DNA of 64,000 nucleotides. Source: Thermoplasmata archaeon (GTDB lineage: Archaea; Thermoplasmatota; Thermoplasmata; Lutacidiplasmatales; UBA184). Shown here one piece after another: positions 1 to 64,000 of this stretch; position 1 is the first letter of the stretch; each line of letters starts with the position of its first letter. Where the stretch lies: NCBI GenBank assembly GCA_027315165.1, contig DAHUYN010000008.1, positions 1-64,000 on the forward strand, in the 5' to 3' direction. The position numbers and the translations under genes are program-made. Under the pieces are notes generated by a model. That model did no database searches. It was not told the DNA's origin and saw only the letters and a list, made by a program, of their open reading frames with translations.

Positions 1-52
1 TGGCGGCGCGGAGGCGGCCCGGTCCGGCCGCGCGCCGAGGCGGGGCGGGTCG

Positions 53-1039
53 ATGCGCGCGATGGTGCTCGAGGCGCCCGGTCGCGCCCTCGTCGAGCAG
101 ACGGACCACCCGGAGCCCGAGCCGGGGCCGCACGACGTTCTGATCCGGGTCCGTGCCTGCGGCGTCTGCCGCACCGACCTTCACATCGTCGACGGCGAGC
201 TCCCCCGGCCGAAGCTTCCGCTCATCCCGGGGCATGAGGTGGTCGGCGGCGTCGTCGGTGTCGGGGCCGCGGTCACGACCGTCGCGATCGGGGACCGCGT
301 CGGCGTGCCGTGGCTCGGGTGGACCTGCGGGGCCTGCCGCTTCTGCCGCGAAGGGCGCGAGAACCTCTGCAACTCGGCCCGCTTCACCGGCTATGACCGG
401 GACGGCGGGTTCGCCGAGCTCGTCGCCGCCGACGAGCGCTACTGCTTTCCCGTCCCGGCCCGCTTCTCGGACCCCGAGGCGGCCCCGCTCCTCTGCGCGG
501 GACTGATCGGCTATCGCGCCCTCGAACGGGCTGGCGAGGCGCCCCGGCTCGGGCTCTACGGGTTCGGCGCCGCCGCGCACCTCGCGATCCAGCTCGCGCG
601 GGCCCGCGGCCAGGAGGTCTACGCCTTCACGAGACCCGGAGACACCGGGGGCCCGGCGTTCGCCCGCTCCCTCGGGGCCCGGTGGGCCGGCAGCTCGACC
701 GAGAGCCCGCCGGAACCGCTCGACGCCGCGATCCTCTTCGCGCCGGTCGGCTCTCTCGTCCCGCTCGCCCTCGCCGCCGTCGCGAAGGGCGGGACCGTCG
801 TCTGCGCGGGGATCCACATGAGCGACCTGCCGTCGTTCCCGTACCGCCTCCTCTGGGAGGAACGGACGGTCACCTCGGTCGCCAACCTCACGCGCGAGGA
901 CGGACGGGCGTTCCTCAACGAGGCGGCCCGCCTCCCGGTCCGACCGCGCGTGACGACGTTCCCGCTCTCTCGAGCGAACGAGGCGCTCGGTCAGCTCCGG
1001 AGCGGCGCGCTCGAGGGGGCCGCGGTCCTTCTCCCCTAG
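53..1039 (+). CDS. Zinc-dependent alcohol dehydrogenase
   Basis: A 328-residue medium-chain alcohol dehydrogenase expected to interconvert an alcohol and an aldehyde with NAD(P)H in the cytoplasm. Visible residues: catalytic zinc ligands C39 (GVCRTDLH), H61-E62 (GHE) and C148; a structural zinc site at C92, C95, C98 and C106; a shortened Rossmann motif near 170-176 (GFGAAAH). The length and AdhP-like layout fit a compact subfamily of single-domain zinc alcohol dehydrogenases. Start is the first ATG after the window edge, and upstream context is cut off. Its end overlaps by 4 nt the methyltransferase gene on the other strand. Substrate cannot be told from sequence. Confidence 0.9.
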   Translation: MRAMVLEAPGRALVEQTDHPEPEPGPHDVLIRVRACGVCRTDLHIVDGELPRPKLPLIPGHEVVGGVVGVGAAVTTVAIGDRVGVPWLGWTCGACRFCREGRENLCNSARFTGYDRDGGFAELVAADERYCFPVPARFSDPEAAPLLCAGLIGYRALERAGEAPRLGLYGFGAAAHLAIQLARARGQEVYAFTRPGDTGGPAFARSLGARWAGSSTESPPEPLDAAILFAPVGSLVPLALAAVAKGGTVVCAGIHMSDLPSFPYRLLWEERTVTSVANLTREDGRAFLNEAARLPVRPRVTTFPLSRANEALGQLRSGALEGAAVLLP

Positions 1040-1737
1040 CGCGAGCCGATGCGGGGGCGTGATCCCGACACGCGGGCCCGCGTGGGGGCGACGCGCCGTC
1101 GAGTCGCGCCCGACGGGCCCCGTGCGACGGCGAGGGGCATTCCGTCGTGGCCCTTCGCGCCGACGGTCTGCACGACCGTCGCCGAGAGCGTCGGGTCCCT
1201 ACCGACGGCCGCGAGGAGCCGTCGGACCCCCTCGACCTTCGGGTCGCCCCGCCCGGGGCGCGCGACGGCCCCGCCGCGCACGACGTTGTCGGCGATCAGG
1301 AGGCCCCCCGCTCGCAGCCGGTGACGCAGCGCGACGAACGGCTCGAGGTACGGGGTCTTCTCCGAGTCGAGGAAGACGAGGTCGAACGGCGGCGCGTCCT
1401 CGGCCGCGAGGCGCGGGAGGAGCTCCTCCGCGCGCCCCACGAGCACCTCGACCTGGGCGTCGAGACGGGCCCGGGCCAGGTTCCGCCGTGCGACCGCGGC
1501 GTGCCGGGGCTCCGCCTCGATCGTGACCCGGCGGCCGCCTCGCGGGAGCGCACGGGCGCGCCAGAGGGTGCTGTCGCCGCCCAGCGTGCCGACCTCAAGG
1601 ATCCGGCGGGCTCCGATGGCGCGCGCGAGAAGCGCCCGGAGCTGACCCTGCGTCGGGGAGACCTGGATCTCGGCGAGACCCGCGGACCGGCTCGCGGCGA
1701 GCGTCGCCGCGGGACCGCGGTCCCGTCGCAGCCGCAC
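1036..1737 (-). CDS. SAM-dependent O-methyltransferase (COG4122-like)
   Basis: Class I methyltransferase of the catechol/caffeoyl-CoA O-methyltransferase-like group, 233 residues. Visible: SAM motif LEVGTLGGDSTLW near residue 47, an acidic strand DLVFLDSEK near 119, and IADNVVRGG near 148, typical of this family. It starts at GTG 1737. The only in-frame codons further upstream lead straight to the stop of the preceding gene, so this is the earliest start. The last ~25 residues are an Arg-rich tail overlapping the end of the alcohol dehydrogenase on the other strand. It lies 36 nt after the membrane protein gene and probably shares its transcript. Substrate unknown. Confidence 0.8.
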   Translation of the reverse strand: MRLRRDRGPAATLAASRSAGLAEIQVSPTQGQLRALLARAIGARRILEVGTLGGDSTLWRARALPRGGRRVTIEAEPRHAAVARRNLARARLDAQVEVLVGRAEELLPRLAAEDAPPFDLVFLDSEKTPYLEPFVALRHRLRAGGLLIADNVVRGGAVARPGRGDPKVEGVRRLLAAVGRDPTLSATVVQTVGAKGHDGMPLAVARGPSGATRRRVAPTRARVSGSRPRIGSR

Positions 1738-1773
1738 CCGCTCGACGTAGCCGTCGACGCGGGCCGAGCGCGC

Positions 1774-2268
1774 TCATCCGTCGGAGGCGCCGCCCTCGCG
1801 CTGCCGCCAGGCCTCCCAGGCCGCGGCGACGACCGCCGCGTTCGCCTCGGTCAGGTTGAGCCAGTCGACCGCCGAGCCGTTCGGGGCTCGCGCCTCGACG
1901 CGGTAGCCGAAGAGGCTGCCGCGCACGACCGCTCGCACCGACGCGTAGGGGAACGTCAGCCGTCGACGCCCGTGGTCGCGCTCGCCGCCGGACCGCGGGA
2001 CCCAGCCCGTGACCCCGTCGAAGTCGACGCGGACCGTGTGCGGGGTGCTCCGATACTGGTAGAACGCGAGGAAGGCGACCAGGATCACGACGAGCGCGGA
2101 GTCGGTCGCGAAGAAGAGCTCGAGGTTCTCGGCGGGGAGGGGTCCCCCCGTGAGACCGAGCCGCGTGAGCAGGAGCGCGAGGACGAGGCCGGAGAGCCAC
2201 ACGGGCAGCATCGGGGCCAGCGTCCGGACCAGGACACGGCCGAGCGCAGAGTTGGGGAGGTCCGCCAC
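1774..2268 (-). CDS. Two-TM membrane protein, unknown function
   Basis: A 164-residue protein not assigned to a named family. Two hydrophobic helices lie near residues 17-35 and 40-60 (LPVWLSGLVLALLL; FFATDSALVVILVAFLAFY), followed by a soluble ~85-residue C-terminal domain rich in beta-strand-like segments (VRVDFDGVTGW, RLTFPYASVRAVV), which resembles the small membrane-anchored PH-like domains seen in archaea; that is inference. GTG at 2268 is chosen because a TATA-like CCTTAAC lies 30-38 nt upstream (2298-2306), giving a nearly leaderless transcript. A longer open frame upstream is only the antisense-like shadow inside ksgA. Confidence 0.6.
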   Translation of the reverse strand: MADLPNSALGRVLVRTLAPMLPVWLSGLVLALLLTRLGLTGGPLPAENLELFFATDSALVVILVAFLAFYQYRSTPHTVRVDFDGVTGWVPRSGGERDHGRRRLTFPYASVRAVVRGSLFGYRVEARAPNGSAVDWLNLTEANAAVVAAAWEAWRQREGGASDG

Positions 2269-2297
2269 GGTCTCAGAGGTCGCGACGCCGCGTCCGC

Positions 2298-2306
2298 GAG
2301 TTAAGG
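2298..2306 (-). promoter_or_regulatory. TATA-like promoter for the two-TM membrane protein
   Basis: CCTTAACTC on the minus strand in the 58-nt gap after ksgA is the only A/T-rich stretch here. Its distance to GTG 2268 matches a transcription start at or just before the start codon. Confidence 0.5.
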
Positions 2307-2326
2307 CTGCCGCGGCAGGCGCATCG

Positions 2327-3199
2327 CTACCGAGGGGGTGCTCCGCCGGGGCCGGCGGCGGCCCCGGAGGAGAGGACCGTCGCGAGGCGGAAGAAGGCGG
2401 TCGGCGGGAGCCTCTCGGGCCGGAGCCGGGCCCAGTCGGCCGGCCACGCCGCGGCGCGGGCGATCGCCTCGGGGTCCCCGCCCGCCGGCACGATGCGGCC
2501 CAGGAGGTTCCCGAGCATCTTGCGTCGAGAGGAGAACAGCGCGTGGAGGACCCGCTCGAGGGCCGCCGGTCCGGGGACCGGGAGCGGCCCCGGGCGCGCC
2601 GTGTGCACGACGACGCGGCCCGAGACCGCCGGCGGCGGGTAGAACGACAGGCTCGGCACCGGGCGGTAGAGCTCGACGTCGCCGTAGAGCGCCGCCCAGA
2701 CGGAGAGTCGACCGTAGGCGCGAGAGCCCGGCCCCGCGGCGAGCCGCTCGGCGACCTCGGCCTGCAGCAGCGCGACGACCTTCGGGACCCGCTTTTCCCA
2801 GAGCCGCTCGAGGATCGGCGTGCCGACCGAGAACGGCAGGTTCCCGACGGCGGCGACGACCTCGGGGAGCGGGAGCTCGAGGGCATCGCCCTCGAGGACC
2901 TCGATCTCGCCGCCGAAGGTCGCGCGCAGGTGGCGGGCCAGCCGCCGGTCCTTCTCGATCACGAAGAGCGGCGAGGTCCCGCGCCGGAGGAGCGCCTCGG
3001 TGAGGACACCGAGCCCCCCCCCGACCTCGAGGACCGGCTCGCCCGGTCGCGTACCGACGAGCGCGGCCTCGGCGTCGGCCACGAACGCGTCGACGAGGAA
3101 CGACTGGCCCATCGCGCGGGCCGGCCGGAGCCCGAGGCGCTCGAGCGCGGCCTCGACCTCGGCGGGCCGCGTGGGCGCCCGCGTGGAGGGCTCGGGCAT
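2327..3199 (-). CDS. rsmA: 16S rRNA adenine dimethyltransferase KsgA/RsmA
   Basis: Dimethylates the two adjacent adenines in the 3'-terminal helix 45 of 16S rRNA during small-subunit assembly, using SAM. The 290-residue length fits archaeal Dim1/KsgA. Visible: GQSFL at 31-35 (usually GQNFL), SAM motif EVGGGLG at 58-64, acidic IEKD at 81-84, EGDAL near 103, and the catalytic NLPF at 120-123 (family NLPY/F), then the C-terminal helical domain. Four bases separate it from DUF655, in the conserved euryarchaeal order rpl21e-rpoF-DUF655-ksgA. Start ATG at 3199 is right after the DUF655 stop. Confidence 0.95.
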   Translation of the reverse strand: MPEPSTRAPTRPAEVEAALERLGLRPARAMGQSFLVDAFVADAEAALVGTRPGEPVLEVGGGLGVLTEALLRRGTSPLFVIEKDRRLARHLRATFGGEIEVLEGDALELPLPEVVAAVGNLPFSVGTPILERLWEKRVPKVVALLQAEVAERLAAGPGSRAYGRLSVWAALYGDVELYRPVPSLSFYPPPAVSGRVVVHTARPGPLPVPGPAALERVLHALFSSRRKMLGNLLGRIVPAGGDPEAIARAAAWPADWARLRPERLPPTAFFRLATVLSSGAAAGPGGAPPR

Positions 3200-3203
3200 C
3201 GCG

Positions 3204-3764
3204 CTACGGAGCGACGAAGAGGCGGTACTTGTCGTCGACGCCGCTCAGTTCCTGCTCGATGCGCGCGACGATCAGCCGCTCGGGGGCCTTGACGTGGGCC
3301 CGCGCCTCGAGGTCGGAAAAGTCCTTGAACGGGCCCCGCTTGCGCTCCTCGACGATCGCGAGCATCGTCTTCTTCCCGATGCCCGGGAGGAGCTCGAGGA
3401 GGTGGAACCGCCGGGAGACGGCGGGGGCCTCGTTGAAGAACCGGAGGTACCGCGGCGCGTCGCGGAGGACGACCTGCGCGAGCGCCCCCTCGAGCTCGGT
3501 CCGGGCGGCCGCGGTGAGGTCGTCCCGGCCCAGGCGGCGTCGGACGTGGTCGACCGGCGAGGGAGCCTCGGGCGAGCTCACGAGCGAGACGCGGCTCCCC
3601 GGTGTGAGGACCTGCCCGGGACGAGGGACGAGCTCGAGGAGCTTCAGCTCGGTCTCACCGATGCCGAGGGCCAGCGGCTCGCGGTGGAACCCGCGCTCCG
3701 TCTGCCGGCCGTTCGGCAGGTAATCCAGTACGATGACGAAGCTCTCCGTGGACGCTCCCCCCGC
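3204..3764 (-). CDS. DUF655 family RNA-binding-like protein; start codon displaced
   Basis: Archaeal DUF655 protein, always found beside rpoF and ksgA; it contains a helix-hairpin-helix (LLPGIGKKTMLAIVEERK) and is thought to bind nucleic acid. The conserved N-terminal beta domain (SFVIVLDYLPNG) is encoded up to about 3743, and the frame stays open to the in-frame rpoF stop at 3767-3765, giving up to 186 codons, the usual family length. However, that stretch has no ATG, GTG or TTG; the first usable in-frame start is GTG 3581, inside the domain. An ATG overlapping the rpoF stop (ATGA, 3768-3766) is one base out of frame, and removing one G from the six-G run just after it would join it to the domain. 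Confidence 0.85.
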   Translation of the reverse strand, partial: AGGASTESFVIVLDYLPNGRQTERGFHREPLALGIGETELKLLELVPRPGQVLTPGSRVSLVSSPEAPSPVDHVRRRLGRDDLTAAARTELEGALAQVVLRDAPRYLRFFNEAPAVSRRFHLLELLPGIGKKTMLAIVEERKRGPFKDFSDLEARAHVKAPERLIVARIEQELSGVDDKYRLFVAP

Positions 3765-4079
3765 TCATCTGAAGTGGGCGATCGTCTCCAGCAGCCGGGT
3801 CAGCTGCGCTTCGTCGAGCACGACCCTCTCCTTCGAGAAGAGGAGCCGGATCTCCTCCGGGTACTGGGGGAGCACGTCGGCGAGCTTCACCGCAAGGGCG
3901 GCGTCGACGTAGGGGAGCTGTCGAAGCTCCGCGATCAGCTTGTCCGTGTCCTCGACGCTGAGGGTCGCGAACAGCTCGGCGTGCTGCTGGGCGAGCAGGG
4001 CCTCGCGCGGGAGCGTGCGCCGCGACGCCTCCTCGGTGAGGAGCTGCTTGACCGAGGCCAGCGAGACCGGCTCAGGCAT
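3765..4079 (-). CDS. rpoF: DNA-directed RNA polymerase subunit F (Rpb4/RpoF)
   Basis: Archaeal homologue of Rpb4. With subunit E (Rpb7) it forms the stalk of RNA polymerase that contacts nascent RNA and aids open-complex formation. 104 residues, all predicted helical, with the HRDC-like C-terminal half (KLIAELRQLPYVDAALAVKLADVLPQ). The ATG at 4079 overlaps the end of rpl21e by 8 nt, as in the conserved archaeal block, and the stop is followed at once by DUF655. Confidence 0.93.
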   Translation of the reverse strand: MPEPVSLASVKQLLTEEASRRTLPREALLAQQHAELFATLSVEDTDKLIAELRQLPYVDAALAVKLADVLPQYPEEIRLLFSKERVVLDEAQLTRLLETIAHFR

Positions 4080-4392
4080 CGGGGGCCTTCCTCGGCGTCA
4101 CGCCCGCGGCGATGAGGTGGATCGGGTTCGCGATGAGCTGCTTCGGCTTCTGGCCGTCGAGGAACGCGATCCGGTAGGCGCGGCCGACGCGCTCGAGGAC
4201 CGTGCAGACACGGCCCTGGTAGCGTGGGTGCGGCTGGCCGTGCGGGTCGCTCGGCTCGATCCGGACGATGACCTTCTGGCCGACCTCGAAGGTCTGGAGG
4301 AACCTCGTGATCGGCGGGAGGCCGCGCTCTCGAACCTCTTTCGTGAACGTGCCGCGGGAGCGGGAGCGGAATCCCTTCGAACTCTTGACCAT
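4072..4392 (-). CDS. rpl21e: 50S ribosomal protein L21e
   Basis: Large-subunit protein present in archaea and eukaryotes but not bacteria. 106 residues. Opens with the typical basic MVKSSKGFRSRSRGTF and contains the SH3-like barrel (GQKVIVRIEPS, HPRYQGRVCTVLERVG, YRIAFLDG). The gene lies 3 nt after pus10 and overlaps rpoF by 8 nt, so the four to five genes are read together. Confidence 0.96.
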   Translation of the reverse strand: MVKSSKGFRSRSRGTFTKEVRERGLPPITRFLQTFEVGQKVIVRIEPSDPHGQPHPRYQGRVCTVLERVGRAYRIAFLDGQKPKQLIANPIHLIAAGVTPRKAPDA

Positions 4393-4395
4393 CTT

Positions 4396-5646
4396 CTAGC
4401 CCTCCTGATCGTGAATCTCGAGCACATCGAGGTGCGCGACGCTCAGCGGCTCCCCCAGGAGCCCGGAGAGGTTCGGGTCGGTGCGTCCTCCATCCCCTTC
4501 CACCCACTCCTTGATGTACGTGCCGGCCTCGGCGCGCAGGTCGAGCGTGAACCGCCCCTCGCCCGCCGACACGAGCCGCGCCGCGAGGATCCGGCGCGGT
4601 CGGACGCGGTCGGAACGGCGGTGGACGACCCGGGTGGGCGTGCGCTGGGCGATGGCCCGCCCGACGACGAACGCCAGAGCTTCTTTAATCTTTGCCTCGG
4701 GGGAGGCGCCGACGATCTCGACGCGGTAGCTCTTCTCGGGCGAGGCCTCCTTCACGGCGACGACGCGGGCCGCGGTCGAGAGCCGCAGGCCCTCGACCTC
4801 GACGCGACCGGCGGCGGTCTCGCCGAGCCGCGCGACGACGAGCGCGAGGTCGAGGGTGCGGCGTCGCGGCCGGAGCACCTCAAGGACGAACGGCCGTCCC
4901 GTCCCGAGCATCCTCGCGTCGATGTCCTCGCGCCCCATCCCGTGGAACCGGGTACCCTCGCCGAGGGTCTGCTCGAGGACCGGCGCGGCGACGAGCTCCT
5001 CGACGCTCTCGCGGTACGTCTTCCCCGTCCCGCCGCAGGTCTCGCAGCCGCGGCCGTCGCAGCGTCGGCACGGCCACCGTGTCTGGGGGAGCGTGCGGTC
5101 GAGCTTCCGGTACCGGCCCTCGAGGTAGAGCGGCAGGATCGTCACCTCGACGCGCCCGGCGGGCAGGTCGGCCAGGAGAACGACCTCCGGGTCCTTCGGC
5201 GCGCCGGTGGCGCGCGTCGCCGCCTCGACGCGCTTGCCGAGCTCCCGGTTGAAGGCGCCTCGCGCGCTCTCCCCCCACGCGCTGCCGACCTCGGTCCACA
5301 CGGCCTCCTCGAAGGCGAGCCGTTCGGGGTCCCAGCGGGAGCCGCAGGAGAACCGATGCCACTCGAGGTCGACCATCGCCGAGCGGACCCGCTCGAGCCA
5401 GGGCTCCCACCGGTGGAACGCGCCGCCGCAGAGCGGGCAGCTCGTCGTCGCCGTCGGGACGGGCTCGGAGAGCGCGGCCGCGACCCGGGCGGCTCGCTCC
5501 GGATTCGTGAGCCCGTGGCCGTGGCGGCCGAAGACGCGGCCGAAGCACTCCGCGCAGAGTCCCTTCGGGAGGAGCCGTCGGGCCACCGCGAGCTGCTCCT
5601 CCGACAGCAAGAACGTCGGCGTCGGGGCCGCGGGCTCGGGGGTCAT
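4396..5646 (-). CDS. pus10: tRNA pseudouridine synthase Pus10 (positions 54/55)
   Basis: Converts U54 and U55 in the T-loop of archaeal tRNAs to pseudouridine. 416 residues. N-terminal THUMP-like region with zinc cysteines (CAECFG near residue 31, CPLCGG near 70), then the catalytic domain with GREDIDARML around residue 238 carrying the catalytic Asp, preceded by an insertion with CxxC pairs (CRRCDGRGCETCGG). The C-terminal AGTYIKEWVEGDGGRT is a Pus10 signature. ATG 5646 lies ~24 nt below a TATA-like CCTTTAGG (5669-5676), so the mRNA may be leaderless. First gene of the leftward translation/transcription operon. Confidence 0.95.
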   Translation of the reverse strand: MTPEPAAPTPTFLLSEEQLAVARRLLPKGLCAECFGRVFGRHGHGLTNPERAARVAAALSEPVPTATTSCPLCGGAFHRWEPWLERVRSAMVDLEWHRFSCGSRWDPERLAFEEAVWTEVGSAWGESARGAFNRELGKRVEAATRATGAPKDPEVVLLADLPAGRVEVTILPLYLEGRYRKLDRTLPQTRWPCRRCDGRGCETCGGTGKTYRESVEELVAAPVLEQTLGEGTRFHGMGREDIDARMLGTGRPFVLEVLRPRRRTLDLALVVARLGETAAGRVEVEGLRLSTAARVVAVKEASPEKSYRVEIVGASPEAKIKEALAFVVGRAIAQRTPTRVVHRRSDRVRPRRILAARLVSAGEGRFTLDLRAEAGTYIKEWVEGDGGRTDPNLSGLLGEPLSVAHLDVLEIHDQEG

Positions 5647-5668
5647 GGGCGTTCCGACCCGCGACGCG

Positions 5669-5676
5669 ACCTAAAG
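5669..5676 (-). promoter_or_regulatory. TATA-like promoter of the pus10-rpl21e-rpoF-ksgA operon
   Basis: CTTTAGG-type A/T-rich box on the minus strand, 23-30 nt upstream of the pus10 ATG, in the 100-nt divergent gap to the DUF6015-like gene. Confidence 0.5.
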
Positions 5677-5746
5677 GCTGTCGCAGGGACGGTGGGCGCC
5701 ACGTCTCGTCGGATACCTTCTTACCGAGACGCCGGCTACCCCCCGC

Positions 5747-6157
5747 GTGGCGTCGATCACCGAGGACGAGCTGACGCGCGCGATCGAGGCCACGCTCGTG
5801 GTCCACGGAAAGGTCCCCGCCGACCAGGCGCGCCCGACGGCGCGCGTCGTGCTCAACTACTTCGGGCTCGAGGACTCCGTCCTCGACAACAAGCTCTCCT
5901 CGGAGGACCGCGACCGGTTCTACCAGCTCGAGGAGGAGGGGCTCCTCACGAGCGAGGAGGAGGACGCGACCGTCTCGCGCGGGAAGACGTGGCGGATCCA
6001 CTATTGGCTCCTCAAGAAGGACCGGATCCGCGACGTCGGCCAGCGCTCCGAGGCGCCGGTCGTCGACGAGGCTGACCAGGTCTACCGGTCGATCGCTGAC
6101 CGCGAGTGGAACCGGGCCCCGGACGGTCCGACGGCGAGACCGCCGTCGGCGCCGTAG
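5747..6157 (+). CDS. DUF6015-like archaeal protein
   Basis: A 136-residue soluble, charged protein. The core (residues 1-100) alternates helices (ITEDELTRAIEATL, ARVVLNYFGLED) with a short winged segment (EEEGLLTSEEEDATV, TWRIHYWLLKKDRI). This matches my memory of the DUF6015 family, found mainly in Thermoplasmata and without known function; that naming is tentative. The last ~30 residues are Pro/Ala-rich and look disordered. GTG 5747 is favoured because a TATA-like ATACCTTCTTA (5713-5723) sits 24-34 nt upstream. Transcribed divergently from pus10. Confidence 0.75.
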   Translation: MASITEDELTRAIEATLVVHGKVPADQARPTARVVLNYFGLEDSVLDNKLSSEDRDRFYQLEEEGLLTSEEEDATVSRGKTWRIHYWLLKKDRIRDVGQRSEAPVVDEADQVYRSIADREWNRAPDGPTARPPSAP

Positions 6158-6182
6158 GCCCCGGGCGCCCCGCGCCGTTGCG

Positions 6183-7046
6183 CTACCGGTTCCGGTACGC
6201 CGGCGGTCGGGGCGGTCCCTTCGGCGGCGTCGGCTGTCGGTAGGAGAACCGTCCCGCCGGGACGAGCGGTCGGTCGGTCTCCTCGATGACGCTGCGCGCG
6301 TGCTCGATCGCTGCGAAGGCGTAGAGGAAGACGAGGACGAGGCCCACCACCGAGGCGTACCCCGCGAGCGTCGGGGAGAGCCCGACGAACACCGCGATCG
6401 CCCCGAGGGAGGCGAGCGCGTTGAACGAGGCGTGCATCGCGACGGCGATGAGGTAGTAGCCGCCCGCGTAGCCGCGCCGGCCCCTCAGCCGGCTCTGCGC
6501 GTAGCCGTAGCCGAACATCGACGTCGTGCTCCCGTGGAGGAGGACGCTCGAGAGGCTCCGGACGACGATGAGCCCGAGACCGGCGAGGAGCCCGCCGGTG
6601 AGGTAGGCCCCGAGCCCGTAGAGGAACGTCTCGAAGAAGCCGAACCCGAGGCCGACGGCGGCGCCGAAGACGAGGCCGTCGGAGACGAGCCGGAGCCGGT
6701 CCCCGACGCGCACGACGCCGGAGGCCTTCAGGGCCTCCTCGACGAACGGGGCGATCACGAGGACCAGGAAGAACGTCCCGAGCGTCGACTGGCCGTTGAG
6801 GAAGGTGAACTCCGGGGCGGGGTACGCGTTCTCGAACGCGGTGCCGGCCGAAAGGAGGACCGCCTCGAGGATCCCCGCGATGACCGTGGCGAACAGCGCG
6901 CCGTAGAAGAAGGCGGAGAGGAGCAGCCCCCACGGCTCCCGCTGGAACCGCTCGGTCTGCCGGACCCAGGAGAGGTAGACGAGCGCGGGGAGCAGCGCGG
7001 CGACGAGGAGGAGGAGCAACCCCTCGACGGCCGCGAGCCCGCTCAT
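6183..7046 (-). CDS. PrsW-family intramembrane protease
   Basis: Membrane-embedded metalloprotease-like protein of the PrsW/CPBP clan, about 287 residues with roughly eight hydrophobic helices. Diagnostic: EEALK at 103-107 (the EExxK glutamates), ETFLYG near 142, HGSTT near 171 and the C-terminal AVAMHASFNA histidine near 207. These are the residues thought to bind the catalytic metal. ATG 7046 overlaps the stop of the dehydrogenase gene (ATGA), giving translational coupling. A longer frame upstream has no support. The substrate is unknown; PrsW in Bacillus cleaves an anti-sigma factor, but no sigma system exists in archaea. Confidence 0.88.
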   Translation of the reverse strand: MSGLAAVEGLLLLLVAALLPALVYLSWVRQTERFQREPWGLLLSAFFYGALFATVIAGILEAVLLSAGTAFENAYPAPEFTFLNGQSTLGTFFLVLVIAPFVEEALKASGVVRVGDRLRLVSDGLVFGAAVGLGFGFFETFLYGLGAYLTGGLLAGLGLIVVRSLSSVLLHGSTTSMFGYGYAQSRLRGRRGYAGGYYLIAVAMHASFNALASLGAIAVFVGLSPTLAGYASVVGLVLVFLYAFAAIEHARSVIEETDRPLVPAGRFSYRQPTPPKGPPRPPAYRNR

Positions 7047-7981
7047 GGCGTCGGCGGCTTCTTCTCGGCGGCGGTGCCGGGAGAGTCGTAGAAGCCGCTC
7101 CCCGACTTCCGGCCGAGCCGGCCCGCGGCGACCATCGAGCGCAGGATCGGGGCCGCGCGGTACTTCGGGTCGTGAAAGCCGTCCCACAGGACGTCCAGGA
7201 TCGAGAGCACGGTGTCGAGGCCGACCAGGTCCGCGAGCTCGAACGGGCCCATCGGGTGGTGGAAGCCGAGCCGGTACGCCGCGTCGATGTCCTCCTTCGT
7301 CGCGGTCCCCTCGTAGAGCATCCAGACCGCCTCGTTCACGAGCACGGCCATCGCGCGCGTCGTCACGAAGCCGGGGGTGTCGCGAGAGGCGACGACGGTC
7401 TTGCCGAGCGAGGCCGCGAACCGGCGCGCCGCCTCGACCGTCTCCGGCCGCGTGAGGAGGCCGGGGATGATCTCGACGAGCGCCATCTGCACAACGGGAT
7501 TGAAGAAGTGGACCCCCACGAGCCGCCCGGGCTCGCGGAGCCCCGAGGCGATCGACGTGATCGGGAGCGAGGAGGTGTTCGTCGCGAGCAGCGTCGTCGG
7601 CGGGACGATCGCCTCGAGCTCTCGGAAGAGCCCCTGCTTCAACTCGAGCCGCTCGGGGGCGGCCTCGACGAGGATCTGCGCGCTATCGGCGCGCCGAAGC
7701 CCGATCGCGACGTCGATCGCCGAGAGCGCGGCGTCGCGGTCCGCCACAGAGACGCCCCCGCGACGGACCGCGCGGTCGAGGGCCCCGCGCACGCCGTCAA
7801 GCCCCCGCCGCGCGAGCTCCTCGGTGACGTCCTCGAGCGTGACGCGGTAGCCCGAGAGGGCGCACTGCGCGGCGATCCCGCTCCCCATGATGCCGGCCCC
7901 GACGACGAAGACGCGTGTCTGGAGCGAGGCCCGGGGGTCGGAGCCGGCGCCCGGCGTCTCGACGGTCTCCACGACGGTCAC
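7043..7981 (-). CDS. 3-hydroxyacyl-CoA dehydrogenase
   Basis: Oxidises (S)-3-hydroxyacyl-CoA to 3-oxoacyl-CoA with NAD+ (or the reverse). 312 residues, single-function type. Visible: NAD-binding VVGAGIMGSGIA starting near residue 26, the NTSSLPI strand, the catalytic HFFNP histidine with the following EIIPG glutamate, and the C-terminal domain with GPFELADLVGLD and GRKSGSGFYD. Start is GTG 7981, overlapping the ttuA stop as GTGA. No enoyl-CoA hydratase or thiolase lies in the window, so whether it serves beta-oxidation or a biosynthetic route is open. Confidence 0.93.
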   Translation of the reverse strand: MTVVETVETPGAGSDPRASLQTRVFVVGAGIMGSGIAAQCALSGYRVTLEDVTEELARRGLDGVRGALDRAVRRGGVSVADRDAALSAIDVAIGLRRADSAQILVEAAPERLELKQGLFRELEAIVPPTTLLATNTSSLPITSIASGLREPGRLVGVHFFNPVVQMALVEIIPGLLTRPETVEAARRFAASLGKTVVASRDTPGFVTTRAMAVLVNEAVWMLYEGTATKEDIDAAYRLGFHHPMGPFELADLVGLDTVLSILDVLWDGFHDPKYRAAPILRSMVAAGRLGRKSGSGFYDSPGTAAEKKPPTP

Positions 7982-8913
7982 GAGCGAGCCTCTCCCATAA
8001 GGGTGTTCTGGAGCTGCCGGCGGAACGCGCAGGCGCGGCACTCGCTCCCCGTCGCCGGCTCGCCACAGCTCTCGCAACGGCCCGGGGCGCCGACGGCGTC
8101 CTCGAGGAGGATCGAACGCACGAGCCGCTCGCGCGTTCGGAGCAGCGCGTGGCGCGTGCCGGGGAACGCCTCTTCGAGGCGCCAGAGGACCTCGCGGTAG
8201 ACGTTCCGGGCCGCCGCGCCCGCGTAGGGGCACTCGCCGTGGTCGAACGGGAGCCCCTCGAGGCGCGCGTAGAGGTAGACCTCCCGCTCGGGGATTGTGG
8301 CGAGCGGCGCCACGCGAGGGACGAGCCCGGGCTGCCGGGTCGGGTGGGGCGCCATCCGGGCGAGCCTCTCGAGGTCGGCCCGCGCGAGGTTCATCAGGAC
8401 CGTCTGCGCAAGGTCGTCCAGGTTGAAGCCGAGGACGAGGACGTCGGCGCCGACGTCGCGCGCCGCGTCGTTGAGAAGCCGCCGTCGCCAGACGCCGCAG
8501 AACGAGCAGGGGACGGTCCCGCGGAGCTCGCGGACGGCCTCGTCGGTCGTGACGCCGAGGCGCTCCTTCGAGCTCGCGACGACGTGCTCGACGCCGAGCC
8601 TCTCGGTGAGCGCGCGGGCCGCCTCGAGCGTCGCCGGGCGGTAGCCGCGGATCCCCTCGTCGACCGTGAGCGCGACGAGACGCACGTTCGGCCGGCGGCG
8701 GAAGTACCCGTGCGCGAGGTGGAGCGCCACGGAGGAGTCCTTCCCCCCCGAGAGTGCGACCGCGATCGTGCCCCCCCGGAACCGCGGCAGCTGCCGGTGG
8801 AGCTCGCGCCGCGCGCGCTCGGTGACGGAGTCGGCGAGATGGACGCCGCAGAGGTGAGCGCCGCGGTACGGCTGGTCGACGACCGCGTCGCTCTCGCAGG
8901 CATCGCAGCGCAC
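7978..8913 (-). CDS. ttuA: tRNA 2-thiouridine synthase, TtuA/NcsA type
   Basis: Adenylates and thiolates a uridine in tRNA (U54 for TtuA, U34 for the Ncs6 group), taking sulfur from a ubiquitin-like carrier. 311 residues. Visible: N-terminal zinc finger (C3, C6, H20, C22), PP-loop SGGKDS at 55-60, the iron-sulfur cysteines C136 and C139 (CSFC) and C228 (GECPY), and a C-terminal zinc finger (CESCGE...CRAC). Start GTG 8913 lies 22-31 nt below an A/T-rich box (GCTCAAATAC, 8935-8944). It heads the ttuA-dehydrogenase-prsW operon. TtuA is favoured over NcsA because of the two zinc fingers, but both branches share them in part. Confidence 0.9.
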   Translation of the reverse strand: MRCDACESDAVVDQPYRGAHLCGVHLADSVTERARRELHRQLPRFRGGTIAVALSGGKDSSVALHLAHGYFRRRPNVRLVALTVDEGIRGYRPATLEAARALTERLGVEHVVASSKERLGVTTDEAVRELRGTVPCSFCGVWRRRLLNDAARDVGADVLVLGFNLDDLAQTVLMNLARADLERLARMAPHPTRQPGLVPRVAPLATIPEREVYLYARLEGLPFDHGECPYAGAAARNVYREVLWRLEEAFPGTRHALLRTRERLVRSILLEDAVGAPGRCESCGEPATGSECRACAFRRQLQNTLMGEARS

Positions 8914-9021
8914 GGCGCCCCGACCGCGGCCGTCGTATTTGAGCAGCCACGGCCGAGAACGCGCGGGACGCGGCGCCTCGCGACCCGGCCGCGCGGGCGC
9001 GCGTTCCCCTCCACGTATACC

Positions 9022-9030
9022 CTTAATTAG
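9022..9030 (+). promoter_or_regulatory. TATA box of the xerA gene
   Basis: CTTAATTAG is the only strong A/T stretch in the divergent gap between ttuA and xerA and lies 25-33 nt upstream of ATG 9055, which would give a leaderless xerA transcript. Confidence 0.6.
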
Positions 9031-9054
9031 GAAACGCCCCGCGACCTGTCAGCG

Positions 9055-9972
9055 ATGGCGTCGGCCGTCGCATCGAGGCCCCGAGGCACGCCCGGGCGCC
9101 GGCTCTCGGCCCCGGTCCCCGAGGAGGGCGACCGGCCGGCGCCGTTCTCGGTCGCCCCGATCGTCGACCGGTTCCAGACGATGCTCCGGGCCCAGGAGCG
9201 GAGCCCGTGCACGGTCAAGCAGTACGGGCACATCGCCCGGATGTTCCTCGGGTTCGTCGGGAAGCCGCTCGAGGAGGTGACGCGGAACGACCTCGAGCGG
9301 TTCCGTGAGCACCTCGTCCTCCAGCGGCACTACTCGAAGAACTCGGTCTACACGACCGTCCGCGGGCTCACCTGCCTCTTCCGGTCGTTCCACCTCAGCG
9401 TCGCCGAGGGGTTCGACCCGCCGCGCCGCCCCGAGCGGCTCCCCCACTACCTGACGGAGGAGGAGACGCACCGGCTCTTCGAGGCGGTGCGCGACTCGGC
9501 GCGCGACGCCGCCATCCTCCACGTCCTCGCCTACGGCGGGCTCCGCGTCGGCGAGCTCTGTCACCTCACGCTCGACGACCTCGAGTTCGAGCGGAACGTC
9601 CTCCACGTCCGGTCGGGCAAGGGCGACAAGGACCGCGAGGTCGTCCTCGAGGAGCGGACGCGAGCCGCCCTCGACCGCTACCTCACCGAGCGGGCCCTCT
9701 CGGGCGTGGGGAGCCCGAGGCTGTTCCCCGTCGGCACCGTCACGGTCGAGCGCCTCGTGCGGCGCGCGGCGAAGGACGGCGGGATCCCCCGGCGCGTGAC
9801 CCCGCACATGCTGCGCCACACGCTCGCGACCGCGCTCCTGAGCCGCGGCTGCGACATCCGCTACATCCAGAAGCTCCTGGGCCACGCCTCGGTCGCCACG
9901 ACCCAGATCTACACGCACGTCGACACGACGGCGTTGCGCGAGGCCTATCAGCGCGCCAAGCCGCAGTATTAA
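9055..9972 (+). CDS. xerA: Tyrosine recombinase XerA
   Basis: Site-specific recombinase that in archaea resolves chromosome dimers at dif. 305 residues: disordered N-terminus (1-35), SAM-like core-binding domain (~36-115), catalytic domain (~130-295). Catalytic residues seen: R164 (GGLRVGE), K189 (SGKGDK), H251 and R254 (HMLRHT), H277 (LGHAS) and nucleophile Y286 (TQIYTHVD). All are intact, so it should be active. No phage or plasmid genes adjoin it, which favours a housekeeping role over an element integrase. No dif site was recognised nearby. Confidence 0.9.
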   Translation: MASAVASRPRGTPGRRLSAPVPEEGDRPAPFSVAPIVDRFQTMLRAQERSPCTVKQYGHIARMFLGFVGKPLEEVTRNDLERFREHLVLQRHYSKNSVYTTVRGLTCLFRSFHLSVAEGFDPPRRPERLPHYLTEEETHRLFEAVRDSARDAAILHVLAYGGLRVGELCHLTLDDLEFERNVLHVRSGKGDKDREVVLEERTRAALDRYLTERALSGVGSPRLFPVGTVTVERLVRRAAKDGGIPRRVTPHMLRHTLATALLSRGCDIRYIQKLLGHASVATTQIYTHVDTTALREAYQRAKPQY

Positions 9973-9995
9973 CCCCGGCCGCGCTTCCCGCTCCC

Positions 9996-11195
9996 GTGCC
10001 CGCCGTAGAGGCCGACGTCCTCGTGCTCGGCGCCGGCATCTCCGGCTGCGCGCTCGCCTACCACCTCGCGCGACGGGGGGTCGGGCCGGTCGTCGTCTAC
10101 GACCCGAGGACCCCCGCCGCCGGGGCCTCCGGCCGCGCCGCCGGCATCGTCACCGAGCAGCTGTGGAATCGCTGGGACGTCGAGGTGACGCGGGAGAGCC
10201 ACCGCGAGTACGCGGCGCTCGCCCAAGAGGGCGACCCGTCGGCCTACGTCCGCAACGGCTTCGCCCGCTGGACCCGGTCGCCCGAGGTCGCCCGCGTCCT
10301 CGAAGAGAGCCTCGAGCGGCTTCGAGGCTGGGGGGTCCGCGTCGACGAGGCGACGGCCCCCGACCTGGCCCGGTGGTTCCCGGCCGGGCGGTTCGACGAT
10401 GTCGCCGCCGCCGTGATCGGCCACGACGACGCCTGCGTGACGCCGAGCGCGCTGACCACGCTCTACGCGGAGCGGGCCCGCCAGTCGGGGGTCGTCTTCG
10501 ACTTCGGCCAGCCGATGCGCTCCCTCGCGCTGTCGAGCGACGGGGCCGTGCTCGGGCTGGACGCCGGACCGCGGCGTGCGCGGCGGGTCGTCGTCGCGGC
10601 GGGCGCCTGGTCGAAGGCGCTCCTCGCCGCCGCCGGGCACCCGCTCCCGCTCGTCCCGTACCGCACACAGGCCGCGCTCCTGCGACCCTCGACGGCCTGG
10701 AAGGAGGCGTTCCCCTCGGGGCACGACCTCGACACGGACGTCTATCTCCGGCCCGAGGCGAACGGTCGGATCCTCGCCGGCGATGGCACCGAGCACGTCG
10801 AGGCCGACCCCGAGCGGTTCGTGCCCGGCGGCGACGAGGCGTTCGTCCAGCATCTCGCGACCTCGCTCCAGGAGCGGTTCCCCGGCTGGAGCGACAGCGA
10901 GCTCGTCTCCTCCTGGGCGGGCGTCTGCACGGCGACGCCGGACCGGCGGCCGCTCGTCGGCCCGGTGCCGGGCGCCCCGGGGCTGTATGTGATGGCCGGG
11001 TTCAACGGCTTTGGCCTGATGCGCGCGGGCGGGACCGCACGACGGCTCGCCGACCTCCTCGCCGACGGCGAGCGCTCGCCGGGCCCCCGTGCGGCCCTCG
11101 AACCGGTCTGGCCGGCCCGCCTCGCGGGGGCGCCGACGCGGTTCACGCCGAAGCCGGGGTTCACCCTCGAGGCCGGCGATGACCCTCGCTTCTGA
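9996..11195 (+). CDS. FAD-dependent amine/amino-acid oxidoreductase (DAO family)
   Basis: A 399-residue flavoprotein of the D-amino-acid/sarcosine/glycine oxidase fold, expected to oxidise a secondary or D-configured amine. Visible: N-terminal FAD dinucleotide motif VLGAGISGCALAYHLARRG (residues ~8-26), the ASGRAAGIV loop, and the C-terminal FAD-contact region PDRRPLVGPVPG followed by AGFNGFGLM. Start GTG 9996 is 24 nt after xerA. It overlaps the next gene by 17 nt, so the two are probably cotranscribed. The real substrate cannot be told from sequence. Confidence 0.85.
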   Translation: MPAVEADVLVLGAGISGCALAYHLARRGVGPVVVYDPRTPAAGASGRAAGIVTEQLWNRWDVEVTRESHREYAALAQEGDPSAYVRNGFARWTRSPEVARVLEESLERLRGWGVRVDEATAPDLARWFPAGRFDDVAAAVIGHDDACVTPSALTTLYAERARQSGVVFDFGQPMRSLALSSDGAVLGLDAGPRRARRVVVAAGAWSKALLAAAGHPLPLVPYRTQAALLRPSTAWKEAFPSGHDLDTDVYLRPEANGRILAGDGTEHVEADPERFVPGGDEAFVQHLATSLQERFPGWSDSELVSSWAGVCTATPDRRPLVGPVPGAPGLYVMAGFNGFGLMRAGGTARRLADLLADGERSPGPRAALEPVWPARLAGAPTRFTPKPGFTLEAGDDPRF

Positions 11196-12564
11196 CGCGC
11201 TCGCGATCGCGCGGGCCGGCGTCGAGGCCGTCGACCCGGCGGGATCGGTCACGAGAGCGCTCGTCGTCGATCCGGCGGGGTTCCGGGCGGGGGGCTTCCG
11301 CGTCCCCTTCGCGCCCAACCGGCGCGTGCACGTCGTCGCGTTCGGCAAGGCGTCGAGCGCGATGGCCGACGCGGCGGCCGCGGCGCTCGGCCGCGACCGG
11401 GTCTCGGGCGTCGTCGTCGTCCGCGCCGGCAACCCGCGCCCCCACGGGCCGTGGGAGGTCCTCGAGAGCGATCATCCGGTCGTCACCGAGAGGAGCCTCG
11501 CCGCGGGCCGCCGGCTCGTCGAGTACGTCGCGTCGGTGCCCGAGACCGAGCCGACGCTCTTCCTCGTCTCCGGCGGCGCGAGCGCGCTCGTCGAGGTTCC
11601 GGCGAGCGGCCTCGACCTCGAGGACCTCGCGCGGACCGACGAACGGCTCTTGGCCGGGGGCGTGCCGATCCAGGCGATGAACGCCGTCCGCCGCCACCTC
11701 TCGAGGCTGAAGGGCGGCGGGCTGGCCCTCGCCGCCGCGTCGGCCCGGTACGTGACGCTGGCGATCTCGGACGTCGTCGGGGATGCTCCCCACGACGTCG
11801 CCTCCGGCCCGACCGTCGGGGACCCGACGACGTTTCGGGAGGCGCTCGCGGCCGTCGCCGAGTACCGGCTTCAAGAGCGCCTGCCCCGACGGGTCGTCGC
11901 GTACCTCGAGGCCGGCCGGCGGGGGCGCCGACCCGAGACGCCGGCCCCGGACGACCCGAGGCTCCGCCGAGGTCGGTTCGCGTTCGTCGCCACGAACCGG
12001 CGCGCGGTCGCGGGCGCCGTCGCGGAGGCCCGACGCCGGGGCTACGCGACGCGCGTCCTCTCGACGGCGCTCGTGGGCGAGAGCCGCGACGCCGGCGAGG
12101 CGTTCGCCCGCCGCGTCGCCTCCGCGCGCCGCGCCGTCGCGACGGCGCGGCCTTCGTGCCTGCTCGCCGGCGGCGAGACCACGGTCACGCTCGGCGCTCG
12201 CCCGGGCCGCGGCGGCCGCAACCAGGAGTTCGCGCTCGCCGCGGCGAGGCCGCTCGCGAACCGCCCGTTCGTGCACGTCCTCTCGATCGGGACCGACGGG
12301 ATCGACGGCCCCACCGATGCCGCGGGCGGCTGGGTCGACGGGACGACGTGGGACCGGGCGGCGCTCGCCGGGGTCGACCTCGACAAGGCCCTCGCGACCC
12401 ACGACGCCTACCCGGCGCTCGCCCGCCTGGGAGGGCTCGTCGTCACCGGGCCGACCGGGACGAACGTGATGGACCTGCACGTCGGGCTGAGCGCTTCGCG
12501 GAGCGGTACGGGAAGAACGGCGCCGTCGCGTCCGGGCTCCCCCAGTCGACGTAGACGCTCTTGA
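11179..12564 (+). CDS. Glycerate 2-kinase (GckA/DUF4147 type)
   Basis: Phosphorylates D-glycerate to 2-phosphoglycerate with ATP, the last special step of the non-phosphorylating Entner-Doudoroff pathway of Thermoplasma-like archaea. 461 residues. Visible: VVAFGKASSAMADAA, LVSGGASALVEVP, ISDVVGDAPHDVASGPTVGD, the GGETTV strand, GRGGRNQEFALAA and IGTDGIDGPTDAAGG, ending TGPTGTNVMDLHVGL. The family normally ends right there; here ~24 extra Ser/Arg-rich residues run on through the end of the facing aldehyde dehydrogenase gene. ATG 11179 lies inside the preceding gene's end. Confidence 0.93.
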   Translation: MTLASDALAIARAGVEAVDPAGSVTRALVVDPAGFRAGGFRVPFAPNRRVHVVAFGKASSAMADAAAAALGRDRVSGVVVVRAGNPRPHGPWEVLESDHPVVTERSLAAGRRLVEYVASVPETEPTLFLVSGGASALVEVPASGLDLEDLARTDERLLAGGVPIQAMNAVRRHLSRLKGGGLALAAASARYVTLAISDVVGDAPHDVASGPTVGDPTTFREALAAVAEYRLQERLPRRVVAYLEAGRRGRRPETPAPDDPRLRRGRFAFVATNRRAVAGAVAEARRRGYATRVLSTALVGESRDAGEAFARRVASARRAVATARPSCLLAGGETTVTLGARPGRGGRNQEFALAAARPLANRPFVHVLSIGTDGIDGPTDAAGGWVDGTTWDRAALAGVDLDKALATHDAYPALARLGGLVVTGPTGTNVMDLHVGLSASRSGTGRTAPSRPGSPSRRRRS

Positions 12565-13987
12565 GCTCGAGATAGTCCTGGACCCCCCAGCGGCTCCCCT
12601 CGCCGCCGAGTCCGCTCTGCCGGAACCCCGCGTGGTAGCCCTGGGCCGACTCCGGCCCGACCCGGTTGACGTAGGTCTCTCCGAAGCGGAGCTCCCGGGC
12701 GGCCCGCTCGGCGAGGTCGACGCGCCGCGTGAAGAGGTAGCTCGAGAGGCCGTAGCGCGAGGCGTTCGCGCGCTCGAGCGCCTCGTCGAACGAGCGGTAC
12801 GTGAGGACCGGGAGGACGGGGCCGAAGATCTCCTCGCGCGCGATCGCGTTCGACTCGGTGACGCCGTCGAGGAGCGTCGGCGCGTAGAACGCCCCCCGCG
12901 CGAGCACGGGCCCCTTCGGCACGGTGCCGCCGCAGACGGTGCGGGCCCCCTCGCCGACGGCCGCGCCGACGCTCGCGGCGATCTCGTCGCGGGCGCGGAG
13001 CGCGTAGAGGGGGCCGACGTCGACCCCCCGGGAGAGCCCCGGCCCCACCCGAAGGTCTCGGACGAGCGCCGCAAGGCGTCGGACGAACGGCTCGGCGACC
13101 GCCTCGTGGACGTAGCAGCGCTCGGCCGCGATGCACGCCTGGCCGGCGTTCCAGAACCTTGCCCACACCGTCGCGCGGGCCGCGAGGTCGAGGTCGGCGT
13201 CGGGCTCGACGATCACGGGCGCCTTCCCGCCGAGCTCGAGGAGGCACTTCACGACGCGCGGGGCGGCGTTGCGAAGGACCTCGACACCGCTCGCCGTCGA
13301 GCCGGTGAGCGTCACCGTCGCGCACGCCTCGTGCGTCACGAGCGCCGGGCCGAGGGTGCGGCCGGAGCCCGTCACGACGTTGAGGACGCCCCGCGGGAGC
13401 CCGGCCGCGACGAGCGTCTCGGCGATCAGGAGCGAGGAGAACGGCGTCGCGCTCGACGGCTTGAGGACCATCGTGTTGCCGCCGACGAGCGCGGGAGCGA
13501 TCTTCCTCGTGACGGTCGCGGCGGGGAAGTTCCACGGGGTGATCGCGACGACGACGCCCCGCGGCCGCCACAGGAGGCGCAGGGACTCGCCCCGCGGCAA
13601 CAGCGCGACCTCCTCGCCCGAGAGGGTGCGGCCGAACGACGCGTAGTACTCGAGGTTGTCGATGGCGCCGTCGACCTCGCCCTCCGCCTCTCGAAGGACC
13701 TTGCCCATCTCGCGCGTGACGAGCTGCGCGAGCTCTCGCCGACGGCCCCGGAGCCGGTCCGCCCCGGCGCGCAGGAACGCGGCCCGGCGGGCGCCGCCGA
13801 GCGCCTCCCAGGCCGGCAGGGCCGCCACCGCCGCTTCCATCGCGGCGGCGACGTCGTCGGAGGTCGCCTCGACCGCGTGCCCGACGAGCGACCCGTCGGC
13901 CGGGTCGCGCACCTCCGAGGTGGCGCGCCCTCGCGGCCGGAGTCGCTCGTTGTCGAGGAGCAGGAAGCCGGAGCGCGCCGCGGGCAT
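12443..13987 (-). CDS. NAD(P)-dependent aldehyde dehydrogenase
   Basis: Oxidises an aldehyde to the acid; with glycerate kinase next door, glyceraldehyde to glycerate is a reasonable guess. 514 residues. Visible: PWNFPAA with N153, K176 (LKPSS), general base E251 (LELGGKAP), nucleophile C285 (NAGQACIA), and the EEIFGPVLPV motif. The family normally ends near YLELKSVYVD; here ~27 further residues extend into the glycerate kinase gene, making a 122-nt tail-to-tail coding overlap. Succinate-semialdehyde or lactaldehyde are alternative substrates. Confidence 0.93.
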   Translation of the reverse strand: MPAARSGFLLLDNERLRPRGRATSEVRDPADGSLVGHAVEATSDDVAAAMEAAVAALPAWEALGGARRAAFLRAGADRLRGRRRELAQLVTREMGKVLREAEGEVDGAIDNLEYYASFGRTLSGEEVALLPRGESLRLLWRPRGVVVAITPWNFPAATVTRKIAPALVGGNTMVLKPSSATPFSSLLIAETLVAAGLPRGVLNVVTGSGRTLGPALVTHEACATVTLTGSTASGVEVLRNAAPRVVKCLLELGGKAPVIVEPDADLDLAARATVWARFWNAGQACIAAERCYVHEAVAEPFVRRLAALVRDLRVGPGLSRGVDVGPLYALRARDEIAASVGAAVGEGARTVCGGTVPKGPVLARGAFYAPTLLDGVTESNAIAREEIFGPVLPVLTYRSFDEALERANASRYGLSSYLFTRRVDLAERAARELRFGETYVNRVGPESAQGYHAGFRQSGLGGEGSRWGVQDYLELKSVYVDWGSPDATAPFFPYRSAKRSARRAGPSRSSRSAR

Positions 13988-14032
13988 AGCGCCCCGAGAC
14001 GGCCGGGGCCTATACGATTGCCCTCTCGACCG

Positions 14033-14941
14033 TCACGACGGCGCGCGCAGCCGCTCGAGCTTCTCGAGGAACTCGACGCCCTCGCCCGAGGACATCCGTT
14101 GGCCGTCGGGCCGCTGCAGCGGGAGCCCGGCCTCCTCGCAGGCCGCCTCGGGCGTCGCGCCGGTGAGGAGCGCGCGGACCGCGGACTGCTCGCGCCGGCT
14201 CAACGAGAGCCCCGAGAGCGTGAACTCCTCGAACGCCTCGAAGGCGACCGGGGCGACGGTGCGGGCGATCCGCGCGAGCTCGGCGGCGTAGAGCCGCGTC
14301 TCCTCCTGCGCGTGGGGGTCGAGGCGGAGGGAGAGGAAGTGGAGGAGGTTGTGGAGGTCGACCTTCCAGTACCACTCGGTGTAGTAGGCGACCGGGAGGA
14401 TCGCCCTCGCGGTCTCGCGCGCGACGCCCTCGGCGAGCGCCCTCGTGTAGGCCTCGTAGGCCTCGCGGCAGACCCGCTCGAGGTCGCCGCGGAACGCCTC
14501 CTCGACGGCCGGGCTCACGGGCTCGCCCCCGCCCTGCCGGTTGCGACGCGACTGCTGGCGGACCGCCCCCGGGGCGGGGAGCTCGAACTCGTCCGGGATC
14601 ACCGAGTAGCGGGCGCTGTACTCGTTGATCGAGACCATCCGGTGCCGGATGATCTGGCGGGCGACGTAGATGGGGAGCCGCATCAGGAACTTCAGCTCGA
14701 CCATCTCGAACGGCGTCGTGTGGCGGTGGCGCATCAGGTACCGGATCAGCCCGCGGTCGTCCCGGAGCGTCCGCGTCCCGGCCCCGTAGGAGACGCGGGC
14801 CGCTTGCACGATCGCGGCGTCGTTCCCCATGTAGTCGACGAGGACGACGAACCCGTGCGAGAGGACCGTGTGCTTCACGCCGATCAGTCGGTCCGCCTCG
14901 GGGACCGTCGGGCGGGCCATCGGGGCCTCCTCGGACGCCAT
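14033..14941 (-). CDS. thyX: Flavin-dependent thymidylate synthase ThyX
   Basis: Makes dTMP from dUMP with methylene-tetrahydrofolate, FAD and NADPH. The ThyX signature RHRx7S is at R99-H100-R101...S109, preceded by TPFEMVELKFLMRLPIYVARQ. ~302 residues, longer than most ThyX because of a C-terminal ~55-residue extension (TGATPEAACEEAGLPLQ and on). The start is chosen at ATG 14941, since a TATA-like CTTTAACCC (14963-14969) lies 22-28 nt upstream; ATG 14920 (MARPTVPEAD) is the next possibility. The folate route in the cell is supported by fhs at 59.7-61.4 kb. Confidence 0.95.
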   Translation of the reverse strand: MASEEAPMARPTVPEADRLIGVKHTVLSHGFVVLVDYMGNDAAIVQAARVSYGAGTRTLRDDRGLIRYLMRHRHTTPFEMVELKFLMRLPIYVARQIIRHRMVSINEYSARYSVIPDEFELPAPGAVRQQSRRNRQGGGEPVSPAVEEAFRGDLERVCREAYEAYTRALAEGVARETARAILPVAYYTEWYWKVDLHNLLHFLSLRLDPHAQEETRLYAAELARIARTVAPVAFEAFEEFTLSGLSLSRREQSAVRALLTGATPEAACEEAGLPLQRPDGQRMSSGEGVEFLEKLERLRAPS

Positions 14942-14962
14942 CGGGCCCCGCAGCGGTGGCAG

Positions 14963-14969
14963 GGTTAAA
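14963..14969 (-). promoter_or_regulatory. TATA-like promoter of thyX
   Basis: CTTTAAC on the minus strand, correctly spaced for a leaderless message beginning at ATG 14941. Confidence 0.5.
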
Positions 14970-15046
14970 GGCACCGACGCGGCCTCCCCCCCGCGCAAAA
15001 ACGCTTAGAGCGCCACCAACCGTGGGCCGCCCTCAGGAGGGGAGAC

Positions 15047-17350
15047 ATGGAGCGGGTCTTCATCGGCGTCGCCTGGCCGTATGCGAACGCCGCGATCCAC
15101 ATCGGCGGGTTCGCGGGCGTCTACCTCCCCGCCGACGCCTTCGCCCGGTACCACCGGCTCCGGGGGCACGAGGTCCTGATGGTCTCGGGCTCGGACGTGC
15201 ACGGCACCCCGATCCTCGTGACCGCGGAGAAGGAGGGGGCCTCCGCCGAGGAGATCGCCCGTCGCTACGACGCGACGAACCGCGAGGCGCTCGCCCGGCT
15301 CGGCGTCTCCTTCGACCTGTACACGACGACCCACACGATCGTCCACGAGCGGACGGTGCACGAGCTGTTCCTCGCGCTCCTCGAGAACGGCTACATCGAC
15401 CGCCGGGCGGAAGAGAACCCCTACTGCCCCAAGCACGCGCGCTTCCTCCCCGACCGCTACGTCACCGGCACCTGCCCCTACTGTGGCTCGACGACGGCCC
15501 GCGGGGACGAGTGCGACCGGTGCGGACGCATCCTCGAGCCGCGCGAGCTCGGCGCCCCCCGCTGCCGCCTCTGCGAGACGCCGGCCGAGTTCCGGAGCTC
15601 CGAGCACCTCTACCTCCGGCTCGACAAGCTCGAGCCGAAGGTCCGCGCCTTCCTCAGCGAGCGCCCGCACCTCCGCCCGAACGTCGCCAAGACGGCGCGC
15701 AATTTCCTCGAGGCGGGGCTCCACCCGACCGCGATCACGCGAGACCTCGAGTGGGGCGTGCCGATCCCGTTGGAGGGGTTCGGGTCCAAGCGGTTCTACG
15801 TCTGGTTCGACGCCGTCATCGGCTACCTCTCCGCCTCCCGGGAGTGGGCGATCCGCTCGGGGCGACCGGAGGCCTGGCGCGCGTTCTGGGACCCGACGGA
15901 GGCGGTCCGGTCCTACTACTTCTTGGGAAAGGACAACATCTTCCACCACACCATCGTCTGGCCGGCGATCCTGCTCGGCGCCGGAGGGCTCCAGCTCCCC
16001 TACGACGTCCCCGCGAACGAGTGGCTGCTCGTCGGCGGCGGGAAGATCTCGAAGTCCAAGCCCGCCGACCTCGACCTCCTGCTGCCGTCGCTCGTCGAGC
16101 GGTTCGCCCCGGACCTGCTTCGCTTCTACGCCGCGCAGCTCGCGCCACAGCACCACGACACCGAGTTCAACTGGGACGAGTTCTTCCAGCTCACCGACGA
16201 CGTCCTCTCGAACCAGTACGGCAACCTCGTCCAGCGGATCCTCGTGCTCACGCGCGACCGCGCCGGCCACCGGATCCCGACGCCGCCGGCCGACTGGCGC
16301 GACGACGCCCCGGGGGGCGTCGGGGAGCGGCTCCGGTCCGTCCACGAGGCGGTCGGACGGGAGTTCGAGGCCGTCCACCTCAAGGAGGCCCTCGAGCTCG
16401 CGCTCTCAGAGGTCCGCGAGGCGAACCGCCGCGTGCACGAGGCGAAGCCCTGGCAGGCGCCGGCCCCGGAGCGGGACCGCGCCCTCTACGAGGGGCTCTG
16501 GGTGCTCCAGGCCGTCGCCACCTGGCTCTCCCCGTTCCTTCCCCACTCCTCGGCGGAGGTGTACCGGATGCTCGGCCTCGCGCGGCCGCCCGGCCCGGGC
16601 GACTGGGCGCTCGCCGTGACGCCTCCGGTGCCCGGCCGCGCGCTGGGCGAGGTCCGCCCGCTGTTCCCCCGCCGTGAGGAGTCGGGGACGCGGGCCCCCC
16701 ACCCGGCCCCTGCCGCACCGGCGCCGGAGCCCACGGGAGCCGCGACGAAGGCGACGGGCCTCGACGACGGCGCGCTTCCGCCGCTCGACCTCCGCGTCGG
16801 GCGGATCCGGAAGGTCGAGCCGCATCCGAGCGCGGACCGGCTCTACGTGCTCGAGGTCGATGTCGGCGAGGCGACGCCGCGGACGCTCGTGGCCGGGATC
16901 CGGCCCTACTACAACGCGGAGGCGCTCGTGGACCGGCCGATCGCCGTCCTCGCCAATCTCGAGCCGAGGACGATCCGCCGCATCACGAGCCAGGGGATGC
17001 TCCTCGCCGCGGACGACGGCGAGCGGGCCGTGCTCTTGGCCCCACCCGCCCGCGCGACACCGGGGACGCCGCTCCTGAAGGGTCCGCGACCTCGTGGGAG
17101 CGTCCCCTACAGCGGGTTCGAGCGCACGCCGATCGTGGTCGGCCGGGCGAAGGGCCCGGCCCCGGACGGCGGCACGGAGGTCGACGTCGGAGGACGCAGC
17201 GTCCGCGTCGCCGGCGCGTTCGCCAAGGACAGCCCCCTCGTCGTTCGCCTCGATGCGGACGGGGCCCCCAAGGGCGAGGCGCTCGCCGGCCCGGACGGGA
17301 CGGCCGTGACCCCCTCGGAGACGCTGCCCCCGGGGACCCGGGTGCGATGA
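15047..17350 (+). CDS. metG: Methionyl-tRNA synthetase with C-terminal tRNA-binding domain
   Basis: Charges tRNA-Met. 767 residues. Class I signature HIGG at 18-21 (HIGH variant), zinc-binding CPxCG-type knuckles (CPKH, CPYC, CDRC, CRLC) near residues 126-182, KISKS at 333-337 (KMSKS variant), anticodon-binding helices, then from about residue 578 a fused EMAP-II/Trbp111-type OB domain (LDLRVGRIRKVEPHPSADRL) that binds tRNA. After the OB fold there is ~60 residues of extra beta-rich sequence. A clear Shine-Dalgarno (AGGAGGGG, 15035-15042) precedes ATG 15047, so unlike many neighbours this gene has a leader. It overlaps the PHP gene by 4 nt. Confidence 0.97.
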   Translation: MERVFIGVAWPYANAAIHIGGFAGVYLPADAFARYHRLRGHEVLMVSGSDVHGTPILVTAEKEGASAEEIARRYDATNREALARLGVSFDLYTTTHTIVHERTVHELFLALLENGYIDRRAEENPYCPKHARFLPDRYVTGTCPYCGSTTARGDECDRCGRILEPRELGAPRCRLCETPAEFRSSEHLYLRLDKLEPKVRAFLSERPHLRPNVAKTARNFLEAGLHPTAITRDLEWGVPIPLEGFGSKRFYVWFDAVIGYLSASREWAIRSGRPEAWRAFWDPTEAVRSYYFLGKDNIFHHTIVWPAILLGAGGLQLPYDVPANEWLLVGGGKISKSKPADLDLLLPSLVERFAPDLLRFYAAQLAPQHHDTEFNWDEFFQLTDDVLSNQYGNLVQRILVLTRDRAGHRIPTPPADWRDDAPGGVGERLRSVHEAVGREFEAVHLKEALELALSEVREANRRVHEAKPWQAPAPERDRALYEGLWVLQAVATWLSPFLPHSSAEVYRMLGLARPPGPGDWALAVTPPVPGRALGEVRPLFPRREESGTRAPHPAPAAPAPEPTGAATKATGLDDGALPPLDLRVGRIRKVEPHPSADRLYVLEVDVGEATPRTLVAGIRPYYNAEALVDRPIAVLANLEPRTIRRITSQGMLLAADDGERAVLLAPPARATPGTPLLKGPRPRGSVPYSGFERTPIVVGRAKGPAPDGGTEVDVGGRSVRVAGAFAKDSPLVVRLDADGAPKGEALAGPDGTAVTPSETLPPGTRVR

Positions 17351-18027
17351 GCGACGCGTACCGCGTCGACCTCCACGTCCATTCGAAGTTCTCTCCGGAC
17401 TCACGCCTCTCGCTCGAGGAGATCGCGGACCGACTCGCCCCCGCCGGGCTCGTGGGCGTGGCGGTGAGCGACCACAACTCGCTCGAGAGCCTCGGCGCGC
17501 TCCCGGAGCTGCGACGACGCCACCCGAGCTCCGTGTTCGTCCCCGCCGTCGAGGTGTCGACGGCCGAGGGCCATCTCCTGGCCTACGGGCTCGAGGAGCT
17601 TCCGCCCCTGCGACGGCCCCTCGCCGAGACGGTCGACTGGGTCCGCGGACACGGAGGCGTCAGCGTGCTGGCCCACCCGCTCCGCTGGGCGCACGGCGCC
17701 GGGCGCCGCGCCCTCGAGACGGCCCGCGTCGACGGCGTCGAGGCGCTCAACGGCCACAACGGGGGGATCGCGAACGCGAAGGCCGAGCTCGTCGGCGCGC
17801 ACCGTCGCCTCGCGCTCACGGGGGGGAGCGACGCCCACTCGCTCTTGGAGATCGGCCGCGCCTTCACGAGGGTCCAGGGCGACTCGCCCTCCGTCGAGGA
17901 GGTTCTCGGCGCGCTGCGCCACGGCCGCACCGACGCTGGCGGCCGCTCGATCGGCCCGCTCGAGCGCGTGCGACTCGCCATCGCGACGGCCGGTCGTCGT
18001 GCGGCACGGGGCTTCCGACCCATCTGA
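17347..18027 (+). CDS. PHP-domain phosphoesterase
   Basis: A 226-residue metal-dependent phosphoesterase of the polymerase-and-histidinol-phosphatase superfamily, cytoplasmic. Metal ligands seen: H10 and H12 (DLHVHS), D42-H43 (SDHNS), E68 (PAVEVS), H107 (LAHPLRW), and the C-terminal GGSDAHSL. Such proteins hydrolyse small phosphate esters such as 3',5'-nucleoside bisphosphate or histidinol phosphate; which one is not visible. ATG 17347 overlaps the metG stop (ATGA), implying coupled translation. Confidence 0.88.
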   Translation: MSDAYRVDLHVHSKFSPDSRLSLEEIADRLAPAGLVGVAVSDHNSLESLGALPELRRRHPSSVFVPAVEVSTAEGHLLAYGLEELPPLRRPLAETVDWVRGHGGVSVLAHPLRWAHGAGRRALETARVDGVEALNGHNGGIANAKAELVGAHRRLALTGGSDAHSLLEIGRAFTRVQGDSPSVEEVLGALRHGRTDAGGRSIGPLERVRLAIATAGRRAARGFRPI

Positions 18028-18094
18028 GCCTCGCCGACGCCGCCGTCCGCGCGCTCTCGCACGGGGGCGTCACCCGGGACCGTATTTTGATATC

Positions 18095-18109
18095 CCCTAA
18101 TTCTTAGGG
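18095..18109. promoter_or_regulatory. Palindromic operator CCCTAA-N3-TTAGGG before the DtxR-type gene
   Basis: A perfect 6-3-6 inverted repeat in the 116-nt gap upstream of the regulator. It lies between an A/T-rich TTTTGATAT (18085-18093) and a second TATA-like CATATAG (18117-18123) that is properly spaced from GTG 18144. Half-sites CCTAA/TTAGG are the same as in the known DtxR/IdeR consensus, so the regulator made by the next gene is the obvious candidate to bind here. Binding itself is inference. Confidence 0.6.
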
Positions 18110-18143
18110 CGCTCCTCATATAGTCCCGGCCCTCGTCGGGGCC

Positions 18144-18575
18144 GTGGAGCTCCTCCAGCGCCTGAGCCGTCGGCAGGTCGACTCGCTGCAGGCCGTCCGC
18201 CGGCTCGAGTCGCCGAGCCGCGGCGCGGCGCTCGGAGAGGTCGCCGACCTCCTCAAGGTGCGCGCCCCCTCCGCCCTCGAGCATCTCTCGGCGCTCGAGG
18301 GGCTCGGCCTGGTCGTCCGCCACCGGGGGAAGACGCGGCTGACGCCGCGCGGGGATGCCTGCCTCGCCGAGTACCACCGGCACCACCGGGTCGCGGAGCG
18401 GCTGTTCGCCGGGATCGGCTTTCCGCCGCAGGAGACCTGCCGGGCCGCTCGGGAGATCGACCTCGCGCTCGACCACGAGACCGTCGAGCGGTTGTGCCAC
18501 GGGGAGGGCCACCCCGCGACCTGCCCCCATGGCGACCCGATCCCGCCGTGCGGGACCGACCCGGAGCACCGATAG
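18144..18575 (+). CDS. DtxR/MntR-family metal-dependent transcription regulator
   Basis: A 143-residue metalloregulator with an N-terminal winged helix (LLQRLSRRQVDSLQAVRRLES, then GEVADLLKVRAPSALEHLSALEGLGLV) and a C-terminal metal-binding/dimerisation helix pair: HRHHRVAERL and E/H/C residues in CRAAREIDLALDHETVERL, closing with a Cys/His-rich tail (CHGEGH, CPHG, PPC). This is the DtxR/MntR layout without the SH3-like third domain. GTG 18144 lies 21-27 nt below a CATATAG box. Sixteen nt downstream is the probable metal transporter. It likely represses, or activates, this pair according to Fe, Mn, Ni or Co levels. Confidence 0.85.
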   Translation: MELLQRLSRRQVDSLQAVRRLESPSRGAALGEVADLLKVRAPSALEHLSALEGLGLVVRHRGKTRLTPRGDACLAEYHRHHRVAERLFAGIGFPPQETCRAAREIDLALDHETVERLCHGEGHPATCPHGDPIPPCGTDPEHR

Positions 18576-18590
18576 GAGCGACGGCGCGCC

Positions 18591-19556
18591 GTGTGGGACC
18601 TCGGCTTCCTCCTGAACCCGCCCTCGGGGCTCACGATCCCGATCATCCTCGGGATCTCGTTCCTGCTCGGGCTCCTCCACGGGGGCACGCCGGACGAGCA
18701 CACCTGGCCGATCACCTTCAGCTACTCCATCGGGAGCTACACGACCCGCGGGGGGCTCCGTTCCGGGCTCGTCTTCTCGACGGGCTTCGCGCTCCAGCGC
18801 GCGGCCCTCACCGCGCTCGGGTTCCTCGGGCTCGCCTCCGTCTACCTCGTCTACGACCTCGACGGCCCGGTCTACGTCCTCGTCGGGGTGGCGATGTTCG
18901 GGGCCGGCTGGTACCTCCTGCGCGGCTCGGACATCCACCTCCCGCTCGACGAGGCGATGGAGCGCCTGTTCGGTCGCTTCTTCCGAGAGCACACGCACCA
19001 CAGCTACCTCGCCGAGCGCGCTCCGCTCCCCGAGGGCGAGGTCCCGCCGGTCCCTCTCAAGATGGCCGCCGTGCACGGCTTCATCGCCGGCTGGGGGATC
19101 GGCGGGTTCGCCGTGATCATCGTCTTCCTCCTCGCGCCCCAGATGCCGAACGTCGCCTGGGCGGCCTCCGTCGGGGCCGTCTTCGGCCTCGGCACGATGG
19201 TGATGCAGATGATCACCGGCGCGCTGTTCGCGCGTCTCGCCCGGCTCAAGCGGCTGTCGCTCGCGCAGATGCAGCGCGTCGGCCGCCGGACCGCGGCACG
19301 GACGCTCTACGCCGGGGGCCTCGCGTTCGTCGCGATCGGGCTCCTCGTGACGTTGGCGCCCTCGGTCGAGCACATGGCAGTGCCGACCGGGACTCCGGTC
19401 CCGAACCTCAGCTCGATCGGGATCGCCTTCGTCCTGATCGTCACCGTCGTCGGCGGGATCGGCGGCTACAGCCTCTGGAAGGGCTACCGGGAGGTCCTCG
19501 CCCCGAGCGCGACCCTCGCGGCCCCCTCGTCGGAGCCGTCCCGGCCCCCCACCTAG
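18591..19556 (+). CDS. Probable nickel/cobalt-type metal transporter
   Basis: A 321-residue membrane protein with about seven hydrophobic helices. Helix 1 ends in LHGGTPDEHTWP, i.e. H-x4-D-x-H, resembling the metal-binding H-x4-D-H signature of NiCoT/RcnA (NicO) transporters; a cytoplasmic loop has HTHHS, and HGFIAGWGIGGF forms a second conserved helix. Direction (uptake or efflux) is unknown. The gene starts at GTG 18591, 15 nt after the DtxR-type regulator, so they form one operon. Family placement is by these motifs only; a TauE/UreH-like relative is the alternative. Confidence 0.65.
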   Translation: MWDLGFLLNPPSGLTIPIILGISFLLGLLHGGTPDEHTWPITFSYSIGSYTTRGGLRSGLVFSTGFALQRAALTALGFLGLASVYLVYDLDGPVYVLVGVAMFGAGWYLLRGSDIHLPLDEAMERLFGRFFREHTHHSYLAERAPLPEGEVPPVPLKMAAVHGFIAGWGIGGFAVIIVFLLAPQMPNVAWAASVGAVFGLGTMVMQMITGALFARLARLKRLSLAQMQRVGRRTAARTLYAGGLAFVAIGLLVTLAPSVEHMAVPTGTPVPNLSSIGIAFVLIVTVVGGIGGYSLWKGYREVLAPSATLAAPSSEPSRPPT

Positions 19557-19629
19557 CCCGTGGGGTCCGGGGCCGTTAGGGTCGGGGCGCGACCGCGCGG
19601 ACGCTACCGAGGGCCCCGGGTCCCGAGGG

Positions 19630-19637
19630 CTTTAAGG
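19630..19637 (+). promoter_or_regulatory. TATA box of tRNA-Cys
   Basis: CTTTAAGG, 24-31 nt upstream of the first base of the tRNA. Confidence 0.6.
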
Positions 19638-19660
19638 AGCCGCCCCCTGCCCTCGGCCGC

Positions 19661-19733
19661 GCCGAGGTGGCAGAATGGTTAATGCGACGGACTGCAGATC
19701 CGTTTCCTGGGGGTTCGATTCCCTCCCTCGGCT
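19661..19733 (+). tRNA. tRNA-Cys (GCA)
   Basis: Cloverleaf read by eye: acceptor stem GCCGAGG/CCTCGGC (19661-19667 with 19726-19732), discriminator U at 19733 as expected for tRNA-Cys, anticodon stem ACGGA/TCCGT with loop CTGCAGA (anticodon GCA), T-stem GGGGG/CCCTC with one G-U pair and loop TTCGATT. No CCA encoded and no intron. Its 3' end doubles as the left end of the lower-GC island. Confidence 0.95.
19717..19733 (+). repeat. Left attachment-like repeat (inside tRNA-Cys 3' end)
   Basis: GATTCCCTCCCTCGGCT, the T-loop to discriminator part of the tRNA. Matches the right copy at 16 of 17 positions. Confidence 0.6.
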
Positions 19734-19734
19734 C

Positions 19735-20169
19735 TCCCGTCTAGTTCAATTCGACGGCACGGCGGTACTGAACGACGCTTACTCCTATAATGCAGGGACG
19801 CCCGGATGGACTGCTCTAGGTTCAACCGGCTCGACACCGACCGGTCGGTTTCAGCCAAGTCTGGCGTTCGACCCCGGCACTGGCGACCTCGTGCTCTTCG
19901 GAGGGTGTACTTCTGGCACGGTCCCGTGCCCAGGTGGACTCCCGCCCACGGTGCTCGCCGACACTTGGCAGGCAACGGTCTCCACAACCTACAACACGAT
20001 CACATGGACCCAAGTCTCCACGAGCTACTCCCCGCCGGCACGGGCCGACGCGGCCATGACCTATGACAGCGCCGATGGGTATACACTCTTGTTCGGGGGC
20101 CAGACCATAGTGGGCGCAGCTGTGGACACCTGGACGTACTCTGGGGGTAGCTGGACGTTGGTAGCCTGA
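19735..20169 (+). pseudogene. Truncated kelch-repeat protein fragment
   Basis: An open frame of ~144 codons that begins at the tRNA 3' end without its own start codon or signal peptide. It encodes two to three kelch blades (PSLAFDPGTGDLVLFGG, DAAMTYDSADGYTLLFGG, DTWTYSGGSWT) and stops at TGA 20167-20169 with no PKD domains or membrane anchor. Compared with the intact neighbour it lacks both ends, as expected for the residue of a recombination or insertion event. Base composition is the same A/T-richer type as the next gene. Confidence 0.75.
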
Positions 20170-20178
20170 ATTATACAA
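20169..20178 (+). promoter_or_regulatory. TATA box of the island kelch/PKD gene
   Basis: AATTATACAA overlapping the end of the kelch fragment, 21-30 nt upstream of ATG 20199; a strong archaeal box giving a leaderless transcript. Confidence 0.6.
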
Positions 20179-20198
20179 CCCCCTCTTGAGTACGCTCG

Positions 20199-22883
20199 AT
20201 GCTTCGCCATTTTCCGTGGACCCATCGGGTGGGCGGTGCCATCGTATTCGCGTTCCTGGCCATCGCCTTGCTCATCCCGAGCCACCCCGGAGTGAGCGAG
20301 ACCCTGCTCCGCTCGCTCCCCGCTAGCCCGACGTCCGCTCAGGTAGTCACGCAAGCGAGTGGCCATGTCGATGCCGCTCAGACCTCCTGTCCGGTAGTCG
20401 GCGTCTGCGGGACTCTCTCAGGGTACGCCAGCCCGACTCGATCGAGTATCACCGGTGTAAACGTAAGCACGGAGTGGACGAATCTCACGCCGAATCTTGG
20501 ACCTTCACCTCTTGGTCGCCAGTCGCCTGCACTGACCTACGATGTGGCGGACGGCTACATGCTCCTCTTCGGCGGATTCAATGGCAGCGACCCGTATGTC
20601 CGACTGAACGACACATGGATCTTCCAGGATGGACGGTGGAACGAGCTCCACCCGAAGTTGTCTCCGCCGTGGCTGGTGGACGCGGGGATGGCCTACGACT
20701 ACTCAGATCAGAGCGTCATCTTGTTCGGCGGTCAAGAGTGGGCCTCGATCTCGCAGGACTATGACTCCGGCCAGACTTGGGCCTACCACGCCGGCGTTTG
20801 GACCAACCTGACATCTCGCCTCACCACGGCGCCGGGGCCGCGGGAGGCTCCAAGTGTCGCCTCCGACCCCGTCGACCAGGGCGTGTACCTGTTCGGGGGC
20901 CTGTCGCCAGCCGGCGCGACACTCAACGACACCTGGGTCTTTCACGCGGACTCCTGGAGCCGACTCAGTGAGACGGTCGCACCACCGCGAGTCTACCTCC
21001 CAGAGTTTGCCTACAGTCGCTCCGCCGGGGGCTGTGTTCTGTTCGGAGGATTCCTCAATAGCTCTGGGCCGGCTCAAAACCAGACCTGGCTTTTATCAAA
21101 CGGCACTTGGATAAACATCACCACACCCGCTTCTCCTGAGCCACGTGGCCGCGGCGCGATGGCCGGCTACGACTCTGCCGGCGATCTCGTGCTCTTTGGA
21201 GGGGAGGAGACTGTTCCGGGTCTATACTACCTCGTCAACTCTACATGGGTGTTCCAGAACCGAACTTGGCTCAACGTGTCCGAGCGCTTCCATCCCATCG
21301 TGGGCGACGGCGAGTCCTTTGCATCGGACCCCAGCGATGGGTACGCCTTGATGTTCGGTGGAGTAGTCAATCCTCCGGGATCGCGCGGGTTTGGCTGCTT
21401 CTGCAACGAGACCTGGGTCTTCGGTCCCGCGCTGCTCGCCAAGCCGTTCGCCACTCCGAACCCCGTCGACCTTGGCGGAGGCGTCGCCTTCGACGACCCC
21501 TACAACAACGCCAGCAGCCCCTACAACTACTCCTGGCAGCTCGGCGATGGGAACACCACGACGCTCCAGTCGTTCTCCCACACCTACGACCATGTCGGCA
21601 TCTACTCGGTGACCCTCTCCGCCCACGACGCCTTCGGCCACTACAACAACAGCTCTGTCGAGGTCGTCGTCAACCCGCCTCCCACGCTCGCGCTCGTCGT
21701 CGCTCCCAACGCCACCGACGTGGGCGTCCCGGTGCAGCTCACGGCACGCCTCGCGAACGGATCGGCACCGTTCCAGTACGACTGGAACCTCGGTGACGGC
21801 AACCGCTCCAACAATGCGTCAGTCGCCCACGCCTACGCGCAGCCCGGGAACTACAGCGTAAGCGTCAACGTGACCGACTCGAACGGGATCTTGCGACAGG
21901 CCACAGCGAGCATTCGGGTCTCCCCTCGGCCAAGCGTCTCGCTCGCGGTCGGTCCCGCTCTGCTCGATGTGAGCGAGGCGCTCGACGTCACCGCTACCGT
22001 CTCGAACGGCACCGCTCCGTTCACTTACCTCTACTCCGGCCTGCCCGACGGCTGCGTCAGTCAGAACGCCTCGGTCTTCGCCTGCCCACCCTCGGCGCCC
22101 GGGAACTACACGATCCACCTCGAACTCGTCGACACGGTCGGGGTGAGCGCCGTCGCCACGTCCTCGCTCGTCACGGTCGACCCTCTCCCCGCGATCGACC
22201 TGCAGGCAAGCCGTTACGTGCTCGACCTGGGCCAGTCGGTGAGCTTGGCCGCCACCATCAAGTCGAGCGGCGCCGGTGGGCTCACGTTCACCTATCTCGG
22301 GCTGCCGCCGGGCTGCACCGCATCCTCGAGCGCGACGCACCTCACCTGCACGCCCACGCAGCCGGGGTCATTCGAGATGAGCGTGAACGCCACGGACCGG
22401 ACCGGGGCAACGGCCTCGGCGGCACCGGTCGCGCTGACCGTGAACGGACGACTCGGGGTCGCTTGGAACGGGTCGACCTCCCAGGTGCTCGTCGGCGCCG
22501 CCTTGGACCTTGAGGTGACCGTGCTCGGCGGAACGCTCCCTGTGACGGTGAGCTACTTCGGGCTGCCGCTAGGATGCGCGAGCGCGAACACGACCTCGCT
22601 GAGCTGCCATCCGAACACGACCGGGAACTACACCACCTACGTTCGGGTGACCGACGCGACGGGCGCGTCAGTGGTGTCGTCGTGGAACGTGAGCGTCGTG
22701 GCCGGTCCTACCTCCGCCTCGTCGCAACCCCCGCCGCTCTGGCTCTACGCTGTCGGCGTCGGCGCACTCGCGGCGGCCGTGGTGGCCGTCGTCGCGGTGG
22801 CTCGTCGCCTACAGAGGCGACGAGGACCGCCCGGAACGCCGGATCGCGGAGACACGGCAATGAAGCCGCTCGACACGATGTAG
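20199..22883 (+). CDS. Secreted, membrane-anchored kelch/PKD surface protein
   Basis: An 894-residue cell-surface protein. N-terminal signal helix (residues ~10-27), a kelch propeller of about five to six blades (repeated LLFGG/LFGG with TW near residues 120-410), then PKD/Ig-like repeats (YSWQLGDGN, YDWNLGDGN with HTYDHVG, HAYAQPG, then further beta domains to ~840), a C-terminal membrane helix (LWLYAVGVGALAAAVVAVVAV) and a basic cytosolic tail. Many N-x-S/T sequons suggest glycosylation. The kelch half is noticeably lower in GC than the PKD half, so the gene may be a recombinant. It sits inside the tRNA-Cys island; ligand unknown, adhesion or matrix binding plausible. Confidence 0.85.
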   Translation: MLRHFPWTHRVGGAIVFAFLAIALLIPSHPGVSETLLRSLPASPTSAQVVTQASGHVDAAQTSCPVVGVCGTLSGYASPTRSSITGVNVSTEWTNLTPNLGPSPLGRQSPALTYDVADGYMLLFGGFNGSDPYVRLNDTWIFQDGRWNELHPKLSPPWLVDAGMAYDYSDQSVILFGGQEWASISQDYDSGQTWAYHAGVWTNLTSRLTTAPGPREAPSVASDPVDQGVYLFGGLSPAGATLNDTWVFHADSWSRLSETVAPPRVYLPEFAYSRSAGGCVLFGGFLNSSGPAQNQTWLLSNGTWINITTPASPEPRGRGAMAGYDSAGDLVLFGGEETVPGLYYLVNSTWVFQNRTWLNVSERFHPIVGDGESFASDPSDGYALMFGGVVNPPGSRGFGCFCNETWVFGPALLAKPFATPNPVDLGGGVAFDDPYNNASSPYNYSWQLGDGNTTTLQSFSHTYDHVGIYSVTLSAHDAFGHYNNSSVEVVVNPPPTLALVVAPNATDVGVPVQLTARLANGSAPFQYDWNLGDGNRSNNASVAHAYAQPGNYSVSVNVTDSNGILRQATASIRVSPRPSVSLAVGPALLDVSEALDVTATVSNGTAPFTYLYSGLPDGCVSQNASVFACPPSAPGNYTIHLELVDTVGVSAVATSSLVTVDPLPAIDLQASRYVLDLGQSVSLAATIKSSGAGGLTFTYLGLPPGCTASSSATHLTCTPTQPGSFEMSVNATDRTGATASAAPVALTVNGRLGVAWNGSTSQVLVGAALDLEVTVLGGTLPVTVSYFGLPLGCASANTTSLSCHPNTTGNYTTYVRVTDATGASVVSSWNVSVVAGPTSASSQPPPLWLYAVGVGALAAAVVAVVAVARRLQRRRGPPGTPDRGDTAMKPLDTM

Positions 22884-23469
22884 CCGATCCGATAGGAACG
22901 CGCGGTCAGCCAACGGCCGGACCCTGCCTTCGTGTCGAACTTGGGTCACGATGTTGCGGGACAGAGAGCCGCCACGCCCGGGCCGACCCGGCCGCACGCA
23001 CCCCCGTGAGCCTTCCCTTCCGTCGCTCCCCTCCCCGGGTGGGTCAACTGCGACGTCGTCTCTCAAGGACTCCGAACGTCCTCCCGTAGGCGCGGCGGCT
23101 CTCTCGACCGAACTGAGCCAGCCGGGGATATGAACAATGTCGAGATCCCCTCCCTCGGCTTTCGGGCTCCCCCCGGCAGGCCCGGTAGGCGTCCGAGTCC
23201 TCTCGGAACACCGAGCGTGGCCGTGTTCCGGGGGTCCCTCGCTCTCCCGCCTCAGGCTCTCGAGCGACCGACGAGCTGGCTCGAGGTCGTCGCGGTGGGC
23301 TCGGGGTGGCCCGACCTCGTGCGGCCCGAGTAGGAGGTCGTGCCCTTGGGGCGACCGAGCCACCGATGTCGGCCTCGCCCCTTCCCGCCGCGCCCCCAGA
23401 ACCGAACCCGCTAGGCGGCCCACTTACGCCGTGGCCCGTGCTCTCGAGACCGGAGTCGAGGGAGCGAAG
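22884..23469. other. Gene-poor gap containing the right repeat
   Basis: 586 nt with no convincing gene. Both strands have open frames here, but they are Arg/Pro/Ser-rich, lack conserved patterns and look like GC shadows. It contains the degenerate tRNA 3' end copy (23144-23160) and, near 23422-23428, a weak TATA-like ACTTACG that may serve the hemerythrin-like gene. Confidence 0.5.
23144..23160 (+). repeat. Right attachment-like repeat
   Basis: GATCCCCTCCCTCGGCT, same orientation as the tRNA-Cys 3' end, 16/17 identical with a 13-nt uninterrupted core. No tRNA body precedes it, so it is a partial copy and not a second tRNA gene. Confidence 0.6.
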
Positions 23470-24321
23470 ATGACGACCCTGACGCGCGAGGAGAACGACC
23501 CGTTGAAGGAACTCGCCCGAGAGAACGACGTGCTCCGCAGCCTGGACGAGCGTCTGGCCGAGCTGGCCCTCGCGTTGCGCGAGGGGGGCGATGTCGCGGT
23601 CGGCGAGCTCGGCGACGGGCTGCGACTCTACGAACAGTATCTCGGGCTACACGCCCGACGCTTCGGCGACGGCCTCGGGCCGGAGGCGCGGCCGGTGGCG
23701 ATGTCGACGTGCTTTGAGCACCTCGACGCCCTCGTCCGGGACCGCGGAGAGGCCGGAGGGCGCCTCGGACGGGCCCGCGCCGCGCTCGCGACGTACGCGA
23801 GGGAGGCGGCGCCCGGCCGCGAGGGGCTCGCCCGAGAGCTCGAGGCGCTCACCGAGCACGAGAGCGACGAGCTCCGCTACGAGAACGACTACCCGCTCGC
23901 CTGCCTCCTTTCCGCGCTGCCGGACGACGCGGCCGGCCGAGTTGTCCAGGGCTTCGCGGAGACACGGGCCGAGCTCGACGATCTTGACCGCCATGTCCAA
24001 GACTACCTCGCCCGCCCTCCCGGCCACACCACGGTGGCGCTGGTCGTCCGCTGCCACGACCCCGGCTGTCGGGCCCGCGGGGAGGCGGAGAGCTACCCGG
24101 ACGAGCGCGGCCACCTCGCCCTGCGCGCGCCCCGAGGGTGGACGGCGGTCCCGCACGACCCCCGTCTCGTCGACGGCACCGGCGTCACGGTCGAGGTCGA
24201 CTACTACTGCCCGACCCACGTCCCCGACGCGGCCGTCGTGGCCGGCCCGCGCCGGGTCGGGACCCCCGAAGAGGTCGGTGAGGGTCCGTGCTGCGACCCG
24301 GTCCCTCCGAAGCTCGCATGA
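23470..24321 (+). CDS. Hemerythrin-like protein with C-terminal Cys/His region
   Basis: A 283-residue cytosolic protein. Residues 1-180 form a four-helix pattern resembling a hemerythrin HHE domain: LYEQYLGLHARRF (H61), CFEHLDALV (E83-H84), LTEHESDEL (H130, E131, E134). Some canonical ligands are absent (EN instead of EH at 18-19), so oxygen or iron binding is uncertain. Residues ~190-283 carry CHDPGC and YYCPTH, perhaps a small metal knuckle. ATG 23470 is preferred; a longer upstream frame runs through the non-coding gap. The stop overlaps the next gene's start, coupling it to a four-helix membrane protein. Confidence 0.6.
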   Translation: MTTLTREENDPLKELARENDVLRSLDERLAELALALREGGDVAVGELGDGLRLYEQYLGLHARRFGDGLGPEARPVAMSTCFEHLDALVRDRGEAGGRLGRARAALATYAREAAPGREGLARELEALTEHESDELRYENDYPLACLLSALPDDAAGRVVQGFAETRAELDDLDRHVQDYLARPPGHTTVALVVRCHDPGCRARGEAESYPDERGHLALRAPRGWTAVPHDPRLVDGTGVTVEVDYYCPTHVPDAAVVAGPRRVGTPEEVGEGPCCDPVPPKLA

Positions 24322-24821
24322 TCCCCGCGGAGCTACTTCTCCGGCCCCGATCGCCCGAGCCGCGGCGTGTCCCCTCGACGGACGGCCTGCGGCTGATCCT
24401 GTCGGGGATGCTCTACCTTCTGGCGATCGGCGGGCTCCAGCTCGCCGTGGCCGTCGCGACCGTCGCGGGATCCCCCTCGCGCCTGCCCGCGAACGCCCTG
24501 GACGTCCGGGACGTCGTCGCGTTGTTCGGCTGGGTCGGGATGATGATCTGCGGCGTGAGCGTCATCATCGTGCCGAACCATCTCCGGGTCCGCCTTCGGC
24601 CGTCGTACCTTCCCCGCGTCCACCTGGTGGCCGCGAACCTGGGCCTCGTCGGCTATCTGGCCACGTCCCTCCTCGTGGGAAGCGGGGCGGTCGCCGACGC
24701 GTTCCTCGCGGTCGTGTCGCTCTCCTACCTCGCCTTCGCCCTCGGCACCGCGGTGACCGTCGCGCCGTTCCTCCGCCACGCGCCGGCCACGGCCCGAGGG
24801 CGTCTCCCGACGAGGACGTAG
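24318..24821 (+). CDS. Four-TM membrane protein coupled to the hemerythrin-like gene
   Basis: 167 residues with four hydrophobic helices (about 32-53, 68-90, 101-120, 125-146). A histidine sits after helix 2 (VIIVPNHLRVR) and another before helix 3 (LPRVHLVAANLG). The pattern faintly recalls haem-copper-oxidase or NnrS-like membrane proteins, but that is too weak to name. Start ATG 24318 overlaps the hemerythrin-like stop (ATGA), so the two products probably act together, for instance in oxygen, NO or iron handling (inference). Confidence 0.6.
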   Translation: MIPAELLLRPRSPEPRRVPSTDGLRLILSGMLYLLAIGGLQLAVAVATVAGSPSRLPANALDVRDVVALFGWVGMMICGVSVIIVPNHLRVRLRPSYLPRVHLVAANLGLVGYLATSLLVGSGAVADAFLAVVSLSYLAFALGTAVTVAPFLRHAPATARGRLPTRT

Positions 24822-24859
24822 CGAGCCGACGTCGACGGCAGGTCCGAAGGGCCGAGCCC

Positions 24860-26221
24860 GTGACCGACGCCCCCGTCGCCGAGGAGATCGCCCCGACGGA
24901 CTCCCGCGGGACACCCGGCGGGGTCTCGGGTACCGGCGGCGTGGCGCCGTCGCGCGACCTCGAGCGCTCCGACGCCGGACCCGTCGGGGCCCGGCTCGAG
25001 ATCGCCTTCTTCACCGACACCTTCGAGCCGACGCACGACGGCGTCGCACGGGTGACCGCGACACTCGCCTCCGCGCTGCGGCGTCGGGGTCACGGTGTGA
25101 CCGTGTTCACCGTCCGTTCTCCCGGCCTCCCTCGACGCGAGGTGAGGCCCGATGGGGTCCGGGTCCACCGCTCGCTCTCCGTCGCCGCGCCGGGGTATCC
25201 CGAGTACCGGGTCGCCCTCGGGCCCTGGCTCCTCCCGTTCTCGAGGGCTCGATCGTTCGACGTCGTCCACCTCCACACGCCCGGGCTCGTCGGGCTCGCC
25301 GGGTGGCTCGCCGCGCGGGCCTGGCGAAGGCCGACCGTCGCGACGTACCACACGAACCTCACCGACCTCCTGCGCGGCGCCGGACGCCGGGGGCCGACGG
25401 ACTGGTTCTTCCGGGCCTGGTCGAGGTTCAGCGTCGACCTCTGCGACCTCGCCGACCTCGCGACGGCCCCGACGGAGTCGGCCCGCGCGTCGCTCAAGGG
25501 CGCCGCCCGCCACGAGGCCGGGCGGCGCGCACGGGTCGTCCCGAACGGGGTCGATACGGAGCGGTTCCGTCCCGGGATCGCCGACCCGGACTGGTCCCGA
25601 CGGCTCGCCCTCGACGACGCCCCGCGGATCCTGTTCCTCGGCCGCCTCACGCACGACAAGGGGGTCGAGCGGTTCCTCGAGGCGCTCGGTCGGCTCGACC
25701 GGTCGCGACCGTGGGTCGGCCTCGTCGGGGGCGAGGGGCCGCTCGCCGCCGGGGTCCGCGAGCGTCTGCGACCCGGCACGCCTGACGGCGCGCGCGTGCG
25801 GTTCCTCGGCCCCGTCCCCGAGGCGGAGAAGCCGGCTCTCCTCGGCCAGAGCCAGGTCTTCGTCCTTCCGTCGCTCTCCGACACCTCGTCCGTCGCCCTC
25901 CTCGAAGCGATGGCCTCGGGCCTTCCCGCCGTCGTCACGACGTTCGGAGGACCGGCGGAGATCGCCCGCGAGTCGTCCGCCGGCCTCCTCGTCGACCCGC
26001 GTGACCCGGCGAGGCTCGCCCGAGCGATCGCCACGCTCCTCGAGGACCCCCGGCTCGCTCGAGAGCACGGCGCCCGCGGCCGCGATTGGGTCGTCGCGCA
26101 TGCCTCCGCGGACCGGATGGCGGAGGCGTTCCTCGACGGCTACCGGGCGGTCGCCCTCGCGCCCGTGACGACGCGGCCCGTCGCGGTCAGTAGCGCAGAG
26201 ACCGCAACGAGGTCATCGTGA
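24860..26221 (+). CDS. Glycosyltransferase family 4
   Basis: Retaining GT-B glycosyltransferase, 453 residues, probably working on lipid-linked or surface glycans. N-terminal domain from residue ~47 (FFTDTFEPTHDGVARV), donor-binding C-terminal domain with ILFLGRLTHDKGVERFL and the motif SLSDTSSVALLEAMASG, where the first Glu of the usual E-x7-E is Asp. The first ~45 residues are Pro/Gly-rich and may be disordered or non-coding, but no later ATG or GTG precedes the fold closely. Its 3' end overlaps the facing MFS gene by 35 nt. Confidence 0.88.
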   Translation: MTDAPVAEEIAPTDSRGTPGGVSGTGGVAPSRDLERSDAGPVGARLEIAFFTDTFEPTHDGVARVTATLASALRRRGHGVTVFTVRSPGLPRREVRPDGVRVHRSLSVAAPGYPEYRVALGPWLLPFSRARSFDVVHLHTPGLVGLAGWLAARAWRRPTVATYHTNLTDLLRGAGRRGPTDWFFRAWSRFSVDLCDLADLATAPTESARASLKGAARHEAGRRARVVPNGVDTERFRPGIADPDWSRRLALDDAPRILFLGRLTHDKGVERFLEALGRLDRSRPWVGLVGGEGPLAAGVRERLRPGTPDGARVRFLGPVPEAEKPALLGQSQVFVLPSLSDTSSVALLEAMASGLPAVVTTFGGPAEIARESSAGLLVDPRDPARLARAIATLLEDPRLAREHGARGRDWVVAHASADRMAEAFLDGYRAVALAPVTTRPVAVSSAETATRSS

Positions 26222-27470
26222 GAGCCCCGAGGCCCATCACGAGCACGATCACGAGCCCGGAGAGTAGGAAGACCCCCGGGACGCTCCAGCGCTGCGCGAG
26301 CCATCCGGCGAACAGCGGACCGGCGGGGCCCGTCGCCGAGACGAGCGCCCCGAACGCGGCGCCGACGCGGCCGAGGAGTCGGGACGGCACCTTCGCCTGG
26401 ATCGCCACCGAGATCGGGACGTTCGTCACGGAGAGCGTCGCCCCGAGGGCGAGCATCAACGACATCGCCAGCGGGAAGGTCCCGACGAGCCCGAGCCCGA
26501 GGACCGAGCCGCCAATGCCGAGCCCGCCCAAGAAGGTGTATCGGCCGACGGAGGCCCGGAGGTCCGCCCGGCCCACCAGGGCGGCCCCGACGAAGGCGCC
26601 GAACGCGACGCCCGCGCCGAGGAACCCGTAGACCTCGGCCCCCCCGTGCAGGACGAAGGAGGCGTACGGGGCGACGACCGCCGCGAGGCCGTTGCCGAAG
26701 AAGTTCACGATGACGCCGATGGCGATGATCTCGAGCATGAACCGGTGGGCGCGGATGAACCGGAGCCCCTCGCCGAGCTCCTCGCGGAACCTCGGTGGCG
26801 GACCTTGGGACGGGTCCCGGGCCGCGCGGGGCGTGGCCGGAATGAGCAGGAGAAGCGCTGCGGCGGCGGCGAAGGTGAGGGCGTCGTACTCGATCGCCGC
26901 CGCGACGTGGAACAGCGCGACGACGATCCCTCCGAGGGAGAGGCCGACGACCTGGTTGAGGGACCCCGAGACGGAGAGGAGGCCGTTCGCGGGCGGAAGG
27001 TCCTCGACGGCGACGAGCGTCGGGACGATCGCGCCCGTCGCCGTGCGCACGACGGTCGCCCCGGTCCCGAGGAGCAGCACGAGTCCGAAGAGGAGCGACA
27101 GCGACGCCTCGCCGGTGAGGACGAGCCCCGAGAGGGCCGCGACGACGACCGCCTGGACGACGTTCGTGGCGATGAGCGTCCGTCGGCGGTCCCACCGGTC
27201 GACGTAGACCCCGAGGAACGGGCCGAGGACGACGGCGGGGAGGATCGTCCCGGTGACGATCACCGCGACGGCGAACGGGGAGTGCGTGACCTCGAGGACC
27301 AGCCAGAGGAGCGCGACCTCGAAGATGAAATCGCCCGATTGGGAGACGAGTTGCGAGGTCCAGAGCAGGAAGAACGGGCGGCGGGCGAGGGCGCGTCGGT
27401 AGCTCGGTGGTGAGGACGGCGACGAGGGACCGCTCGCGGGTGGCGCGACCGGCTCCGGAGACGACGTCAG
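26187..27470 (-). CDS. MFS transporter (MFS_3/enterobactin-exporter-like) with probable CTG start
   Basis: A 12-helix major facilitator, ~427 residues. The N-terminus RRPFFLLWTSQLVSQSGDFIF and loop DRWDRRR are typical of drug/siderophore exporters (MFS_3). There is no in-frame ATG, GTG or TTG between the surface-protein gene and the first helix; the frame contains CTG at 27470-27468, overlapping that gene's stop as CTGA, in the same geometry as the ATGA/GTGA/TTGA overlaps elsewhere here. CTG initiation is therefore proposed. Substrate unknown. Confidence 0.8.
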   Translation of the reverse strand: MTSSPEPVAPPASGPSSPSSPPSYRRALARRPFFLLWTSQLVSQSGDFIFEVALLWLVLEVTHSPFAVAVIVTGTILPAVVLGPFLGVYVDRWDRRRTLIATNVVQAVVVAALSGLVLTGEASLSLLFGLVLLLGTGATVVRTATGAIVPTLVAVEDLPPANGLLSVSGSLNQVVGLSLGGIVVALFHVAAAIEYDALTFAAAAALLLLIPATPRAARDPSQGPPPRFREELGEGLRFIRAHRFMLEIIAIGVIVNFFGNGLAAVVAPYASFVLHGGAEVYGFLGAGVAFGAFVGAALVGRADLRASVGRYTFLGGLGIGGSVLGLGLVGTFPLAMSLMLALGATLSVTNVPISVAIQAKVPSRLLGRVGAAFGALVSATGPAGPLFAGWLAQRWSVPGVFLLSGLVIVLVMGLGALTMTSLRSLRY

Positions 27471-30400
27471 CGCCCGACCCCTCCTGACGGCGGGCCGGCC
27501 GCCTCTTCGGGCGCCGTCGGTTCGACCGACGGACCGCTCGACCCCGCCTCTCCTTCCGGGCCCTCCTCCCCGAGCGCCTCCGCAGGGGCGGCGCCGGGCC
27601 CGTACTTCGCCGCGTCGGCATCCCGAGGGCCCCGTCGCCCGCGCCGACGTGCGGCGGCGACGATCCCGGCGATCGCGACGGCGAGCGCGGCCGCGAGCGC
27701 CCAGACCGGGACCGGGCCTACCGGAGTCTCCCACCACGGGACGGACGAACCCGTCCCGTTCTCTCGAGGGGGCAGGGCGCCGAGAGAGACGGCGATGCTG
27801 ACGGAGGCGTTCGCGGAGCGGCCCAGGTACGAGGCCGTCACGACGACGAGGTCCGAGAGGTTCGTGGACGGCGCGAGGTACGTCGCCCACGCGCCCGCGG
27901 GGTGCAGCGAGCCCCCCGCCGGCGCGGCGAGGTGCCAGGTGAACTGCGTGACGTTGCTGAGGTTCGTTCCGTCGGCCGCCGTCGCGATGGCGGTGAGCTC
28001 GACGCTCTCGCCCCAGATCACCGCCAGAGGTCCGCGCGGAACAACGGTCACGGCCTGCAGCGACTGGGCCGCATCGAGGGCCACGTCGACGGTCGCCTCG
28101 GCGACGACCGCGGGCCCGCTGCCGTAGGCCGTGACCGAGAGGGTCCCGGTCCCGACGGACCGGCCGGTGAAGGCGACGAGCGGCCCACCCGTCGTATTGA
28201 ACGTCCCGAGCGTCGCCGGGGCCACGGCCCAGACGTACGTCACCGGGGCGCTCGGAGGGCCCCCGCCCGCCAGGAACGCCACGGCGCGGAAGTCGAAGGT
28301 CGTCCCGAGCGTGAGATTCGCCGCGGTCGGCGACATCGTGACGCCCGCGAGCGGAGGGATCGGCGCGGGGAGCACCTCGACGCGCGCGGTAGCGGTGAGC
28401 TCGCGGCCCGCGTAGCTCGCCAAAACGCCGACGGTCCCGTTCGCCGCGGTGGGGCCGGCGAGGAAGAGGACGCGCCCGGTGTCGGTCGGCGTGATCGTCC
28501 CGACGCCGGGGGGGGTCGCGTTCCACAGGTACGTGACGCCGGTGAGGAGCGGCACGCCGTAGTCGCTCCGCGCCGTGACGTTGAACGCGTCGCTCGTCCC
28601 CGCGACGAGCGCGAGCTGTGTCGGGGAGACCGTCACCGAGACGAGCGTCGGCGGGGGCGTGCCGGTCGCGACGAGGCTCAGGGTCCCCGAGAGCGCGTTC
28701 GCGACGACGAACCGGTCGAGCCCGGGAAGGTAGAGGACCGACCCCGCCCCCGCCCCGACGGTCACGTTGCCGGCGGCCGAGCGATTGACGGTGCCGAGGA
28801 GCTCGAGCGGGTCGGCCAGCGACGCGGTGCCGCTCGTCGGAAGGTTCGCGACGATCGAGACCGCGAGCTCCGCGTCGACCGGGTCGTAGTCCGCGCCCTG
28901 CCCCGCGAGCCGGATCGAAAGCGAGCCCGCGGGCGCGAGCGTGTGCGCGTTGACGACCGTGACGTTGCCGGTGCCGTGGTTGACGGCGTAGACGGCGGAG
29001 CCGTAGGGGTCGCAGACGATCGTCGAGGCGAGGATCCCGACCCCGGCCCGGGCCACGACGGCGCCGTCGAGCGGGTCGATCTCCGTGAGCTCGTTCCCCC
29101 CGAACCCGTCGACCGCATAGACGAGACCGGTCGCGGCGCAGTAGCTCACGGTCGTCGGGATCGTGAGAGGGATCGACGCCGCGAGGGAACCGTTCGACGT
29201 GTCGAACTCCTCGACGACCCCGGCCGCGGGGAAGCTCACGAAGAACCGGCCGGCGGCCGGGTCGGCCGACATCGTGTCGGCACCGAAGCCGACCGGGAAC
29301 CGGTCCGCGACCTGCCCGGTGGCGAGGTCGACGCGCGAGACCGTCGCGGAGCGAGGGCTCAGGACCCAGAGCGTCGCGTTGCCGGTGTCGAGAGAGAGCC
29401 CCGTCGGGCCCGGGGCGACGGGGATGGAGCTCCCCCAGAGACCGTCGCTGAGGTTGAGAGGGAGGACCTCATTCTGGCTCGCGTCCGCGACGTAGAGCGT
29501 CATGGTCGAGGTGTCGTAGGCGAGGCCCGTCGGGGTCACGCCGTTCACGACCGTGGCGGCGAGGCCGCCGGAGGCCGCGTCGAGGAACGTCAGATTGTCG
29601 GTCTCGAAGTTCGTCGTGACGAGCTCGCCGAGCGCCGCGTCGAAGGCGAGCCCCGTCGGCCCGGCCCCGATCGCGTAGGAGCGGCGGTCCGCGAGGTCGC
29701 TCGTGTTCACGGCCGTGACGTTGTTCGCCTCCCCGTTCGCGAAGTAGACCCAGTGCCCGGTCGGGTCGAGGGTTGTGGCGTTCGGGAGGGTGCCGAGCCC
29801 GTAGGTCCCGAGGACCGAGTTGTTCGTCCCATCGACGACCGAGAAGCTCCGGCCGTCCTGGTTCGCCACGTAGAGCTGCTGGTTCCACGCGTCGTAGGCG
29901 ATCGACCAGGGCGAGGCGCCGACGGTGAGGTTCGTGACGTAGGCCAGGGTCGTCCCGTTGAGGACCGTGACGGTGTCGCCGTCGTCCCCGACGAAGACCT
30001 CGTGGCTCGTCGGGTCGTAGCCGACGGCCTGGGGCGAGCTCCGGACCGGCTGGTCCCCGACGACCGAGTAGTTGCGGTTCGAGATCGCGACGAGGCTGTT
30101 GGAGGAGTCCATCGTGACGTAGACGAGCCCCTGCGCCGGGTTGAAGGCGAGCGCCCACGGCCCGCTGCCGACGCGGATGTTCGCGACGATCGTGTCGGTC
30201 GTCAGGTTGTAGACCTGGACGAGCACGAGGTCCCAGCCGACGACATAGAGGGAGTCGTTCGCGACCAGGAGCCCCTCGGTACCGTTCACCCCGACCGGCA
30301 GGTAGCCGACGATCGCGCGGGAGGTCGCGTTGAGGACCGTCAGGTAGTTCGTCGCCCAGTTCCCGACGTACAGGCGATCCGTCGCCGCATCGTAGGCGAC

Positions 30401-30658
30401 GCAGTAGGGGAGACCGCCGTCCCCGGGGACGACGTTCCCCGCCGCGTCGCTCTCGTTGCGCAGGAAGTAGGTCCGCTCGACGGACGCGGCGCTGCCGTTC
30501 CCGGGCCGCGGAGCCCCGACCTCGTGCCCGACGCCGCCGCGGCCGCTCGTCGACGACGACCCCACGGCCGCGGGAGCCCCGAGCGGACCCACGAACGGGA
30601 CGGTCGGAACGAGGAGGAGGAGCACGACGGCGAAGAGGCACCAGCCGGCGCGGGGCAC
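27467..30658 (-). CDS. Large secreted YVTN/NHL beta-propeller surface protein
   Basis: 1063 residues. Signal helix at 8-30; residues ~50-650 form YncE-type propeller repeats (patterns such as VYYANG, LYVGNWATNYLTVLNATS, VFVGDDGDTVTVLNGT repeated about every 42 residues, roughly fourteen blades, i.e. two propellers); ~670-960 three Ig/PKD-like domains (VTVSPTQLAL, VTMSPTAANL, VTVVPRGPLA); membrane helix near 995-1015 and an acidic, Pro/Ala/Glu-rich C-terminus. Many N-glycosylation sequons. GTG 30658 has a CGTTAACC box 23-31 nt upstream. Probably part of the S-layer or adhesive coat; function not known. Confidence 0.85.
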   Translation of the reverse strand: MPRAGWCLFAVVLLLLVPTVPFVGPLGAPAAVGSSSTSGRGGVGHEVGAPRPGNGSAASVERTYFLRNESDAAGNVVPGDGGLPYCVAYDAATDRLYVGNWATNYLTVLNATSRAIVGYLPVGVNGTEGLLVANDSLYVVGWDLVLVQVYNLTTDTIVANIRVGSGPWALAFNPAQGLVYVTMDSSNSLVAISNRNYSVVGDQPVRSSPQAVGYDPTSHEVFVGDDGDTVTVLNGTTLAYVTNLTVGASPWSIAYDAWNQQLYVANQDGRSFSVVDGTNNSVLGTYGLGTLPNATTLDPTGHWVYFANGEANNVTAVNTSDLADRRSYAIGAGPTGLAFDAALGELVTTNFETDNLTFLDAASGGLAATVVNGVTPTGLAYDTSTMTLYVADASQNEVLPLNLSDGLWGSSIPVAPGPTGLSLDTGNATLWVLSPRSATVSRVDLATGQVADRFPVGFGADTMSADPAAGRFFVSFPAAGVVEEFDTSNGSLAASIPLTIPTTVSYCAATGLVYAVDGFGGNELTEIDPLDGAVVARAGVGILASTIVCDPYGSAVYAVNHGTGNVTVVNAHTLAPAGSLSIRLAGQGADYDPVDAELAVSIVANLPTSGTASLADPLELLGTVNRSAAGNVTVGAGAGSVLYLPGLDRFVVANALSGTLSLVATGTPPPTLVSVTVSPTQLALVAGTSDAFNVTARSDYGVPLLTGVTYLWNATPPGVGTITPTDTGRVLFLAGPTAANGTVGVLASYAGRELTATARVEVLPAPIPPLAGVTMSPTAANLTLGTTFDFRAVAFLAGGGPPSAPVTYVWAVAPATLGTFNTTGGPLVAFTGRSVGTGTLSVTAYGSGPAVVAEATVDVALDAAQSLQAVTVVPRGPLAVIWGESVELTAIATAADGTNLSNVTQFTWHLAAPAGGSLHPAGAWATYLAPSTNLSDLVVVTASYLGRSANASVSIAVSLGALPPRENGTGSSVPWWETPVGPVPVWALAAALAVAIAGIVAAARRRGRRGPRDADAAKYGPGAAPAEALGEEGPEGEAGSSGPSVEPTAPEEAAGPPSGGVGR

Positions 30659-30680
30659 GAGGGTCGGAGCGGGGGGGTTC

Positions 30681-30689
30681 GGTTAACGG
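30681..30689 (-). promoter_or_regulatory. TATA-like promoter of the beta-propeller gene
   Basis: CCGTTAACC on the minus strand 23-31 nt before GTG 30658, in a divergent gap; a separate GGTAATCGAG (30747-30756) is similarly spaced for the plus-strand gene at 30777. Confidence 0.5.
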
Positions 30690-30776
30690 TTTTCTCCGGA
30701 TACGCGGGGGAGGGTCGGGGGAGCCCCCCCCGGGGCCGGGCGTCAGGGTAATCGAGCGGCACGGCTCCCGTCGGCC

Positions 30777-31982
30777 GTGGGCGCTTCGGGGAGGGACTCG
30801 GGCGAGCTCGAGGTCGCCGTCCTCGGGGGCGGCTACGCGGGGCTCCGCGTCGCCCAGGAGCTCGTGCGGCGCTCGCGCGGTCGCGTCCGTCCGACGCTGA
30901 TCGACCGGCACCCCGTGCACGTCCTGCGCACCGAGCTCTACGAGGTCGGCCGGCTCGCCCTCGAGAAGGACGGCCCCTCGCGCTGGCTCGTGCCGCTCGA
31001 GCAGGCGCTCGACCCCGACCGGGTCGACCTCCTCGAGGGGAGCGTCGAGCGGATCGATCTCGCCGGACACGCGGTCGTCGTCGACGGCCGCTCCCTGTCC
31101 TACCGTCAGCTCGCGGTCTGCCTCGGCAGCGTGCCCGCCTACTTCGGCGTCCCGGGGGCCGAGCGGGCCCACCAGGTCTACGGCTACCTCGGCGCCCTCG
31201 CGTTCGCCCGGGCCCTCGTGGCCCGGCTTCGGGAGGCGGCGAGCGCGGGCGGGACGGGTCGCGTGCGCGTCTGCGTCGTCGGCGGAGGGTCGACCGGGAC
31301 CGAGCTCGCCGCCGAGGTCGCGACCGTCGCCTGGCGGCACCTCGCCGGCGCGGCGGCCCCGACACCGGAGGTCACGCTCGTCGTCGGCGCCCTCCCGTTC
31401 CTCGACGGCTTCTCCCCGGGGCTCGTCCGGCACGCCCGACGGCTCCTCGCGCGCGCGCGGGTGAGCCTCCTCGAGCATCGCAACGTCACGCGCGTCGACG
31501 TCGAGGCGGGGGCGCTCAGCCTCGAGGACGGGACGCGTCACGACTTCGACCTCGTCGTCTGGTGCGCCGGCGTCCAGGCCCCGAGCGTCGTGCGAGCGGT
31601 CGTCGGCCCGCGGGGGAGGGGTGGGCGGATCCCCGTGGACCCGCACCTCGAGGTCCCGGGCCATCCGGGCGCCTTCGCCGTCGGCGACGCCGCCGACCTT
31701 CGCCTGCCCGAGACGGGCCTCGTCGTACCGGCGACGGCCCAGGCGGCGCTTGCGGAGGCGCCTCTCGCGGCCCGCAACCTCCTCGCGCGCGCCGCGGGCC
31801 AGCCGCTCACCCCGTTCCGGTACCGGGAGCGCGGCGTCGTCGTCGCGCTCGGCCTCGGCCAGGCCGCGGGCCAGCTCCGCGGCCTCACGCTCTGGGGGAG
31901 CCCGGCGGCGCTGCTGAAGGCGGCCGTCGACCGGGGCTACCACTTCGCGACCGAGCACCGGTCGCTCCCGCGCGGTCTCTAA
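30777..31982 (+). CDS. NADH dehydrogenase-like FAD oxidoreductase (NDH-2 type)
   Basis: A 401-residue flavoprotein that would pass electrons from NAD(P)H to quinone at the membrane surface. Two dinucleotide folds are visible: FAD motif VLGGGYAGLRVAQEL near 14-28 and NAD(P) motif VVGGGSTGTELAAEV near 163-177, plus the C-terminal FAD-contact FAVGDAADLR. Sulfide:quinone reductase is a relative but its catalytic cysteines are not seen. GTG 30777 is read divergently from the propeller gene with its own TATA box. Confidence 0.85.
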   Translation: MGASGRDSGELEVAVLGGGYAGLRVAQELVRRSRGRVRPTLIDRHPVHVLRTELYEVGRLALEKDGPSRWLVPLEQALDPDRVDLLEGSVERIDLAGHAVVVDGRSLSYRQLAVCLGSVPAYFGVPGAERAHQVYGYLGALAFARALVARLREAASAGGTGRVRVCVVGGGSTGTELAAEVATVAWRHLAGAAAPTPEVTLVVGALPFLDGFSPGLVRHARRLLARARVSLLEHRNVTRVDVEAGALSLEDGTRHDFDLVVWCAGVQAPSVVRAVVGPRGRGGRIPVDPHLEVPGHPGAFAVGDAADLRLPETGLVVPATAQAALAEAPLAARNLLARAAGQPLTPFRYRERGVVVALGLGQAAGQLRGLTLWGSPAALLKAAVDRGYHFATEHRSLPRGL

Positions 31983-32040
31983 CGGCCGGGCCCGAGCCAT
32001 TAAGCCCCCCTCGCTCGTGGGCGCGCGGGAAGGAAGCTCG

Positions 32041-33015
32041 ATGAAGGCCCTCGTCCTCGTCGGAGGGTTCGGTACCCGCCTGCGGCCGATCACCTACGAG
32101 ATCCCCAAGCAGCTGATCCCGATCGCCGGCAAGCCGATGCTCTACCACGTGCTCGACCTCCTGCCGCGGGACGTCGAGGAGGTCGTCCTCGCGAGCGGCT
32201 ACAAGGCCGACGTCCTCGAGCGCTTCCTCGAGGCGAACCCGCCCGGGCTCCCCGTGCGCTGCGTCCCCGAGGCCGAGCCGCTCGGCACCGGCGGGGGGAT
32301 GCGCAACGCGGGGGACGGCCTCTCGGACCCGTTCCTGCTGCTGAACTCCGACGTGATCGCGGACGTCGACGTCGCCGAGCTCCTCGCCTTCCACGAGGCG
32401 AAGGGAGGCGTCGGGACGATGACCCTCGCCGAGGTCGACGACCCCGAGCCGTACGGGGTCGCGGCGCTCGACAGCTCGGACCGGATCGAGCGGTTCGTCG
32501 AGAAGCCGAAGCGCGCCGAGGCGCCGTCCCGTTGGATCAACGCCGGGCTCCAGGTCTGGCGGGCCGAGGTCCTCGACGGGATCCCGCGCGGCCGACCGGT
32601 GAGCTTCGAGACGGAGATCGTCCCCGGCCTCCTCGCCAAGGGGATCTACGGGTTCCGCTCGCGCGGCTTCTGGGAGGACGCGGGGACGCCCCCGAGGCTC
32701 CTGAGGGCCCAGCGCCTCCTCTTTGACGCCGGGCGCGGCGGCCACGCGCCGATCCCGAAGGGGGCGCTCGGTCGCGGGCCGATCGCCTTCGGACGGAACT
32801 GCCACGCCCCGGGCGCCTCCTTCGGCCCGTACGTGACGCTCGGCGACGACGTGACGGTCGGCGCCGGCGCGCACGTCGAGAACGCGGTCGTCATGGACCG
32901 CGTGACGATCGGCGCGCGCGCGGTCGTGCGCGACTCGATCCTCGGGCCGGGTGTCCTTGTCGCCGACGGGCTCCGCATCGAGGGTGCGGTGCTCGGGCCG
33001 GGCGCCGCGGTCTAG
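32041..33015 (+). CDS. Sugar-1-phosphate nucleotidyltransferase (mannose-1-P guanylyltransferase-like)
   Basis: Makes an NDP-sugar from a sugar-1-phosphate and NTP. 324 residues. N-terminal nucleotidyltransferase with LVGGFGTRLRPIT (residues 6-18), EIPKQLIPIAGKPML, and LNSDVI; C-terminal left-handed beta-helix repeats (IPKGALGRGPIAFGRNC, VTVGAGAHVENAV, TIGARAVVRDSIL). The architecture fits GDP-mannose pyrophosphorylase, but glucose-1-P thymidylyl/uridylyltransferases look alike. A Shine-Dalgarno-like GGAAGGA lies ~6 nt before ATG 32041 and a CATTAAG box at 31998-32004. It probably feeds surface glycosylation. Confidence 0.88.
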   Translation: MKALVLVGGFGTRLRPITYEIPKQLIPIAGKPMLYHVLDLLPRDVEEVVLASGYKADVLERFLEANPPGLPVRCVPEAEPLGTGGGMRNAGDGLSDPFLLLNSDVIADVDVAELLAFHEAKGGVGTMTLAEVDDPEPYGVAALDSSDRIERFVEKPKRAEAPSRWINAGLQVWRAEVLDGIPRGRPVSFETEIVPGLLAKGIYGFRSRGFWEDAGTPPRLLRAQRLLFDAGRGGHAPIPKGALGRGPIAFGRNCHAPGASFGPYVTLGDDVTVGAGAHVENAVVMDRVTIGARAVVRDSILGPGVLVADGLRIEGAVLGPGAAV

Positions 33016-33041
33016 CGGCGTCGGGGGTCGAACGCGGTCGC

Positions 33042-34088
33042 TCAGGCCCCGTCGTCGAACGCGGGCCCCGTGACGACGACCTTCAGGGCCTCCTCGGGAC
33101 GCGAGGCGATCCGGAACGCCTCCGCGACGCGCTCGAGCGGCTCGCGGTGCGTGACGAGGTCCTCGAGACGGAGGCGGCCGCTCGTGACGAGGGCTCGTAC
33201 GTCCGCGACGTCCGGCTCCGTTGTCGCGTAGGTCGGGATGACCCGGAGGCCCCTCAGGTAGAGCTGCTGGAGGTCGACGTCGAGCCGGCTCCCCGGCTCG
33301 GGAAGCCCGAAGAGGTTGAGCGTGCCACCGCGGCGCGGCAGGCGCGCGCCGAGCGTCACCGCGGCCGGCGCCCCGGTGGCGACGACCGCGAGGTCGACGC
33401 CGTCGCCGCCCGTCGCGCCCGTGACGGCGCCGACGACGCCTTCGGCGTCGCGCGCGTCGACCGCCGTCTCGACACCGCCGCGCTCGGCGGCGGTGCGGCG
33501 CGCTCGTGAGAGGTCGGCGCCGCCGACCCAGCCCGCCCCGAGCGCTCGCGCGAGGCGCGCGTAGAGAAGGCCGACCGGGCCGAGGCCGAGGACGAAGACC
33601 GTGTCACCTGCGGTGAAGCCGACGCGCCTCAGCGCGGTCAGCGCGCAGGCCGCCGGCTCGAGCAGCGCCCCCTCCGCCCAGGAGATCGTCGGGGGGATCG
33701 GGAGGACGGCGCCCTTCCGGACGTTCTCCTCGGGGACGCGGAAGTACTCCGAGAACCCGCCGGGGTCGAGGTTCGTCCTCGCGTAGCTCGCGCAGAAGGT
33801 ATGGTCGCCACGACGGCAGACGGCGCAGGTGTAGCAGGGGACGTGGTGGTGCACGAAGACCCGCTCACCGACCTTCGGCGATCGCACGCCCTCCCCGACC
33901 TCGTCGACGACGCCGACCGGCTCGTGCCCGAGCCGGCCCGCGGTCCGGTAGTTCCCCCGGAGCTTCTCCAGGTCGGTCCCACAGACGCCGCAGGCGGCGA
34001 GTCGGACGACGATCTCGCCGGGCCCGGCCGTCGGTCGGGGGAGCTCCTCGAGCGCGAGCCCGCCCTCTCGGAGGAGCGCGACCTTCAT
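33042..34088 (-). CDS. Zinc-dependent alcohol/polyol/threonine dehydrogenase
   Basis: A 348-residue medium-chain dehydrogenase. Catalytic zinc ligands C36 (GVCGTDLEKL) and H55-E56 (GHE); structural zinc C85, C88, C91, C99; Rossmann LGLGPVGLLYARLARALGA near 175. Closest in style to sorbitol or threonine dehydrogenases. ATG 34088 overlaps the stop of the class III aminotransferase (ATGA), so it probably handles the aldehyde released by that enzyme, reducing or oxidising a related alcohol; this is inference. Confidence 0.9.
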   Translation of the reverse strand: MKVALLREGGLALEELPRPTAGPGEIVVRLAACGVCGTDLEKLRGNYRTAGRLGHEPVGVVDEVGEGVRSPKVGERVFVHHHVPCYTCAVCRRGDHTFCASYARTNLDPGGFSEYFRVPEENVRKGAVLPIPPTISWAEGALLEPAACALTALRRVGFTAGDTVFVLGLGPVGLLYARLARALGAGWVGGADLSRARRTAAERGGVETAVDARDAEGVVGAVTGATGGDGVDLAVVATGAPAAVTLGARLPRRGGTLNLFGLPEPGSRLDVDLQQLYLRGLRVIPTYATTEPDVADVRALVTSGRLRLEDLVTHREPLERVAEAFRIASRPEEALKVVVTGPAFDDGA

Positions 34089-35482
34089 CCGCGACGGCGG
34101 GCGGCGACGATCGCCTGCTCGAGGATCTCGACGCCCTGGTCGACCTCCGCCTCCTCGATGACGAGCGGCGGGATGAACCGGATCGACGAGCGGCCACACG
34201 GGAGCAGGAGGAGCCCGCGCTGGTAGGCCTCCTCGACGACCCGGTCCTTGAACTGGGTGGCGGGGGTCCGGTCCGAGCGGCTCATGACGAACTCGGCCGC
34301 GACCATGAGGCCGAGCCCGCGGACGTCGCCGATCTCCTCGTGCTTTTGCTGCAGCTCGCGCAGCCGCGCCATCAGGTGGCCTCCCTGGACGCGGGCGTTC
34401 TCGAGGAGCTTTTCGCGCTCGATCACGTCGAGGGCGGCGAGCGAGCTCGCGACGGAGACGAGGTTGCCCCCGAACGTGTTCGAGTGGGCCCCCTGGTAGG
34501 TGTAGTCGAGCTCCTTGCGGAAGACGATCGCCCCGATCGGAAGACCGCCGCCGAGCGCCTTGGCCGTCGTCACGATGTCGGGCTCGACGCCGTGGTGCTC
34601 GATGGCGTACCACTTGCCGGTCCGGCCGACGCCGGCCTGCACCTCGTCATCGATGAGGAGGATCCCGTGCTCGTCAAGGATCGCCTTGAGCGCCTTGTGC
34701 CAGCCCTTCGGCGGCACGATGTAGCCGCCCTCGCCCATCACCGGCTCGGCGATGAACGCGGCGACGTCGTCGGGGGGGATGCTCGTCTCGAAGTAGAGCT
34801 CCTTGAGGATCTTGACGCAGTAGAGGTCGCAGCTCGGGTACTCGAGCTTGTAGGGGCAGCGGAAGCAGTTCGGCGCGGGGATGTGGTGGCCGCCCCCGGT
34901 GAACGCGTCGAAGCGGGCCCGCTGCGTCGTCTTCGACGCCGTCATCGTGAGCGCCCCCATCGTGCGGCCGTGGAACGCCCCCAGCAGCCCGATCGCGATC
35001 GGGCGGCGGCGGTTCCATCGGGCGAGCTTCAGGGCCGCCTCGACGCTCTCGGCGCCCGAGTTCGTGAAAAAGACCTTCTTGGGGAAGCGGCCGGGCGTGA
35101 TCTGGGTGAGCCGCTCGGCGAGCCGGTTCTGGCTCTCGTAGTAGAAGTCGGTGCCGGCGAAGTGCATCAGCTTCGCCGCCTGCTCCTGGACCGCCTGGAC
35201 GACGGACGGGTGGCAGTGGCCGACGTTGAGCACCCCGACCCCCGAGGTGAAGTCGAGGATCCGGTTCCCGTCGACGTCCTCGACCCAGACCCCGTGCGCG
35301 CTCGCCGCGGCGACGGGAGAGGTCTTCGTGCTCGTCATCAGGAGCCTGGTGTCGGCGTCGACGATCTTCCTCGCCTTGGGGCCGGGGATCGGCACCCGGA
35401 CGGAGACGCCCGTCGCGCTCGGCGACGCGGCGGCCTGGGAGGGGGCATTCGGCACCGGGGTGCGACGGCTGCTCTGACTCAT
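34085..35482 (-). CDS. Class III aminotransferase (omega-amino acid type)
   Basis: PLP enzyme, 465 residues, transferring the terminal amino group of a compound such as 4-aminobutyrate or ornithine to 2-oxoglutarate. Seen: FFTNSGAESVEAALKLAR (phosphate cup), GAFHGRT, IDDEVQAGVGRTG, catalytic Lys in TTAKALGGGLPIGA, and NTFGGN. The Cys-rich insertion near residue 225 (CFRCPYKLEYPSCDLYC) is shared with thermococcal enzymes of this family, some of which are amino-acid racemases, so racemase activity is an alternative. ATG 35482; an A/T-poor GCCTTTTGGTC upstream may be the promoter. Confidence 0.9.
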   Translation of the reverse strand: MSQSSRRTPVPNAPSQAAASPSATGVSVRVPIPGPKARKIVDADTRLLMTSTKTSPVAAASAHGVWVEDVDGNRILDFTSGVGVLNVGHCHPSVVQAVQEQAAKLMHFAGTDFYYESQNRLAERLTQITPGRFPKKVFFTNSGAESVEAALKLARWNRRRPIAIGLLGAFHGRTMGALTMTASKTTQRARFDAFTGGGHHIPAPNCFRCPYKLEYPSCDLYCVKILKELYFETSIPPDDVAAFIAEPVMGEGGYIVPPKGWHKALKAILDEHGILLIDDEVQAGVGRTGKWYAIEHHGVEPDIVTTAKALGGGLPIGAIVFRKELDYTYQGAHSNTFGGNLVSVASSLAALDVIEREKLLENARVQGGHLMARLRELQQKHEEIGDVRGLGLMVAAEFVMSRSDRTPATQFKDRVVEEAYQRGLLLLPCGRSSIRFIPPLVIEEAEVDQGVEILEQAIVAARRRG

Positions 35483-35593
35483 GGGACTCCCCGAGCGGTC
35501 ACGGCGCGGCCGACCAAAAGGCTTCGGGCGTGGGAGGGCGGCCGCGGCCGGCGTGCGGCGCCGGCGCACGCCGTCCTCCAGTGGACGTTCGGG

Positions 35594-35600
35594 GTTTAAG
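35594..35600 (+). promoter_or_regulatory. TATA box of the 88-residue ORF
   Basis: GTTTAAG, 25-31 nt upstream of ATG 35625, in the divergent gap before the class III aminotransferase. Confidence 0.5.
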
Positions 35601-35624
35601 GAGGGCTGGCCGGTCGAGCGGGCG

Positions 35625-35891
35625 ATGCCGGGACCTCCGAGCCCTCGCCGGCCGCTCGGGGAGTACCCTCTCGACGAGATCGTCCCCGCGCGCGCCGTGC
35701 TCACCGAGCTCGCGCGAGGGTTCCTGCTCTCGAGCGACGACCCGGAACGGGCGAAGCGGTTCGCGGCAACGTTCCTGAGGGAGCAGCAGTCGGGCCGCCC
35801 CTCGCCGGGGCGCATCGTCCCGGTGAGCCGTCAGCCGACGGTCCGCCGCGGGGTCGACCTCACCTCCGGCGGACCGCCGCGGCCCCGGTAG
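35625..35891 (+). CDS. Small hypothetical protein
   Basis: 88 residues, not recognised. The middle (DEIVPARAVLTELARGFLLSS, then DPERAKRFAATFLREQ) predicts two amphipathic helices; the C-terminal third is Arg/Pro/Gly-rich and overlaps the end of the facing aminotransferase by 32 nt. Support for being real comes from the well-placed TATA box and the low-complexity-free helical core. A longer upstream frame to 35481 is rejected because it would cross the promoter. Confidence 0.45.
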   Translation: MPGPPSPRRPLGEYPLDEIVPARAVLTELARGFLLSSDDPERAKRFAATFLREQQSGRPSPGRIVPVSRQPTVRRGVDLTSGGPPRPR

Positions 35892-36876
35892 CGCTCCGAC
35901 GGGCGGCGCTGCCCGCGGCACGCGGGAGCGCCTCGAGATAGACGCGAAGGCTCCGAGGGAAGGTCGGCCGCGTGAGGGAGAGGCGGAGCCCCGTCGGGTC
36001 TCCGAAGAACGAGCCCGAGCAGACGAGCACGCCGCGCTCGAGGAGCCTCGACGCGGCGGCGTCGGCGTCGAACGATGCGCCCCTCCGGTCGAGCCAGACG
36101 GGTCCCTCGAGCGGCGGGAGCTCCGGGACCGCCTCGCGCAGCACCGAGAGGTTCGCCTCGAACCGGGCGCGGACCTCCGCGAGGATCGGCGAGCGGTCCC
36201 GAAGGAGCGCGCGGGCCGCGGCGACCGAGGCCGTCGCGACCCGGTCGGTGGCGACGGCGTGGAGCGCGCCGAACGCCTCGACCTCCGGCTCCGGGACGAC
36301 GAGATAGCCGACCCGCAGCGCATCGCCGCCGTAGACCTTCGTGAACGTCCCCGTGGTCCAGAGATGCGCCCTCCCTCGCCGGGCGAGCGAACGCGCGAGA
36401 GTGAACTCTCGGAACGTCTCGTCGACGAGCACGGCCCGGGCCTTCGCGACCCGGCGGTCGAGCTCCTCGACGCTCGCCCGGAGCCCCGTGGGGTTGTTCG
36501 GGTCCGAGAGCGCGACGACGTCGCTCGGCTCGCTCGAGGTCACGAGCCGGTAGCCGAGGGCGCGCGCGGCGGCGCCCAGGGGAGGATACTCCGGGCTCGG
36601 GATCGCGCAGCGCGGCCGCGCTCCGCCACGCCGCCGCGCGGCGAGGAACGTGAGGGCGAGCCCGTTCGCCTCGGTGGCCCCGTGCGTGAGGAACAATCGC
36701 TCGGCGTCGACGCCGAGCCCCTTCGCGAGCTCGTTCCGGAGCGCCTCCTCGTCGCCGACCTCGGGCCGCCGGAGGGCCGCGCGCACGGTGCGGAGCGTCG
36801 GGCCGACGCCGCTCTGGGCGAGGTCGTACGGGAGGCCGGGGTGGTCGTCGATCCAGTCGCCGAGCGGGAACCGCAT
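35860..36876 (-). CDS. Class I/II PLP aminotransferase (HisC-like)
   Basis: A 338-residue fold-type I aminotransferase. Seen: FLTHGATEANGLALTF (PLP phosphate region), SDPNNPTGLRAS, DETFREF, and the Schiff-base Lys in GTFTKVYGGDALRVGY. Shorter than most class I enzymes, like archaeal histidinol-phosphate or L-threonine-phosphate family members; no his or cobalamin genes lie near, so the substrate is open. Start ATG 36876 (MRFPLGDW) is chosen because it begins the conserved domain and the longer frame crosses the ABC gene promoter. Confidence 0.8.
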   Translation of the reverse strand: MRFPLGDWIDDHPGLPYDLAQSGVGPTLRTVRAALRRPEVGDEEALRNELAKGLGVDAERLFLTHGATEANGLALTFLAARRRGGARPRCAIPSPEYPPLGAAARALGYRLVTSSEPSDVVALSDPNNPTGLRASVEELDRRVAKARAVLVDETFREFTLARSLARRGRAHLWTTGTFTKVYGGDALRVGYLVVPEPEVEAFGALHAVATDRVATASVAAARALLRDRSPILAEVRARFEANLSVLREAVPELPPLEGPVWLDRRGASFDADAAASRLLERGVLVCSGSFFGDPTGLRLSLTRPTFPRSLRVYLEALPRAAGSAARRSATGAAAVRRR

Positions 36877-36961
36877 CGCCCCGACACGGTCCCGGGAGGC
36901 GAAAGCCGTTGGCCCCCCGACCCAAGACCGCGTGACGCCCGGCCCGGTTTCACGGCGGGGT

Positions 36962-36968
36962 GATATAG
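36962..36968 (+). promoter_or_regulatory. TATA box of the ABC exporter operon
   Basis: GATATAG, 27-33 nt upstream of ATG 36995, with a possible weak Shine-Dalgarno (GAGGTGG) closer in. Confidence 0.5.
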
Positions 36969-36994
36969 CCGGCGGGACGTTTCGAGGTGGGTCC

Positions 36995-37822
36995 ATGACG
37001 GAGCCGATCGTCGGCGACCTTTCCCAGTACCTCTCCGCCGTCCGGCACCAGCTCCAGTTCTACCTACGGACCTGGCGGTTCCTCGGCCTTCTCGCCTTCG
37101 TTGTCGTCGTCTCGGCGGCCGTCCTCGGGGTCGAGGCGTACCTCGGCGTCGGGCAGGTGACGGCGGGGAACAGCCCCGCGTCGTACCTGTCCGGCTTCCT
37201 CTCGTTCCTCGGGACGGTGGCGATCCTCGTCGCGGCGTTCCTCGGCGGCGACGCGATCGCGATGGACTTCGGGAGCGCCACGGGCTACTATCTGCTCGTG
37301 CAGCCGGTGCGGCGGATCGTCCTCCTGCTCGGGCGGTTCACGGCGGCGGTCGTCGCCTCCGTCGCGATCGGGGCGGTCTACCTCGCCTTCGCCGTCGGCG
37401 GTACGGTCGCCTTCTTCGGCACGAGAGGCTTTCCGGTCGGCGGGTTCCTCGACGCGACCGGGCTGCTCCTTCTCTTCCTTCTCGGGGCCGTCGCGGTCGC
37501 GTTCTTCTTCAGCTCGCTGTTCCGGACGCCGACGGTCAGCCTCGTCGTCACGATCCTCACCCTCTGGATGGGGTTCTCGATCGTCACCGGCGTGCTCGAT
37601 CTCGCCGGCGTCGAGCCGTGGTTCTCGATCCTCTATGCGGGCGACGCCATCCCGCTCGCCGTCCTCCCGGGCTACGCGCACGCGGTGAGCCTTCCCGGGG
37701 GGATCGGCGGCACGATCTACCAGGCCTACGCCTGGGAGTCGGCGGCGATCAGCCTCGCCTACCTGCTGATCTTCCTCCCCCTCTCGATCGTGCTCTACAA
37801 CACCAAGGAGGTCAAGGGATGA
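36995..37822 (+). CDS. ABC-2 type transporter permease
   Basis: A 275-residue integral membrane protein with six predicted helices (about 28-50, 68-90, 105-130, 148-175, 180-200, 245-268) in the ABC-2 permease layout. It starts at ATG 36995 and overlaps the ATPase gene by 4 nt, so the pair forms an exporter. Substrate unknown; such two-gene systems export drugs, polysaccharides, or peptides. Confidence 0.82.
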   Translation: MTEPIVGDLSQYLSAVRHQLQFYLRTWRFLGLLAFVVVVSAAVLGVEAYLGVGQVTAGNSPASYLSGFLSFLGTVAILVAAFLGGDAIAMDFGSATGYYLLVQPVRRIVLLLGRFTAAVVASVAIGAVYLAFAVGGTVAFFGTRGFPVGGFLDATGLLLLFLLGAVAVAFFFSSLFRTPTVSLVVTILTLWMGFSIVTGVLDLAGVEPWFSILYAGDAIPLAVLPGYAHAVSLPGGIGGTIYQAYAWESAAISLAYLLIFLPLSIVLYNTKEVKG

Positions 37823-38754
37823 CGGAGGCCTCCGTCGAGGTCGTCGACCTCAGCAAGAGCTACGGCGAGTTCGTCGCGCTCGACGGAGTGTCGTTCCGCT
37901 ACGCGGGGAGCGGGGCCATCGGCTACCTCGGCCCCAACGGCGCCGGCAAGACGACGACCCTCAAGCTGCTGACGCACCTCCTCCGGCCGACCCGCGGCAC
38001 GGCCCGCCTCAACGGCGTCGACGTCCTCGAGCGACCGAAGGAGGCGCTCTGGGACGTCGGCACCGTGATCGAGACGCCCGAGCCGTACCCGTCGATGACC
38101 GTCGCCGAGTCGCTCCAGCTCGTCGGGGAGTTCCGGGGGCTCTCGCGAGAGGTCGTCGCCGACCGGATCCGCTCCTGCCAGGAGCGGCTCGACCTGCCCC
38201 CCCTCGACCGGCGCACGAGCCGGCTCTCCAAGGGCCAGCGCCAGCGGGTCGTCCTCGCCGCGGCCCTCCTCCCCGAGCCGTCGGTCCTGCTCCTGGACGA
38301 GCCGACGAACGGGCTCGACCCGGCCGAGCGCGTGGCCGTGCGCAACGTGCTGCTCGACCTGAAGAAGGACCACCTGATCCTGATGAGCTCCCACCTCCTG
38401 CAGGAGGTGACGGAGATCTGCGACCGCGTGATCTTCGTCAACCGCGGCACCATCCTGGCCCAGGACTCCGTCGCGGGGATCGCCGCGAGGTTCCGGGTCA
38501 CCCAGCTCGACGTCGAGTTCTCCGCCCCCGTCGCCGCCGACGCGTGGCCCCGGTTCGAGGGGCTCGTGACGAAGGTCGTCCCGCTCGACGACCGTCGCTA
38601 CCGCCTCGACTTCGACGGCTCGGACGAGGGCCGCGCGGCGATCCTCCGTCGGTGCCTCGAGGTCGGGACGGTGCTCTCCTTCGCGCGGTCGAGCCTCACG
38701 CTCGAGGACGCCTACCTCAAGCTCGTCGGGTCCGTCGGCTCCCAGGGGAAGTGA
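37819..38754 (+). CDS. ABC-2 transporter ATP-binding protein
   Basis: A 311-residue ABC ATPase. Walker A GPNGAGKTT at 38-46, Q-loop region ETPEPYPSMTV, signature LSKGQ at 136-140 (one change from LSGGQ), Walker B VLLLDEPTNGLD at 156-167, and the H-loop in SSHLLQE. C-terminal ~75 residues form a DUF4162-like domain of exporters. ATG 37819 overlaps the permease stop. Confidence 0.93.
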   Translation: MTEASVEVVDLSKSYGEFVALDGVSFRYAGSGAIGYLGPNGAGKTTTLKLLTHLLRPTRGTARLNGVDVLERPKEALWDVGTVIETPEPYPSMTVAESLQLVGEFRGLSREVVADRIRSCQERLDLPPLDRRTSRLSKGQRQRVVLAAALLPEPSVLLLDEPTNGLDPAERVAVRNVLLDLKKDHLILMSSHLLQEVTEICDRVIFVNRGTILAQDSVAGIAARFRVTQLDVEFSAPVAADAWPRFEGLVTKVVPLDDRRYRLDFDGSDEGRAAILRRCLEVGTVLSFARSSLTLEDAYLKLVGSVGSQGK

Positions 38755-38782
38755 CCTCGGGGCCGACGCGGGCGCCGACGCG

Positions 38783-39325
38783 GTGCCTCTCGAACGCCGG
38801 TGCGGCGAAGGGTATTTCCTCCCGCCGGGCAGCCCGCTCCCCACGCGCGCCCTCTCCGAGCTGCCGCCGCCGCTGGTCGTCCGGGGCCGCCTGCTCGCCA
38901 ACTCCCGCGGCTGGTTCGGCGAGGGGGCCACGCTGAAGGCGACCGCGCGCCGTGAGCGACGGTGCGTCGAGTGCCGTCGTGGGCTCGCCGACCGTCGCAG
39001 CCCCTACTGCTCCCGACGCTGCCAGTGGGCGTTCCGGGGCCGCTACTACTGGGACGCGGCGCGGACCTACGTGCTCTACCGGGACCGCTACACCTGCCAG
39101 CTCTGCCGACGCCGCCAGCGGGCCCGGACGCTCGAGGTCGACCACATCGTCGAGGTCGCGCGAGGCGGGGCCTCCTTGGACTACCTCAACCTCCAGACCG
39201 TGTGCAAGCGCTGCCACCGCGAGAAGACCCGACGGTTCCTCGCGGGCCGGCGCGGCGCGCCCCGGCCCCGCGAGCCGCCCGCCGTCGAACCCTCGGAGTG
39301 GGGCGCGGCCTGGTTCCCGGCGTAG
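38783..39325 (+). CDS. HNH endonuclease with N-terminal zinc ribbon
   Basis: 180 residues. A zinc ribbon (C61, C64, C76, C80: CVEC, CSRRC) precedes an HNH domain (C105-x2-C108, D120-H121, N136, C141-x2-C144-H145: VDHIVEVARGG, CKRCH). All catalytic and zinc residues are present, so nuclease activity is likely. No restriction, toxin, or phage genes are beside it and it follows the ABC ATPase by 28 nt, so its role (DNA repair, defence, or homing) is not indicated. Start GTG 38783. Confidence 0.8.
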   Translation: MPLERRCGEGYFLPPGSPLPTRALSELPPPLVVRGRLLANSRGWFGEGATLKATARRERRCVECRRGLADRRSPYCSRRCQWAFRGRYYWDAARTYVLYRDRYTCQLCRRRQRARTLEVDHIVEVARGGASLDYLNLQTVCKRCHREKTRRFLAGRRGAPRPREPPAVEPSEWGAAWFPA

Positions 39326-39434
39326 CGGGCGGACCCCGCGCGGACGCGCCGCCCTCGGCGAGAGGGTCGGGCGTGACGGCGCGGCAGGATTATCCCCCTC
39401 CCGGGATTCGACCGCACTCCGACCGGAGGCTCCC

Positions 39435-41897
39435 ATGCGGGTCCCACGCACCGTGCAGTTCGCCGGCGCGCTTGTCGTCCTCGCGCTCCTGCTCCCCCTG
39501 GGGGCCTCCCTTGCGGGGGGCCCGACAGCCCCTCCCGGCCCTCCCGCCGCCGTCGCGCTCGGTCCCGCGACGGCGACGGCGGCTCCGACCCCTGGAGAGC
39601 GCCTCGTCGCGCCCTCCGTCACGGCGCTCTACGACTGGGACCCGCAGCCGTTCATCCTGCCCCCGACGTTCCTGGCCGACCAGGTCGCCGGCGAGGGGGC
39701 CGTCGCGACGACGAGCGATCCGTTGGGGACCGTCCTCCTGTTCGGCGGCGAGTCGCCCGAGGGGCTGACGAACCTGACGATCACCGCGAACCAGTCGACG
39801 GCGAACTGGGACGTCGCGCCGGTGCCGGTGGCGCCGAGCCCTCGCGCGAACGCGTCGCTCGCGACGTTCGGCAACGGCCGCTACGCGGTCCTCTTCGGGG
39901 GCCTCGTCAACCTCACCACCGGCGCCACGGACAACCAGACCTGGGTCTACGACTTCGCGAACCGCACCTGGAGCAACCGCACGGGGCCCGTCGCGCCGCC
40001 GGCGCGGGAGAGCGCGGCGTTCGCCGTCGACGAGGCCAAGGGCGTGGGGGTCCTCGAGGGCGGCTACTCGCCGAGCGCGGCCGTCGGCGGAGGGGGCGCG
40101 TCGATCCTCTGGAACGACACCTGGCTCCTCAACCTCACCACGCTCTCGTGGAGCCGAGCGAACGCCTCGGGCGCCCCGCGTCCGGCGTTCGGCGCCTCGA
40201 TGGTCTTCGTCCCTCCGGTCGGCGCCTTCCAGCTCTTCGGCGGCTGCAGCGCCTTCTGCTCGGCCGGGCTCTCCGAGTACCGGCCGGGCGGGAACTGGAG
40301 CCCTGTCGCGACCTCGGGGGACCTTCCCTCGGCGCGCGGCGGGGCCTCGATGGTCTGGTCCGCCTCGTGGAACCTCTCGATCCTCTTCGGCGGCTTCGTC
40401 TGGGGCGGCAACGGCTACGCGCCGCTCAACGACTCCTACGTCTACGACCCGGTCCTTCGGGCCTGGTCGATGATCGTCGTCTCGGGCGGGCCGAGCGCCC
40501 GCTTCGCGGCGGCCGCGACGTACCTCAACGCGAACCAGTGCCCCGGCCTCCTCGTCGTCGGCGGGAGCACGGCGGTGTCGTCGCCTCCCCCCGACGGCTG
40601 GTTCCTCGACTCGAACCCCGACTACGGCAACGGCTGCAACAACTGGGGCGGCGACCAGATCGGGGGATCGGGCGGGGGACCCGGCAACTGCACCGCGACC
40701 TCGTCGCTCTCGGTCCGCGTCGTGAACTCGAGCTCGCTCGAGGGGATCGCCAACGCGACACTCGCCCTCGTCGGTCGCTGCGGCTCCGTGGCCCTCGGGA
40801 CCTCGCCGCTCGGCTACGCGAACTTCTCCGCGCTGCCGAACGAGACGGTCCAGGTCGTCGCGACGGCCCCCGGCTACCACTCGAACCAGACGTTCGTGAG
40901 TCTGACCTACACGCCGGTGAACTTCCTCGTCGAGCGGCTGGACCCGCTCCCGGTCCTCTACCTCCGCACCTTCGGTGACACCTACGCGGGCGGGACCGGG
41001 CCCCTCGGCAACGTGAGCGTCGTCTTCGGCTCGAACGACGCCCTCGGCGCCTCCGACGCGCAGGGCTACCTCAACGTCTCGGCGTTCGCCGGCCCGCAGG
41101 GGCCCGGGACGTTCTTCGGGTACAAGGCCGGCTTCTCGAACGGGAGCACGCAGGCCACGGTGCCGTGGACGGGGACCCTGAGCTTCACCGTGCTCCTCCT
41201 CGCCGACGGCGCGCTCGACGTCCACGTCGTCGAGTGGCCGGACCTCTCGGGCGTGTCGGCCGCCTCCGGAATCATCACGCCCGTCGGCGCCTACACCTAC
41301 GGCGGCCCGACCGACTACACGGCCGACCTCAACGGGTGGTACAACACGACCCTCCCGCAGGGGAACTACACGGTCTCGGCCGGGGCCCCCGGGTTCGCGA
41401 GCAACCTCAGCACCACGAGGTTCCTGCCCTGGGCCCAGCCGACCCTCGTCGTCGTCAACCTGACGGCGCGGTTCGCCTCGAACCTCTCGGTCCAGCTTCT
41501 CGACGCCCTGACGGGGCTCCCGATCGCCGCCGGCAACGTGACCGTCGGCGGCGACCTCTACAACGAGAGCTCCGCCTCGGGCTGGGCGAACTTCTCCGAG
41601 ATCCGCCCCCCGGGACGCTACGGCGTCTCGGGCTCGGCGGCGGGGTACGTGACGAACACGACCTCCGTCGACCTCACCTACCGCCAGCCTCGCCTCGCGA
41701 TCGTCCTCGAGCTGACGCCGCTGTCGCCCTGCCCGCCCCACTGCGCGCCGAACGGCAACGGCACCGCGGGGGTCTACCGGTTGCTCCCCGCGAGCGGCGC
41801 CACCCTGGACCTCTTCCTGCTCGCTCCCGTCGCGCTCGGCCTCGCGGGAGCCGCCTACGTCCTCTACCTGCGACGACGGTCGGAGGCCCCCTCGTGA
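39435..41897 (+). CDS. Secreted kelch protein with carboxypeptidase-regulatory-like repeats and C-terminal anchor
   Basis: 820 residues. Signal helix at 6-28; kelch propeller ~70-400 (VLLFGGESP, AVLFGGLVN, FQLFGGCSA, SILFGGFVW); then three or four carboxypeptidase-regulatory-type beta sandwiches (LSVRVVNSSSLEGIANATLAL near 430, LSVQLLDALTGLPIAAGNVTV near 680); membrane helix near 792-812 and a short basic tail. Rich in N-x-S/T sequons. A GGAGG Shine-Dalgarno lies ~5 nt before ATG 39435. It heads the MoxR/DUF58 operon, overlapping the next gene by 4 nt, suggesting that this operon builds or displays it. Confidence 0.85.
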   Translation: MRVPRTVQFAGALVVLALLLPLGASLAGGPTAPPGPPAAVALGPATATAAPTPGERLVAPSVTALYDWDPQPFILPPTFLADQVAGEGAVATTSDPLGTVLLFGGESPEGLTNLTITANQSTANWDVAPVPVAPSPRANASLATFGNGRYAVLFGGLVNLTTGATDNQTWVYDFANRTWSNRTGPVAPPARESAAFAVDEAKGVGVLEGGYSPSAAVGGGGASILWNDTWLLNLTTLSWSRANASGAPRPAFGASMVFVPPVGAFQLFGGCSAFCSAGLSEYRPGGNWSPVATSGDLPSARGGASMVWSASWNLSILFGGFVWGGNGYAPLNDSYVYDPVLRAWSMIVVSGGPSARFAAAATYLNANQCPGLLVVGGSTAVSSPPPDGWFLDSNPDYGNGCNNWGGDQIGGSGGGPGNCTATSSLSVRVVNSSSLEGIANATLALVGRCGSVALGTSPLGYANFSALPNETVQVVATAPGYHSNQTFVSLTYTPVNFLVERLDPLPVLYLRTFGDTYAGGTGPLGNVSVVFGSNDALGASDAQGYLNVSAFAGPQGPGTFFGYKAGFSNGSTQATVPWTGTLSFTVLLLADGALDVHVVEWPDLSGVSAASGIITPVGAYTYGGPTDYTADLNGWYNTTLPQGNYTVSAGAPGFASNLSTTRFLPWAQPTLVVVNLTARFASNLSVQLLDALTGLPIAAGNVTVGGDLYNESSASGWANFSEIRPPGRYGVSGSAAGYVTNTTSVDLTYRQPRLAIVLELTPLSPCPPHCAPNGNGTAGVYRLLPASGATLDLFLLAPVALGLAGAAYVLYLRRRSEAPS

Positions 41898-42466
41898 GCG
41901 CGACCGGCGCCCCGACGACGTCGCTGCCGCGATCGGCCCGGGGCGCGGCCGATTCCCCCGCTCCGACGCCCTCGCTGGGCGGCCCTCGAGAGATCCTCCG
42001 CTCCGTCGTCTACCGCCTCCTGCACCCGCGCCCGGTCGTTCTCGAGACCCGTCGGCCCATCGAGGTGCCGGTGCTGACCGAGGTGAAGCTCCGGTGGCAA
42101 CGGGGCGAGCGCGAGGAGGCGATCCGGTACGGCTACAACGCGGTCCTCGCCGACCTCCAGCGGGCGTTCGGCGTCGCGTTCCCCGAGGACTGGACGCACG
42201 AGGACATCCTCGAAAGGGGCGTCACCGAGGAGATGGTGCCGATCCCGGAGCTCCTCCACCGGTTCCTCTCGGTCTTCGCGCCCGTTCGCTACGGCGGCCC
42301 CCCCTCGGCGGAGCTCCCCTCGCCCGAGCCGTGGCTCCAGAGCATCTACGCGCACCCGCGCATGTGGGGCCTCTACCTCAACGAGGTCGCGCGGCCGGAC
42401 CTCGAGCCGTCGACGGCGGGACGCGCGACGACGGCGGACACGACGCCGGGGGGCCCGACGCCATGA
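41894..42466 (+). CDS. DUF4129-like protein of the MoxR/DUF58 operon
   Basis: 190 residues, no membrane helix. The helical core (KLRWQRGEREEAIRYGYNAVLADLQRAFGV, then DWTHEDILERGV, IPELLHRFLSVFAPVRYGG) matches the C-terminal soluble domain of DUF4129 proteins, which accompany MoxR and DUF58 in haloarchaea and bacteria. N- and C-termini are low-complexity. GTG 41894 overlaps the kelch gene stop (GTGA), and the stop overlaps the next ATG. Family call by pattern only. Confidence 0.65.
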   Translation: MSATGAPTTSLPRSARGAADSPAPTPSLGGPREILRSVVYRLLHPRPVVLETRRPIEVPVLTEVKLRWQRGEREEAIRYGYNAVLADLQRAFGVAFPEDWTHEDILERGVTEEMVPIPELLHRFLSVFAPVRYGGPPSAELPSPEPWLQSIYAHPRMWGLYLNEVARPDLEPSTAGRATTADTTPGGPTP

Positions 42467-42990
42467 CGGCCGGCGTCTTCGGCTTTCTCCTCCGCTTCTT
42501 CACCGAGCCGACACTCGGCCTGCCGATCCTGCTCACGGGATGGGCGGCGCTCGCCTGGGCGCTCTGGGGGCCGGTCGTCCGCGAGCGTCGGCCGCCGACC
42601 CTCCGTCGTAGCTGGTTCCCCTCCGACGCGGACCTCGCCTCCTACGTCTACTTCGCCCTCGCCGACGGCCGCTACTCGCGCGTCCTCGACGCCGCGAGCG
42701 GCCGGCTCGACGAGGCGCTCCGGTCCCGCCACGAGATCGGGCTCGCCGGCCTCCCGCTCACCTCCTGGGGCGCCGAGCGGCTCGGCATCCCCTACGCGCG
42801 CGACCTCCGCCAGGCCGGGCGGGCGCTTCGGGAGGCCCGCGCGGCCGCCGTCGCGCGCGAGAGCCCGATCCGGGTCCGCTGGCGCTTCTGGTTGAGCCCC
42901 CTCGAGGAGGAGGCGCGGTTCCTCGACAGGACCGACCTCGCTCTCGCCGAGGCGGGCCGCTGGATCCACGACCTCGAGGCCACTCCATGA
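42463..42990 (+). CDS. Membrane-anchored protein of the MoxR/DUF58 operon
   Basis: 175 residues. One or two N-terminal hydrophobic helices (FLLRFF, then LGLPILLTGWAALAWALWGPVV), followed by a helical cytosolic domain (DLASYVYFALADGRYSRVLD, RLDEALRSRHEIG, LREARAAAVARES). Position and shape resemble the small anchored proteins found with MoxR/DUF58 in haloarchaeal clusters (DUF7269-like; from memory). Translationally coupled at both ends by ATGA overlaps. Confidence 0.6.
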   Translation: MTAGVFGFLLRFFTEPTLGLPILLTGWAALAWALWGPVVRERRPPTLRRSWFPSDADLASYVYFALADGRYSRVLDAASGRLDEALRSRHEIGLAGLPLTSWGAERLGIPYARDLRQAGRALREARAAAVARESPIRVRWRFWLSPLEEEARFLDRTDLALAEAGRWIHDLEATP

Positions 42991-44018
42991 ACGACGCAAC
43001 GAGCCCGGGCGCCGCCGTCCCGAACGCACCCCCGACCTCGACGGGGCGATCGTCGGGGCCGGACCCGACGGCGCTGCTCGCCTCGCTCGAGGCCTCCGTC
43101 GGGGAGGAGGTGATCGGCTACGAGCCGGTCGTCCGCCTCCTCGCCGTCGCGATGGTCGCCGAGGGGCACGTCCTGCTCGAGGGGGTCCCCGGGCTCGCCA
43201 AGACGTTCTTGGTCCGCCGGTTCGCCGGCGCGCTCGCGCTGTCGTTCAAGCGGATCCAGTTCACCCCCGACATGCTCCCGTCGGACATCATCGGGAGCGT
43301 CGTCCTCAATCCGCAGTCGCAGAGCTTCGAGTTCCGTCGCGGCCCCGTCTTCGCCAACGTCGTCCTCGCCGACGAGATCAATCGGGCGCCCCCGAAGGTC
43401 CAGTCGGCGCTCCTCGAGGCGATGCAGGAGCGCCAGGTGACGGTCGACGGCATCACCTACCCTCTGCCCAGGCCGTTCCTCGTCATCGCGACGGAGAACC
43501 CGGTCGAGCAGGAGGGGACCTACCCGCTCCCCGAGGCGGAGCTCGACCGGCTCCTCTTCCGCATCCTCCTCGGCTACCCGACGGAGGACGCGGAGGTGGA
43601 GATCCTCCGGCGCCACGGCTCGCGGCTCCCCGAGGGGCTCCCCGCGTCGCCGCTCTCGTCGGAGGCGCTCGTCGCGCTCCGGGACCGGGCGCTCCGGGTC
43701 ACGATCGGCGAGGACGTCCTCCGCTACGTGACCAACGTGATCCGCGGCACGCGCTCGGACGAGCGCGTCGTCATCGGCGCCTCGCCGAGGGCGGGGGTCC
43801 AGTTCGTCCGCGCCGCGAAGGCGTCGGCGCTCCTCGACGGCCGGGACTACGTCACGCCCGAGGACGTGAAGAACCTCGCCTTCTGGGTCCTCAACCACCG
43901 GCTCCTGCTGCACCCCGAGGTCATCACGCAGCAGTACACGAGCGGACGCAACACGCTCGAGTCGGTGCTGCGCGAGATCGTCAAGGACGGGCTCCAACGG
44001 GCCGTCGTCCCCCGGTAG
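42987..44018 (+). CDS. MoxR-family AAA+ ATPase
   Basis: A 343-residue AAA+ chaperone-like ATPase that, in characterised MoxR/VWA systems, helps mature or insert a metal into a target together with a DUF58 or VWA partner. Walker A GVPGLAKT at 66-73, Walker B VVLADEINRAPPK, the MQERQVTVDG hairpin, sensor 1 ATENPVEQEGTYPLPEA, and the C-terminal lid ending SVLREIVKDGL. Coupled by ATGA to the upstream gene and 31 nt before the DUF58 gene. Confidence 0.95.
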   Translation: MNDATSPGAAVPNAPPTSTGRSSGPDPTALLASLEASVGEEVIGYEPVVRLLAVAMVAEGHVLLEGVPGLAKTFLVRRFAGALALSFKRIQFTPDMLPSDIIGSVVLNPQSQSFEFRRGPVFANVVLADEINRAPPKVQSALLEAMQERQVTVDGITYPLPRPFLVIATENPVEQEGTYPLPEAELDRLLFRILLGYPTEDAEVEILRRHGSRLPEGLPASPLSSEALVALRDRALRVTIGEDVLRYVTNVIRGTRSDERVVIGASPRAGVQFVRAAKASALLDGRDYVTPEDVKNLAFWVLNHRLLLHPEVITQQYTSGRNTLESVLREIVKDGLQRAVVPR

Positions 44019-44049
44019 GCGGCCGTCGGGACGGTCGGAGGGACGCGGC

Positions 44050-45366
44050 GTGATCGGGCGGCGCGGCTGGGAGACGGTCGTGGCGGCGCTCGCCGCCCTC
44101 CTGCTCGGCCTCTACGCCGCGAACGCCGTCCTCGAGGTCGTCGCCGTCGCGGCGTTCGGGTTCCTCGCGAGCGAGATGCTCGTGTTCGAGCGACGGTTCG
44201 GCTCGTTCGGGCCGGACTGGTTCGACGTCACGCGGTCGCCGGGCCCCCGACGCATCCCGACCGACGGCGACCTCGCCACCTCGGTCACGGTGACGCTCCG
44301 GCACGGCCCCGCCTTCCGCGCCGAGCTGTGGGACACCGTCCCCGAGGCGTTCGACCTGCGCGAGGGGGCGACCCGGCTCTCGACCTACGCGGTCCCCGGC
44401 GAGCCGGTCCGGCTCTCCTACGTCCTGCGCCCCCGGGTCCGCGGTGGCTACCTCGTCGGACCGACGAACGTCGTCGCGACCGACGCGCTCGGCCTCTGCT
44501 ACCGGGTCGCCGTCCTCGGCGAGAGCCGCGCGCTCACCGTCGTCCCCCCGACGGTCGCCGGGCGGCTCGGCCGCATCGGGGTCGCGCTGTTCACGCGGAT
44601 CCAGGCCGGTCTCTCGATGCGGCGCCGCGGCTTCGGCACCGAGTTCCGGGCGCTCCGGCCCTACCAGACCTCCGACGACATCCGGCACATCGCCTGGAAG
44701 CGGTCGACGCCGACGAACCTGGTCGTCCGCGAGTTCGACCAGGAGAGCCGGCAGGAGTTCCTCGTCGTCCTCGACCTCAGCCGCGGCATGGACGCCGGCC
44801 TGTGGGGCCGCAACGCGCTCGACGTCGCCGTCGAGGCGGCGGCCCTCCTCGCGAACCTGATCGCCCGGTCGGGGGAGGACCGCGTCGGCCTCCTCACCTA
44901 CGCCGACGGCGTCTACCAGTACCTGCCGCCGGGGCGCGGGCCCGGCCACTTCCGGCGGCTCTTCGACAACCTCGCGCTCGCCGCCCACCGCCCCGGCCTC
45001 AGCCCGCTCGCCGACCTCCTCGAGCAGGCGACCCGGCGGCTGGACGTCCGCACACACCTGTTCGTCTTCTCGTCGGTCGACACCGCCGGCGCCGGGCTCG
45101 ACCGGGCCTACGCGAGCCTCAGGGCCCACGGGCATCGGGCCTACCTGTTCGTCCCGGACCGGGCCGGGTTCTACCCGCCGAGCCCCGAGGAGCAGGCGAC
45201 GCGCGCGATGACGTGGGCCCGGGAGGAGGAGCGCGGTCGGCTCGGCCGCGCGCTCGCGACGGCGCGCTCCGTCGGCCTCACCGCCTTTCCCTACGACCGC
45301 CGTGGGGCCGGCGACCGGGTCCTGTTCGCCTACACGCAGATCCGCGCCTGGGGGACGGTCCGATGA
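44050..45366 (+). CDS. DUF58 / von Willebrand A-like protein
   Basis: 438 residues. Two N-terminal membrane helices (WETVVAALAALLLGLYAANAV; AVAAFGFLASEMLVF), an Ig-like stretch (~75-175), then the DUF58 signature DDIRHIAWKRSTPTNLVVREF followed by a VWA-like domain with the MIDAS-type VLDLSRG and later FSSVD. Partner of the MoxR ATPase. Starts GTG 44050; ATGA overlap with the last gene of the operon. Confidence 0.9.
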   Translation: MIGRRGWETVVAALAALLLGLYAANAVLEVVAVAAFGFLASEMLVFERRFGSFGPDWFDVTRSPGPRRIPTDGDLATSVTVTLRHGPAFRAELWDTVPEAFDLREGATRLSTYAVPGEPVRLSYVLRPRVRGGYLVGPTNVVATDALGLCYRVAVLGESRALTVVPPTVAGRLGRIGVALFTRIQAGLSMRRRGFGTEFRALRPYQTSDDIRHIAWKRSTPTNLVVREFDQESRQEFLVVLDLSRGMDAGLWGRNALDVAVEAAALLANLIARSGEDRVGLLTYADGVYQYLPPGRGPGHFRRLFDNLALAAHRPGLSPLADLLEQATRRLDVRTHLFVFSSVDTAGAGLDRAYASLRAHGHRAYLFVPDRAGFYPPSPEEQATRAMTWAREEERGRLGRALATARSVGLTAFPYDRRGAGDRVLFAYTQIRAWGTVR

Positions 45367-46298
45367 CCTCGACGTGGCTGCGAGGGCTCACCGTCGGCCC
45401 GGTGTTCGTCTTCGGGACGGCCCTGCTCGTCGGGGGCGTCGGCCCGTGGTCCGCGACCTCTCTCGTCGTCGCCGCGGTCCTCGCGCTCCCCCTCCTCGCG
45501 GCCGCGCGGCCGGCGTGGCTCGGCCGGCTGATCCTGCCGTCGATCGCGCTGTTCCTCCTCGACGGCGCCCTCACCTGGGCGATCCCCGGCTTCCCGACCG
45601 GCGGCCCGGCCGACGTGATCGCGGGGATCTTCCTCGGCCTGCCGCTCTGGTTCCTCGGAATCCTCCTCGGCTCCCCCGAGCGGCCGGGTATCGCGCTCCT
45701 CTCGCTCGCCGCCGGGCTCTTTTCGATCGTGTCGACCGGGTCGGCGCTCTCGTCGATCCCGGCGCTCCCGACCCCGACGCCGGAGGCGTTCCTGAGGGCC
45801 TGGTTCACGACCGACGGCCACCAGCTCGCGTCCTTGGGAGGCGCCCTCGCGGGCGGCGGCCTCGGCTCGGCGCCGGCCCTCCCCCTCGCGGGCTACGCCG
45901 ACCCGCTGTTCGTCGCGCTCGCGTTCCTCGCGCTCGGCGGGACCCTCCTCCCCCTCCTCGGGACCGAGGACCCTCACGTGCGGCCCCCGCCGACGCCCTC
46001 GCGCCGCGACCTCGTCCCGTCGGTCCGCCGGAGCGTCGTCCCCGTCCTCTACGCGACGCGCGAGCCGGCGACGCCCCCGAGGCGCGCCTCCGTCGGCGGG
46101 CGCGCCACGGTCGGCGGCGCCGTCGTCGCGGTCGCCGTCTTCGAGGCCGTCGCCGCCTCCGCGCCGGCCTACGCCTTCTTGGTGGTCACGCTCGGCGTCG
46201 TCGCGACGCTCCTCCTGCTCGTCCGGCTCCAGCGGCCGCCACGGCCCGAGGCGGCCCCGGGCGCTCGGCCGAGGCCGGCGCGGGCGCGCGAGCTATAG
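45363..46298 (+). CDS. Multi-TM protein closing the MoxR/DUF58 operon
   Basis: 311 residues with about eight hydrophobic helices (residues ~10-28, 31-52, 56-78, 81-102, 106-128, 175-198, 240-258, 262-284), no catalytic motif recognised. Its place in the operon and topology recall DUF7519-type proteins of haloarchaeal MoxR clusters (uncertain). Ends in an Arg/Pro-rich tail and overlaps the facing MFS gene by 6 nt; the two stops share CTATAG. Confidence 0.6.
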   Translation: MTSTWLRGLTVGPVFVFGTALLVGGVGPWSATSLVVAAVLALPLLAAARPAWLGRLILPSIALFLLDGALTWAIPGFPTGGPADVIAGIFLGLPLWFLGILLGSPERPGIALLSLAAGLFSIVSTGSALSSIPALPTPTPEAFLRAWFTTDGHQLASLGGALAGGGLGSAPALPLAGYADPLFVALAFLALGGTLLPLLGTEDPHVRPPPTPSRRDLVPSVRRSVVPVLYATREPATPPRRASVGGRATVGGAVVAVAVFEAVAASAPAYAFLVVTLGVVATLLLLVRLQRPPRPEAAPGARPRPARAREL

Positions 46299-47765
46299 GC
46301 CCGCGGACGAGCCCGAGCCGGCGTCGGCGGGACGGCCGCTCTCCGGCCGGCTCCGCTCGCGGCGGCCCCCCCGAAGGAGGTTCGCGGCCGCCGCTCCGAT
46401 CGTGAGGACGATGCCGACATCGAACAGGAGGTGGAGGGCTCCCATGAACGCGCCGACGTCGAGCGGCGTCGACGACCTCGCACCGGAGAAGACCGACTCG
46501 AGCGTCGCGCGCGGGACGACCCCCGCGAGGACGGTGAACCCGAGGGCGAGGGAGCCGAGGTTCCCGGCGTTGAGGAACGTCGTCCCCGTGCCGGCGGCGA
46601 TCCCCCGGCGCTCGGCCGGGACGCTCGACATCACTTCGGCCCGGTTCGGCGCGGCGAACATCCCCTGGCCGACCCCGAGGAGCCCCATCGCGAGCGCGAG
46701 GACCGGATAGGGACCGTTGGCCGGGAAGCCGACCAGGAGCGCGAAGCCGCTCACGCTGACCAGGAGCCCGGCGGTCCCGAGGTAGCGGGCCCCGGTCCGG
46801 TCCGAGACGGTCCCGCTCACGGGTCCGGCGATCGCGAAGGCGAGAGAGAGCGGCAGCAAGAGCAGGCCGGCCCGCTCGGCGCTCGTGTCGAGGACGCCCT
46901 GGAAGTAGAACACCATGATGAACGTGAAGGCGCCGCGGGCCAGCGCCGACAGGCAGGCGGCGACGTTCCCCGCGACGAACGTGCGGATGCGGAACAGCGC
47001 CAGGTCGAACATCGGGTGCGTCGACGAGCGCTCGACGACGAGGAACAGCGCGAGGAGCCCCGGGGCCGCGAGGAGGGAGGCGAGGACGAAAGGGTCGGTC
47101 CAGCCCAGGAGGGAGCCGAACGTCGCACCGACGAGGGCGAGGGTGAGCCCCGCGCCGAACGTCGCGTTGCCGGCCCAGTCGATCCGCGCGCCCCGTTCGC
47201 GCGGGTGGACCTCGACGAGGTGCGTGTAGGCCCAGACGGTCCCGAAGATGCCGACGGGGACGTTGACCCAGAAGATCGACCGCCACCCGAGCTCGGTCGT
47301 GAGGATCCCGCCGAGGACGAGGCCGAGGATCGACCCGAGGATCGCGGCGACCTGGTTGAGGCCGAGCGCGCGCCCCCGCTCGTTCGCCGGGAAGGCGTCG
47401 GTGAGGATGGCGGCGGCGTTCGACGAGAGGAACCCCGCGCCGACGCCCTGGACGACCCGGGCGGCGAGGAGCGTGCCGCCGTCGACGGCGAGGCTGGAGA
47501 GGAGCGAGCCGATCGTGAACACCGCGAAGCCGATCGTGTAGAGCCGCACGCGCCCGAACATGTCGGAGAGACGGCCGAAGGAGAGCAGGAGGGTCGTCGT
47601 GACGACGCTGTAGGCGAGGACCACCCACAGGAGGATCTCGGGGTTGGCTCCCGGGAGCTCGCGGCCGATCGTCGGTAGCGAGACGAGGACGATCGACGAG
47701 TCGAGGAGCGCCATGAACGTCCCGATCGTCGTGTTGCTGAGCACGACCCACTTTCGGTCGACCAT
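46293..47765 (-). CDS. DHA2-type MFS multidrug exporter
   Basis: A 14-helix major facilitator, 490 residues, of the EmrB/QacA type. Visible: LDSSIVLVSLPTIGREL in helix 1, the loop GRLSDMFGRVRLY, VQGVGAGFLSSNAAAILTDAFP, and NERGRALGLNQVAAILGSILG (motif C-like antiporter signature). Probably expels hydrophobic compounds by proton antiport. ATG 47765 with a CCTTAGTAC box ~35-45 nt upstream. Confidence 0.93.
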   Translation of the reverse strand: MVDRKWVVLSNTTIGTFMALLDSSIVLVSLPTIGRELPGANPEILLWVVLAYSVVTTTLLLSFGRLSDMFGRVRLYTIGFAVFTIGSLLSSLAVDGGTLLAARVVQGVGAGFLSSNAAAILTDAFPANERGRALGLNQVAAILGSILGLVLGGILTTELGWRSIFWVNVPVGIFGTVWAYTHLVEVHPRERGARIDWAGNATFGAGLTLALVGATFGSLLGWTDPFVLASLLAAPGLLALFLVVERSSTHPMFDLALFRIRTFVAGNVAACLSALARGAFTFIMVFYFQGVLDTSAERAGLLLLPLSLAFAIAGPVSGTVSDRTGARYLGTAGLLVSVSGFALLVGFPANGPYPVLALAMGLLGVGQGMFAAPNRAEVMSSVPAERRGIAAGTGTTFLNAGNLGSLALGFTVLAGVVPRATLESVFSGARSSTPLDVGAFMGALHLLFDVGIVLTIGAAAANLLRGGRRERSRPESGRPADAGSGSSAGL

Positions 47766-47827
47766 CGTCCCTCCCGCGACGCCGTGCTACCGGGGCGAGT
47801 ACTAAGGGGCGGTGCCGTCGGCCCGGG

Positions 47828-48361
47828 CTAGTCGAGGTCGAGCTCCGACTCGCGGAGGAGCAGGGCCCGGGCCTCGCCCGCCTCGTCGTCGGTCCGTCCC
47901 GCGTCGGTGCCGAGCATCCGCTGGTCCAGCTGTCGTGTCCTGTGATAGAGCCACTCGAACTCGTGCATGATGAGCGGGTCCCGCAGGTCGGTGCGGGCGC
48001 GGCCGATCACGTCGACGGGGTGGCGGAGCGCGTAGTAGTAGGCGGTCGTCCACGTCCCGAACCCCTCCCAGATCATCCAGCGGTCGAGGATGCGCCGGTG
48101 CGTGAGCGCGCCGATCATCTCGAAGAAGGCGGCGACCTCGAGGCTCGTGATGTCCTCGTGCTTCCCCGCGAGGAGCCGCTCGGCCATGAGGCGTCGGGCC
48201 CGCCGCATCCGTGGCGCGTCGAACCGCTCTCGGAGCGCCATCACCGAGTTCGCGCTGTTGAGGCGTCGCGAGACCTGCGTCTGCCACCAGAGGACCCCGA
48301 TCGTGCCGAGCGCCACGGCCCAGGTGGCGATCGCGGTGAGCGTGGTGACGTCGAGCAGCAC
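47828..48361 (-). CDS. Single-TM hypothetical protein (DUF4760-like)
   Basis: 177 residues: one N-terminal membrane helix (LTAIATWAVALGTIGVLWWQTQV), then a helical cytosolic domain (NSVMALRERFDAPRMRRARRLMAERL, EVAAFFEMIGALTHRRILDRWMIWEGFGTW, YYYALR). The layout resembles DUF4760 proteins; function unknown. GTG 48361 is chosen over the upstream ATG at 48415 because a CTTTAGAG box lies near 48398 and the extra residues are Arg/Pro-rich. Confidence 0.6.
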   Translation of the reverse strand: MLLDVTTLTAIATWAVALGTIGVLWWQTQVSRRLNSANSVMALRERFDAPRMRRARRLMAERLLAGKHEDITSLEVAAFFEMIGALTHRRILDRWMIWEGFGTWTTAYYYALRHPVDVIGRARTDLRDPLIMHEFEWLYHRTRQLDQRMLGTDAGRTDDEAGEARALLLRESELDLD

Positions 48362-48466
48362 GCGCGCCCTCGGAGGCGACCTGGGCGCCCGACCCTCTAA
48401 AGGTCGTCGGGACACATCGCGTCGGCCCGGCCGCCCGCGTTAAGGACCCGGCCCCCTTTCGCGGCC

Positions 48467-49270
48467 GTGGCGCTCACGCTCGAGAGCCGCCTCGCCCTCA
48501 ACACGGGGCAGACGATGCCCGTCCTCGGCCTCGGGCTCTGGCAGGTGCGGGGCCCCGACGTCGGCCCGACGGTCCAGCGCGCCCTCGAGCTCGGGTACCG
48601 GCTCTTCGACACCGCGAAACTCTACGGGAACGAGCGCGAGGTCGGCGAGGCGGTCCGCGCCTCGGGACTCCCGCGGGAAGAGCTGTTCGTCACGACGAAG
48701 CTGTGGAACGACGACCACGGGCGCGAGCGCGCCCCGGCGGCGTTCGCCGAGAGCCTCTCGAGGCTCGGCCTCGACTACGTCGACCTCTACCTCATCCACT
48801 GGCCCGCCTCCGACCGCCGCGTCGAGACGTGGAGGGCCCTCACCGAGCTCGAGGACGCGGGACGCTGCCGGAGCTTCGGCGTGAGCAACTTCACGGTGTC
48901 GCACCTCGAGGAGCTCGTCGACGCGACGGGGATCGTGCCGGCGGTCGACCAGGTCGAGCAGCACCCGTTCCGCTACGAAGCGGAGCTCGACCGGTTCTGC
49001 GCCCGCCACGGGATCGTCGTCGAGTGCTACTCGCCGCTCGCGCGCGCCCGTCGGCTCGACGACCCGACCCTCGCCGAGGTCGCGCGAGCCCACGGACGGA
49101 CGGTGCCGCAGGTGATGCTTCGGTGGGGCCTCGAGCACGGGTTCGTCGTGATCCCGAAGTCGGTGCATCCCGCCCGTCTCCGCGAGAACGCCTCCGTGTT
49201 CGACTTCTCGCTCGAGCGCGAGGAGAGGCGCCGGCTCGACGCGCTCTCTCAGGGGAGCGGCCCCGACTGA
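48467..49270 (+). CDS. Aldo/keto reductase
   Basis: NADPH-dependent carbonyl reductase with a TIM barrel, 267 residues. Catalytic tetrad D48, Y53, K78 and H111 (LFDTAKLYGNE, TTKLW, YLIHWP) is intact, with GVSNF and the NADPH-binding IPKSVHPARLRENASVFDF. Closest to 2,5-diketogluconate reductase/YvgN types. GTG 48467 lies 22-28 nt below GTTAAGG (48439-48445), implying a leaderless message. Confidence 0.94.
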   Translation: MALTLESRLALNTGQTMPVLGLGLWQVRGPDVGPTVQRALELGYRLFDTAKLYGNEREVGEAVRASGLPREELFVTTKLWNDDHGRERAPAAFAESLSRLGLDYVDLYLIHWPASDRRVETWRALTELEDAGRCRSFGVSNFTVSHLEELVDATGIVPAVDQVEQHPFRYEAELDRFCARHGIVVECYSPLARARRLDDPTLAEVARAHGRTVPQVMLRWGLEHGFVVIPKSVHPARLRENASVFDFSLEREERRRLDALSQGSGPD

Positions 49271-49401
49271 GACGCCGGCCCGCACCTACGCCCGGGGTCG
49301 GGGTCGGAGTCCCCCGCAACCCCTCGGGCGACCCCCACGACGGGCCCCGAGACTCGCGCGACGTCTCACGCGCGGCCGCGCGCGTTCCCGTGCTACGAGG
49401 G

Positions 49402-49409
49402 GTTTAAAA
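49402..49409 (+). promoter_or_regulatory. TATA box upstream of a TTG-starting gene
   Basis: GTTTAAAA, one of the strongest boxes in the window, 29-36 nt upstream of TTG 49438. It supports the TTG as the true start of a leaderless mRNA. Confidence 0.65.
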
Positions 49410-49437
49410 CGGGGGGCCGCGCAAGGACGGCTTTGCC

Positions 49438-50424
49438 TTGGCCTCACGACCTGTCACGGCGGGCCGCGCCGCACGCGGAGCCGATCCTCCAGACCCCGAG
49501 CCCTGGCCCGAGCCCGAGGCGGCCGTCGGACGTCGCTGGAGCGAGCACGGCGAGGTGCTACGAGAGCTCGACCGCCTCGTGTCCGACCTCGCGCCGAAGC
49601 GGTCCGAGGGCTCGCACGTCGTCGAGGCCGCGCCCGCGCCGGCCGTTGCCGAGGCCCCGGTCGGGGCGATCTTGGCGCGCGAGCCGCTCGAGGAGGTCCC
49701 CCTCGACGAGCCGCCCGCGACCCGGCCCCCGACCGACGTCGACGGGGCCCGCGACCCCGGGCCGGCGCCACGCGCGTCCCTCGAGGACGCCCCGCACGCG
49801 CCCCCGGCGGTCGAGACCCCCTACGCCGTGACGCCGTACCTCGAAGAACGCCTTCGGCTCGCGAACGTCGCCCTGGGCGGCTTCGGCGCGGGACTGGACG
49901 ACCTCGACGCGAGGTCGGCGTCGCTTCGCGAGACAGCGCAGACCCTCGAGCAGGAGCTCCGGCAGGCGCAGCGGGAGCTCGACTTCCTCCGAGGCTCCGC
50001 TCGGCTCGAGGAGGAGAGGCCGCTCGCGACGGCCGCGCCGCCGCGGACCTTCGTCGACGCGGGCGTCGAGCGTCCCCCGAGCCCGCGGGTCTGGTCGACG
50101 GGTCGGGTCGCGCCCGGGGAGGGCGCGCTCCGGGGCCGGCCGATGGCGGGCGCCTTCGGCGAGTACACGACGAGCCGCTACAACCGCACGATCAGCGACC
50201 TCAAGGCGCGTCGCCGCCGTCTCGCCACGTACACGGTCGCCTTCGCGGCGCTGATCAGCACCGGGCTCCTCATCCTGACGTTCCTCGCCCGCGAGCCGAT
50301 GCCGCCGCTCTACGTCGCGATCCTCCCCGCGGTCTGGATGGTCCCCGTGCCGTTCTTCCTCGCCTCCTTCCTCGGCACCCACCGGGTCCTCCGTCGCAAC
50401 CATCTCAACCTGCCCGGCCCCTGA
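49438..50424 (+). CDS. Coiled-coil protein with C-terminal membrane hairpin
   Basis: 328 residues, not in a family I know. Residues 1-125 are Pro/Ala/Glu-rich and probably disordered; 126-182 form a coiled coil (YLEERLRLANVALGGF, LRETAQTLEQELRQAQREL); then SRYNRTISDLKARRRRL and two membrane helices (TYTVAFAALISTGLLILTFLA; PLYVAILPAVWMVPVPFFLASF). Starts at TTG 49438. Its stop overlaps the ATG of the glycosyltransferase by 1 nt (TGATG), so the two are coupled and this protein may scaffold that enzyme at the membrane (inference). Confidence 0.65.
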   Translation: MASRPVTAGRAARGADPPDPEPWPEPEAAVGRRWSEHGEVLRELDRLVSDLAPKRSEGSHVVEAAPAPAVAEAPVGAILAREPLEEVPLDEPPATRPPTDVDGARDPGPAPRASLEDAPHAPPAVETPYAVTPYLEERLRLANVALGGFGAGLDDLDARSASLRETAQTLEQELRQAQRELDFLRGSARLEEERPLATAAPPRTFVDAGVERPPSPRVWSTGRVAPGEGALRGRPMAGAFGEYTTSRYNRTISDLKARRRRLATYTVAFAALISTGLLILTFLAREPMPPLYVAILPAVWMVPVPFFLASFLGTHRVLRRNHLNLPGP

Positions 50425-51569
50425 TGCGGCTTCGGACGGTCCTCTTCCAGGTCACGGCGATCGGCCGGAACGTCGGCGCGCTCGACGAGTCGGTCCGCTC
50501 GGTCCTCTACTGGCTCCGCAACACGCCCGGGCTGCCGTTCCGTCCCCTCGTCTGGGTCGTCGTCGAGCCCGAGGGGTTCGCGACCTCCCCCAAGGTCTAC
50601 CGCGCGCTCGAGCGCGACGGGGCCGAGGTCCTCGTCGTCCCGCGCGAGTACCGCACCCGCCTCGGGACCCGCGGGAAGGCCCGGGCCCTCCAGTACGCCT
50701 GCGACCGGCGCCGCGAGCGCGGCCTGTCGGAGCCGTGGGCCTGGGTCTACCACCAGGACGAGGAGACCTGCGTCGGCCAGGACACGCTCCTCGGCATCGC
50801 CGACTTCGTCCGGCAGAGAGAGCTCCTCGTCGGCTCGGGCGTGATCCTCTATCCGATCGACTGGGTGGGGAACCCGAGCCACGTGCAGGAGCTGACCCGC
50901 TCCTACGACGACTTCCGGGTCCTCGACTCGATGACGCTCCCCGGGAACCCGACGGCGGGGTTCCACGGCTCGCACATCCTCGTGCGCGCCGATGTCGAGG
51001 ACTCGGTCGGCTGGGACGCTCGTGGCTACGCCCCCGCCGAGGACCTCACCTTCGAGATCCGGCTTAGGGCCCGCTACGGCTCGGTGTTCGGGATCCTCCG
51101 CGGGTTCGCCTACGAGAAGGGGGCCTTCGGCCTCTACGACCAGCTCCGGCAGCGTCGCCGCTGGGTCCACGGGGTCCTCTACGCGATCCTCCGCTCCCGC
51201 GAGCTCCCCGCCCGCCGCCGTCTCACGGTCCTCTACTCGGCGCTCTCGTGGTTCTCCGCGCTCCCCTCGGTGCTCGTCCTCGCGATCAGCGTGATCCTCC
51301 ACCTCGGGCCGGTCCTCTACGCGACCGGGGTCTTCACCGGCTTCATCTGGGTCTCGATGATCACCGGCTACGTCGAAGGGTACCGGCTCCATCGAGAGTA
51401 CGTCGTCCGACGCCACGGCTTCTGGCGTCTGTTCGCGCACGGCATCGCCGGCGCCGTCGTCGACGTCCTCGCGCCGTGGTTCGCGCTCCTGACGCGCCCG
51501 ACGATGCGCGACTTCATCTCGAAGGACCGGCCGGGCGCGGCCTCGACGGCCGCGCCCGCTTCGGGCTAG
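50424..51569 (+). CDS. Membrane glycosyltransferase family 2
   Basis: Processive-type GT2, 381 residues. Cytosolic GT-A domain with HQDEETC (DxD region), PGNPTAGFHGSH, the catalytic-base region APAEDLTFEIRLR, and QRRRWVHG (the Q/RxxRW motif of cellulose/chitin/hyaluronan synthases), followed by two or three C-terminal membrane helices (WFSALPSVLVLAISVILHLGPV; GVFTGFIWVSMITGY; HGIAGAVVDVLAPWFALL). Probably makes or extends a surface polysaccharide or lipid-linked glycan. Overlaps the upstream gene by 1 nt and the facing oxidoreductase gene by 4 nt. Confidence 0.85.
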   Translation: MRLRTVLFQVTAIGRNVGALDESVRSVLYWLRNTPGLPFRPLVWVVVEPEGFATSPKVYRALERDGAEVLVVPREYRTRLGTRGKARALQYACDRRRERGLSEPWAWVYHQDEETCVGQDTLLGIADFVRQRELLVGSGVILYPIDWVGNPSHVQELTRSYDDFRVLDSMTLPGNPTAGFHGSHILVRADVEDSVGWDARGYAPAEDLTFEIRLRARYGSVFGILRGFAYEKGAFGLYDQLRQRRRWVHGVLYAILRSRELPARRRLTVLYSALSWFSALPSVLVLAISVILHLGPVLYATGVFTGFIWVSMITGYVEGYRLHREYVVRRHGFWRLFAHGIAGAVVDVLAPWFALLTRPTMRDFISKDRPGAASTAAPASG

Positions 51570-52561
51570 GCGCTCGCGGCCGCCCCGCGCTCGGCGAGGG
51601 TCGTGAGGGCGCGGCGGACGAAGACGGCCGTCATCCGCTTGCGGTAGTCCGGCGGGAGGAACGTGTTGTGGACCGGCCGGACCGCCTTGCGGACCTCCTC
51701 GGCCAGCGTGACGGCGCGCTCCGCCGACCACAGCTCCCCCTCGAGGGGGTCGGTGAGCTCGTCGAAGCGCCGGGGATGGGTCTCGAGGCCGCCGATCGCG
51801 AGGCGGAGCCGCTGGATGCGGCCGTCATGGAGGGCGAGGAGCGCCGCGACGCCGAGCTCGGGGAAGTCGAACGACGGACGGACGCGGAGCTTCGCGTAGG
51901 TCGACGCGAGTCCCCGCGTCGCCTCGGGGAGGTGCACCGCGACGACGACCTCGCCGGGGGCGAGGTGGTGGCGGCGGATCCCGTCGCCGCCCGTGTCGTA
52001 GAGGTTGAGGACGGGGGTGCGACGGCGTCCGCGGGGTCCGGCGAGCTCGACCTCCGCGTCGACGACGGCGAGCGCGGGCGCGAGGTCCCCCGAGAACGTC
52101 GCGTAGCAGCGCTCGCGCTGGGGCACGACGTGGCACCGGTCCCCGTCGGCCTTGAGGCAGTAGCCGAGGCTCTCCCGCCACGGGAGGCTCTGGTTGAAGA
52201 AGAAGCACCGGGTCTCGACCAGGAGGTTCCCCCCGACGGTCGCGCTCGCGCGCACGAGCGGCGTTGCCACGAGCGACGCCGCCTCGTGGACCGCCGGGTA
52301 GGCGTGGCGGAGGTCAGGGTCCGCCTCGAGGTCGGCGAGCCGCGCCATCGCGCCGAGCCGGCCCTCCTGGTGCCCCTGGAGCTCGGCGATGTCCCACAAC
52401 GCCACGAGGTGGGGGCGGACGTTGAGGTGCATCTTGTAGTTCGGCAGGAGGTCGGTGCCGCCCGAGAGGAGGTCGAACCCCTCGGGCCCGAGGCGCTCGG
52501 AGAGGCGGAAGAGCTCGTCGACGGAGCGGGGCCGGTGGAGCTCGAACGGGTCGAGGTGCAT
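51566..52561 (-). CDS. FAD subunit of 4-hydroxybenzoyl-CoA-reductase-type molybdenum enzyme
   Basis: 331 residues, FAD-binding (CoxM/HcrB) subunit. FAD motif GGTDLLP near 34-40 and TVGGNLL near 108-114. Unlike xanthine or CO dehydrogenase subunits it carries an insertion with C119, C135, C143 and C152 (spacing 16/8/9), the four-cysteine loop that binds an extra [4Fe-4S] cluster in 4-hydroxybenzoyl-CoA reductase beta, in a matching frame (RCFFFNQSLPWRES, GYCLKADGDRCHV). That cluster lets ferredoxin-level electrons drive reduction. ATG 52561 overlaps the large-subunit stop (TGATG). Confidence 0.88.
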   Translation of the reverse strand: MHLDPFELHRPRSVDELFRLSERLGPEGFDLLSGGTDLLPNYKMHLNVRPHLVALWDIAELQGHQEGRLGAMARLADLEADPDLRHAYPAVHEAASLVATPLVRASATVGGNLLVETRCFFFNQSLPWRESLGYCLKADGDRCHVVPQRERCYATFSGDLAPALAVVDAEVELAGPRGRRRTPVLNLYDTGGDGIRRHHLAPGEVVVAVHLPEATRGLASTYAKLRVRPSFDFPELGVAALLALHDGRIQRLRLAIGGLETHPRRFDELTDPLEGELWSAERAVTLAEEVRKAVRPVHNTFLPPDYRKRMTAVFVRRALTTLAERGAAASA

Positions 52562-54897
52562 CAGCGCGTCCCCTTCCAGCCGGCCCCCGCGCTCCGCCGG
52601 GCGTCGATCCCCTTGAGGACCTTGTCGGGCGTCACCGGCAGGTCGGTGAAGCGGACCCCGACGGCGTCGTAGAGCGCGTTGGCGACGGCCGGCATCGTCG
52701 CGACGAGCGGGCCCTCGCCGGCCTCCTTCGCGCCGAACGGCCCCTCGGGGTCGTCCTCGCCGACGAGGAGGACCTCGACCTCGGGCATCTGCTGGGGGGT
52801 CGGGATCTTGTACTCGAGGAGGGACGGGTTCATCAGGCGGGGGCCGCGATAGCTCATCGTCTCGCCGAGGAACTGCCCGAGCGCCATGTGGATCGACCCC
52901 TCGATCTGCCCCTCGACGGCGAGGCGGTTGAGGGGCCGGCCGCAGTCGAAGGCCGCCCAGACCTTCTCGACGTCGAACAGGCCGGTCTCGACGTCGACCT
53001 CGACCTCGGCGATGTAGGCGGCGAACGAGTAGGCCGGCGAGGTGCCGGCCCGCGAGCCCTTGAAGGTCCCGCCCATCGGCGGTCCGGTGTAGGCGCCGGT
53101 GGCGACGAGCGCGCCGCTCCGCTCGATCGCCTTGTGGAGCGCCTCGAGGAAGGAGACCCCGATCTCGGGGCGGTGGCCGACCTGGTAGCGCTCGTGCGCG
53201 ACGACGAGCTCGTCCTCGGGGTAGCCCGTGAGCTCGCCCGCGGCGTGGAGCAACTGCTCGACGAGGTGCTCCGCCGCCTGGCGGGCGGCGTTCCCCATCA
53301 TGAAGGTGACGCGGCTCGAGTAGCTCCCGATGTCGATCGGGCTCACGTCGGAGTCGACGCGGACGACGTGCACGCGCTCGAGATCGACCCCGAGGACCTC
53401 GGCGACGATCGCGGCGAGGAGCGTGCTCGACCCCTGGCCGATGTCGGCCTGCATCGAGTGGACGGCGATCCCGCCGTCCATGTCGACCTTGAGGTGGACC
53501 GTCGACTGCGGCATCCTCGGGCTGAAGTGGATCGGGCTGTTCGACCCCGAGATGTAGAAGCCCGCCCCGAGGCCGATCCCCCGGCCGTAGGGCAGCCGGC
53601 GGAACTTCTCGCGCCAGCCGCTCCGGCTCTCGACGGCGTCGAGGCACTGTTTGAAGGAGGTCGACGTGATGCGGAACTGGTTCACCGTCGTCGAGTGCGG
53701 GGCCAGGGCGTTCCGCCGGCGCAGGTCGATCGGGTCGACCCCGAGCTGCTCGGCGAGGAGGTCCATCGCGAGCTCGACGGTGTAGCGGAGGTTCGTCCCG
53801 CCGTGGGCGCGCATCGCGCCGTTCGGCGGGCGGTTCGTGTAGACGCGGCGACCGTGGTAGCGGAAGTTCGGGACCCGGTAGGGGCCCATCGAGAGGACCC
53901 CGTTGTAGTAGGTCGTGACGGTGCCGAAGGAGCTCCACGCGCCCCCCTCGATGAGCGCCTGGATGTCGAACGCGGAGATCCGGCCCTCCGCGTCGGCGGC
54001 GATCGTCACCTCGTTCTGGACCGGGTGGCGGCCGTGGTTCGTGAGGAAGACCTCCTCGCGGTCGAACAGCAGCTTGACCGGACGCCCGGTCTCGATCGCG
54101 AGCGCGGCGCAGACGATCTCGTGCGGGAGCGGGTCGGACTTCCCCCCGAAGCCGCCGCCGACCTCGGGCTTGATGACGCGGATGCGGTGGAGCGGCCAGC
54201 CGAGCACCTCGCTCAGCGCGCGATGGAGGTAATGGGGGACCTGCGTCGCGCTCCAGACGGTGAGGCGCCCGTCGGGGGTCGCCTCGGCGATCGTCACCTG
54301 CGGCTCGGTGAAGGCATGCGTGACGCCCGCGAACGTCGCGCGGAGGTGGACCTGGGCGCGCGCGCGCGCCAGCGCGGCATCGACGTCGCCGAAATGCTGC
54401 GCCACCTCCTTCTGCACGTTGGAGCCGTTGAGCCCTCTCGCGTGGATCGGCTCGTCGACGCGCTGGAGACCGACGCGCGGGTCGACGTGCTCGGCGAGCG
54501 GCTCGTAGTCGACGCGGATCGCGCGCAGGGCGCGGTCGGCGGAGAGCTCGTCGTCGGCGGCGACGGCCGCGACGATGTCGCCGAGGTAGCGCACCTTGCC
54601 GACGGCGAGCGCCGTCTCGTCATGGGTGATCGGGAGGACCCCGAACGGCGTCGGGTAGCGGTCCCCGGTCAGGACCGCGTGGACGCCCGGCATCGACCGC
54701 GCCGCGGCGACGTCGAGCGAGCGGATCCGCGCGTGCGCGTAGGGGCTCCGCAGGAGGCGGGCGAGGAGCATCCCCGGCCGCTTCAGGTCGTCGGTGTACT
54801 CGGCGCGGCCGGTGACCTTGAGCGGCGCTTCGATGTAGGGGATCCGGCCGCCGAGCAGGCGCGTCGGCGGCGCCACGGTGCGCCGCGCCGCCGTCAC
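52561..54897 (-). CDS. Molybdopterin large subunit of xanthine-dehydrogenase/HBCR-family enzyme
   Basis: Catalytic Mo subunit, 778 residues. Seen: VTGRAEYTDDLKRPGML, the VGGGFGGKSD and NRPPNGAMRAHGG cofactor loops, IGQGSSTLLAAI (MCD binding), and the active-site Glu in FGAKEAGEGP near the C-terminus. Start GTG 54897 overlaps the small-subunit stop as GTGA. With the cluster-bearing FAD subunit, the likely reaction is reductive removal of an aromatic hydroxyl (4-hydroxybenzoyl-CoA type), but substrate-pocket residues were not compared. Confidence 0.93.
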   Translation of the reverse strand: MTAARRTVAPPTRLLGGRIPYIEAPLKVTGRAEYTDDLKRPGMLLARLLRSPYAHARIRSLDVAAARSMPGVHAVLTGDRYPTPFGVLPITHDETALAVGKVRYLGDIVAAVAADDELSADRALRAIRVDYEPLAEHVDPRVGLQRVDEPIHARGLNGSNVQKEVAQHFGDVDAALARARAQVHLRATFAGVTHAFTEPQVTIAEATPDGRLTVWSATQVPHYLHRALSEVLGWPLHRIRVIKPEVGGGFGGKSDPLPHEIVCAALAIETGRPVKLLFDREEVFLTNHGRHPVQNEVTIAADAEGRISAFDIQALIEGGAWSSFGTVTTYYNGVLSMGPYRVPNFRYHGRRVYTNRPPNGAMRAHGGTNLRYTVELAMDLLAEQLGVDPIDLRRRNALAPHSTTVNQFRITSTSFKQCLDAVESRSGWREKFRRLPYGRGIGLGAGFYISGSNSPIHFSPRMPQSTVHLKVDMDGGIAVHSMQADIGQGSSTLLAAIVAEVLGVDLERVHVVRVDSDVSPIDIGSYSSRVTFMMGNAARQAAEHLVEQLLHAAGELTGYPEDELVVAHERYQVGHRPEIGVSFLEALHKAIERSGALVATGAYTGPPMGGTFKGSRAGTSPAYSFAAYIAEVEVDVETGLFDVEKVWAAFDCGRPLNRLAVEGQIEGSIHMALGQFLGETMSYRGPRLMNPSLLEYKIPTPQQMPEVEVLLVGEDDPEGPFGAKEAGEGPLVATMPAVANALYDAVGVRFTDLPVTPDKVLKGIDARRSAGAGWKGTR

Positions 54898-55361
54898 GGT
54901 CCCTCGGCGGCCGCGAGGATCGCCTCGATGATCTTCGTATACCCCGTGCACCGGCACAGGTTCCCCGAGATCGCCGCGACGACCTGCTCGCGCGTCGGAT
55001 GCGGGTGGTCTCGCAGGAGGGCCGTCGCGGTGAGGACGAAGCCGGGCGTGCAGAAGCCGCACTGCGTCGCGCCGTGCTCGACGAACGCGCTCTGCACGCG
55101 GCTCAGGCCGGTCGTCGGCGCGACCGCCTCGATCGTCTGGACGTGGCGCCCCGCGACCTCGTGCGCGAGGGTGAGGCAGCTCAGCGTCGGCCGCCCGTCG
55201 AGGAGGACGGTGCAGCAGCCGCAGGTCCCGAGATCGCACCCACGCTTCGTGCCGACGAGGCCGAGGTCCTCACGGAGCAGGTCGAGCAGGACCCGCTCCG
55301 CCGGCGCCTCGAGCGAGCGCTCCCTTCCGTTGAGGCGGAACGAGAACGGTCGGTGCGGCAT
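54894..55361 (-). CDS. [2Fe-2S] small subunit of the molybdenum hydroxylase
   Basis: 155 residues with two [2Fe-2S] clusters: plant-ferredoxin type C42, C47, C50, C62 (GCDLGTCGCC, LSC) and the second at C101, C104, C136, C138 (CGFCTPG, GNLCRCTGY). First gene of the three-gene small-large-medium operon, all coupled by overlaps. No maturation factor (CoxI/XdhC-like) lies in the window. Confidence 0.95.
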   Translation of the reverse strand: MPHRPFSFRLNGRERSLEAPAERVLLDLLREDLGLVGTKRGCDLGTCGCCTVLLDGRPTLSCLTLAHEVAGRHVQTIEAVAPTTGLSRVQSAFVEHGATQCGFCTPGFVLTATALLRDHPHPTREQVVAAISGNLCRCTGYTKIIEAILAAAEGP

Positions 55362-55445
55362 GCCGAACGACGCGCCCCAACGGCCCGACCATCTTAAAGA
55401 ACCTCACCGACAGAGACGGCCCGCTGCGCCGGCCGAGCGGCCCGG

Positions 55446-55772
55446 CTACGCCCGGGAGAGCCAGCTGGCGAGCGGTCGAAGGCTCTCCCAGAGCTGCCGG
55501 CCCTTCGGCGTGAGCGTGTAGGCCAGCACCGGCGGTCTCGGCTCCGGGGCCGTCACGCGACGCACGAGGCGGGAGCGCTCGAGCGCCCTCAGCGTCGACG
55601 TCAGCGTCGCCGGGCTCACGCCGTGGAGGCAACGCTGGATCGGCCCGAACCGCAGCGTGCCGTAGCGGCCGAGGAGCGACACGACGCAGACGGCCCACTT
55701 CTTGCCGACGACATCGATGAGCCCGATCGGGGGGCACGGGCACTCGAGCGCCTCGGGGCAGCAGACGGCCAC
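55446..55772 (-). CDS. HxlR-type winged-helix regulator, probable arsenic sensor
   Basis: 108 residues, winged helix of the HxlR family (IGLIDVVGKKWAVCVVSLL, LRFGPIQRCLHGVSPATLTSTLRALERSRLVRR). Most HxlR proteins have one N-terminal Cys; here C4, C5, C11 and C13 sit together before the fold, with C29 at its start, a soft-metal-like pocket. It is read divergently from the ars operon, and the intergenic palindrome at 55802-55820 is well placed to be its site. Control by As(III) is inference. GTG 55772 start. Confidence 0.8.
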   Translation of the reverse strand: MAVCCPEALECPCPPIGLIDVVGKKWAVCVVSLLGRYGTLRFGPIQRCLHGVSPATLTSTLRALERSRLVRRVTAPEPRPPVLAYTLTPKGRQLWESLRPLASWLSRA

Positions 55773-55792
55773 TACGCGCGCACGTAGCGGGG

Positions 55793-55800
55793 GTTTATGA
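55793..55800 (+). promoter_or_regulatory. TATA-like promoter of the ars operon
   Basis: GTTTATGA, 31-38 nt upstream of ATG 55831, immediately before the palindrome; predicted transcription start near 55820-55825. Confidence 0.5.
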
Positions 55801-55801
55801 C

Positions 55802-55820
55802 CACTTCAGGTATTGAAGTG
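55802..55820. promoter_or_regulatory. Palindromic operator CACTTCA-N5-TGAAGTG in the ars divergent gap
   Basis: Perfect 7-bp arms with a 5-nt spacer, between the HxlR gene (start 55772) and the micropeptide (start 55831). On the plus side it begins 1 nt after the TATA box; on the minus side it covers the A/T-rich stretch best placed to be the regulator's own TATA box. A dimeric winged-helix protein bound here would block both promoters. Confidence 0.7.
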
Positions 55821-55830
55821 CCGAGGGACC

Positions 55831-55917
55831 ATGACCGACTGCTGCGCGAAGCCGTGCTGCGAAGCCCCCGCGTGCGAACCTGGCTGCTGCCCCGACTGCC
55901 CCAAGGACTGCTGTTGA
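55831..55917 (+). CDS. 28-residue ten-cysteine micropeptide opening the ars operon
   Basis: Too short for usual gene callers. ATG 55831 to TGA 55915-55917 encodes 28 residues, ten of them Cys (positions 4, 5, 9, 10, 15, 19, 20, 23, 27, 28), otherwise Pro, Glu, Asp, Lys, Ala and Gly, with no aromatic or long aliphatic residue. CC pairs and CxxC/CxxxC spacings are metallothionein-like. It follows the operator/TATA at the right distance, and its TGA overlaps the TTG start of arsC as TTGA, so translation is coupled. Likely an arsenite- or metal-chelating peptide or an ArsC partner; a cysteine-sensing leader peptide is the alternative. Recognised only from this sequence. Confidence 0.75.
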   Translation: MTDCCAKPCCEAPACEPGCCPDCPKDCC

Positions 55918-56360
55918 GGGGTGGGGGGACCGTACTCTTCGTCTGCGTCGAGAACGCCTGCCGCTCCCTGATGGCGGAGGCCCTGTTCAACGCCCGGGCG
56001 CCGCCGGCGTGGAGGGCCCGTAGCGCCGGCACCGAGCCCGCCCCGGGACCGAACCCGAGGACGGGGCCGATGCTCGAGGAGCTCGGCGTCGCGCTCCCGG
56101 ACCACCCGCCGCAGGCGATGACGGCGGAGCTCCTCGGCGAGGCGCAGGTCGTCGTCACGATGGGCTGCCTCGACTCGGACCGGTGCCCGGCGGTCCTCCT
56201 CGAGCGACGACCGCGCGACTGGGAGCTGCCCGATCCGGCGCGTCTCGACGACGCGGGGTTCCGCGCCGTCCGGGATGAGATCGCCCGGCGCGTGGCCGAG
56301 CTCCTCCGAGAGGTCGCCGGACCCCGGACGAGCTCGGGCGCGCCCGGAGCCCCCGTTTGA
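55914..56360 (+). CDS. arsC: Arsenate reductase ArsC (low-MW phosphatase fold)
   Basis: Reduces arsenate to arsenite. 148 residues from TTG 55914. The phosphatase loop C11-x5-R17 (CVENACRS) and relay cysteines C85 and C91 (TMGCLDSDRC) match thioredoxin-linked ArsC, and DWELPDPA carries the general-acid Asp region. The longer frame from ATG 55797 runs through the promoter and the micropeptide and is rejected. TTG overlaps the micropeptide stop, and its own stop overlaps the next TTG: two TTGA couplings in a row. Confidence 0.88.
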   Translation: MRGGGTVLFVCVENACRSLMAEALFNARAPPAWRARSAGTEPAPGPNPRTGPMLEELGVALPDHPPQAMTAELLGEAQVVVTMGCLDSDRCPAVLLERRPRDWELPDPARLDDAGFRAVRDEIARRVAELLREVAGPRTSSGAPGAPV

Positions 56361-57502
56361 GCGGCGGCCCGGGGTCGGCGTCCGGCCCGGCGCTCGGGCC
56401 GGGCGCGCCCGGCCGCCGCCTCGGACTGCTCGACAAGTACCTCACGGTCTGGATCCTCGCCGCGATGGCCGGCGGCGTCGGGCTCGGGTCGCTCGACCCC
56501 GGTCTCTCCTCGGGCCTCGCCCGGCTCTCGGTCGGGACGACGAACCTCCCGATCGCGGCCGGTCTCATCGTGATGATGTACCCGCCGCTGGCCCGGGTCC
56601 GCTACGGGCAGGTCGGTCGGCTCCTCCTCGACCGCCGCCTCCTCGGCCTCTCGCTGCTCCAGAACTGGGTCGTGGGCCCGGTCCTGATGTTCGCGCTCGC
56701 GCTCGTCTTCCTCCGCGGCGAGCCGGCGCTGCTGGCGGGCGTGGTCCTCATCGGGCTCGCCCGGTGCATCGCGATGGTGATCGTCTGGAACGACCTCGCC
56801 TGCGGCGACCGCGAGTACGCCGCGGGCCTTGTCGCGCTGAACTCGGTCTTCCAGGTGCTGTTCTTCTCGACGTACGCCTACGTGTTCCTCACGGTCCTCC
56901 CCCCGAGGCTCGGCCTCGCCGGGCTCGCCGTTTCCGTCTCCCCGGCGGACGTGGCGCTCAGCGTCGCCGTCTACCTCGGCATCCCGTTCCTCCTCGGCTT
57001 CCTCACGAGCACGCTCCTTCGACGCTCGCGCGGCTCGGAGTGGTACGACACGAGGTTCTCCCCGCGGGTGGCGCCGCTCGCGCTCGCCGCGCTCCTGTTC
57101 ACGATCGTCGTGATGTTCTCCCTCCGCGGCGGGGCGTTCCTTCGGCTGCCGCTCCAGGTCGTCGAGGTCGCGCTCCCGCTCGTCGTCTACTTCCTCCTGA
57201 TGTTCCTCGTCTCCCTCCTGCTGGCCCGCGCGGCCGGCGCGGGCTACGAGCGCGCGACGACGCTCTCGTTCACGGCGGCGAGCAACAACTTCGAGCTCGC
57301 CATCGCCGTCGCGGTCGGCGTGTTCGGCCTCGGCTCCGGCGAGGCGTTCGCCGCGGCGATCGGCCCGCTCGTCGAGGTGCCGGTGCTGCTCTCGCTCGTC
57401 CACGTGGCGCTCTGGCTCCGGCCGCGGCTCTTCCGAGCCTCCGCGATCGGTGAGGCACCCGTGGGACCGGCGTCGCCGGGGACGTCGCTCCGTCATCGAT
57501 GA
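56357..57502 (+). CDS. acr3: Arsenite efflux transporter ACR3
   Basis: Exports As(III). 381 residues with ten hydrophobic helices in the bile-acid/ACR3 fold. Signature Cys in GLARCIAMVIVWNDLACGD (helix 4), ALNSVFQVLFFS, and SFTAASNNFELAIAVAVGVFG (helix 9). The first ~22 residues are Gly/Pro/Ser-rich. TTG 56357 overlaps the arsC stop (TTGA). Follows ArsC in the natural order reductase-exporter. Confidence 0.94.
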   Translation: MSGGPGSASGPALGPGAPGRRLGLLDKYLTVWILAAMAGGVGLGSLDPGLSSGLARLSVGTTNLPIAAGLIVMMYPPLARVRYGQVGRLLLDRRLLGLSLLQNWVVGPVLMFALALVFLRGEPALLAGVVLIGLARCIAMVIVWNDLACGDREYAAGLVALNSVFQVLFFSTYAYVFLTVLPPRLGLAGLAVSVSPADVALSVAVYLGIPFLLGFLTSTLLRRSRGSEWYDTRFSPRVAPLALAALLFTIVVMFSLRGGAFLRLPLQVVEVALPLVVYFLLMFLVSLLLARAAGAGYERATTLSFTAASNNFELAIAVAVGVFGLGSGEAFAAAIGPLVEVPVLLSLVHVALWLRPRLFRASAIGEAPVGPASPGTSLRHR

Positions 57503-58372
57503 TCGGGGCCGGCACGGCCCCCCGAGGGGGTCGGGAGGACGCGAGCGTGGGAACGGCTGGCGGCGTCGTACGACGCCAAGCCGGGCGACACGGGAGACCT
57601 CTGGCACGGCTCCCTCATCGACCCGGGGCTCCTCGACGTCCTCGGGGAGGTGCGGCGCCTCGAGCTCCTCGACCTCGCGTGCGGCAACAGCTCCCTCAGC
57701 CGTCGGTTCGCTCGAGAGAGCGCGCGGGTTTCCGCCGTCGACGCGTCGGCACCGGTCGTCCGCCTCGCCCGCGCCCGGGAGCCGAAGGAGCCGCTCGGGA
57801 TCCGCTCTCTCGTCGGCGACGCGCGCCGGCTCGACCGGCTCGAGAGCGGGGGGTTCGACGTCGTCGTGAGCGACACGGCCCTGAGGGACATCCGCGACGC
57901 CGACCGCGCGGTCGGCGAGGTCGGGCGGGGGCTCCGGCCGTCCGGCCGGTTCGTCTTCTCGATCTGCCACCCGTGCTTTGACGTGAGGTCAAGGAGCGCC
58001 GGGGAGATCGAGTACCGCGCCTTCACGACCGTCGTCTCGCGCAAGGTCCGGCGCTACCGGGAGCCCTACGAGGAGCCGGCTTCGTGCAAGGTCGGCGACG
58101 GGGCGTTCCAGGAGTCCCCGGGCTTTCCCCGGCCCCTCTCGTGGTACGTCACCGCCCTCGGCGACGCCGGGCTCGTCGTCGAGCGGTTCGAGGCGCCGGC
58201 GCCGCGGCCCGAGAGGTTCGACGGCCGTCCCCAGGCGCCGTTCGTCGCCGAGGTGCCGCTCCACCGGGTCCTCGGGGGCCGTCGGCTCGCGGACGGAGCG
58301 GGCGGTCGCGCCGTCAGCGGCCGCGGCGCCCCGGGGCGCGCACGACGAGCACGGGACACGGCGCGTCGGTGA
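57503..58372 (+). CDS. SAM methyltransferase in the ars operon; start out of frame
   Basis: Class I methyltransferase. The core (LELLDLACGNSSLSRRF, VSAVDAS, FDVVVSDTALRDI, FVFSICHPCFD) is clear and is preceded in frame by WERLAASYDAKPGDTGDLW, a usual N-terminus. That frame is open from the acr3 stop but has no ATG/GTG/TTG before GTG 57650, which lies inside the domain. The ATG overlapping the acr3 stop (57499) is one base out of frame; loss of one C from the six-C run near 57518-57523 would join them. It lacks recognised ArsM arsenic-binding cysteines, so arsenite methylation is not claimed. Its 3' end overlaps the facing stress-protein gene by 59 nt. Confidence 0.75.
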   Translation, partial: SGPARPPEGVGRTRAWERLAASYDAKPGDTGDLWHGSLIDPGLLDVLGEVRRLELLDLACGNSSLSRRFARESARVSAVDASAPVVRLARAREPKEPLGIRSLVGDARRLDRLESGGFDVVVSDTALRDIRDADRAVGEVGRGLRPSGRFVFSICHPCFDVRSRSAGEIEYRAFTTVVSRKVRRYREPYEEPASCKVGDGAFQESPGFPRPLSWYVTALGDAGLVVERFEAPAPRPERFDGRPQAPFVAEVPLHRVLGGRRLADGAGGRAVSGRGAPGRARRARDTARR

Positions 58373-58775
58373 CGAGGCGGCTCGAGACGCTTCCGAGGAG
58401 GAGGCGGCCGCCGCGCGAGAGCCCTCGGGTCCCGACGACCGCGAGGTCGGCCCGCTGCTCCTCGAGATAGGCCAAGATCGCGGTGAGGGCCTCGCCGTAG
58501 CGGAGGGCGACCTGCGCCTCGGCGGCGCCCCGGCGGTGCGCCTCCTCGCGGGCCTCCTGGAGGAGCGCCGAGAGGCTCCGTCCGTCCTCCGGTCTCGGGA
58601 CCATCGACTCGAGCTCGGGGTCGCGCCCGCGCGAGCCCTCGGGCAGGACGTGGAGGAGCGTGAGGCTCGCTCGGAGTCGCCCCGCGAGCTCAACGCCGGT
58701 CTCGGTGGCGCGCCGGCCGGCCGGGGAGCCGTCGACGCACGCGACGATCCGGGCGAACACGACCGCCCGGTCCAT
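58314..58775 (-). CDS. Universal stress protein (UspA family, ATP-binding type)
   Basis: 153 residues, one Usp domain. VFARIVACVDGSPAGRRA at the N-terminus and the ATP-binding G2xG9xGS-like motif VVGTRGLSRGGRLLLGSVS, ending SSRLVTDAPCPVLVV. ATG 58775. Signalling or stress role typical of the family; not linked to the ars genes by strand. Confidence 0.93.
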   Translation of the reverse strand: MDRAVVFARIVACVDGSPAGRRATETGVELAGRLRASLTLLHVLPEGSRGRDPELESMVPRPEDGRSLSALLQEAREEAHRRGAAEAQVALRYGEALTAILAYLEEQRADLAVVGTRGLSRGGRLLLGSVSSRLVTDAPCPVLVVRAPGRRGR

Positions 58776-58908
58776 CGGCCGTCCGCTCAAAGCCTCGCGC
58801 TTTCCGACGGCGAGCCCGAAAGACGGGGCGGGGCCGTGCGGACGGAGGCCCGGTGCTTCTCGACGGGCCGTGGCGGCGCGAGGCCCCCGGAGCGGGACGG
58901 GCCGACGC

Positions 58909-58915
58909 GGTAAAG
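58909..58915 (+). promoter_or_regulatory. TATA-like box before the methyltransferase at 58.9 kb
   Basis: GGTAAAG, 24-30 nt before GTG 58939; supports that start and a leaderless mRNA. Confidence 0.45.
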
Positions 58916-58938
58916 ACTCGGGACCGCTCCCGCGGACC

Positions 58939-59739
58939 GTGCGCCCCCCCCGCTCCTTCGACCGCGTCGCGGAGTCGTACGACGCGACACGGCGGCTCCC
59001 CGACGCGCTCGTCGACGCGGCGACCGAGGCGCTCACGACGGCGTTCCTCCGACGCCGGGTCCTCGAGGTCGGCGTCGGGACGGGCCGTTGGGCCCGGCCG
59101 CTGCAGGCCCGAGGGGTCGCGCTCACGGGGATCGACGTGAGCGCCCGGATGCTCGCCGTCGGCCGGGCCCAGGGACTCGACGACGTCGCGCGGGCCGACG
59201 TCCGCCGGCTTCCGTTCCGCGACGGCGCGTTCGGCGCGGCGCTCGCGAGCCATGTGCTCCACCTCGTCCCCGAGTGGCCGCGGGCCCTCGCAGAGGTCGC
59301 CCGCGTGACGCGGGGTCGCCTCTGGAGCGTCCTCGAGCACGGCACGGAGCGGCCGGACCTCACGGGCGAGTACCTCGCGCGCGTCGCCCGCCACGGCGGC
59401 CGCCGCGGGCCGGTGGGACTTCCCGAGCGCGAGCTGGGCGGGCGCCTCGCTCCCGACGACGTCCGAGCCGTCGGGGAGGCCTCCTGGACCGTCCCGGCGC
59501 GCGAGCGGCTCGCCCAGCTCGAGGCCCGCTGCTTCAGCCACACGTGGGAGCCGCCCGAGGCGCTCCACCGGGCCGTCGTCGAGGAGCTGCGCGCGCAGCA
59601 CGGCGAGGGCGAGGTGACGGTCGCGCGGAGCCTCGAGCTCGCGGCGTGGGACACGAGGGCCCTCGCCGCCCTCGCCGCACGCGCGCTCGCGGAGGGCGTC
59701 GGCGCGCCGGAGCGTCCGCCGCGCCCGGGGTCCGCCTAG
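58939..59739 (+). CDS. SAM-dependent methyltransferase (type 11)
   Basis: 266 residues. RSFDRVAESYDATRRLPDAL at the start, SAM motif VLEVGVGTGRWARPL near 41-55, IDVSARMLAVGRAQ, LPFRDGAFGAALASHVLHLV, and ALAEVARVTRGRLW: the UbiE/BioC-like Methyltransf_11 group. Substrate unknown. GTG 58939 is preferred over an upstream extension that would cover the promoter. Overlaps the facing fhs gene by 4 nt. Confidence 0.87.
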   Translation: MRPPRSFDRVAESYDATRRLPDALVDAATEALTTAFLRRRVLEVGVGTGRWARPLQARGVALTGIDVSARMLAVGRAQGLDDVARADVRRLPFRDGAFGAALASHVLHLVPEWPRALAEVARVTRGRLWSVLEHGTERPDLTGEYLARVARHGGRRGPVGLPERELGGRLAPDDVRAVGEASWTVPARERLAQLEARCFSHTWEPPEALHRAVVEELRAQHGEGEVTVARSLELAAWDTRALAALAARALAEGVGAPERPPRPGSA

Positions 59740-61370
59740 GGCGCGAGGCCGGTCACGCGCCCGTCGTCACCGAGGTCGATCGTCTCGGCGAGCGGGCGCG
59801 CGGGGAGCCCGGGCATCGTCTCGATCTCGCCGAGGTAGGCGACCGTGAACCCGGCCCCGGCGGCCCGCCAGAGACGGCGGACCGTGGGCGTGTAGCCGCT
59901 GGGCCGTCCGACACGGTGCGGGTCGTCGCTCAGCGAGAGCGGTGTCTTCGCGACGCAGACGGGGCCCGACGCCTCGCCGATCGCCTCGAGGTGCTCGAGC
60001 TCCTGCCGGGCCTCTTGAGAGAGCGCGACCCCGTCGGCGCCGTAGAGGCGGCGCGCGAGCGTCGTGAGGGCCTCCTCGAGGCGCGCGCCCTCGGGGTAGA
60101 GGGGACGGCCGTGGCGCCCCTCGGCCGTCGCGGCGACGACGAGCGCGGCGAGCTCGCGGGCGCCGGCCGCGCCGTCGGCGAAGGCCGTCGAGGCGGCCAG
60201 CGGCACGCCCTCTCGGTCGGCGAACCGTTCGAGGACCGCCGCCTCCTCGGGGGTGTCGCCAGGGAACCGGTTGAGGGCCAGGACCGGCGTGAGGTCGAGG
60301 GCGCGGACGTTCGCAAGATGCTGGGAGAGGTTCGCGAGACCCCGCTCGACGGCGGCGACGTCGGCGTGGTGCTCCGGGTCGGCGGCGCCACCCTGCCGCC
60401 GCAGGCCCCGGACGGTCACGATGACGACGGCCGCGTCGACGGAGTAGCCGGCCGACCGCGCCACGATGTCGACGAACTTCTCGGCCCCGAGCTCGGTCGA
60501 GAAGCCCGCCTCGACGACGGCGTAGTCGGCCGTCGCGAGGGCGAGGTCGATCGCGAGCCGGCTCGCCGTCCCATGGGCGATGTTCGCGAACGGGCCGCCG
60601 TGGACGAGCGCCGGCGTGCCGTCGGAGGTCTGCACGAGGTTCGGCTCGACGGCCCGTCGCAGCAGTGTCGCCATCGCCCCGACGGCCGAGAGGTCGCGGG
60701 CCCGGAGCGGGATCCCTCCGGCCCGCACGCCGAGAAGGATGCGGCCGAGGCGCGCCTTGAGGTCCGGCACACCGGACGCGAGCGCGTGGATCGCCGTGAC
60801 CTCGGAGGCCGCGGCGATGACGAAGCTGCTCTCTCGCGCGAGGTCGCGGCCTCCGCCGGTGACGCCGACGACGACCCGCCGGAGGGCCCGGTCCTCAAGG
60901 TCGAGGGTCCGCGGCCACACCAGGGAGCTCCGCTCGATCGCGAGGACGTTGCCGTAGTGGAGGTGGTTGTCGATCAGCGCGGCGAGCAGGTTGTGCGCGT
61001 TCGTGACGGCCTCGAGGTCGCCCGTGAACCCGAGGTTGATCTCCTGCGCGGGCTCGACGGTCGCGCGTCCGCCGCCGGCCGCGCCGCCCTTGAGGCCGAA
61101 GACCGGGCCGAGCGACGGCTGGCGCAGGCAGACGACGGCCTTGTGGCCCAAGGCGCGGAGCGCCATCGCGAGGCCGATCGAGGTGACCGTCTTCCCCTCG
61201 CCGTGGCTCGTCGGCGTCATCGCGGTGACGAGGACGAGGCGCCCGCGGCGCCCCGAAGCGGTCCTCGCGCGCACGGTCGCGAGCGGGACCTTCGCGACCT
61301 CGTCGCCGAGCCGACGGAGCTCCGCGCCGTCGAGGCCGAGCTCGCGACCCACCTCGTCGACCGCCCGCAT
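59736..61370 (-). CDS. fhs: Formate-tetrahydrofolate ligase
   Basis: ATP-dependent 10-formyl-tetrahydrofolate synthesis. 544 residues, close to the usual ~555. P-loop TPTSHGEGKT at 52-61, SLGPVFGLKGGAAGGG, LTGD-like GFTGDLEAVTNAHNLLAA, and AGFSTELGAEKFVDI. Occurs in few archaea, Thermoplasma relatives among them. ATG 61370 is 23-30 nt below GCTTATCC (61393-61400). Together with thyX it indicates tetrahydrofolate-based C1 metabolism. Confidence 0.96.
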   Translation of the reverse strand: MRAVDEVGRELGLDGAELRRLGDEVAKVPLATVRARTASGRRGRLVLVTAMTPTSHGEGKTVTSIGLAMALRALGHKAVVCLRQPSLGPVFGLKGGAAGGGRATVEPAQEINLGFTGDLEAVTNAHNLLAALIDNHLHYGNVLAIERSSLVWPRTLDLEDRALRRVVVGVTGGGRDLARESSFVIAAASEVTAIHALASGVPDLKARLGRILLGVRAGGIPLRARDLSAVGAMATLLRRAVEPNLVQTSDGTPALVHGGPFANIAHGTASRLAIDLALATADYAVVEAGFSTELGAEKFVDIVARSAGYSVDAAVVIVTVRGLRRQGGAADPEHHADVAAVERGLANLSQHLANVRALDLTPVLALNRFPGDTPEEAAVLERFADREGVPLAASTAFADGAAGARELAALVVAATAEGRHGRPLYPEGARLEEALTTLARRLYGADGVALSQEARQELEHLEAIGEASGPVCVAKTPLSLSDDPHRVGRPSGYTPTVRRLWRAAGAGFTVAYLGEIETMPGLPARPLAETIDLGDDGRVTGLAP

Positions 61371-61392
61371 CGGCGGGCGCCAACCGCGACGC

Positions 61393-61400
61393 GGATAAGC
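61393..61400 (-). promoter_or_regulatory. TATA-like promoter of fhs
   Basis: GCTTATCC on the minus strand, spaced for a leaderless start at ATG 61370; the plus-strand AAAGGAATAC at 61437-61446 plays the same part for ATG 61472. Confidence 0.5.
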
Positions 61401-61471
61401 GGTTGCCGGCCCGAGCGCGCGGGGCCTCGGGAGCCGAAAGGAATACCTCCGAGCCCCCGGTCCCCCCGACG

Positions 61472-62326
61472 ATGGCGGCGCCGGCCCCCCCCGTCGTGAC
61501 GGGGGTCCTCTACGTCGACCCGCTCTCCGTGCTCACCTGGGGGCTCCAGCCCGCGCTAAGGAGGGTCCGGGAGGTCTACCGAGGGTCGGTGTCGCTCGAG
61601 CTCCGGCCGGGCGGCGCGTTCGAAGACCTGGCGCGGTTCCGTCGCGAGATGCGGCTCGAGGGTGCGGCCCTCGGCGAGTGGCTCGCTCGAGCCATCGCGC
61701 GGACGGGCAACCCGGTCGACCCCGAGTGCCTCGACCGGGGGCGCGTCACCTCGAGCTACCCCGCCTGCCGCGCCGTGCTCGCGGCGCTCCACCTCGACGA
61801 GGGGCGGGGCGAGCGCTACCTGCGCCGCTTGCTGGAGTACCTGCTCATCCGCGGCGCGCCGGCCGACCCCGAGGTCCTCCGGCAGTGCGCCCGCGACGTC
61901 GGCCTCGACCCGGGACGGCTCACCGACGCCGCGGAGGCGCCCGAGACGGCCGAGGCGTTCACCCGGTACCGGGGCGAGATGGCGCGCGACCGGGCGACGT
62001 TCGAGGAGGTCGACTGGCGGTCGGCGACCGGCGGGCACGCGCGCGTCGTCGGCGAGTTCCGCGCCCGCCGGCACGAGGAGGCGATCGACCGGCTCGCGCC
62101 CGGCCTCCCCCAGCATCGGCCGGCCGGCGTCGCCGAGTACGTGGGCCGGTGGACCGACCTGGTCCCCGCGCGCGAGGTCGCCGAGGTCTTCGGGTGGAGC
62201 GACGCCGAGGCCGAGCACGAGCTCGAGCAGCTCTGGCGCCGCGGCGAGGTCGAGCGCTGGTCCTACGCCGGCGCGGCGTTCTGGACCGGCCCCCACCGGC
62301 CGGGCCGCCGCGGGCCGGGTCCCTAG
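61472..62326 (+). CDS. DsbA/FrnE-like thioredoxin-fold protein without active-site cysteines
   Basis: 284 residues. The start VTGVLYVDPLSVLTWGLQPALRRVREVY matches the beta-alpha opening of DsbA-like proteins of the FrnE/SpxH type, where this position reads DPxCPWCW; here the cysteines are Ser and Thr. A helical insertion (TGNPVDPECL, YPACRAVLAALHLDEG, YLLIRGAPADPEVLRQCARDVGLD) fits the family, and a C-terminal winged-helix-like part follows (REVAEVFGWSDAEAEHELEQLWRRGEVERW). It should not be an oxidoreductase; an adaptor role like SpxH is conceivable. Family call by pattern. Confidence 0.65.
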   Translation: MAAPAPPVVTGVLYVDPLSVLTWGLQPALRRVREVYRGSVSLELRPGGAFEDLARFRREMRLEGAALGEWLARAIARTGNPVDPECLDRGRVTSSYPACRAVLAALHLDEGRGERYLRRLLEYLLIRGAPADPEVLRQCARDVGLDPGRLTDAAEAPETAEAFTRYRGEMARDRATFEEVDWRSATGGHARVVGEFRARRHEEAIDRLAPGLPQHRPAGVAEYVGRWTDLVPAREVAEVFGWSDAEAEHELEQLWRRGEVERWSYAGAAFWTGPHRPGRRGPGP

Positions 62327-62385
62327 AGCCCGGGTGCGCTCCGGTCGTGCGCTAGCGTTCTACCCCCTCTCGCGCTCGCTCGCGC

Positions 62386-63639
62386 GTGGAGCGGAACATT
62401 CGGCTGCTCGCGGGCTCGACCGCGATCCGCTCGCTCGGGGTCGCGCTCTACGCCCCGTTCCTGGCGCTGTTCCTGCGCAACGTCCTCGGCCTCGCCTACG
62501 ACGAGATCGGCCTCCTCCTCTTCCTCACGGGGCTCATCGCGCTCCCCGCCGGGCTCGCCGGCGGCCTCCTCACCGACCGTGTCGGCCGCCGGCGCCTCAT
62601 CCTCTGGGGCCTCGCCGGCGAGGCGGTCGCGACGCTCGGGCTCGCCTACGCGTTCGCCCAGCGCTCGCTCCCGGAGGCGATCGCCGCGGCGACGGTCGGC
62701 GGGATCATCGCGACCGCCGCGGGCCCGGCGGGCGCGGCCTACCTGGCCGACCTCGTCACGGGCGCCGAGCGGACGCGCGGCTACACGGCGTTCCGGATCG
62801 GCTTTAACGCGGGCTACTCCGCCGGCGTCACGATGGGGGGCCTGCTCGTCTCCTCGGTGGGGTTCGCCGGCTCGGTGGGCCTCGCCGCCCTCCTCATCGG
62901 CGGGGCGGCCGTGCTGCTCGGCCTCCTTCTGGACCCGACGCCCTACGACCGGGCGCTCGAGGGGTCCCCCGGGCGTCGGCCGACCGGCCCCGGTCCTTTG
63001 GCGTCGGGCCCGCCCGGCCGCTCGACGACGGAGAGCCTCCGCCTCCTCGTGCGCGACCGCGCCGGGCTCGAGGTGATGGTCGCGATCGTCCTCGCGTCGC
63101 TCACGCTCGGGCAGTGGTCGGTGACGTTGCCGCTCTACGCGCACAACGTGCTCGGCGTCTCCTACACGGTCCTCGGCCTCGGGCTCGCCCTGAACGGGCT
63201 CCTCGTCGTCTTCGGCCAGGCGCCGATGACGGGGCGCGCGGTCGGACAGCGGCACACGACCCTCGCCGTCGGAGGGATCCTCCTCTACGTCGTCGCCTTC
63301 CTCGGCCTCGGCGTCGCCGCCCGGTTCTCGTGGTACCCCGAGGAGGTCTTCTTCGTCGCGATCGCGGTGCTGACGCTCGGCGAGAACCTCGAGGCGATCC
63401 CGCAGATGACGCTCCCCTCGAACCTCGCCCCACCGGGCGAGGTCGGCGCCTACAACGGGGCGTTCGGTGTCGCGGGCGGGATCGGGTACCTCTCGGCGAT
63501 CCTCCTCGGGGGCTTCGTGCTCCAGCTCGCCCCCGACCCGCTCGTGGTCTGGGTCCTCCTGGTCCTCCCCGCGGTGCCGGCCGCGATCCTGTTCCGGCAC
63601 GTCGCGAGCCGGCTGCCCGACGCCGCCAACCGCGCCTGA
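62386..63639 (+). CDS. MFS transporter
   Basis: A 12-helix major facilitator, 417 residues. Motif A-like loop GGLLTDRVGRRRLILWG between helices 2 and 3, a Pro/Gly-rich central loop near 195-215, and the second-half helices LGQWSVTLPLYAHNVLG onward. Substrate not predictable; YajR/MdtH-like drug exporters look similar. GTG 62386 start. Confidence 0.9.
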   Translation: MERNIRLLAGSTAIRSLGVALYAPFLALFLRNVLGLAYDEIGLLLFLTGLIALPAGLAGGLLTDRVGRRRLILWGLAGEAVATLGLAYAFAQRSLPEAIAAATVGGIIATAAGPAGAAYLADLVTGAERTRGYTAFRIGFNAGYSAGVTMGGLLVSSVGFAGSVGLAALLIGGAAVLLGLLLDPTPYDRALEGSPGRRPTGPGPLASGPPGRSTTESLRLLVRDRAGLEVMVAIVLASLTLGQWSVTLPLYAHNVLGVSYTVLGLGLALNGLLVVFGQAPMTGRAVGQRHTTLAVGGILLYVVAFLGLGVAARFSWYPEEVFFVAIAVLTLGENLEAIPQMTLPSNLAPPGEVGAYNGAFGVAGGIGYLSAILLGGFVLQLAPDPLVVWVLLVLPAVPAAILFRHVASRLPDAANRA

Positions 63640-63677
63640 GCGGCCGTCCTCTTGTAGCCGGCCTTCGTGCCGGCTCC

Positions 63678-64000
63678 GTGCGCGACGGCCCCTCGAGGCG
63701 CTCTCGCCCCGTCGAGGTCGAGGCGGGGGAGCTGTTCGTCGAGGAGGCCGGCGACGGTCCCGCCGTGGTCCTCTCGCACGGTGGCCTCACCGACCGGCAT
63801 CTGTGGGACGAGCTGTTCGCCTCGCTCGCTCGCGACCACCACGCCGTGCGCTACGACCTTCGAGGCCACGGCGCCTCGACGACGGGCGCCGTCGCCTACC
63901 GGCCGTACGAGGACCTCGCCGCGGTCCTCGACGCGTTGGGCCTCGCGCGCGCGGACCTCCTCGGGCACGCCCAAGGCGCCGGGGCGTCGCTCGACCTCGC
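63678..64000 (+). CDS. Alpha/beta hydrolase-fold protein, 5' part (cut by window end)
   Basis: First 107 codons from GTG 63678; the 3' end lies beyond the window. VVLSHGGLTDRHLWDEL (oxyanion HGG), AVRYDLRGHGAST, then the nucleophile elbow reads LLGHAQGAG, where the usual GHSxG Ser is Ala. If the reading is right, the canonical nucleophile is missing and the protein may be a non-hydrolytic relative or use another mechanism. The rest of the triad is not visible. Confidence 0.75.
   Translation, partial: MRDGPSRRSRPVEVEAGELFVEEAGDGPAVVLSHGGLTDRHLWDELFASLARDHHAVRYDLRGHGASTTGAVAYRPYEDLAAVLDALGLARADLLGHAQGAGASLDL

Follow-up and report, generated by a model that had tools for sequence, protein, structure and literature searches.

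A cysteine-rich micropeptide family encoded ahead of arsC in archaeal ars operons, a candidate metallothionein-like thiol sink

Small metallothioneins include SmtA/BmtA of bacteria and the fungal copper metallothioneins of ~25 residues, and ars operons can encode ArsD, an arsenic metallochaperone with vicinal cysteine pairs. The ars genes of Sinorhizobium meliloti run in the order arsR-aqpS-arsC. The AqpS channel of this organism is described in PMC4435449, and a different sort of cysteine-rich reading frame, the polycysteine leaderless short ORFs of mycobacteria (Canestrari et al. 2020; PMC9031893), provides a precedent for a cysteine leader. In the opening of its abstract, PMC12093948 states that the ars operon has yielded no specific genes for sequestering arsenic inside the cell. 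Should the peptide described here bind As(III), its gene would be one for arsenic sequestration within an ars operon, and an archaeal one. A search of titles and abstract openings, with most subscription journals outside its scope, brought up among the papers listed no archaeal cysteine-rich peptide of this kind upstream of arsC, and a phrase search of similarly restricted scope found no archaeal metallothionein. Genes of micropeptide size tend to be skipped by annotation pipelines.

The window, by which we mean the whole 64,000-nucleotide stretch of DNA that was analysed, belongs to Ca. Lutacidiplasmatales, a lineage whose genomes from acidic soils are tabulated in PMC9287336; the main text of that paper holds no word beginning "arsen". 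At 55831-55917 on the forward strand the window encodes a cysteine-rich micropeptide of 28 residues, MTDCCAKPCCEAPACEPGCCPDCPKDCC, with ten cysteines at positions 4, 5, 9, 10, 15, 19, 20, 23, 27 and 28. Its TGA overlaps the TTG start of arsC at 55914 (TTGA), and arsC (55914-56360, forward strand), which encodes an arsenate reductase of the LMW-PTP type (LMWPc, Pfam E 3.6e-22), overlaps by its own stop the TTG start of the arsenite efflux pump gene acr3 (56357-57502, forward strand; TIGR00832, 408.4 bits against a cut-off of 282.8). The first-pass annotation had described a 28-residue, ten-cysteine ORF ahead of arsC with this stop/start overlap, and the sequence bears the description out. A scan of all six frames of the whole window for ORFs of 15-50 residues with at least 6 cysteines and at least 15% cysteine returned this peptide as the sole ORF of its type, listed at 34 residues as counted from an upstream TTG. 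After acr3 comes a class I methyltransferase gene (57650-58372); generic models match its product best and ArsM models weakly, and the product stays below the curated cut-off of every NCBIfam model among the 25 listed.

Upstream, a divergent gene (55446-55772, reverse strand) encodes an HxlR-type winged-helix regulator by Pfam, and the layout between it and the micropeptide is ACGTAG-N7-TTTATGA-CC-ACTTCAGGTATTGAAGT, where the N7 spacer runs one base into the TTTATGA box, sharing its initial T. The ACGTAG motif and the TATA-like TTTATGA, the latter a putative TATA box, form the upstream part of a conserved promoter block (55782-55800, forward strand); the near-palindromic operator ACTTCAGGTATTGAAGT, presumably the HxlR site, occupies 55803-55819, 11 nt before the ATG, and a Shine-Dalgarno-like GAGG stands at 55823-55826 on the forward strand, 8 nt before the ATG. 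Given the usual distance between TATA box and start in archaeal promoters, transcription would begin near 55820, ~10 nt before the micropeptide ATG, and for this reason the micropeptide would be the first product translated. The longer start available in the arsC frame, an ATG at 55797, falls within the TATA-like box and is unlikely to be transcribed.

Is this ORF a peculiarity of one genome? ArsC matches at E <= 1e-10 numbered 79, in 65 of the 78 genomes of the window's genus, and joining two pieces of one broken gene left 78 loci. At 20 of these a cysteine-rich ORF ends at or just before arsC, and at 58 the peptide is absent. Across the 297,001 bases of the 78 loci, the start of such an ORF lies no more than 260 nt upstream of the arsC match in 20 cases; a single further ORF is located elsewhere, and it too follows the same operator. 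Profile searches added three copies, each accompanied by HxlR, operator, arsC and aquaporin: two from G473 (genus g165) and one from G382 (genus g25). A further two copies (G012 and G081) follow the operator but have no arsC immediately after them, so that the family comprises 25 members in three genera with a fixed layout. The TTA of the TATA-like box (TTG in G077) stands 36-42 nt, and the end of the operator 10-16 nt, upstream of the start codon in all 25 copies, and 19 of the 25 have a Shine-Dalgarno-like motif no more than 16 nt upstream. By manual count the stop overlaps the arsC start in 18 of the 23 arsC-linked copies, the five without overlap being G018, G079b, G018b, G473a and G473b. 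Conservation with synteny had been set beforehand as the test of the first-pass proposal; both are observed, and a gene for a cysteine-rich peptide is well supported. The micropeptide ORF is real and is not a product of chance.

The two solo copies differ in their surroundings. After that of G081 come a second operator and then arsM-arsC. That of G012 is short, with 5 cysteines and the ending CCDE, and by reading has no ars gene after it on its 3,977-base contig, arsC lying on another contig; this copy may be decaying. Among the peptide carriers, G018 and G076 belong to the window's genus. At one G018 locus (L105, contig C4) the arsC behind the cysteine-rich peptide is split into two overlapping pieces, with no transporter match found downstream of the broken gene; the same genome has an intact arsC elsewhere.

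Searches beyond these loci returned few further matches. The micropeptide alone as query against 61 genomes recovered itself and weak matches, the best other having E 0.029; the ~700 nt around each of the two best weak matches, examined by eye, held nothing alike. Profiles of 6 and 14 rows outperformed the single peptide, and in 389 sampled genomes of the phylum the 14-row profile gave three matches at E <= 0.05, namely two family members and a weak one in G224 (0.03). Five stretches matched weakly by the 14-row profile in the family, two in G096 and one each in G467, G476 and G074, proved to be unrelated frames and were set aside. A motif scan of genome contigs, which misses members without the exact motif, the window's own included, gave 59 loci; the nine in Thermoplasmata or Euryarchaeota MAGs were all the micropeptide, and of the other 50, 40 had no in-frame start codon before the motif and 10 had a dissimilar ORF. 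One of these 10, on a Planctomycetota contig (JAHBXX010000011.1, near 5592; L131), is itself cysteine-rich, with 145 residues, 25 cysteines and the same CPPGCCxxCC motif. Viral contigs gave no match to a stringent nucleotide pattern for the motif, and plasmids none with the G036 peptide as query, so within these limited searches there is no sign of a mobile family. On the ArsC tree, which is poorly resolved, presence of the peptide changes 14 times; the tree leaves out G018b (arsC in two pieces) and, as too short, G100b, G015b, G087b, G008b, G015c, G086b, G011b, G025b and G091.

The 25 copies, picked partly by cysteine content, are 22-42 residues long with 5-15 cysteines (20-38%). Taken together they are 33% cysteine, with five aromatic residues and one histidine, and show the CC, CxC and CxxC spacing typical of metallothionein; the residues that recur between the cysteines are D-P, P-G and D/E. 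Two kinds of sequence can be told apart, the first, with most copies, having a C-terminal CDPxxCPPGCCDDCC-like motif and the second having 6-9 cysteines in a row (G010, G016, G082 and G081 among them). The window peptide (CEPGCCPDC) is related to the first kind but divergent. Although both profiles include it as a row, it scored E 0.03 with the six-row one and the 14-row one did not report it at E <= 1; position and layout count as much as sequence in assigning it to the family. The window peptide matched no Pfam family, and no ArsD domain, at E <= 1, nor any NCBIfam model at E <= 1; among 14 members searched against Pfam at E <= 10 only Keratin_B2_2 appeared (2 of 14, best E 0.0017), with no metallothionein; and PDB chains gave no match at E <= 10. 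The earlier remark that no named archaeal family resembles the peptide thus holds for Pfam, NCBIfam and PDB.

Codon variation indicates which frame is under selection. Across 14 copies, the CPPGCCxxC block has minor-base counts of 6, 9 and 38 at codon positions 1, 2 and 3, one of the third-position differences being the early stop of G012. Between 11 copies, counted over pairs that share ancestry and are thus dependent, synonymous and nonsynonymous codon differences number 154 and 110 in the cysteine frame, 59 and 224 in the arsC frame and 33 and 263 in the third frame, so that synonymous differences predominate in the cysteine frame only. Changes between the two cysteine codons are often synonymous leucine changes in the arsC frame, and for that reason cysteine codons alone do not decide between the frames; it is the codons for P, G, D and E that point to selection on the protein in the cysteine frame, a reading that the variation by codon position fits. 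These counts also bear on the view that the ORF arose by chance or is an N-terminal extension of ArsC, a leucine-rich reading of CTG repeats in the arsC frame. The arsC frame is indeed open across the ORF at 10 of 20 loci, the window included, but it is interrupted by a stop within the ORF at the other 10, the upstream ATG at 55797 sits inside the TATA-like box, and such ORFs are placed 20 upstream of arsC versus one elsewhere in 297 kb. With its 59/224 ratio and these stops, the extension in the arsC frame is rejected, and we regard this explanation as a whole as extremely improbable.

The full operator pattern occurs at 29 sites in 26 of the 78 genomes of the genus, and the reversed pattern, used as a control in the same genomes, at none. 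By reading of the loci the operator marks a regulon, its sites preceding the peptide, arsC or arsM-arsC: 17 are followed by peptide and arsC, two by the peptide alone, five by arsM (one of these, in G091, being a remnant and another, on G005 contig C60, assigned solely by an arsM match upstream of arsC) and five by arsC without a cysteine-rich peptide. In 389 sampled genomes of the phylum the operator was present in seven, all within the window's taxonomic family. At L064 (G081), L065 (G061) and L088 (G094) the gene behind the same operator is ArsM-like, with a CC-rich N-terminal stretch ahead of the methylase part. At L035 (G025), L016 (G011) and L094 (G075), a protein that we take to be of the AbrB type replaces the micropeptide or ArsM immediately before arsC, and the G025 version has a cysteine-rich N-terminus, CCGDDCCGAESSCCG.

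Some relatives hold a cysteine-poor ORF in the same slot, in G028 (2 cysteines), G021 (none), G084 (none) and more weakly G066 (none), and these ORFs could either be peptides that have decayed and are retained for coupling or indicate that coupling is the older role. They lend some substance to the idea that the short ORF serves solely as a translational coupler, delivering ribosomes to arsC whatever amino acids it encodes, since slot ORFs with few or no cysteines and with overlapping stop and start are found in G021, G028, G084 and perhaps G066. Against this stand the protein-level selection in the cysteine frame, the 20-38% cysteine of all 25 members (chosen for cysteine, however) and the fact that in G027, G013 and G019 arsC can start directly behind the operator without any such ORF. 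Coupling as the whole explanation seems to us improbable.

A stronger competitor is a cis-acting leader, in which ribosomes would slow at cysteine codons when cysteine is short, thiols having been consumed by As(III), and so alter the coupled translation of arsC. In every one of the 25 copies the peptide ORF comes first after the promoter, with a putative leader of ~10 nt, and in 23 it is in cis to arsC, where the stop so often lies over the arsC start; some copies have long cysteine runs, and these poly-Cys variants, with up to nine cysteine codons in a row, resemble known cysteine-sensing leaders such as the mycobacterial precedent (PMC9031893). The cysteine-poor ORFs in the slot likewise keep this possibility alive. 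The window peptide itself has CC pairs only. The leader reading is weakened by the two copies that have no arsC directly behind them (the short one of G012 and that of G081, before a second operator and arsM-arsC), by P, G, D and E codons that are conserved at the protein level in the motif group and that a counter of cysteine codons would have no need of, and by RNA folds that are no more stable than shuffles in the three sequences tested (z +1.68, +1.53 and +0.94), in which no attenuator structure was seen. Moreover, the genes downstream in the window are arsC and acr3, not cysteine genes. The first-pass annotation had named a cysteine-sensing leader as the main alternative; it keeps that place, on present evidence as an unlikely one.

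A further set of observations concerns the regulator. In the window and 33 relatives the divergent regulator of the ars operon is of the HxlR type, not ArsR. HxlR adjoins 22 of the 25 peptide copies, that is 20 of the 23 arsC-linked copies and both solo copies, and no HxlR match lies alongside the peptide in G030, G036 and G018. In the window protein the cysteines are an N-terminal CC doublet, a CPC pair and the cysteine of WAVC. Among the 34 loci at which an HxlR match could be read, a set that leaves out G473b, G030, G036 and G018, three cysteines, in CPC and WA[VMIL]C, are invariant in all 34, and the CC doublet is found at 15 of 20 peptide loci versus none of 14 others. These features mark HxlR here as a candidate sensor of arsenic or thiols, one for which a near-palindromic operator can be defined. 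They also raise the thought that the peptide might partner the sensor, taking metal from the regulator or giving metal to it and so setting the threshold of induction. Apart from the doublet, whose absence in G021 and G028, with their cysteine-poor ORFs, is in keeping with it, independent pairs on supported branches agree, a mean of 2.7 of 4 being concordant and 0.0 opposite. That test is, however, powerless (median p 0.25 for the supported pairs), five of the 20 peptide loci lack the doublet, and three peptide loci have no HxlR match adjoining. We think this partnership slightly less probable even than bare coupling.

How would arsenite leave the cell? Of the 23 arsC-linked copies, 20 are followed by an aquaporin (MIP; one was scanned with Pfam, E 7e-36, and the others were identified by tblastn), two by ACR3 (the window and G029) and one by neither within the stretch examined, so the ACR3 of the window is an exception among peptide loci. 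Operons with HxlR and no peptide have ACR3 in 7 of 11 and MIP in 3 of 11, with G028 as an additional case with MIP, and of the nine HxlR operons with ACR3, seven are without the peptide. The raw Fisher test for association of peptide and channel gives p 0.002 (17/3 vs 2/7), or 0.004 once G028 is taken out of the ArsM group, but the association is not taken as shown, because the ArsC tree is too unresolved to allow for kinship. The counts do not favour the earlier suggestion of a chelator that hands arsenite from ArsC to ACR3, given that 20 of 23 copies precede an aquaporin and seven of nine ACR3 operons are without the peptide. Over all 81 arsC loci (for example L093 and L070), an aquaporin follows arsC at 53, making this the common form, ACR3 at 16, and neither was found at 12. 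A passive channel cannot take the inside concentration below that outside, and we hypothesize that a thiol sink or a methylase would complement a passive aquaporin.

On balance, we consider it somewhat more probable than not that this gene is translated into a metallothionein-like thiol peptide, being repressed by a thiol-bearing HxlR and induced together with ArsC, and a chelator role of the micropeptide fits its composition, position and regulon. In this model, which is built from sequence, HxlR would repress the promoter until its thiols were modified by arsenic or by a soft metal acting as a mimic; the promoter would then open, and peptide and ArsC would be made from one message, read from overlapping stop and start codons. 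The vicinal and CxxC cysteines would hold As(III) coming from ArsC, or free soft metal, and would thereby guard protein thiols while As(III) left through the aquaporin in most relatives or through ACR3 in the window. The sequences themselves show the ORF and its conservation, the frame under selection, the block of promoter and operator, and the genes that come after the operator; translation of the ORF, binding and sensing by HxlR, metal binding and the role as a sink are what we infer here. A bolder proposal, which we put forward tentatively and hold to be quite possible short of probable, is that this is the first archaeal metallothionein-type family devoted to arsenic, a thiol sink that enables passive exit through an aquaporin, co-evolving with a cysteine-bearing HxlR repressor and occupying a modular slot before arsC that elsewhere in the genus holds ArsM or an AbrB-type protein. 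The 25 peptides with their 5-15 cysteines, the cysteine-poor ORFs in the slot and the swap of pump and channel form a natural series for a direct test.

Set beside the known systems, the micropeptide resembles metallothioneins in being tiny and about one-third cysteine, in its CC, CxC and CxxC spacing, in having few aromatic residues and in its apparently metal-responsive context; it differs from them in having no sequence match in Pfam, NCBIfam or PDB, in being archaeal, in lying in an ars operon and in that its binding is predicted. With the polycysteine ORFs of mycobacteria it shares shortness, richness in cysteine and its place as the first ORF of the operon, whereas its conserved residues other than cysteine, the two copies without arsC directly behind, the arsenic genes downstream and the Shine-Dalgarno-like motif in 19 of 25 copies set it apart. 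Like ArsD, it has vicinal cysteine pairs and is a member of an ars operon, but it has no Pfam match, about a quarter of the size of ArsD and, in the window, no ArsA gene between peptide and pump. The operons of most relatives are like that of S. meliloti in pairing arsC with an aquaglyceroporin as the exit, and unlike it in having HxlR rather than ArsR and the additional cysteine-rich peptide, while the window has ACR3.
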